A stretch of 22,949 bases of DNA from a virus. This document shows, in pieces, positions 1 through 22,949 of this stretch. Location: positions 1 to 22,949 of IMG/VR virus record IMGVR_UViG_3300048583_000208; one strand, written 5' to 3'. The position numbers and the translations under genes are program-made. Each line of letters begins with the position of its first letter. The first letter of the stretch is position 1. Below the pieces are notes generated by a model that was not told the DNA's origin, searched no databases, and was given only the letters and a program-made list of their open reading frames with translations.

Positions 1-50
1 TTATGGAGTAGTTGCTTTTTCTTTTATTATTGTAAACAATTTATTTAAAC

Positions 51-833
51 ATGAAAACAATACAAATAAATAACAAACATTATCAAGAGTGTGATATAAT
101 TATATTAGAATCCAGTAATAATCAAAATACTGGTTTAGATTTAAATGTTCTTGGGGCATTATCTTTAGAAAGTAAAGCTTATACTTGTTATAATGCACAA
201 CATCTTTACATTTTATCAAATGATGAAATAAAAGAAGGTGTTGATTATTATCATGATTCGCATAATAATTTAATTCTTAAATCAAGTAGTAATTCTGACC
301 ATAAAGTATATGGTTATAAAAAAGTAATTGCTACTACTAATAGTTCTTTAAAAGTAATAGACCATAATAATACTTGGGATAGTTCAAATGATAAACACTT
401 ACCACAAATATCACAACAATTCATTGAACATTATATTACTGAATATAATAAAGGTAATGTAGTTAGTAAAGTATTGGTTGAAGTCGAATTAGTTAAAAAT
501 GATTGTGATTGCGGAGCTACTACTTTTGAAGGTTGTTCTCAATGTTTAGATTATAAAATTAAACTCAATCAAAACAATGAAATCTCTATTTTAATAAATC
601 AACAAGAAACAATTGAAGAAGCTGCTAAGAATACAACAAATAAATACATAAATGAAAGAGAAAAGCAAACAGCATATCTTGAATTTATAGAAGGTGCTAA
701 ATGGCAAGCTGAAAGAAGTTATAGTAGAGAAGAAGTTATTTCTTTATTAAAAGAATACAGAAACTGTATTATAACTGTAAGAGATAAAGAAATAGAGCAT
801 ACTAATCAATGGATTAAGGACAACTTAAAATAA
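51..833 (+). CDS. Conserved-type phage hypothetical protein, 260 aa
   Basis: The function is not known. The protein is soluble, with no signal peptide or membrane segment. Three parts can be seen: an N-terminal region of about 110 residues; a middle segment with the pattern LPQISQQFIEHYITEYN near residues 117-133, followed by a cysteine group (CDCG and CSQC, about residues 152-164) that could bind a metal; and a charged helical C-terminus containing FIEGAKWQAERSYS near residues 213-226. From memory, the LPQI...FIE and GAKWQAE patterns recur in hypothetical proteins of Bacteroidota phages, often together, but no role is established. The ATG follows an A/T-rich leader (TTATTTAAAC) with no Shine-Dalgarno sequence. 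The next gene starts 4 bases after the stop, so the two are probably co-transcribed. I am confident it is a gene and uncertain of any function. Confidence 0.85.
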   Translation: MKTIQINNKHYQECDIIILESSNNQNTGLDLNVLGALSLESKAYTCYNAQHLYILSNDEIKEGVDYYHDSHNNLILKSSSNSDHKVYGYKKVIATTNSSLKVIDHNNTWDSSNDKHLPQISQQFIEHYITEYNKGNVVSKVLVEVELVKNDCDCGATTFEGCSQCLDYKIKLNQNNEISILINQQETIEEAAKNTTNKYINEREKQTAYLEFIEGAKWQAERSYSREEVISLLKEYRNCIITVRDKEIEHTNQWIKDNLK

Positions 834-837
834 TAAA

Positions 838-1452
838 ATGATGAAATTTAGTGCATCTGAACTGATAAAAAGAAGTGCATCACAACTATTGTATATTCAA
901 TTAAGGAATTTACAATGGCAAGCTACACCTAGACAAACAAAAGGTAATGAATATGCCGAAGAAATAGTAAAGAAAGAAGAAGCTAGTTCTGAAAAACGTG
1001 GTATTGTATCTATTGGTGATAATTTATTGTTTTTTTGTATTGATTTAATAAAAGACAATAAATTTGTAGAGATTAAAATGATAGAAGATGAAAATAATTA
1101 TGAAGATTGGTATTTATATTCATCTATTATACAGTCTACATTTTATGCTACCTTATTAACACAAGTTAAAACTCTTGATACTCCTAAATTTCGTAAGAAA
1201 GAAGGATACAAACAAGAAATTATACTTGTACCTGATAACTTTGAATTTGAACTATGGTTTGGTAAGTATCAAAAGTATAAGATATATCCAAATCAAGAAA
1301 TATTAAATCATTATATAAATAAGGCAAAACTTATAGATTCTTGCGTAGAAACTAAAGATTTTGATACTTGTAGAATATTTGATTTAAAATACAAATTTAA
1401 AGAATTTAGTATTTATAAACCCAAATATGAACCAATAAAAGAATTAGTATAA
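838..1452 (+). CDS. Candidate PD-(D/E)XK (RecB/Cas4-like) nuclease, 204 aa
   Basis: This is a likely phage nuclease of the PD-(D/E)XK superfamily, the fold of RecB and Cas4 nuclease domains, which act on DNA ends or single strands. The residues seen fit that core in order: an N-terminal helix (FSASELIKRSASQLL), a conserved-type Glu in GNEYAEEI (about residues 37-43), Asp69 in FFCIDLI, the E78-I-K80 pair in KFVEIKM, and Q99-STF-Y103, which matches the QxxxY motif of RecB/Cas4-type nucleases. No iron-sulphur cysteine set is evident. A nuclease like this commonly accompanies phage recombination or replication genes, and a polymerase module lies downstream in the window. Two adjacent ATGs (838 and 841) are possible starts. 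The assignment rests on motif reading only and would need a profile-profile search. An unrelated hypothetical protein remains possible. Confidence 0.55.
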   Translation: MMKFSASELIKRSASQLLYIQLRNLQWQATPRQTKGNEYAEEIVKKEEASSEKRGIVSIGDNLLFFCIDLIKDNKFVEIKMIEDENNYEDWYLYSSIIQSTFYATLLTQVKTLDTPKFRKKEGYKQEIILVPDNFEFELWFGKYQKYKIYPNQEILNHYINKAKLIDSCVETKDFDTCRIFDLKYKFKEFSIYKPKYEPIKELV

Positions 1453-1460
1453 AAAACATA

Positions 1461-1696
1461 TTGATATTACTAATACTAGTAATACTTACTAGTTGTGATG
1501 TTTATTTGCATCCAGAAATTACTGTTATAGATGATAATTGGGTAAAAAATTTATATACGCTGTTAAATGGTGGCATAGATTATCAGATAAAAAACAACAA
1601 AAAATATGCTTTAAGTATTTTGTTGATGTTACAAATGGTTTTATATCTAAACAGTCTTTTATAGAAGTATGGGAAAAAGAAAAAACAAAAAACTAA
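1461..1696 (+). CDS. Small lipoprotein-like gene, frame broken at an A6 run
   Basis: The first frame (1461-1664) begins at a TTG after an A-rich leader and encodes LLILVILTSC, a hydrophobic stretch ending in a lipobox-like LTSC, so the product may be a membrane-anchored lipoprotein. After about 30 residues its sense deteriorates. The -1 frame, open from 1538 to the TAA at 1694-1696, instead encodes a coherent, Trp- and Lys-rich segment (AVKWWHRLSDKK, then KYFVDVTNGF and FIEVWEKEK) of a kind I associate with small Bacteroidota phage proteins. The switch falls on A6 (1544-1549), read as A-AAA-AAT, which fits a -1 slippery site or a missing base. I read this as one gene of about 78 residues. Alternatives are a real programmed frameshift, a decayed gene, or two overlapping small genes. 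No function is proposed. Confidence 0.5.
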
Positions 1697-1700
1697 AATA

Positions 1701-1919
1701 ATGAAAGGAGAAGAAATGATACGTTCTTTAAATAATAATACATTTAAAGAAGATACTAAGTTTAATGTAGTTAAACTTAATGATGGAAAAAAATCACCAG
1801 AAATAAAGTTTTTAGGATGCCGTACATTTAAAGAACTTAGACAAAATTTTACTGGTAAAATGCTTGTTGTTAATAAACATAGGCATAGTATGAAATTTTT
1901 AGAATTTGAAATGGTCTAA
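1701..1919 (+). CDS. Small hypothetical protein, 72 aa
   Basis: I do not recognise this protein. It is short, basic and soluble (about 13 Lys/Arg plus several His), with no signal peptide or membrane helix. The ATG follows AACTAAAATA, the usual A-rich leader here, and lies 4 bases after the stop of the preceding frame-broken gene. A second in-frame ATG exists six codons in, after GGAGAAGAA, and would give a 67-residue product. That GGAG is one of few Shine-Dalgarno-like strings in the window, so either start is possible. The next gene begins 4 bases after the stop. Confidence 0.65.
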   Translation: MKGEEMIRSLNNNTFKEDTKFNVVKLNDGKKSPEIKFLGCRTFKELRQNFTGKMLVVNKHRHSMKFLEFEMV

Positions 1920-1923
1920 AATT

Positions 1924-2154
1924 ATGATAGAGAAAAAAATAATTAAAAGTGAGACTTTTGAGTCTTTAGCAGAAGCCTGTTTCAATACACCTAAAGTAAT
2001 AGGGGATTTATTCAGTGGTTCAAAAGGGGTCTTACCAAAGTTTCACATAGAAATGCATTATACAGGAAGAATTTCAAGAGCTAGTTGCTTTGAAGTTCGA
2101 ATTGATGTATTAGACAATGTATTGCAAACTGAAAAAGATTGTGTACATTTGTGA
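1924..2154 (+). CDS. Small hypothetical protein, 76 aa
   Basis: I do not recognise this protein. I chose the ATG at 1924 because it falls just after the preceding stop (1917-1919). An upstream in-frame ATG at 1906 would overlap the previous gene and only add six residues of that gene's shadow. The sequence is mixed alpha/beta and soluble, with a segment KFHIEMHYTGRISRASCFEV that could form two strands. No catalytic or binding motif is seen. It is the last gene before a 168-base stretch containing only a tiny ORF and a weak hairpin. Confidence 0.6.
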   Translation: MIEKKIIKSETFESLAEACFNTPKVIGDLFSGSKGVLPKFHIEMHYTGRISRASCFEVRIDVLDNVLQTEKDCVHL

Positions 2155-2189
2155 TGTAAAATTACTAACAATGAAAAACCCCAAACAAA

Positions 2190-2285
2190 ATGGAACAAGT
2201 ATTAGTATTCCCATTCGAAATGATCCTGACCCCTAGTTTAGATGGGCCAATCGAACCTCTTTGTTTCTTAGTATACTTAAACTAA
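2190..2285 (+). CDS. Possible tiny ORF, 31 aa
   Basis: This short open frame starts at an ATG after the A-rich string CCCCAAACAAA, a typical start context in this genome. It encodes a hydrophobic, proline-containing peptide (MEQVLVFPFEMIL at its start) with no recognised motif. Its base composition is richer than that of its neighbours. The 3' end overlaps a weak hairpin (2263-2290). A competing 21-codon frame begins at 2171. Either may be real or chance. It is listed because it fills most of the gap between 2154 and 2323. Confidence 0.3.
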   Translation: MEQVLVFPFEMILTPSLDGPIEPLCFLVYLN

Positions 2286-2290
2286 GATAC
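2263..2290 (+). terminator. Weak hairpin, possible terminator before the secreted-protein block
   Basis: A 10-bp stem with one mismatch (GTTTCTTAGT at 2263-2272 against ACTAAGATAC at 2281-2290) closes an 8-base loop. It is AT-rich and followed only by ATTTATTACC, so termination would be weak. It may instead be a processing or regulatory hairpin upstream of the gene at 2323. Confidence 0.3.
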
Positions 2291-2322
2291 ATTTATTACC
2301 AAACAATTTAAAATCAAACAAC

Positions 2323-2652
2323 ATGAAAAAGTTATTTCTTATTGCGATACTATTTGTATCATTTACAGTTAGTGGTCAGACACTGACTAAAATGCAGGAG
2401 ACATTAAACTCCAAACAGAATAACTGCCAGATAAAATCGGGAGAAGGTCAGCCAAGTAGCTCCCCTTCTTTTATCTCGCAGCAAAACTCTATCCCTAAAA
2501 TAGAAAGTATACCAGTTAACTCTACATTTAATAATGTAAGTCATACTGTAGTTAATACAAATATACAAGGATTCAGGACAGTTGAAATAAATAGAGTTAC
2601 TACTCCCACACTAAACAGTAAACAGGAGCAGATAACCATTATAAAACGCTGA
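2323..2652 (+). CDS. Exported small protein with signal peptide, 109 aa
   Basis: The first 19 residues (MKKLFLIAILFVSFTVSGQ) form a classic type I signal peptide: positive start, hydrophobic core and small residues before a likely cut at SG-Q. The mature part is low in complexity, rich in Ser, Thr, Asn and Gln, and has no cysteine-paired or catalytic motif. Such a protein would go to the periplasm or cell surface of the host. The ATG follows AAATCAAACAAC. An inverted repeat lies inside the coding sequence (2429-2476), and a strong terminator follows 89 bases after the stop. Exported proteins next to replication-type genes suggest a lysogenic-conversion or superinfection role, but that is inference from location signals alone. 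Confidence 0.7.
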   Translation: MKKLFLIAILFVSFTVSGQTLTKMQETLNSKQNNCQIKSGEGQPSSSPSFISQQNSIPKIESIPVNSTFNNVSHTVVNTNIQGFRTVEINRVTTPTLNSKQEQITIIKR

Positions 2653-2740
2653 AGTGGTTCGCGGTTAGAAAAAGGCCACATAGAGTATAAGTAATGTTCA
2701 CCAACTAACTTAGAATCTTAGAAAGCCGCTTAATGTGAAG

Positions 2741-2774
2741 ACAGTAGCTAGGTTTATCCTAGTTACTGTTTTTT
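2741..2774 (+). terminator. Rho-independent terminator
   Basis: A 12-bp stem (ACAGTAGCTAGG at 2741-2752 with CCTAGTTACTGT at 2758-2769, one G-T pair) has a 5-base loop and runs directly into six T residues. It ends the unit containing the gene at 2323. The rest of the 173-base gap (2653-2825) has no convincing gene. The stretch 2653-2735 is richer in G+C than its surroundings and may be a structured leader or trailer, though no family is recognised. Confidence 0.85.
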
Positions 2775-2825
2775 AATTTAACAGCATATTAATTTAAAAA
2801 CAAATATCCACTACAAACAATAAAA

Positions 2826-3245
2826 ATGAAACAAATATTACTACTACTGTTACTATGCATGTCAATAACAGTAAATGCACAAGAAGAATATCTCAAATCT
2901 ACATTTCAAGAAACTGTAGAATATCTTAATGAAGAAGGAATACAGTATGAAACACATGATGTAAACAACAACGATAAAAAAATAATATATGATACTCCAA
3001 CAGAGCGTCTAATATTATTATTTTATAATAATTTATGCGAAATAGTAATATTATCACCAGATGATAATATAGTACTACATACTTATGTAGAATTATATAA
3101 TAATAGTCTAGTAGTTAAAGATGAAACTACATGGCTAGACTATAGTTTTGATGATTACATCATAAGAGTAGATTTACTACAAAGAGACGGAATTAAAAAG
3201 TATTTTGCATATACTACAACAGAATATTATGCAACAATGAAATAA
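2826..3245 (+). CDS. Exported protein with signal peptide, 139 aa
   Basis: The N-terminus (MKQILLLLLLCMSITVNAQ) is a type I signal peptide with a probable cleavage after NAQ. The mature chain of about 120 residues is acidic and predicted soluble, rich in Asp, Glu, Asn and Tyr. It starts with a helical segment (FQETVEYLNEEGIQY) followed by several alternating hydrophobic strands. It would be periplasmic or surface-exposed in a Bacteroidota host. No catalytic motif is visible and I do not recognise the family. The gene follows a strong terminator, so it probably has its own promoter in 2775-2825, although no clear consensus promoter is seen there. The next secreted gene starts 19 bases downstream. 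Confidence 0.8.
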   Translation: MKQILLLLLLCMSITVNAQEEYLKSTFQETVEYLNEEGIQYETHDVNNNDKKIIYDTPTERLILLFYNNLCEIVILSPDDNIVLHTYVELYNNSLVVKDETTWLDYSFDDYIIRVDLLQRDGIKKYFAYTTTEYYATMK

Positions 3246-3264
3246 CAACTTAAACTAAAAACAA

Positions 3265-3576
3265 ATGAAAAAGTTAATTTTAATGATGATTTTATCGCTT
3301 AGTACTATATTTGTACAAGCTAATCAATGTAGTGAAGAATTAAGAGATCCAATTACTATCAATGTAAATTGGTATATTACACAAGGCGGATGCGAATACA
3401 ATGTTGTTGGCACAATTACCTTTTCAGGGGCAAGCACTGTTTCAGACTTTAATCTTGATTTTTATGGTTGTAGTCCAGATTGTCCAGATGGACATTGGGG
3501 TATGGGCGGAATAAGTTCTCCTTATGATAATGTGAGAAAGAGAGCAGAAGAATATGCAGGACAATTAAGTAAATAA
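3265..3576 (+). CDS. Exported small Cys-containing protein, 103 aa
   Basis: A signal peptide (MKKLILMMILSLSTIFVQAN) is followed by a mature domain of about 83 residues with four cysteines (in NQCSE, GGCEY and GCSPDCPDG), which could form two disulphides in the periplasm. The middle (VNWYITQGGCEYNVVGTIT) looks beta-rich. A Gly-rich stretch (GHWGMGGIS) precedes a short charged C-terminal helix. The family is not recognised. It is the third of three consecutive genes with export signals, so a shared envelope-directed role is plausible. The A-rich leader ACTAAAAACAA supports this start. Confidence 0.75.
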   Translation: MKKLILMMILSLSTIFVQANQCSEELRDPITINVNWYITQGGCEYNVVGTITFSGASTVSDFNLDFYGCSPDCPDGHWGMGGISSPYDNVRKRAEEYAGQLSK

Positions 3577-3590
3577 TAAAACAAAAAAAC

Positions 3591-4028
3591 ATGACAGGAT
3601 TAGGAATTTTATTTTTAATAGCATTAGTTGCATTATTTATAGTACCTCTTGTTTTACCAAAAGAACTTACAATTTTTAAGTCTTTTATATTCAGTAATCA
3701 ATTTAAACTAGGGTTAGGTAGTTTAGGAGTATTATTTATAATACTAGGATCGTCTACTATTTTTGCAAGAGAAGGACATAAGTATTATGTTTTAACTCCT
3801 ACAGGTAATAGATCAGTTATATCAAACCCAGGAATTAAATTTGTGTTTCCTTTTAGTACAATACAAGAATGGGAAAAGTATATTGATATTAAAACAATTC
3901 CAGTAGGACAAGATGGTTTATATATAGAATCTACAGAAGGAATAGAAGGAATAATAGATATTCGCCTAAACGGCAAAGTGATCAACATGGTACAAGCACC
4001 TAGAGCAGAAATGCTCATGGCAGCCTAA
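3591..4028 (+). CDS. Two-helix membrane protein with short SPFH/band-7-like segment
   Basis: Two membrane helices (about residues 4-23 and 42-58) are followed by a segment beginning REGHKYYVLTPTGNRSVISNPGIKFVFPF (about residues 60-88). Its order, a short strand, a Gly-containing turn, then NPGIKFVFPF, fits the start of SPFH (stomatin/prohibitin/flotillin) domains, where a PGhhhhhP pattern is characteristic. Family members usually exceed 250 residues. This one stops at 145, so it would lack most of the SPFH domain and all of the coiled coil. Either the 3' end was lost or this is a distinct short family. The last 60 bases are richer in G+C than the rest of the gene, and a G-rich hairpin follows. 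It would sit in the inner membrane with the domain on one side. Confidence 0.6.
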   Translation: MTGLGILFLIALVALFIVPLVLPKELTIFKSFIFSNQFKLGLGSLGVLFIILGSSTIFAREGHKYYVLTPTGNRSVISNPGIKFVFPFSTIQEWEKYIDIKTIPVGQDGLYIESTEGIEGIIDIRLNGKVINMVQAPRAEMLMAA

Positions 4029-4033
4029 CCAAC

Positions 4034-4069
4034 TAGGGGGAGCCAAGTGTAGTAACTCCCCCTATTATT
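4034..4069 (+). terminator. GC-rich hairpin, probable terminator
   Basis: A perfect 9-bp stem (TAGGGGGAG at 4034-4042 with CTCCCCCTA at 4056-4064) encloses a 13-base loop and is followed by TTATTT. It stands between the SPFH-like gene and the next membrane-protein gene. The T-tract is short, so termination may be partial. Confidence 0.65.
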
Positions 4070-4082
4070 TAAACAAAACACA

Positions 4083-4325
4083 ATGAAAGAAAAAGCACTT
4101 AAATTTTTACTTGAAAAAGTACTTATTCCTTATTTATCTGTAAATGGAATATTAGCATCTTGTATTATACAATTATTTGTAATATTGTTAAAGTTATTTG
4201 ACTTTATTCAGATCAATTGGTTTTTAGTTTTTTTTGTTATTTATTTATATATAGTAACACTTGTATCAACCGTAGTATTTTTAATTAATAGTATCAACCA
4301 AATAACAAAGTTTGAAGATGAATAA
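4083..4325 (+). CDS. Small two-helix membrane protein, 80 aa
   Basis: Most of the chain is hydrophobic, with probable membrane helices at about residues 21-40 and 45-69, a charged N-terminus (MKEKALKFLLEK) and a short acidic C-terminus (KFEDE). Size and layout would suit a holin or another small phage membrane protein, but no endolysin gene is adjacent and no family is recognised, so holin is only one option. The leader AAACAAAACACA supports the start. It overlaps the next gene by 8 bases, suggesting coupled translation. Confidence 0.7.
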   Translation: MKEKALKFLLEKVLIPYLSVNGILASCIIQLFVILLKLFDFIQINWFLVFFVIYLYIVTLVSTVVFLINSINQITKFEDE

Positions 4326-4584
4326 TGTAGATCACGTATTGCTATGTTCTGGAAAAGTAAAAAACAAGTACTCACCAGTAAGTATTTGGAATCAAGGAAG
4401 GATGATTCAAGAAGGGTTACATCAACCCTACTTAGAAAAATCAGAAAAGTTTCATGCTAATAAACAAGAAAGAAGAAAAAGAGTATTTTTTAATCAACAG
4501 ACTAAAGAAATAAAAGCAGCAATTAAATTAGCACTTACAGTACCTAGTACTAAAGTATTAATAGATCAAAAAATACAATTTTAA
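4318..4584 (+). CDS. Small hypothetical protein, 88 aa
   Basis: I do not recognise this protein. It is basic and soluble, with a Lys/Arg cluster (KQERRKRVFF, about residues 50-59) that could contact nucleic acid and a C-terminal helix (EIKAAIKLAL). I chose the ATG at 4318 over an in-frame TTG two codons earlier because ATG dominates here. The ATG sits inside the last codons of the membrane-protein gene (8-base overlap). Two hairpins follow the stop. Confidence 0.65.
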   Translation: MNNVDHVLLCSGKVKNKYSPVSIWNQGRMIQEGLHQPYLEKSEKFHANKQERRKRVFFNQQTKEIKAAIKLALTVPSTKVLIDQKIQF

Positions 4585-4593
4585 TATGTGAGG

Positions 4594-4620
4594 GCACTCC
4601 ACAATAAGAGAGTGCTATTT
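4594..4620 (+). terminator. Small hairpin, possible terminator
   Basis: A 6-bp stem (GCACTC at 4594-4599 with GAGTGC at 4610-4615) has a 10-base loop and is followed by TATTTT. Alone it is modest. It lies 11 bases upstream of a stronger hairpin, so the two may act as a tandem terminator. Confidence 0.45.
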
Positions 4621-4625
4621 TAAAT

Positions 4626-4658
4626 AGGGAGTAGAACTTAGTTTTACTCCCTTTATTT
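4626..4658 (+). terminator. Hairpin terminator
   Basis: A perfect 8-bp stem (AGGGAGTA at 4626-4633 with TACTCCCT at 4645-4652) has an 11-base loop. AAAT upstream and TTATTT downstream extend it with a bulge, giving a bidirectional-looking terminator before the gene at 4680. Confidence 0.65.
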
Positions 4659-4679
4659 ATTAACCAAATATCAAAAACA

Positions 4680-5132
4680 ATGTCAAGAAGAAAAGTTGAA
4701 TTTACACAAGCTCAAAAAGAGGCAATAGTTAGAGAATTTATGAGTATGTCTAAAACACCATTAAGTAATACTGTTATATTATATAATATAAAAGAAAGAC
4801 TTAAAATGTCAATGCATTTAAATGCGTTTCTTAAAAAATTTAAAGAATTATATCCAGAGTTTAAGGGTTTGAAAGATACTTATGAAGGCAGACTCATTAA
4901 TAAAGGAAGGCAACCTAATACAGTAACAATAGATAATAAGACTGTACTTTTTAATTCTACAAATGATATTAAAGAAGAACAAGTAGAAGAAGTTAAAAGA
5001 AAAAGACTTAAAAAACTTGATCCTTTAGAATCTACTATTGTAAGAATGATTCAAGTTGAAAAAGAAAAACTAAGTGATGAAATAAAATCACAATTCAAAA
5101 CAAAATTAATAAACTTTGTAAATACTTTATAA
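4680..5132 (+). CDS. Basic hypothetical protein, possibly DNA-binding, 150 aa
   Basis: The protein is strongly basic and mainly helical. Residues 1-60 (MSRRKVEFTQAQKEAIVREF onward) could form a three-helix unit of helix-turn-helix type, with KTPLSNTVILYNIKERLKM as the putative recognition part. A Lys/Arg-rich linker (EVKRKRLKKLD, about residues 104-114) precedes a long C-terminal helix. A DNA-binding or regulatory role would fit but no family is recognised. It starts a new unit after two hairpins, with leader ATCAAAAACA. Its stop TAA shares its last base with the ATG of the next gene. Confidence 0.7.
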   Translation: MSRRKVEFTQAQKEAIVREFMSMSKTPLSNTVILYNIKERLKMSMHLNAFLKKFKELYPEFKGLKDTYEGRLINKGRQPNTVTIDNKTVLFNSTNDIKEEQVEEVKRKRLKKLDPLESTIVRMIQVEKEKLSDEIKSQFKTKLINFVNTL

Positions 5133-5524
5133 TGCAAATAATTTTAGTTATATTTATGTTGTATTTTCCTTCTAGTCTATTCATAATCTTTATATTACTT
5201 TCTAAACAAAGAATATATAAAGATCGTGCTAATATGTACAAGAAGAAGTACGAAGATGGAAATAAGCTCGATTATAAATTAAAGTTACTAAAACTTCTTA
5301 ATATGTCCACAACAGTGAGAGATGCTAGACGTAGAAATGAAGTACAAAATATATTGCATAATAATAATATTCAATATAAAAAGACTGATAATTATATAGA
5401 GTTTTATTTTAATGATAGAGTCTATAAATACAAAAGTACAACTAATAGATTATTAGATGTACTAGAACAAATGTGGCATAGAGAAGGACTCATGATGCTA
5501 TATAACATGTTTAATAAACAATAA
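5132..5524 (+). CDS. Membrane-anchored small protein, 130 aa
   Basis: One N-terminal membrane helix (about residues 2-23, with FPSSLFIIFILL) acts as an anchor or uncleaved signal. A basic helical region (KQRIYKDRANMYKKKYEDGN) and a predicted alpha/beta cytoplasmic domain follow, with the segment NNNIQYKKTDNYIEFYFNDR. The family is not recognised. The start overlaps the previous stop by one base (TAATG). It is the last phage-type gene before the foreign island, and its stop lies one base before the ATG of the first cassette ORF, so the island's left junction is very close to, or inside, the start of that ORF. Confidence 0.7.
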   Translation: MQIILVIFMLYFPSSLFIIFILLSKQRIYKDRANMYKKKYEDGNKLDYKLKLLKLLNMSTTVRDARRRNEVQNILHNNNIQYKKTDNYIEFYFNDRVYKYKSTTNRLLDVLEQMWHREGLMMLYNMFNKQ

Positions 5525-5525
5525 T

Positions 5526-5543
5526 ATGAACACAGAAAAACAA
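5526..5543 (+). repeat. Left copy of 18-bp direct repeat bracketing the cassette island
   Basis: The sequence ATGAACACAGAAAAACAA is identical to 7659-7676. In both places it is the first six codons (MNTEKQ) of an ORF. The two copies lie 2133 bases apart and bracket all four cassettes. Confidence 0.7.
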
Positions 5544-5789
5544 CAACAAGATTTAGTTGCTTCAATCAAGCACGAATTAGCAAAAGAGAATGAATTTTAC
5601 AAACCGTCATCGTTTTATCATTCTGTATGGTTTCAGCCTTCATCAGGTCGCTTTTTGTTTGCCGACCAATACACAAGATATGAGGTTATTGAACCATTGA
5701 TTGAAAATAAAACTTTGGTTTTTGTCGGTGCGGAAAATCATCAAGGTGAACAAATGTTGCGTTATGTGCTGTCGCAGGGTTGCCGATAA
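5526..5789 (+). CDS. Cassette 1 ORF, hypothetical protein, 87 aa
   Basis: The function is unknown. The soluble protein has a charged Gln-rich start (MNTEKQQQDLVASIKHELAK) and an aromatic middle (FYKPSSFYHSVWFQPSSGR), ending in SQGCR. Codon use (CGC, GCC, GTC, CAG) is richer in G+C than that of the neighbouring phage genes, supporting a foreign origin. The stop TAA (5787-5789) lies inside the left box CGATAAC of the attC-like site that follows, as is usual for integron cassettes. The first six codons duplicate those of the gene at 7659, so this start may be a hybrid produced at the island's left junction rather than the cassette's own start. Confidence 0.65.
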   Translation: MNTEKQQQDLVASIKHELAKENEFYKPSSFYHSVWFQPSSGRFLFADQYTRYEVIEPLIENKTLVFVGAENHQGEQMLRYVLSQGCR

Positions 5790-5884
5790 CGGATGGCGGT
5801 ATGGTTTAGTAAAGGCTGACAACTACCGACAAATCGAAGAAATAAACTTTAAACAGCCTTTATTAACTATACCGCTTGTTAGCG
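5784..5884 (+). repeat. attC-like site 1
   Basis: The outer boxes are CGATAAC (5784-5790) and GTTAGCG (5878-5884). The inner arms are GCGGTAT (5796-5802) with ATACCGC (5869-5875), and TAAAGGCTG (5810-5818) with CAGCCTTTA (5854-5862). Unpaired bases between outer boxes and arms are asymmetric, as the extrahelical bases of attC sites are. By analogy, the crossover would fall between G5878 and T5879. The stop of the preceding ORF lies in the left box. Confidence 0.65.
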
Positions 5885-5921
5885 TTTCGTTTTGAGCGTT
5901 GGTGGTGAAAACAAATTTAAA

Positions 5922-6161
5922 ATGGACTTTAAAAAACAAGTATCTGAACTAAAAATAGTAACAGTAACAAAACCGAGAGTATATTTACAATGGATTAATA
6001 GTGAAAAAGGTAGAGATAAACACGATTGTTACGAAAGGGTTGAAGACGTTTATGTCAGATATATAAATACACACAATCCATCAATGGTAATTATTCAAGG
6101 AGATAAGTTTTTTAAAGACCTTGAAGAAATGTATCAAAGTGCGTTGGCAAATGAACGCTAA
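5922..6161 (+). CDS. Cassette 2 ORF, hypothetical protein, 79 aa
   Basis: The family is not recognised. I chose the ATG at 5922 because it follows the A-rich leader AAAACAAATTTAAA. An in-frame TTG at 5892 would start within the cassette leader, only 8 bases after attC-like site 1, and has no such context. The protein is small and soluble, alternating strands and helices (IVTVTKPRVYLQWIN, then VYVRYINTHNPSMVII, then a C-terminal acidic helix). The TAA stop (6159-6161) sits in the left box CGCTAAC of the next attC-like site. As with most cassette ORFs there is no clue to function. Confidence 0.65.
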   Translation: MDFKKQVSELKIVTVTKPRVYLQWINSEKGRDKHDCYERVEDVYVRYINTHNPSMVIIQGDKFFKDLEEMYQSALANER

Positions 6162-6252
6162 CGGTGGCGATTGGCGAAGGAAAAGCCTTGCACTACCGTT
6201 GAATTTCAGCACTACACTTTATGGCTTTTATTTTGCCAATTGCGTGTTATGC
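6156..6252 (+). repeat. attC-like site 2
   Basis: The outer boxes are CGCTAAC (6156-6162) and GTTATGC (6246-6252). The inner arms are GCGATTGGC (6167-6175) with GCCAATTGC (6235-6243), one G-T pair, and AAAAGCC (6181-6187) with GGCTTTT (6223-6229). The spacing and asymmetry match site 1. The 48 bases after the right box (6253-6300) are the A/T-rich leader of the next cassette ORF. Confidence 0.65.
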
Positions 6253-6300
6253 CTTCGTTCTTTTTCACAAATAAATTATTAACAAACAAAAAATAAAATT

Positions 6301-6549
6301 ATGTCAGAATTAAAAACAGAACATTTAGTGTATATGTCAGATGAAATGTACACGCCAATTCACTACAAAGGAATGATTGTTAAACAACCATTTTTTGAAG
6401 GTAAAGGGAATCATTCAGTTGCTCAATTAGAGGCTATATGTGAACAATTTAAAGAGTACGTTCATCAACAACAAATTATTAAGCAAAATTGTATGAAGCA
6501 TATTGTCGAATTAAAGTTCGGTGTCGAGTTTCCACAGAATGAGGCATAA
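6301..6549 (+). CDS. Cassette 3 ORF, hypothetical protein, 82 aa
   Basis: The function is unknown. The short soluble protein begins MSELKTEHLVYMSDEMYTPI and has a Gly-rich turn (FFEGKGNHS), followed by a helical C-terminal half with a Gln run (HQQQIIKQN). The ATG follows AACAAACAAAAAATAAAATT, a good Bacteroidota-type leader. The stop TAA (6547-6549) lies in the left box GCATAAC of attC-like site 3. The ORF, its own leader and its trailing site form a self-contained unit of about 385 bases, the size of a typical single-gene cassette. Confidence 0.65.
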   Translation: MSELKTEHLVYMSDEMYTPIHYKGMIVKQPFFEGKGNHSVAQLEAICEQFKEYVHQQQIIKQNCMKHIVELKFGVEFPQNEA

Positions 6550-6637
6550 CGTTTTGCGTATATGAGAAGTGGCACTTGTAGAATGTTGAAATTAAGCACA
6601 AATGTTTGTGTGCCATTTCTTATATACGCTGTTAGCA
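6544..6637 (+). repeat. attC-like site 3, longest hairpin
   Basis: The outer boxes are GCATAAC (6544-6550) and GTTAGCA (6631-6637). The inner arm is a 20-base stem (6556-6575 with 6610-6629) in which 18 positions are Watson-Crick pairs and the other two pair G with T. It is the most regular of the four sites. A T-rich loop and a few unpaired bases next to the boxes complete an attC-like layout. Confidence 0.65.
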
Positions 6638-6727
6638 GTAGTACGGATTTAAACCACAAATGCTCAATCGGAGAATTGAACCTTTTTCTTTTCTTTTTTG
6701 TGCGGTGGGTAAAATAAAAAATAAATA

Positions 6728-7525
6728 ATGGAACGAAATATAATTTATAACGAAGATTGTAAGATTACCTTGAAAAGACTTCAAGATAAATCTATTGATG
6801 GGATAATCACATCACCACCATATAACATCAATACAGAAAGAAGCGATTGTTATTACAATAATGGATATTCTGAATTAGATGGGTTAAGTGAAAATGACTA
6901 TCTTGAAGTAAGAACTAATGAATTTAAAGAATTTTCAAGAGTGATAAATGATACTGGTGTGATTTGCTACAACATATCCTATGCAAAAGAAAATCCAATT
7001 TTACCAACATTATTAGTTGCGAAAATTCATAATGAAACGGATTTAACTATTGCAGACATTATTTGTTGGAAGAAACCAAATGCAATACCTTTCCAGACTT
7101 CACCAACTAAATTAAGTAGGATTACTGAATTGATTTATGTTTTTGTAAAAAAAGAACATTTACACACATTCAAAACTAACAAAGAAGTAAGTAAGGTAAA
7201 TGAAAAAACAGGGCAGAAGTTTTACAAAAACTATGTGAATTACATTGAAGCACGAAATAATGATGGATACCAATGTCAATTAAAAGCATCGTTTTCACAA
7301 GATTTAGTGAACCAACTTATAAATATTTACTTTCCAAAAGGTAGTTTGATTTATGAACCATTTACAGGAATAGGAACTACTGAATTAAGTTGTATTGAAA
7401 ATGAATGTGATTATATTGGTAGCGAATTGGTAAAAGACCATTATGAAATTTCTTTAAAGAGGGTGGAAGAAAAAAGAAAAGAAAAAGATTTTAACGTAGT
7501 AACTTCATTCGGAGATGGAATGTAG
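6728..7525 (+). CDS. Beta-class DNA methyltransferase (N6-adenine or N4-cytosine), cassette 4
   Basis: This enzyme would move a methyl group from S-adenosylmethionine to the exocyclic amino group of adenine or cytosine in DNA. The catalytic motif IV, TSPPYNI (about residues 28-34), comes before the SAM-binding motif I, YEPFTGIGTTE (about residues 209-219), which is the beta-class order. SPPY is frequent in N4-cytosine enzymes but also occurs in N6-adenine ones, so the base is undecided. The length (265 aa) is normal for a stand-alone enzyme. The central part (about residues 95-160) holds the likely target-recognition region. No restriction gene is adjacent. In a phage, such an enzyme could mask DNA from host restriction. 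The stop lies 6 bases before attC-like site 4 and the leader is AAAATAAAAAATAAATA. Confidence 0.9.
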   Translation: MERNIIYNEDCKITLKRLQDKSIDGIITSPPYNINTERSDCYYNNGYSELDGLSENDYLEVRTNEFKEFSRVINDTGVICYNISYAKENPILPTLLVAKIHNETDLTIADIICWKKPNAIPFQTSPTKLSRITELIYVFVKKEHLHTFKTNKEVSKVNEKTGQKFYKNYVNYIEARNNDGYQCQLKASFSQDLVNQLINIYFPKGSLIYEPFTGIGTTELSCIENECDYIGSELVKDHYEISLKRVEEKRKEKDFNVVTSFGDGM

Positions 7526-7531
7526 TATTAC

Positions 7532-7611
7532 TGCTAACGGTTTGCAGCTACACGCAGTAGCCGAAGCAAGGCATTGAGCGTGGCGGCTATTGCGCCAAAC
7601 TGCGGTTATCG
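7532..7611 (+). repeat. attC-like site 4
   Basis: The outer boxes are TGCTAAC (7532-7538) and GTTATCG (7605-7611). The arms are GTTTG (7540-7544) with CAAAC (7596-7600), and GCAGTAGCCG (7554-7563) with CGGCTATTGC (7584-7593), 9 of 10 paired. It is shorter and less regular than sites 1-3. The following 47 bases (7612-7658) resemble the leader of cassette 3 (both have ATTATTAACAA before an A-rich run), so they may belong to a fifth, incomplete cassette. Confidence 0.55.
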
Positions 7612-7658
7612 GCTGCCCTTCTTTCGGAATGATTATTAACAATTTAAACAAATAAAAA

Positions 7659-7676
7659 ATGAACACAGAAAAACAA
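7659..7676 (+). repeat. Right copy of 18-bp direct repeat
   Basis: This is identical to 5526-5543 (ATGAACACAGAAAAACAA). Recombination between the copies would remove all four cassettes and leave the gene at 7659 directly behind the phage gene ending at 5524. Confidence 0.7.
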
Positions 7677-7934
7677 AAAGAAGTATATAGGAATATAACC
7701 AGATCAAAAGCAGATTACTGGTTTGACAAGGCAAAAGGAACTGATATTACAATTGCCAATATGGAAATGCAAGTTAACGACCCATACAGGAAAGAGCGTG
7801 GTGAAGTTACAGATGAACAATTAGAATTTTACAAAAAGCGTATAGAAGAACTCAAAAAAGAAAGAAAAATGTATTCTAAACGAGGTAAAGAAGTTCTAAA
7901 ACAGATAGAAATGGATTTAAAAGATATCCAGTAA
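7659..7934 (+). CDS. Small Lys/Glu-rich coiled-coil protein, 91 aa
   Basis: The function is not recognised. The protein is highly charged. Its second half (EQLEFYKKRIEELKKERKMY and onward) has heptad-like spacing and is a probable coiled coil. The start MNTEKQ duplicates that of the cassette ORF at 5526. No attC-like site follows, so it is either the phage gene into whose 5' end the island entered or the body of a fifth cassette that lost its site. Its base composition is between that of the phage genes and the cassettes. The next gene starts 31 bases downstream. Confidence 0.7.
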   Translation: MNTEKQKEVYRNITRSKADYWFDKAKGTDITIANMEMQVNDPYRKERGEVTDEQLEFYKKRIEELKKERKMYSKRGKEVLKQIEMDLKDIQ

Positions 7935-7965
7935 TAAAAATCGTCTCACTAATAATAAAAACCCT

Positions 7966-8436
7966 ATGAACAAAACAGCTATTTTAAACAATCTAAGTGA
8001 TTTAGAAATGTTAAAAACCCAACCTAATATGGTTGATGTAGAAACAGTTCAAAATGTAAGAACTGATAAACCAGAAGTGGTTTTAAAATTTGAGAAGTAT
8101 AAAAGAGGTATTCAAATAGGGAATAGTCCTCATTATGCAACTATAGAAGAGTTAATACGGATGCCTTCACAACTGTTACTAGGTAAATTGATAGAGTTAA
8201 ATGCTTATATTAATAATCAAGAGCCTGGTTATCATAATGGAGTTTGTTTTAGGGTAACAACAAGAGATGAAATTGTATCTTTTACTTGGCAAGAAGTAAA
8301 AGATTACTTATTATATGCTATAGATAAGAAGAAGTCTACTTCTTTCTATAAAAGAATGTTTAGGGAATACGAAGTTGCACTTAAACACAAAGACGCTGAT
8401 AAAATGGGCTTTTGCGCCAAACACTTGTTCTTATAA
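7966..8436 (+). CDS. Hypothetical phage protein, 156 aa
   Basis: I do not recognise this protein. It is soluble and mixed alpha/beta, with a helical N-terminus (ILNNLSDLEMLKTQPNM), a central helix (IEELIRMPSQLLLGKLIELN) and a basic helical C-terminus (DKKKSTSFYKRMFREYEVAL). No catalytic or membrane signature is visible. Codon use (ATA, AGA, TTA) is phage-like, so the island has ended before this point. The start follows AATAATAAAAACCCT. It is separated from the next gene by 57 bases with an unusual tandem TTTTTAA pattern. Confidence 0.75.
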   Translation: MNKTAILNNLSDLEMLKTQPNMVDVETVQNVRTDKPEVVLKFEKYKRGIQIGNSPHYATIEELIRMPSQLLLGKLIELNAYINNQEPGYHNGVCFRVTTRDEIVSFTWQEVKDYLLYAIDKKKSTSFYKRMFREYEVALKHKDADKMGFCAKHLFL

Positions 8437-8453
8437 GAAGTCCTTTTATCACA

Positions 8454-8489
8454 TTTTTAATTTTTAATTTTTAACCTTTTAATTTTTAA
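8454..8489 (+). repeat. Five TTTTTAA-type heptamers before the gene at 8494
   Basis: Three perfect tandem TTTTTAA units (8454-8474) are followed by CC, one TTTTAA (8477-8482) and a further TTTTTAA (8483-8489). Some of it could serve as an unstructured, A/T-rich translation leader or an upstream promoter element. The gap 8437-8493 holds no gene. Confidence 0.6.
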
Positions 8490-8493
8490 TGTC

Positions 8494-9042
8494 ATGAATG
8501 AAGTAAGTTATTCACAAGAGTTTAAAGCTGCTCTTAAAACAGGCAAAGTACTAGTTAGACAGATTTTTGATAATCCTAACAGTACAAAAAATCAAGCTAC
8601 AATTCAATTTGTGCAAATGTTGCCAGAAGGAGTTGGGGCTACTGGAGATAGTGGTGAAATTGTTGCCGCTTTACAAGGTATACCAAATCTGAGACAAACC
8701 GTAACAAGTTTAATGTCTGTTAAAAAAGAAGTACTACAAGCAAAAGGAATTGCTTTTGGCTACTACTGCGAAGACGACAATATTCTTACTGCGGAAGAAA
8801 TAGTTGGGTTTGATATTAACATACAAGTTAAGGAAGACACAGTTAAAAACTCTTTGTCTCCAAGTCAAACACCTAAGAAAAATCCTACTACGGATGAAGT
8901 GTTGACTTATCAAGGTAAGCCTATCTACAGACACACAACTGTAGTAAAAGGAGAACCTAATCACGTATTCTTACGTGCATCATCTGTAGCACCAGAAGCT
9001 GTAAGTGAAGCAGAAAGAATAATGGTTAGTACCACTAATTAA
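8494..9042 (+). CDS. Hypothetical phage protein, 182 aa
   Basis: I do not recognise this protein. It is soluble. Residues 1-110 look like a compact alpha/beta domain (VLVRQIFDNPNSTKNQATIQ; GIPNLRQTVTSLMSVKKEVL). A Pro/Ser/Lys-rich linker follows (KNSLSPSQTPKKNPTTDE), then a C-terminal part with strands (PIYRHTTVVKGEPNHVFLRA). The layout could suit a nucleic-acid-binding accessory factor but no motif proves it. It ends a transcription unit, since a perfect 13-bp hairpin with a GAAA loop follows the stop by 21 bases. Confidence 0.75.
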   Translation: MNEVSYSQEFKAALKTGKVLVRQIFDNPNSTKNQATIQFVQMLPEGVGATGDSGEIVAALQGIPNLRQTVTSLMSVKKEVLQAKGIAFGYYCEDDNILTAEEIVGFDINIQVKEDTVKNSLSPSQTPKKNPTTDEVLTYQGKPIYRHTTVVKGEPNHVFLRASSVAPEAVSEAERIMVSTTN

Positions 9043-9063
9043 AGTAGGTTGGTTTAAGTGAGA

Positions 9064-9096
9064 AAAAGTAGGGAGAGAAATCTCCCTACTTTTAAT
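9064..9096 (+). terminator. Strong, probably bidirectional terminator
   Basis: A perfect 13-bp stem (AAAAGTAGGGAGA at 9064-9076 with TCTCCCTACTTTT at 9081-9093) is capped by a stable GAAA tetraloop. A residues upstream and T residues downstream let it work on either strand. It separates the 8494 gene from the unit beginning at 9120. Confidence 0.9.
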
Positions 9097-9119
9097 AATT
9101 AAAGTAAAGAATTTAAAAC

Positions 9120-9392
9120 GTGAAAGAACCAAAGTTAATTAAAGCTACAGGAGAAGAAGAAGAAATTATACCAGAAGACGGTTCTTTTTTTTCTTTAAAA
9201 GAGTTGTACAGTTTACTAAATTGTAGTTTAGTAGAACTAGTAAATGTAAATAGAGATTACATAATGATAGTCGATGAAGAAGGAAGACTTACTGGAAAAC
9301 CAATAAATGAAAAGGCCAGTGATTTAGTAAAAGATAGATACGATTTTATAGTAGGCGATGTAATAGTTTGCCATCAAAACTATTTTAAATAA
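9120..9392 (+). CDS. DUF3846-like small phage protein, 90 aa
   Basis: The pattern matches the DUF3846 family as I remember it, which is common in phages and has no known function: an acidic opening (EDGSFFSLKELYSLL), a middle strand with VDEEGRLTGKPINEKA (about residues 51-66), and an ending IVGDVIVC (about residues 77-84). The start is GTG, preceded by ATTTAAAAC. This is the only GTG start I propose here, and no in-frame ATG lies near it. It is the first gene after a strong terminator, so a promoter is expected in 9094-9119, but no clear consensus is visible. The next gene follows 11 bases later. Confidence 0.65.
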   Translation: MKEPKLIKATGEEEEIIPEDGSFFSLKELYSLLNCSLVELVNVNRDYIMIVDEEGRLTGKPINEKASDLVKDRYDFIVGDVIVCHQNYFK

Positions 9393-9403
9393 TTTTATTA
9401 AAG

Positions 9404-10126
9404 ATGAAACAATACAAACTAATTAAAGAATATCCTAATAGTCCTAAATTAGGTACTATTTTATCTGATGATATTAAAAATATACTTAATTATCCAGAGT
9501 TTTGGGAAGAAGTAATTGAAAAAGATTATGAAATATTATCTTTTATTAGAAAGGATAACTCTTCTTATAAAGGACTAATATTTAAATTAAATCCTATTAC
9601 TAAATTATATAATTCTAATATTAAAGCATCAGATCGTAGATTAGAGCATTTTTTTAAAAAAGAATTTGATATTCATTCGGTAAAAAGATTATCTGATGGT
9701 GAAATATTTACTGTTGGTGATAAAGTAAATGGTTTTGATTTAGGAAGAAATGTAGATTTAACTACAATTATATTAGAAGATAATGAATTACTAATAGGAC
9801 TAAGAGATTTAGGAATGTATAATATAAATAGTCTTAAACATGCTAAACAACCATTATTCAAAACTGAAGATGGTGTTGATATTTTTAAAGGACAAAAAGT
9901 ATGGTATACAAATTCTACTGCTAGTAATATTTGGGATAGTAGAGCAGATGAAAAATATCATAATGGAAAAGGGTGTCTTAAATATTTTTCAACAAAAGAA
10001 GCTGCTGAAGAATATATCATACTTAATAAAACTTGCTTATCTATTAATGATATTAAAACGTATTTAAATTTTCAACGATTTGCATCTTTAGAAGATATTA
10101 AAGACATTGTAAAATCAAAATTATGA
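9404..10126 (+). CDS. Conserved-type phage hypothetical protein, 240 aa
   Basis: Several phrases are of a kind recurring in Bacteroidota phage proteins of unknown role: an opening YKLIKEYPNSPKLGT; YPEFWEEVIEKDYEILSF (about residues 30-47); HSVKRLSDGEIFTVGDKV (about residues 91-108); QPLFKTEDGVDIFKGQKVW (about residues 149-167); and YFSTKEAAEEYI (about residues 194-205). The modular, repeated-strand look suggests small binding domains rather than an enzyme. It is soluble, without a signal peptide. The stop TGA overlaps the ATG of the following 57-residue gene (ATGA). Gene status is secure and function is unknown. Confidence 0.8.
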   Translation: MKQYKLIKEYPNSPKLGTILSDDIKNILNYPEFWEEVIEKDYEILSFIRKDNSSYKGLIFKLNPITKLYNSNIKASDRRLEHFFKKEFDIHSVKRLSDGEIFTVGDKVNGFDLGRNVDLTTIILEDNELLIGLRDLGMYNINSLKHAKQPLFKTEDGVDIFKGQKVWYTNSTASNIWDSRADEKYHNGKGCLKYFSTKEAAEEYIILNKTCLSINDIKTYLNFQRFASLEDIKDIVKSKL

Positions 10127-10296
10127 ACGCATATAAATTTTATGGGAAGTGCGGGCTTATTGTAACTATGTCTATACAAAGAAAACTAGGAATAAAAAGT
10201 GAAGATATATTTAAAGAAATACAAGAAATAAATGGTGAAATTATAGTTACTAAAAATGGTAAGAAATATTCATTAGAGTTAACAGAAATTACATGA
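10123..10296 (+). CDS. Tiny hypothetical protein, 57 aa
   Basis: This short gene fills the gap between its neighbours. It starts in the ATGA overlap with the gene ending at 10126 and stops in another ATGA overlap with the gene starting at 10293. The product is basic and probably beta-rich at its end (GEIIVTKNGKKYSLEL). The tight two-sided coupling argues that it is real despite its size. No family is recognised. Confidence 0.7.
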   Translation: MNAYKFYGKCGLIVTMSIQRKLGIKSEDIFKEIQEINGEIIVTKNGKKYSLELTEIT

Positions 10297-10535
10297 TAAC
10301 TAATATTTATTATAGGAATAATTATATTAATGTAAATGTAGATAAACCTCCTAAAGATTTAAGACAATTAAGAGCATTTCTATTAGCAAATAATACAAGA
10401 GATTGTTTTCTAAAATCTCAAGGAGGATACTATAAATTAGAATTAGATAATAAACTTTATTTTATATCTAGAGTGTTATATTTATTAACATTAAAAGATT
10501 GGTTAGAAATAGCAAAGAATGATAGAACAAAATAA
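10293..10535 (+). CDS. Small hypothetical protein, 80 aa
   Basis: I do not recognise this protein. It is basic and Tyr/Asn-rich, with a helix (PPKDLRQLRAFLLANN) and a C-terminal helical part ending in NDRTK. It begins in a 4-base ATGA overlap and overlaps the next gene by 17 bases. It is part of a ladder of small overlapping genes leading to the polymerase. Confidence 0.7.
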   Translation: MITNIYYRNNYINVNVDKPPKDLRQLRAFLLANNTRDCFLKSQGGYYKLELDNKLYFISRVLYLLTLKDWLEIAKNDRTK

Positions 10536-10713
10536 ATCATATATACTAACTAATAAAAGTACTAAAAGACAATTTATAGTTCGTATAATGAAAAAAGGAC
10601 AATATACACTTAATATTAGGTGGCCTAATGGGTTTGAAAACATCAGACCTATTGAAAGTATTAAATCTGAATTTTTAATAGAAGAATTTAATCATGGCAT
10701 TATTAAGACATAA
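10519..10713 (+). CDS. Small basic hypothetical protein, 64 aa
   Basis: The family is not recognised. The protein is basic and probably a small beta-barrel-like fold, with short strands separated by polar turns (SYILTNKSTKRQFIVRIM, then QYTLNIRWPNG). It overlaps the preceding gene by 17 bases and the following gene by 20 bases. Confidence 0.65.
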   Translation: MIEQNKSYILTNKSTKRQFIVRIMKKGQYTLNIRWPNGFENIRPIESIKSEFLIEEFNHGIIKT

Positions 10714-10894
10714 AGTTATAGTAGGCATTAACGGCGGTTATTGGTCTATAGAAGAAAAAAAGTTTGGTAGTTATCATAGAGCTACAAAATTTACTACTGA
10801 TGAACAGTTAAAACAACTAACTGAAGCTGATTTAGAAGAGATTGCTAAAATAATGATCTTTGAAATCAAAATGTTATATGCAGAAGCAGAGTAA
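10694..10894 (+). CDS. Small hypothetical protein, 66 aa
   Basis: The family is not recognised. A strand-rich N-terminus (HKVIVGINGGYWSIEEKKFG) is followed by an acidic helix (QLKQLTEADLEEIAKIMIF). The start overlaps the previous gene by 20 bases and the end overlaps the next by 17 if the ATG at 10878 is used there. Confidence 0.65.
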   Translation: MALLRHKVIVGINGGYWSIEEKKFGSYHRATKFTTDEQLKQLTEADLEEIAKIMIFEIKMLYAEAE

Positions 10895-11126
10895 TCATGT
10901 ATTTGTAAATATTATTAATTTAATAGATCTAAAAGAAGAAGAGTTAGATAGTTTTACTATTGCTACAGATCAAGTAGTTAAGAATATAATAATAAAACAC
11001 CCAGAAGCTAAAAAGTTTCTTGAAAATAGTTGTATAGAAATGTTAGGCCCAAATAAAGAATCTGAATTTTTACTTTATACTTGGATTCATAGTCACCAAA
11101 TATATGCATTTATTAAAAAATTATGA
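10878..11126 (+). CDS. Small hypothetical protein, 82 aa
   Basis: The family is not recognised. I chose the ATG at 10878 over an in-frame TTG at 10860 because it gives a 17-base overlap with the upstream gene, matching the 17- and 20-base overlaps just before. The protein is mixed alpha/beta (MQKQSNHVFVNIINLIDLKE, then DQVVKNIIIKHPEAKKFL). Its TGA stop overlaps the polymerase ATG (ATGA), so the two are probably translated together. Confidence 0.6.
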   Translation: MQKQSNHVFVNIINLIDLKEEELDSFTIATDQVVKNIIIKHPEAKKFLENSCIEMLGPNKESEFLLYTWIHSHQIYAFIKKL

Positions 11127-13129
11127 TATTTCTTATAACAAAACAATTAGAGTTATTGAGTAGACCTGTTAATTCAGGTATAGCAAGTTGTGATGTAGAT
11201 TATGCTCTAAAAGAGTTAAGAAAAATGACCTTTATTGCAGTGGATTCAGAAACAACGGGATTTGATCCATATGTTAATAAATTACTTTGTTTACAGTTAG
11301 GAAACAAAGAAAAACAATTTGTTATAGATACATCAGATAGGATACATATACCTATTATACAAGAGTTATTTAAAGATAATTCAAAAACCTTTTTATTTCA
11401 TAATGCTGCATTTGACCTTAGATTTCTCTTTCCTTACTTTCCAATCAACATAATATGTACTTTTCTTAATGAAAAGATAATAAATAGGGGATTAGATTTT
11501 GAAAGAGCGTCTTTGGCAGATGTAGCTTATAAATACTTAAAGATAGTTTTAGATAAAACTGTTCGTGGTAGTATTCATAGAGAAGGACTAACTACAAGAG
11601 TAATAAGATATGCAGCAGATGATATAAAATATCTTGAAGATATTATGGTATTTCAAAATAATAAGCTTCAAGAAAAAGGACTGTTAAATTATGCTAGATT
11701 GGAAAACAGATTTGTTTTGCCATTGGCATATACTGCATATAATGGTATGCCATTTAATAAAGAAAAATGGAAAGAAAAATGTAATGAAGATACAGAAGAA
11801 CTTTCAAAAGCTGTAGATGCTTTAAATATTTTTGTAATAGAAAATTTTGATAACCCTACTTTTGTATCTAAACAATTAGATTTGTTTGCAACAAAACAAG
11901 CTACTTGTAATATAAAATGGTCTTCTGATTTGCAAGTTAAAAAACTATTAGATTATATGGGATATGATTTAAGAATAGAAGAAAAAGGAAAATCTAAGAT
12001 TAGCATAGATCAAAAACATATAGAAAAGTTTAAAGGTACTTCCCCTATTATTGATTTATATATAGATTATAGTAAAAAAGCTAAGTTAAATAGTACTTAT
12101 GGAAATAATTTCTTTAGTTTTATAAACAAAGAAACACAAAGAGTACATACAGTGTATACTCAAATAATGAATACTGGTAGAATTTCTTCTGGCAAGGTTA
12201 ATAAGAAGAAAAATATGAATTATCCTAATCTACAAAATATACCATCTGATTCAAGACATAGAAGTTGTTTTGAAGTAAAAGGAGATAATATATTAGTAGT
12301 AGGAGATTATTCAGGACAAGAACAAATTATATTAGCTAATGCTTCTTTAGAACCTAATCTATTAAAATTTTATGATGATAATTTAGGAGATATGCATAGT
12401 TATGTTGCTTCTAAAATATTTCCATACTTAGCAGATATAGATTTAAAAGTAATTAAAGAAAAATACAAAGATGAAAGGCAGAAAGCTAAAGCTGCTGGCT
12501 TTGCTATTAACTATGGTGGAGTAGGCATGACTATTGCTAGAAATATGAATATTTCTGTAGAAGAAGGTAATAAAATATACGAAGAATACTTTAAAGCCTT
12601 TCCAAAACTAAAAGCCTATTTTAATAAAGTAATCAATGAGACTTTGAAAAATGGTTATATTACTATAAATACAATAACCAATAGTAAAACATATTTAGAT
12701 AGATATGAGCATTTTCTAGAACTTCAAAGTGATATAAAACAAGAAGGATTTTGGGAAAAGTATAGAAAAGAAAAAGAAAAAAGTAGTTTTGAATTTGTTC
12801 AAGTTTTAAAACCATTAGTAAGAAATTATTTCATTACTAAAGGACAAATAGAAAGAGATAGCTTAAACTATCCTATTCAAGGTACTGCTGCTGAAATGAC
12901 AAAGATAGCTGCTATATATTTTATGGAATGGATTATAAAAAATAATTATTTTGGAATAGTTAAATTAATAAACCTAGTACATGATGAAATAGTAGTAGAA
13001 TGTCCAGAAGAATTAGCTGAAACAGTAAAAGATAAATTAAAAGAAGATATGGAAAGAGCAGGAGCTTTATTTTGTAAAAGAGTTCCAATTAAAGCTAATC
13101 CAGTAATAACTAAATTTTGGTATCACTAA
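11123..13129 (+). CDS. polA: Family A (Pol I-type) DNA polymerase with 3'-5' exonuclease
   Basis: This is the phage replicative polymerase. The N-terminal DnaQ-like proofreading domain has AVDSETTGF (D41, E43), FHNAAFDLRFL (about 92-102) and YAADDIKYLED (about 163-173), which are the three exonuclease motifs. The polymerase domain has motif A VVGDYSGQEQ with D395, motif B with R452, K456, F460 and Y464 spaced as in E. coli Pol I, QGTAAE (586-591), and motif C LVHDEIVVE with H620, D621 and E622. No 5'-3' nuclease domain is present. The 668-residue length fits phage PolA proteins. A charged insert (about residues 515-580) lies between motifs B and C. The start overlaps the upstream stop by 4 bases and the next gene starts at the last base of its stop codon. 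All catalytic residues are intact. Confidence 0.97.
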   Translation: MIFLITKQLELLSRPVNSGIASCDVDYALKELRKMTFIAVDSETTGFDPYVNKLLCLQLGNKEKQFVIDTSDRIHIPIIQELFKDNSKTFLFHNAAFDLRFLFPYFPINIICTFLNEKIINRGLDFERASLADVAYKYLKIVLDKTVRGSIHREGLTTRVIRYAADDIKYLEDIMVFQNNKLQEKGLLNYARLENRFVLPLAYTAYNGMPFNKEKWKEKCNEDTEELSKAVDALNIFVIENFDNPTFVSKQLDLFATKQATCNIKWSSDLQVKKLLDYMGYDLRIEEKGKSKISIDQKHIEKFKGTSPIIDLYIDYSKKAKLNSTYGNNFFSFINKETQRVHTVYTQIMNTGRISSGKVNKKKNMNYPNLQNIPSDSRHRSCFEVKGDNILVVGDYSGQEQIILANASLEPNLLKFYDDNLGDMHSYVASKIFPYLADIDLKVIKEKYKDERQKAKAAGFAINYGGVGMTIARNMNISVEEGNKIYEEYFKAFPKLKAYFNKVINETLKNGYITINTITNSKTYLDRYEHFLELQSDIKQEGFWEKYRKEKEKSSFEFVQVLKPLVRNYFITKGQIERDSLNYPIQGTAAEMTKIAAIYFMEWIIKNNYFGIVKLINLVHDEIVVECPEELAETVKDKLKEDMERAGALFCKRVPIKANPVITKFWYH

Positions 13130-13646
13130 TGGAAGAACAATTAATAACATTTGAAACAGCTAAATTAGCTAAACAAAAAGGATTTAATGAACTAGTATTT
13201 TTTTTTATGAAATAAGTACTGATGTTAGGCCAACAAATGAAAATTGTCCACAATATAATATAGATAATGGACAAGATTATGAAGGTTGGTCGTACTACAA
13301 TAACGATACAGATAAATTTTCAATTTCTGCACCCACACAATCATTACTTCAAAAATGGTTGAGAGAAAAACATAATATAATAGCTCATGCAAATCCTATG
13401 GATTGTGAAGGAGAACTTTATTATATATATGAAATAGTTATAATAGCTTTTGAAGAAAAGAAACTTAAATATGAAGTTATCAGTAAAGTAAATGATGCTT
13501 TTGATTATTCAGAACAACAGATTGAAGGTAATTATTTAAACAATGAGAAATTTAAAGAACATCTAGTACTTTATTCTGGTGGAAAAGCTTACGAAGAAGC
13601 ATTAGAGAAAGGACTATTTGAAGCACTTAAATTAATTAAATTATGA
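13129..13646 (+). CDS. Conserved-type phage protein, frame broken at a T9 run
   Basis: The reading frame opens at an ATG overlapping the polymerase stop (EEQLITFETAKLAKQKGFNE), meets nine T residues at 13198-13206, and then ends at a TAA three codons later. The -1 frame from 13206 continues without a stop to 13646 (YEISTDVRPTNENC, then SAPTQSLLQKWLREKHNI, then YEEALEKGLFEALKLIK). ETAKLAKEKGF at the start, APTQSLLQKWLRE in the middle and EALEKGL.EALKLI at the end are, from memory, parts of one small protein found widely in Bacteroidota phages, so I read a single gene of about 172 residues. The break may be a lost base in the homopolymer, a real mutation, or -1 slippage on T-TTT-TTT. Function is unknown. 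The end overlaps the kinase start by 4 bases. Confidence 0.7.
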
Positions 13647-14518
13647 TAATAGCAATTTCAGGAAAAATAGGATCAGGAAAAGATACTATAGGAAAAATAA
13701 TACAATATTGTATTTGTATGTCTAATTTATTAAAAGAAGATCCTGAATTTAATTGGGAAAAAGAATATGATACAACAGCATATACAGAAAAAGATTTTAA
13801 TGAATGGTTATATTGTGGATATAGTGAACATGAATTTAATGATTGGCAAGTTAAAAAATTTGCATCTAAACTTAAACAAATTGTATCTATACTTACAGGA
13901 ATACCTGTTGAAGATTTAGAAGAACAAGAAGTTAAAGATAGAGTATTAGGAAAAGAATGGGAAAGAATGAGTTTGATAAATACCCAATTAGTAAGTATTA
14001 TGTTACAAAAATGGTATTGGACTGATCTAGAAGCTTACAGTTTTGAGTATGATGTTAAACCTAGACAACCAATACTAAAATCTGAAATATTTACAGTTCG
14101 TAAATTACTTCAAGAAATAGTTACAGATGGAATTAGAGAAGTTATTCATGCTGATATATGGGTTAATGCTTTATTTGCTGATTATAAAGATATCCCTTAT
14201 CAAGAAGGTACAACTCCTGAAAATCTTAGATGGGTACACGATGAAAATTATCCTAATTGGATTATTACTGATATGAGATTTCCTAATGAATTAAAAGCTG
14301 TTAAAGATAGGGGTGGTATTACTATTAGAGTTAATAGACCTATTAAAGAAAATCAAGATAATACTTTAGCATTTATAAATAAAACAGATGTATTTCACCC
14401 TTCTGAAACAGCACTTGATAATGCTGAATTTGATTATGCAATAGAAAATAATGAAACAATAGATGAACTTATACAAAAAGTAAAAACAATTTTAACAAAA
14501 GAAAAAATAATATGGTGA
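13643..14518 (+). CDS. Deoxynucleoside monophosphate kinase (T4 gp1-like)
   Basis: This enzyme would phosphorylate dNMPs to dNDPs for phage DNA synthesis in the host cytoplasm. A P-loop (GKIGSGKDT, residues 7-15) opens the protein. The stretch FTVRKLLQEIVTDGIREVI (about 150-168) and DIWVNAL (171-177) correspond to the substrate-binding region of phage dNMP kinases, as do WIITDMRFPNE (206-216) and HPSETALD (252-259). The length of 291 aa is somewhat above T4 gp1, with an acidic insert near residues 30-65. It directly follows the polymerase block in a coupled series, starting 4 bases before the upstream stop and overlapping the next gene by 7 bases. The P-loop and the conserved Arg/Asp positions appear intact. 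Confidence 0.85.
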   Translation: MIIAISGKIGSGKDTIGKIIQYCICMSNLLKEDPEFNWEKEYDTTAYTEKDFNEWLYCGYSEHEFNDWQVKKFASKLKQIVSILTGIPVEDLEEQEVKDRVLGKEWERMSLINTQLVSIMLQKWYWTDLEAYSFEYDVKPRQPILKSEIFTVRKLLQEIVTDGIREVIHADIWVNALFADYKDIPYQEGTTPENLRWVHDENYPNWIITDMRFPNELKAVKDRGGITIRVNRPIKENQDNTLAFINKTDVFHPSETALDNAEFDYAIENNETIDELIQKVKTILTKEKIIW

Positions 14519-14739
14519 ATTTTAATCCTAATAGAATAGCAACAAAACTAGAAGCAGAAAACGAACCATTAGAAGCAGTAACTTATTTATTTAATGAGTT
14601 ACAGAATTATGGTTTAAAAGAACAAAATAAAGCTTTGTTTCGTTTAAGAGAAATGCTTCTTAATCAAAGAAAAGAAATGATAGCAAGTAATCAACTTAAT
14701 ATGGAGGCTTTAGAAGCATCTATTAAAGAAATAGAATAA
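14512..14739 (+). CDS. Small helical hypothetical protein, 75 aa
   Basis: The family is not recognised. The protein is almost entirely helical and charged (AVTYLFNELQNYGLKEQNK; LFRLREMLLNQRKEMI; MEALEASIKEIE), with possible coiled-coil pairing. It overlaps the kinase gene by 7 bases, so it probably belongs to the same translated series. The next gene starts 5 bases on. Confidence 0.7.
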   Translation: MVNFNPNRIATKLEAENEPLEAVTYLFNELQNYGLKEQNKALFRLREMLLNQRKEMIASNQLNMEALEASIKEIE

Positions 14740-14744
14740 TAAGT

Positions 14745-15005
14745 ATGAAACATGTGGATTATAAAGCAATAGTATGGATGAGACTACATTTAACAGATGA
14801 AGCAGATTTAGATCAAATTAAACATTTGTTGGAAAATACACAAGACCCAGACACTATAATTGATCCAGAATTAGGATTTGATTGGTTTGAAGTAATACTA
14901 GAAACAGAAGAATTTGTACCAGTAGAAGATAATGATGGGCAATCTACAATAGAATTATACCAAGATGGTAATTTAATTTATACTAATAAAACAAATGATG
15001 GATAA
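14745..15005 (+). CDS. Small acidic phage hypothetical protein, 86 aa
   Basis: The protein is acidic and soluble, with an opening YKAIVWMRLHLTDEADLDQI and a closing QSTIELYQDGNLIYTN. This two-part pattern resembles small hypothetical proteins I associate with Bacteroidota phages, with no known function. Its end overlaps the helicase start by 11 bases. No catalytic residue set is apparent. Confidence 0.7.
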   Translation: MKHVDYKAIVWMRLHLTDEADLDQIKHLLENTQDPDTIIDPELGFDWFEVILETEEFVPVEDNDGQSTIELYQDGNLIYTNKTNDG

Positions 15006-16245
15006 TATAAGCGAGATAAAATCGAGAATACAGGGGGAATGTGCTGATGCTTGGTTTGCAAATAATTTCAAAGGTACTTTTGAATTAGCTACTGGTGTAG
15101 GTAAAACATTTGCTGCATTAACTAGTACTCTAAGATACTATAACTATATAAAAGAAAATAGTACTGAGCTAAATGATAGAAAATTGAAACTATTAATATT
15201 AGCTGAAGTAAAGCAAAGAGAAAAAACTATAATGTTGGATATAAATAAGTATAATACAATACACGGTATTTACTTTGAAGACTTTATAGAAGTAGAATTT
15301 GCTTGTTATCAATCTGCATATAAATGGGAAAACAGACACTTTGATATAGTTGTAGCAGATGAAATACATGATTCACTTAGTATGGAATACAGCAAATTTT
15401 ATACTAATAATACCTACAATGGTATAATTGGATTAAGTGCTACAATTGATAGATTAGCTAAAGTAGGAGAAGCAGATGAAAGTAATATAACTAAAGGAAT
15501 GTTAATTGATGCTATTGCTCCTGTAGTCTATAAATTAAAGCAATCTAAAGCAGTTGAATATGGAATTATAGCTCCTTTTGAGCTAATTGTATATTTTGAA
15601 CAGTTAGATGATGTAGTTAAATATGTAGCAGCAGGAAGTAAAAAGAAACCTTTTACACAAACTGAAAGAGCAGCATATGATTATTATGATAGTCAATTTA
15701 AAAGGGCATTGTTTATACAAGATCCTAAAATAAAAGACTTTCAGATAATGAATACTACTAGAAGAAGGGCTAATGTTTTATTTAAGAAAAGATCTAAAAT
15801 AACTGTTTGTAGAGATATATTAGAACAATTCAAGAATAAAAGAACATTAGTTTTTGGCAATGATTTAGATAGTCTATTACAGATTACTCCTAATGTTGTG
15901 TGTTCTAGATATACAGATAAAGAAAATAAGAAGATAGAAGAAGATTTTAATAATGGACTAAGTAACACTATAGGAAGTTTTAAACAACTTAAACAAGGTG
16001 CTAATTTATCTAATATTAATTTTGCTATTTTACATTCTTATTACTCCAAACAAAAAGATTTTATTCAAAGAGTAGGAAGAATAATAAGAGCAGAAGAAGG
16101 AAAAACATCTTTAGTAATAGCATTATGTACTAGTGGAACACAAGAAGAAAGTTGGTTAAATAAAATGACTCAACATTCTGACATTACTCCTACTTTTGTA
16201 TATGGATTTGAAAATCTAATAGCAATTTTAAAAGAAAAACTATGA
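14995..16245 (+). CDS. Superfamily 2 helicase (DEIH-box type)
   Basis: This is an ATP-driven helicase or translocase of superfamily 2, probably acting on phage DNA during replication or repair. Motif I is ATGVGKT (residues 32-38), motif II ADEIHD (121-126), motif III LSAT (147-150) and motif VI QRVGRIIR (357-364). KRTLVFGND (281-289) begins the second RecA-like domain. The length of 416 aa is compact, with no extra DNA-binding or nuclease domain, as in phage UvsW/RAD25-type helicases. Two starts are possible (ATG at 14995 and 14998). Both overlap the preceding gene. The stop overlaps the next start by 4 bases. All helicase motifs look intact. Confidence 0.93.
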   Translation: MMDNISEIKSRIQGECADAWFANNFKGTFELATGVGKTFAALTSTLRYYNYIKENSTELNDRKLKLLILAEVKQREKTIMLDINKYNTIHGIYFEDFIEVEFACYQSAYKWENRHFDIVVADEIHDSLSMEYSKFYTNNTYNGIIGLSATIDRLAKVGEADESNITKGMLIDAIAPVVYKLKQSKAVEYGIIAPFELIVYFEQLDDVVKYVAAGSKKKPFTQTERAAYDYYDSQFKRALFIQDPKIKDFQIMNTTRRRANVLFKKRSKITVCRDILEQFKNKRTLVFGNDLDSLLQITPNVVCSRYTDKENKKIEEDFNNGLSNTIGSFKQLKQGANLSNINFAILHSYYSKQKDFIQRVGRIIRAEEGKTSLVIALCTSGTQEESWLNKMTQHSDITPTFVYGFENLIAILKEKL

Positions 16246-16784
16246 AAATACTCATTGATAGTGAAACATTAAAATTAACAGGATTAACTCCTACTGAGTA
16301 TTACATACTTGCAAATCTTATTAACGGAGTAGTTACTTATGATTTTTATGAGACATTAGTTAAAAAAGGATATTTAATAAGAGAAACTCCAACTAGTAAA
16401 CCAATACTTACTGAAAAGAGTTGGATTCTATTTGATAAATCTCCTGAAACTGAGTTCTCTAAATTTGTAGAAAAATATAGAGATATATTCAATGTTAAAT
16501 TTGGAGCAATAGGTGATGATACACTATGTAATAATAGAATGATTAAGTTTTTCCATAAGTATTCAGAGTTTTCAGATAAAGAACTTATACTAAATGCTAC
16601 TAAATTATATGTAGCAGAGCAGAGTAAATCTAATTATAAGTACTTAATACAAGCAGATAATTTTATATTAAAAAACGATAATGGAGTTGAAGTTAGTAAA
16701 CTTGCTACTTATTGCAAACAATGTAAAAAATCTTCTTTTAATGTTTCTGGAAACACAGACGAATTAGGAACTATAAATGTATGA
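16242..16784 (+). CDS. Putative replication organiser / helicase-loader-like protein, 180 aa
   Basis: The N-terminal part (LTPTEYYILANLINGVVTYD and FYETLVKKGYLI, about residues 15-48) fits a winged helix-turn-helix. The middle (NNRMIKFFHKYSEFSDKELI, about 97-116) and SNYKYLIQADNFIL (about 134-147) resemble the helical C-terminal part of phage replisome-organiser or DnaD-like proteins, and a KQCKK tail follows. Such proteins bind origin DNA and help load the helicase. The position two genes upstream of a DnaB-like helicase supports the role. The assignment is by fold-level resemblance and context only. It could be an ordinary DNA-binding regulator. It is coupled to both neighbours by short overlaps. 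Confidence 0.5.
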   Translation: MKILIDSETLKLTGLTPTEYYILANLINGVVTYDFYETLVKKGYLIRETPTSKPILTEKSWILFDKSPETEFSKFVEKYRDIFNVKFGAIGDDTLCNNRMIKFFHKYSEFSDKELILNATKLYVAEQSKSNYKYLIQADNFILKNDNGVEVSKLATYCKQCKKSSFNVSGNTDELGTINV

Positions 16785-16992
16785 AAAAATGAACAAGCAA
16801 CAAACTTTAGATACTATACTAATAACCAAAACAGTAAGAGAAATAAGATATGCTAAAGACTTACTAGTTAATGAAATAAAACAATCAATAGTAGACTTTG
16901 AACAAAGTACTGGTTTATTAGTACAAGAGATAGAAGTTACTAGTATGCTAGAAAGAATAGAAGTAAAAGTTAAAACTTCTCAGATTATATGA
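16777..16992 (+). CDS. Small hypothetical protein, 71 aa
   Basis: The family is not recognised. The protein has a helical body (TKTVREIRYAKDLLVNEIKQ) and a strand-like C-terminus (VQEIEVTSMLERIEVKVKTS). Starts at 16777 (8-base overlap with the previous gene) or 16789 are possible. The second follows ATGTATGAAAAA, an A-rich leader. The stop overlaps the DnaB-like gene start by 4 bases. Confidence 0.65.
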   Translation: MYEKMNKQQTLDTILITKTVREIRYAKDLLVNEIKQSIVDFEQSTGLLVQEIEVTSMLERIEVKVKTSQII

Positions 16993-18221
16993 ATAAAGAT
17001 AGTGGTAGTCTTTTTAACATTGTTTTAGATCAAATAAAAGCAAATCAAATTAGGAGAAGGGAAGGAAAGATAATAGCTATTCCTTTCCCTTTTCCTAGAT
17101 TTTCTGTTTATACACCAGGAATACAAAAAGGTAGGTATATAATAGTGACGGCTAATAGTAAAGTAGGTAAATCTAAGATAACTGATTTTGTATTTGTTTA
17201 TAATCCAATAGACTTTATTATAAACAATCCAGAAGCAGGGCTAGATATTAAAACAGATTATTTTTCTTTAGAGATAAGTAAATTTGAGAAAATAAAACAA
17301 TATGTTTCTTTTAAGCTATTTGTGAAATTTGGTATTATATTAAGTGAAGAAGAAATAGATAGTATTTATAATAGATACATATTGGAAGATGATGTTTTAA
17401 AAAAGATAGAATCATTAGATTTAGAAGTAATAGAATTTGAAAAGAGAGTTAATTTTATAGATACTATAAGGAATCCTTTTGGTATTTATAAACATGTGAT
17501 GGATTATCATGAAAAGAATGGAGTGTATTTAGACAGAGATAGTAAAGTAATACCATTAGAACAAATTAAAAATTCGGATAAAGAGATAAGTCGTCAGGCT
17601 CAATCTCATATCCATGTTTACAAAGCAAATAACGAAAATCTTTTTTATCAAGTTATAACAGATCACGTAGCTCTGTTACAACAAGAAGATAAAGATACTG
17701 ACCAGAGACAAACAATAGGTAGATTTAGTTCTAATTATTGTATTAAAATGAGAGATAGATGGGCAAGCATTGTTATCAATGTACAACAGCAGGCTGCACA
17801 ACAAGAAGGTGCAGATGCTATTAAATTATCTATGACTAAACCAAGTGCAAATGGATTAGGCATAAATAAAAATACACAACAAGATTGTGATATGATATTA
17901 GGATTATATGCTCCTATTAGATATCAAAAATTAGATTACAAAGGATATAATTTAGCACATGAAGGGTTACAAATGTTACCTTTATATGACAATCATAGAG
18001 AATTTTTTACAATACTAAATAGAAGGGGCGGAGCAGCAGCTAGTACACAATTGTTTTTCTTAGGACAAAGTTGTTTTTTTAAAGAATTACCATATCCAAA
18101 TGACAATGCAAATATGATAAAGGTTAATGACCTTATTAGACAGGCTCGATTAGTAAAAGAGCATAGTTCTAAAGAGATAGATGTAGAAGAAGATCAACAA
18201 ACACAATTATTTGAAGAATAA
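16989..18221 (+). CDS. dnaB: DnaB-like replicative helicase (superfamily 4)
   Basis: This is the likely fork helicase. A RecA-type core is recognisable: Walker A TANSKVGKSK (about 54-63), the family-typical YFSLEIS (91-97, with the catalytic Glu at 95), the Walker B-like strand VITDHVALL (222-230), and the downstream DQRQTIGRFSSNYCIKMRD and ASIVINVQQQA (259-269) with the Gln cluster of DnaB motif H3. The first Gly of the Walker A consensus is replaced by Ala, which is tolerated in some members. No separate N-terminal primase-binding domain is evident, as in other phage DnaB-like proteins. A long insert (about residues 105-205) separates the Glu motif from Walker B. The next gene begins directly after the stop. 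Confidence 0.85.
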   Translation: MNKDSGSLFNIVLDQIKANQIRRREGKIIAIPFPFPRFSVYTPGIQKGRYIIVTANSKVGKSKITDFVFVYNPIDFIINNPEAGLDIKTDYFSLEISKFEKIKQYVSFKLFVKFGIILSEEEIDSIYNRYILEDDVLKKIESLDLEVIEFEKRVNFIDTIRNPFGIYKHVMDYHEKNGVYLDRDSKVIPLEQIKNSDKEISRQAQSHIHVYKANNENLFYQVITDHVALLQQEDKDTDQRQTIGRFSSNYCIKMRDRWASIVINVQQQAAQQEGADAIKLSMTKPSANGLGINKNTQQDCDMILGLYAPIRYQKLDYKGYNLAHEGLQMLPLYDNHREFFTILNRRGGAAASTQLFFLGQSCFFKELPYPNDNANMIKVNDLIRQARLVKEHSSKEIDVEEDQQTQLFEE

Positions 18222-19031
18222 ATGGGCTACTCAGCACTAATAGTAGGAGAATCAGGTAGTGGTAAATCCACTAGTTTACAGTCTATGGTAACAGATAGAA
18301 ATGATGCATTTATTATAAATGTATTTGATAAAGAGTTACCTTTTAGAAATAAGATAAAGAAAATTATACTTCAAAGACCTGATGGGTTGGAGAATGAAAA
18401 TATACCAGATGCAAAAATATACGGAAAAATACTAGAAGCAGTAAAAGGAAATGAAGATGCAAGAATACTAGTTAGTGAAGATTCTGTAATTATTAAGAAC
18501 TTTATTGAATATATAAATAAAGAAAGACCAGAGATAAAAAAAATAGTCATAGATGATTGGCAATATGCTTCTGCTAGTTATTATATGAAAAAAGCAAACG
18601 CTAAAGGATATGATAAATTTACGAAGATGGCCAAAGATATTTGGGATGTCGGGCGTTCAGCTAAAGGACTACGAGAAGATTTAATAATTTATTTATTTTC
18701 TCACCTTGAAGAATTTAGAGATTCAGACAATATAAGACGTGTAAAGGCCAAAACATTGGGAAAAATGGTGGATAATGCTATTACCTTGGAGGGAATGTTT
18801 ACAACTGTTTTGTACGCTGAAACGGAAATTACAAGCGAAAAAAAGGTGCGTCATTACTTTAGAACCGTAACTTCGGGGTATGATACATGCAAAAGTCCTG
18901 TTGGAATGTTCGACAATGAAAAAATTCCAAATAATTTGCAGCTAGTTGATGATAGTATCAGAAAATTTTATTACCTTAGCAGTGTGAATCACGAACCACA
19001 ACAAACTGATTCCATTAAACCTAAAAATTAA
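18222..19031 (+). CDS. P-loop ATPase, Sak4/AAA-type phage recombination-replication factor
   Basis: The Walker A motif GESGSGKST (residues 9-17) and Walker B motif IVIDDWQ (108-114) are clear, within an AAA/RecA-like fold as seen in phage Sak4-type ATPases, which work with single-strand annealing or ssDNA-binding proteins. A later segment (LREDLIIYLFSHLEE and KAKTLGKMVDNAI) fits the usual sensor and closing part of this family. Base use changes inside the gene: from about 18618 (residue 133) to about 18960, codons ending in G or C (GTG, ACG, TCG, GGG) become common, while the 5' part is AGA/ATA/CTA-rich like the neighbours. This suggests a recombination junction in the gene. It starts one base after the helicase stop, and 4 bases separate it from the next gene. 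Confidence 0.8.
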   Translation: MGYSALIVGESGSGKSTSLQSMVTDRNDAFIINVFDKELPFRNKIKKIILQRPDGLENENIPDAKIYGKILEAVKGNEDARILVSEDSVIIKNFIEYINKERPEIKKIVIDDWQYASASYYMKKANAKGYDKFTKMAKDIWDVGRSAKGLREDLIIYLFSHLEEFRDSDNIRRVKAKTLGKMVDNAITLEGMFTTVLYAETEITSEKKVRHYFRTVTSGYDTCKSPVGMFDNEKIPNNLQLVDDSIRKFYYLSSVNHEPQQTDSIKPKN

Positions 19032-19035
19032 CAAA

Positions 19036-19389
19036 ATGTCAGAACAAAAATTTCAAGTTTCAGCCAAAAAAATCCTTTCACTATTAGATGAAGGATATGT
19101 ACGCTTAACTAAACAAGAAGCAGAAGAAGGATCAGGAAAAAGCATCCAAAGCTGGTTAAAAGAACAAAGTAACGGTGCAATTAAAACTGCTGCTGATGTA
19201 AAGGCAATCTTTGAACACCCACAACTTAAAGGTAAGAAAACTAAAGGTTATACCCGTAAGATGACTGGGAGTAAAAAAGAAGCTGCTTTCGTTCTTATAG
19301 ACGATGTTGAACCAGAAGTTGTTACTAATGCAGAAGCAGAAGTTGTAGCCAGTGTAAGTTCTACAATGACAGCAGATAGCTTTTTGTAA
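19036..19389 (+). CDS. Hypothetical protein, 117 aa
   Basis: The family is not recognised. The N-terminal half is helical (KKILSLLDEGYVRLTKQEAE), followed by a basic strand-turn region (QLKGKKTKGYTRKMTGSKKE) and an Ala/Glu/Val-rich tail ending in TADSFL. A short hydrophobic acidic tail could bind a partner protein, but this is only a suggestion. It is the last gene before a perfect terminator hairpin, so it closes the helicase/ATPase unit. Its composition is intermediate between the two halves of the preceding ATPase gene. Confidence 0.7.
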   Translation: MSEQKFQVSAKKILSLLDEGYVRLTKQEAEEGSGKSIQSWLKEQSNGAIKTAADVKAIFEHPQLKGKKTKGYTRKMTGSKKEAAFVLIDDVEPEVVTNAEAEVVASVSSTMTADSFL

Positions 19390-19407
19390 ATCACCAACCA
19401 AATAAAG

Positions 19408-19438
19408 AACTGACTAGTTAATTCTAGTCAGTTTTTTT
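19408..19438 (+). terminator. Rho-independent terminator
   Basis: A perfect 10-bp stem (AACTGACTAG at 19408-19417 with CTAGTCAGTT at 19424-19433) has a 6-base loop and runs into seven T residues. It closes the replication unit ending at 19389 and separates it from the gene at 19481. Confidence 0.9.
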
Positions 19439-19480
19439 ATACTCTTTAAAATCGTAAAATTAAACTAAAAACAAGAAAAA

Positions 19481-20314
19481 ATGGCAGTAGAAGGATCAAG
19501 TAATGATAGTATCTCTAGAAAAAGATTCGTAGGAACAGAGAATTTTTGTGTAGATGTAGTTAATCCTACAACTTTAGAAAAAGCAAATTCTTATGGATAT
19601 AACTTTAAAGAAGCTCCTAAATATGTAGAGGAAAGAGAATCAGATGGTACTAAATATCTAAGTTGTAGAATAGACTTTTATCTTAATAACAGACCTGCGG
19701 AAGGAGAAGAAAAGATAACTGTTATACATTCTATATATATAGAGAATAGAGCAGTAGTTACTAAAGATGGTAGCAAAAATCAATATACAAATGAGTATGG
19801 TCAGTTTGCTTATCTTGAAGACCCACAAAATTTACCAGAAAATATGTCATGGTTTAAAACTGATGGTGTAAGAAAGGCAGCAAAGGGAGAAGAAGCATTA
19901 GTAGAATTTATTAGAAGTTTTGCTAATGTAAATAAGAATCAAAAATGTTATTTAGAAACTATTCCTAATTTCTTTAAAGGAGAGTTTAAAGAACTAAATG
20001 ATATAGTAGCTGACTATCCAAATAACAAAGTTAAAATTAACTTAGTTATTAAAAGAGTAACAGACCCAGAGAAAAATACAGAAAATTTCTATCAGTCTAC
20101 TTTCCGTAAGGTAGAAAGACCATATAGTAAAGACATGCAGTATATGAAAAAGGCAATAGAAGAATATCAAGAAAATTCTCCTAGTTCAAGCAATATTATA
20201 TTTGCAGAATATCCATACATACTTAAAGAATTTACTGGAGTAGAACCTACAATAACTGCAACTAATATAGAAGCACCATTTGGAGGAACAACAGGAGCAG
20301 CATCAGCATGGTAA
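19481..20314 (+). CDS. Putative phage ssDNA-binding protein, 277 aa
   Basis: The features fit a family found in several phages and often annotated as single-stranded DNA-binding or recombination-associated: an early FVGTENFCVDVVNPTTLEKA (about residues 16-35); a strand-rich core with YLSCRIDFYLNNR; KNQYTNEYGQFAYL (about 98-111); and WFKTDGVRKAAKGEEAL (about 124-140) followed by a long helical segment. The extreme C-terminus (APFGGTTGAASAW) is Gly/Ala-rich, not the acidic tail of bacterial SSB. The placement directly before the primase gene fits a replication-fork role. The identification comes from pattern memory, so the function is tentative. The primase ATG begins one base after the stop. 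Confidence 0.5.
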   Translation: MAVEGSSNDSISRKRFVGTENFCVDVVNPTTLEKANSYGYNFKEAPKYVEERESDGTKYLSCRIDFYLNNRPAEGEEKITVIHSIYIENRAVVTKDGSKNQYTNEYGQFAYLEDPQNLPENMSWFKTDGVRKAAKGEEALVEFIRSFANVNKNQKCYLETIPNFFKGEFKELNDIVADYPNNKVKINLVIKRVTDPEKNTENFYQSTFRKVERPYSKDMQYMKKAIEEYQENSPSSSNIIFAEYPYILKEFTGVEPTITATNIEAPFGGTTGAASAW

Positions 20315-20315
20315 A

Positions 20316-21266
20316 ATGATTGATTCTCAAAGAAACATATCATTAGAAGAAATTCTTAGTGTAGTTTCCGAAGAAGAAATATTTAAATACTATACTGGTT
20401 TATCTCCTAATGAGCAGCATCGCTCTCCTTTAAGAGATTACATTTTAATAAACGGGGTAAAGAACACAGACTTTACCCCGTCTTTTATTTATGGAAATAA
20501 ATATGGGAAATGGCGATTTAGAGACTTTGGATTAGGAATAGGTGGAGATTGTGTAGAGTATGTTAAAATAAAATTCTCTTTAAATTATCCATCTGCACTT
20601 AATAAAATAGCAGATGATTTTAACATAATACAAACTAATACTATCACTACTGCTCCTGTCCAAGAGAGTACTATAAAAGATACTAAAATAGAAGTTAGGA
20701 TAATATCATGGAACAAACATAATTTAAAATATTGGTATGATTATGGTATAAGTAAGCAAACTTTACAATACTATAATGTACACCCTATTTCACATTATTG
20801 GATAAATGGAAGAAGATTTGTTACGGAGTCTTCTTATTGTTATTTATTAGACAATAATGTTATAAAAATACTCAATTTAAACAATAAAAAATTCAAATGG
20901 GTAGGAAATTTTAAGTCTGGTACGTTTGAAGGGTACTCGCAAATACCTGAAAAAAATGAGTTATTAATAATAACCAAGAGTCTCAAAGATGTTATGGTTT
21001 TATATGAACTAGGCTATGTGTCAATAGCACCGACTACCGAGACTTACCAAATCCCCCCGTCTTTTTTATCTCGCTTGCAAACTAAGTTTAGAAATATCAT
21101 ATTCTTTTATGATAATGATATAGCAGGGTTACGAGAAATGGACAAGTATAAAGACTATCCATATATATTTATCCCATTTAATGTAAAAGATATCTCTGAT
21201 TATTCTAAAAATAGAGGTATATTAGAAGCACAAGAATTAATGAAGTGGTTACTTCATAAAACCTAA
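20316..21266 (+). CDS. Toprim-domain DNA primase-like protein, 316 aa
   Basis: This would be the phage primase making RNA primers at the fork. The N-terminal part (HRSPLRDY, then TDFTPSF at about 51-57, WRFRDFGLGIGGDC at about 66-79) has the spacing and phrases of the primase zinc-binding region, but the zinc cysteines are largely absent. The C-terminal toprim region has LLIITKSLKDVMVLYELGY (about 216-234), FFYDNDIAGL (about 263-272, with the D-x-D pair) and NVKDISDY (about 289-296). The usual first toprim Glu is not obvious, and the motif reads TKSLKD. The ATG at 20316 follows the previous stop by one base; an in-frame upstream ATG at 20280 would overlap the previous gene and is unlikely. 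A perfect terminator-like hairpin lies inside the gene (20452-20481). Confidence 0.75.
   Translation: MIDSQRNISLEEILSVVSEEEIFKYYTGLSPNEQHRSPLRDYILINGVKNTDFTPSFIYGNKYGKWRFRDFGLGIGGDCVEYVKIKFSLNYPSALNKIADDFNIIQTNTITTAPVQESTIKDTKIEVRIISWNKHNLKYWYDYGISKQTLQYYNVHPISHYWINGRRFVTESSYCYLLDNNVIKILNLNNKKFKWVGNFKSGTFEGYSQIPEKNELLIITKSLKDVMVLYELGYVSIAPTTETYQIPPSFLSRLQTKFRNIIFFYDNDIAGLREMDKYKDYPYIFIPFNVKDISDYSKNRGILEAQELMKWLLHKT
20452..20486 (+). terminator. Terminator-like hairpin inside the primase gene
   Basis: A perfect 11-bp stem (ACGGGGTAAAG at 20452-20462 with CTTTACCCCGT at 20471-20481) has an 8-base loop and is followed by CTTTT. It lies about 140 bases into the primase coding sequence, so it may attenuate transcription, act in RNA stability, or be a chance product of the codons. 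Confidence 0.5.
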
Positions 21267-21281
21267 AAAAAAATAAAAATC

Positions 21282-22016
21282 ATGGCAAATTACAAGCAAG
21301 TAAAGATCGTGGACACTACTTTAGGATCACCTAGAGACTTTTTTGATGTACAAGCAAATACATTAGCTGAATTTAAAGCAAAAATAACAGGATTAGATCA
21401 ACAAATAACCTTTAATAATAAGGCTATAGTTGTTAAAGGTTTGAATCATACTTTAGAATTAGATGATGCAGTTATGCCTGATACAGAAAATTTAATTCTT
21501 TTAGTAATGACTAGAGTAATTAAAGGAGCTGCTAAGAAGAAACAAGAAGTTGATTTAAATTCTCTTTCTTCTAATGAATTAAAAGAATTGGCTAAAGAAA
21601 AAAAGCTAACTGGCTATAGTAAAATGAATAAAGCTGATTTGATTGCACTATTATCTGGTGAATCAGAAAAAGCTACATCAGAACCTATAGCAAACACTAA
21701 AAATGTTAAAATAAAAGCAGAAAAAGTATCTAATGTTAAAGCAACAGAAGATACTGATAATAATGTAAGAGAAGAACTTCTTAGAATATTAGGAGAAGTA
21801 AGAACAAAACTTATGCCTATTTTAGGAATAGTAAGAGAAGATACATCTAAAGAAGTTTTAGCATCTTTAGATAAATTGGAGAATACTATAAAAGGGAATA
21901 AAGTAATTATTGCTAATTATCGAAATCTTTTGTTCAATATGGAACAAAAAGCATCTGAACTAATTGCAGAAGCTAAAGAGATCGAAAACAAAATCATAGT
22001 TACTGTTCGTAGATAA
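21282..22016 (+). CDS. Possible ubiquitin-like (beta-grasp) + SAP-like domain protein, 244 aa
   Basis: Three parts are visible. Residues 1-80 (YKQVKIVDTTLGSPRDFFDV, then TLAEFKAKI, then NNKAIVVKGLNHTLELDDAV and NLILLVMTRV) alternate strand-helix-strand in the order of a beta-grasp, ubiquitin-like fold. Residues about 93-126 (LSSNELKELAKEKKLTGYSK) match SAP/Rho-N-type motifs that bind nucleic acid. Residues about 165-240 are helical and may form a coiled coil. The beta-grasp reading is tentative. No C-terminal Gly-Gly is seen, so if ubiquitin-like it is not of the classic conjugated type. The next gene may be E2-like. The leader AAAAAAAATAAAAATC supports the start, and a strong hairpin follows the stop. 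Confidence 0.6.
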   Translation: MANYKQVKIVDTTLGSPRDFFDVQANTLAEFKAKITGLDQQITFNNKAIVVKGLNHTLELDDAVMPDTENLILLVMTRVIKGAAKKKQEVDLNSLSSNELKELAKEKKLTGYSKMNKADLIALLSGESEKATSEPIANTKNVKIKAEKVSNVKATEDTDNNVREELLRILGEVRTKLMPILGIVREDTSKEVLASLDKLENTIKGNKVIIANYRNLLFNMEQKASELIAEAKEIENKIIVTVRR

Positions 22017-22023
22017 TTTAATT

Positions 22024-22060
22024 AAGTGGTGTAGTGTAATAGCTACACCACTTTAATTTT
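22024..22060 (+). terminator. Rho-independent terminator
   Basis: A perfect 11-bp stem (AAGTGGTGTAG at 22024-22034 with CTACACCACTT at 22043-22053) has an 8-base loop and is followed by TAATTTTTT. It stands between the genes at 21282 and 22075, so these two would be separately or only partly co-transcribed. Confidence 0.85.
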
Positions 22061-22074
22061 TTAATAGTTATTAA

Positions 22075-22949
22075 ATGGAACCATTAAAATCTTTAACTGA
22101 CATACATACTGAATTTAAAATAAAATACCCTAATTTAGTAAAACTATTATTTCCTAATCATGGTAAAAAAGGAAATAGAATAGTATCAGAGTTTCTTCAT
22201 AAAAAAGAACATTCAACAAAAATATATAATATTATTGAAAGTGGCTGTATACAATTAAAAAGAGTTTTTACATGGGAGGGTAAATATTCTTATGAATCTT
22301 GTTTTATAAATAATAATGATACAGTTAATCAAAAAAATAAAATAGACTTAACTTTAGAATTAGAATATGAAGCGGGATATATTTTAAAAAAGATAGAAAG
22401 ACATAGACTAAGTAATATATCTAGAATAAAAAGAACAATTTCTGCTTTTGTATTAGAGCTTTCTAAAATATACGAATGTGAAATCAAAGAATCAGAATTA
22501 AGAGATACTATTGCAGTAATCGTTAATTTTAATACAAAACATAAAGTAACACATACTTGTGGATTGTATACTTATATATATAATTATTCTTTTTGTTTTA
22601 CTGTTGATGATTTCTTTAATATTAGTGTCTATTTTATTCCTAGAGTTTCTATAAATGGTATAAAACAAGGACATATAAGAATCGGAGGTACTCCATGTTT
22701 AGGAGGAAATCCAGCTTTAACTAGTTTTGCTCCCAACTTATTATTATATATGCAAGAAAAAGATAATAGTTATATTGATCTTTTAATTTCTTATGTTATA
22801 CAATTTGAATTATTTTTATCGGAAGAAAATGATGATGCTTATGATCACAACATGAAAAAAACATACAAAAGTAGAATTGAAACTATAAAAGAAGTAGCGT
22901 ATCAAAATAAATATAAATTTGAAGAGTTGTTTATAAAACTATATGGAAT
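22075..22949 (+). CDS. Possible E2-like (UBC-fold) protein, runs off the window
   Basis: The frame is open from an ATG at 22075 to the window end (291 codons seen, no stop). The N-terminal half is not recognised. Residues 180-255 show a pattern I associate with prokaryotic and phage E2-like proteins: strands (FFNISVYFIPRVSI), then GHIRIGGTPCLGG (His200, Cys208 as the candidate active-site pair), then a helix region ending ELFLSEENDDAY. In that group a His is followed at short distance by Cys in a CxG context and later by FL...N.DD.Y. Lone sequence patterns can mislead, so this is tentative. The upstream beta-grasp candidate strengthens it, while the terminator between them weakens operon reasoning. 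The leader TTAATAGTTATTAA is AT-rich. Confidence 0.5.
   Translation, partial: MEPLKSLTDIHTEFKIKYPNLVKLLFPNHGKKGNRIVSEFLHKKEHSTKIYNIIESGCIQLKRVFTWEGKYSYESCFINNNDTVNQKNKIDLTLELEYEAGYILKKIERHRLSNISRIKRTISAFVLELSKIYECEIKESELRDTIAVIVNFNTKHKVTHTCGLYTYIYNYSFCFTVDDFFNISVYFIPRVSINGIKQGHIRIGGTPCLGGNPALTSFAPNLLLYMQEKDNSYIDLLISYVIQFELFLSEENDDAYDHNMKKTYKSRIETIKEVAYQNKYKFEELFIKLYG

Follow-up and report, generated by a model that had tools for sequence, protein, structure and literature searches.

The stretch of DNA analysed here (hereafter the window) is a virus record of 22,949 bases and is only a fragment. Between positions 5526 and 7658 it carries, all on the + strand, four ORFs and, after each of them, a long folded element with outer boxes ending in TAAC and beginning with GTTA. 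The gene of cassette 1 (5526..5789) encodes a protein of 87 aa of no known function, with 58-97% amino acid identity to cassette genes of other contigs, and is followed by an attC-like site at 5784..5884 (site 1, boxes CGATAAC ... GTTAGCG). Cassette 2 (gene at 5922..6161, 79 aa, function not known, no match in Pfam or PHROG) is followed by site 2 at 6156..6252 (CGCTAAC ... GTTATGC). The gene of cassette 3 (6301..6549, 82 aa, function likewise not known) has relatives of 67-100% amino acid identity in other viral contigs and is followed by site 3 at 6544..6637 (GCATAAC ... GTTAGCA), the stem of which is also present beside other genes in contigs L015 and L108. Cassette 4 (6728..7525, 265 aa) encodes an N6/N4 DNA methyltransferase (PF01555, E 1.5e-26), the sole recognisable product among the four, and precedes site 4 at 7532..7611 (TGCTAAC ... 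GTTATCG). A sequence-only reading of this DNA had described four consecutive units of ORF plus folded site at 5784, 6156, 6544 and 7532, lying in a phage and facing its direction of transcription, and on all these points it was borne out. The shift in base composition that it had reported is present but modest: the array has a GC content of 0.33 and its flanks 0.27-0.28, and one phage gene, at 8494, reaches 0.36 as well.

To the left of the array, the ORF list gives a phage gene of no known function (5132..5524, +) with a phage-like GC content of 0.24. Its stop codon directly precedes the inserted sequence, the gene ending one base before the ATG of cassette 1; a one-base spacing of this kind is also seen between tightly packed phage genes. 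To the right lies a further listed gene (7659..7934, +), for which no relatives were found. The DNA polymerase of the window is nearest to those of crAss-like phages, one cyanophage aside, with about 35% identity over the full length, and its neighbours are a Sak4-like annealing protein, a primase and a DnaB-like helicase. This combination points to a probable host among the Bacteroidota.

Whether the array could have arisen by chance was examined in three ways. The first was a detector that asked for a stem and for 7 nt or more of agreement between the 3' box of a site and the 5' box of the next one. It found three linked pairs in the window and none in 714 kb of shuffled sequence derived from the window and other loci. 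The second was a covariance model trained on 35 sites taken from phage contigs other than the window; its E-values are rough, and the detector had chosen the training sites. The stem of the model comprises 22 pairs, 15 of which show compensatory changes on both sides. Its matches in the window fell at exactly the four places noted (5779-5889, 39.6 bits, E 1.4e-5; 6151-6257, 48.7 bits, E 2.7e-7; 6539-6642, 89.3 bits, E 5.9e-15; 7527-7616, 31.7 bits, E 4.3e-4). Since both ends of a cassette came from one circular molecule, the 3' box of each site should be the reverse complement of the 5' box of the next. Such matches extend over 9 nt from site 1 to site 2, 9 nt from 2 to 3, 10 nt from 3 to 4 and 9 nt from 4 back to 1, other combinations of boxes matching over 4-6 nt. 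The detector shuffles, the covariance model and the cyclic matching of boxes together exclude chance, and the array is real. No Rfam family matched the sites of the window; Rfam holds no attC family.

The cyclic order of the boxes has a counterpart in the position of the leader of cassette 1. In contigs L015 and L016 (bacterial assemblies) and L028 (a viral contig) this leader is contiguous with its gene and reads unbroken as GTTATCGGCTGCCC...AAATAAAAAATGAACACAG. In the window, the leader (GTTATCGGCTGCCC...AAATAAAAA, 7605..7658, +) is displaced 2.1 kb from its gene at 5526, in reversed order, and lies after site 4. As site 4 pairs with site 1, the leader of cassette 1 is expected after site 4, which is where it was found. 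With its last box matching its first, the array corresponds to a closed ring of four cassettes that was opened within cassette 1. The two ends carry an exact 18-nt repeat, ATGAACACAGAAAAACAA, at 5526..5543 (left junction, +) and at 7659..7676 (right junction, +), where the second copy begins the right-hand gene. Upstream of the two copies identity stops at once, with no further nucleotide in common. The gene at 7659..7934 would thus be a phage gene interrupted at its start codon, and a four-cassette circle was likely inserted there by a short-homology crossover at the 18 nt. We infer this crossover from the permutation, because relatives of the window polymerase and of gene 7659 yielded no locus lacking the array; the relatives of gene 9404 were too distant, lacked the neighbouring genes of the window and gave no empty locus either. 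The search for related phages with and without the island, as suggested in the earlier reading, thus gave no empty counterpart, and the picture there of an integron-like mobile array holds with the amendment that arrival as a simple linear block does not fit the circularly permuted order, which fits insertion of a circle.

The same split of cassette 1 could have been produced by a tandem duplication, if a linear stretch with copies of cassette 1 at both ends had recombined with the phage gene. A linear array between two such copies would give an identical product at the same 18-nt repeat, and repeats do occur within arrays, the end of the array of contig L189 recurring 3 kb further up in L188. 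We nevertheless regard this route as unlikely, as it requires an additional duplication, whereas excision in such systems normally yields a circle. On the present sequence, a circular and a linear donor look alike. The duplication route concerns only the entry of the array and is otherwise compatible with the explanation that we favour, in which the array probably came as an excised four-cassette circle that would have joined the window phage at 18 nt of common sequence at a gene start, and not at a recombinase site. Entry away from a recombinase site would leave the window array with no adjacent recombinase.

We searched for relatives of the window cassettes elsewhere. Cassettes 1, 3 and 4 have relatives, up to 100% identical in amino acids, in many IMG/VR contigs, where they recur separately, never two in one contig and with different neighbours each time. 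For close relatives of cassettes 1 and 3, similarity ends at or near the TAAC box 3' of the gene and the next hairpin is different; the stems flanking the window cassettes differ on both sides from those of their relatives, indicating that hairpin and ORF do not move together in every case. When this was examined on the few pairs suitable, two kept the upstream stem and changed the downstream one, none did the reverse, and the pairs involving the window itself changed both. A search of plasmids for cassettes found none. Among 399 genomes of the bacterial order, relatives of cassette 1 occurred in G001 and G003 only, and contig L016, labelled as a bacterial assembly, carries what, from its sequence, look like genes for a phage tape-measure protein and a terminase. 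A scan of 122 cassette proteins identified about 14 as DNA methyltransferases; most others have no known function, in agreement with PADLOC. This cargo suggests a benefit against host restriction, a protection proposed earlier for phage CALINs (PMC9892861).

In three contigs of this cassette pool (L108, L033 and G406) a tyrosine recombinase is encoded adjacent to the array, its gene directly following the TAAC box of the last cassette. In L033 the last cassette, which abuts the recombinase, is a 95% relative of cassette 4 of the window. Scanning IMG/VR with the three recombinase proteins gave 105 relatives, of which 80 were kept. In 78 of these 80 loci a variable box with TAAC at its end, joined to a conserved site (TAAC|TATNATATATAA), precedes the recombinase gene; the remaining two are cut by the contig end. 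In 67 of the 80 the box of the last hairpin matched the box fused to the conserved site. Linked pairs of sites were concentrated on one side of the gene (280 in 487 kb upstream, 7 in 670 kb downstream), and the array lay upstream of the recombinase in each of the 52 loci whose upstream sequence exceeded 2.5 kb. From these loci 403 cassette units were collected, and the longest ORF was directed to the recombinase in 373 of 402. Of 47 longer contigs with the recombinase, 18 gave a terminase-like match, in some cases a weak one; for the others the viral assignment rests on IMG/VR. The window record itself, a 22.9-kb fragment, contains neither recombinase nor capture site; its link to this platform therefore rests on the common type of site and on the cassettes. 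Described as an array without integrase, it has four sites by the phage-site model and no recombinase across the fragment, where a phage-borne CALIN would have at least two attC sites and no nearby integrase. The description is accurate for the fragment, but not for the cassette pool, which is apparently served in many IMG/VR contigs by a non-IntI phage recombinase.

The recombinases beside the arrays (26 tested) form one clade (99/92), apart from the IntI clade (99/94), and lack the insertion between conserved patches that is specific to IntI. They group among Xer-like recombinases of Bacteroidota and score 99-154 bits against TIGR02249, for which the cut-off is 265. The best-scoring named family was NF040815 ('site-specific tyrosine recombinase/integron integrase', XerA-like), below its cut-off, and a structure model of moderate confidence suggests a fold similar to those of an archaeal Xer (4a8e), IntI4 (2a3v) and XerA (5hxy). 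This XerA-like family of Bacteroidota is the closest named one by score and fold; its chromosomal and plasmid members differ in being mostly longer, outside the array clade and without arrays. The best bacterial relative (49% identity, among 395 genomes of the class) lies in a prophage and has the conserved site, preceded by a cytosine methyltransferase gene; the remaining relatives in these genomes have neither a site at the recombinase nor an array. Among bacterial relatives of 46-50% identity, most are without site and array, L204, which is in a prophage and has the site, being the exception.

Movement of cassettes could be followed in near-identical phage contigs. Contigs L173 and L174 are 99.98% identical over 10.85 kb rightwards from the conserved site, L149 and L156 99.84% identical over 10.85 kb, and L151 and L154 100% identical over 2.65 kb, with unrelated cassettes to the left in each pair. 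L194/L195 and L165/L168 are likewise the same to the right of the site and carry unrelated cassettes to the left. The breakpoint in these pairs is AAC|TAT. Misassembly was considered as a source of these differences and is unlikely, near-identical pairs having only 4-6 nt in common to the left of the breakpoint. L154 and L152 form a before/after pair: the left flank is identical up to GGAGCATAAC, the recombinase side is identical, and L152 has a clean insertion of 797 nt. Within the insert a hairpin of 80 nt and the box GTTATGTACAGG are followed by a leader, an ORF and the box CTTGTACATAAC, the hairpin being 5' of the ORF. This comparison indicates that a single cassette was gained at the junction of the last box with the conserved site. 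A capture site next to the recombinase, as in integrons, is thus found in these loci, by its presence in 78 of 80 and by the one-cassette insertion pair, and not in the window itself.

Integrons are taken to be bacterial platforms, with IntI as their defining enzyme. The phage loci share with class 1 and Vibrio integrons cassettes with folded sites, in which outer boxes and inner arms are paired, and boxes that match in order around the cassette. They also share the entry of a single cassette at a site adjoining a tyrosine recombinase gene, an array on the 5' side of that gene and an equal orientation of the crossover box. They differ in the recombinase, which is non-IntI and without the IntI insertion, in the location of the platform in phage genomes, and in polarity. 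Integron genes read away from the recombinase with the site 3' of the gene; the phage cassette ORFs face it (the 373 of 402 above), with the hairpin 5' of the ORF. A Pc promoter at the recombinase could therefore not serve the phage genes. As expected, a methyltransferase cassette in the IntI-bearing genome G021 is directed away from IntI. Of 307 phage sites, 298 have AACG and 306 have TGTT beside the boxes, whereas each of the 15 Vibrio sites has AACA and CGTT; the phage pattern AACG...TGTT is the reverse complement of the Vibrio pattern AACA...CGTT. The sites of the window are thus attC-like in their TAAC/GTTA boxes and fold, as had been claimed, without being canonical attC sites: the covariance model matches no class 1, Vibrio or TJE1 site, and the bases beside the boxes are the reverse complement of the Vibrio ones. 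Folding energy was dropped as a proof of polarity, because the gene-sense strand is the more stable one in 288 of 307 phage sites and also in 11 of 15 Vibrio sites.

CALINs have already been described in virulent phages, for example in the Polaribacter phage P12002L (Qi et al. 2023, PMC9892861), and the phage sites were ascribed there to bacterial integrons. The arrays of that study resemble the present ones in being integrase-less, in phages and with DNA methyltransferase cargo. It contains no description of a phage-encoded recombinase, a capture site or reversed cassettes. If ordinary Bacteroidota attC sites were involved, a host IntI could have excised the cassettes and the phage would be a mere carrier. 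Such a supply from bacterial integrons agrees with the known CALINs, including that of the flavophage P12002L (the covariance model recognises its sites as well as those of the window), and with the recombination by IntI1 of five of six tested phage attC sites, one P12002L site having been recombined in the laboratory (PMC9892861). We consider it improbable on several grounds. None of the sites in class 1, Vibrio, TJE1 and G021 integron loci matches the covariance model, and IntI exceeded the 1e-60 cut-off in only one of 249 genomes of the order, where the integron (L024) has canonical polarity and a different type of site. The arrays adjoin a non-IntI recombinase and not IntI, and the close relatives of cassette 1 in bacterial assemblies are on short or phage contigs. 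Bacterial IntI might still act on some such sites, allowing crosstalk with bacterial integrons. Shuffling of ORFs and stems by a bacterial IntI that also cut the R'' box was an early idea, given up when the phage recombinase turned out to lie beside that box.

That the recombinase is an ordinary phage integrase, with terminators or repeats lying upstream by chance, is very hard to credit, for although relatives with 38-40% identity bear the annotation integrase in phages Ingeline and Freya, the last TAAC box is fused to the conserved site and agrees with the previous site's box in the loci counted above, cassette turnover breaks exactly at that fused site, and bacterial relatives, the prophage-borne L204 aside, have for the most part neither site nor array. 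Acinetobacter plasmids carry pdif modules, in which genes are bounded by short Xer sites and are thought to be mobile by Xer recombination. These modules also differ from the phage loci: their dif sites are double-stranded, and they are not known to have conserved hairpins or a dedicated recombinase gene with an ordered array.

We therefore favour, with a probability of roughly 0.83, the reading of the window as a four-cassette array of a phage-borne integron-like system that has a non-IntI recombinase, the array having probably entered as a circle. In this system the phage-encoded XerA-like tyrosine recombinase would be the catalyst and would capture cassettes, by way of a circular intermediate, at TAAC|TATNATATATAA, just upstream of its own gene. 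An integrated cassette would have the order 5'-hairpin, GTTANNNN box, leader, ORF, NNNNTAAC box-3', with the ORF directed at the recombinase. The point of entry for new cassettes would be between the last TAAC box and the TAT site, and they would be exchanged among phage strains. More generally, phages of Bacteroidota quite probably encode integron-like platforms with non-IntI recombinases of the Xer/XerA type. They would exchange cassettes, often anti-restriction methyltransferases, from virus to virus, in a pool largely apart from that of bacterial integrons.

Arrays in phages had been presented as rarely described. With phage CALINs known (PMC9892861), the bare observation is less new than it appeared, and the underlying system more so: a literature search, with preprints outside its scope, found phage CALINs described and no phage-encoded recombinase system. 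What appears new here, judged from sequence comparison, is the phage-encoded recombinase, the capture site and the reversed cassettes. If a phage lineage does acquire and exchange genes singly by means of a different recombinase, ordered cassette capture would not be confined to IntI, and large phages could rebuild their counter-defence genes one by one. The phage platform would also offer a second, independent system for studying how folded sites work, how cassettes originate and why their genes share one orientation. Phage arrays without a recombinase might be explained as strays or decayed remains of such platforms, the window illustrating one straying route. A scan for the conserved site by DNA pattern alone gave 17 sites, about half of which precede a recombinase, while most of the others precede apparent decayed recombinase starts.

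The hairpin sites of the cassettes carry a candidate mark for strand choice. Midway along the hairpin, columns 37 and 87 of the 35-row site alignment A3 pair as G.T in nearly every row (34 of the 35); on the other strand the same positions give a C.A mismatch. The Mom-like and methyltransferase genes of Polaribacter phage P12002L (L002) have three phage-family sites around them, on the minus strand at 38027-39253.

At several loci (L226, L227, L228, L231, L238 and L239) the capture site is followed by what, as read from the sequence, appears to be a degraded recombinase start. This pattern suggests that arrays lacking a recombinase can arise by decay of platforms. Multiple capture sites with arrays were observed on a single phage contig, IMGVR_UViG_3300014502_000005 (L190, L233 and L234). 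This genome apparently holds at least three platforms, at least one of them apparently without an intact recombinase. A recombinase and capture site were also observed in a prophage within a 4.1-Mb Bacteroidia chromosome (L225, G767:C1:240000-259999). The single cassette at this capture site is a C5-methyltransferase, and the prophage also contains an apparent reverse-transcriptase gene of the group II intron type, present in three copies.

Genes of the window array were also found on large phage contigs where no hairpin site flanks them, namely the methyltransferase gene (L039 and L040) and the cassette 3 gene (L110-L112); there they are ordinary phage genes. A relative of cassette 1 was present on a contig from an assembly labelled 'Bacillota bacterium' (L022, G002:C258). 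This contig, with tape-measure-like and terminase-like genes at 4104-7556 and 10081-11532, looks like phage DNA, and its label or binning is probably wrong.
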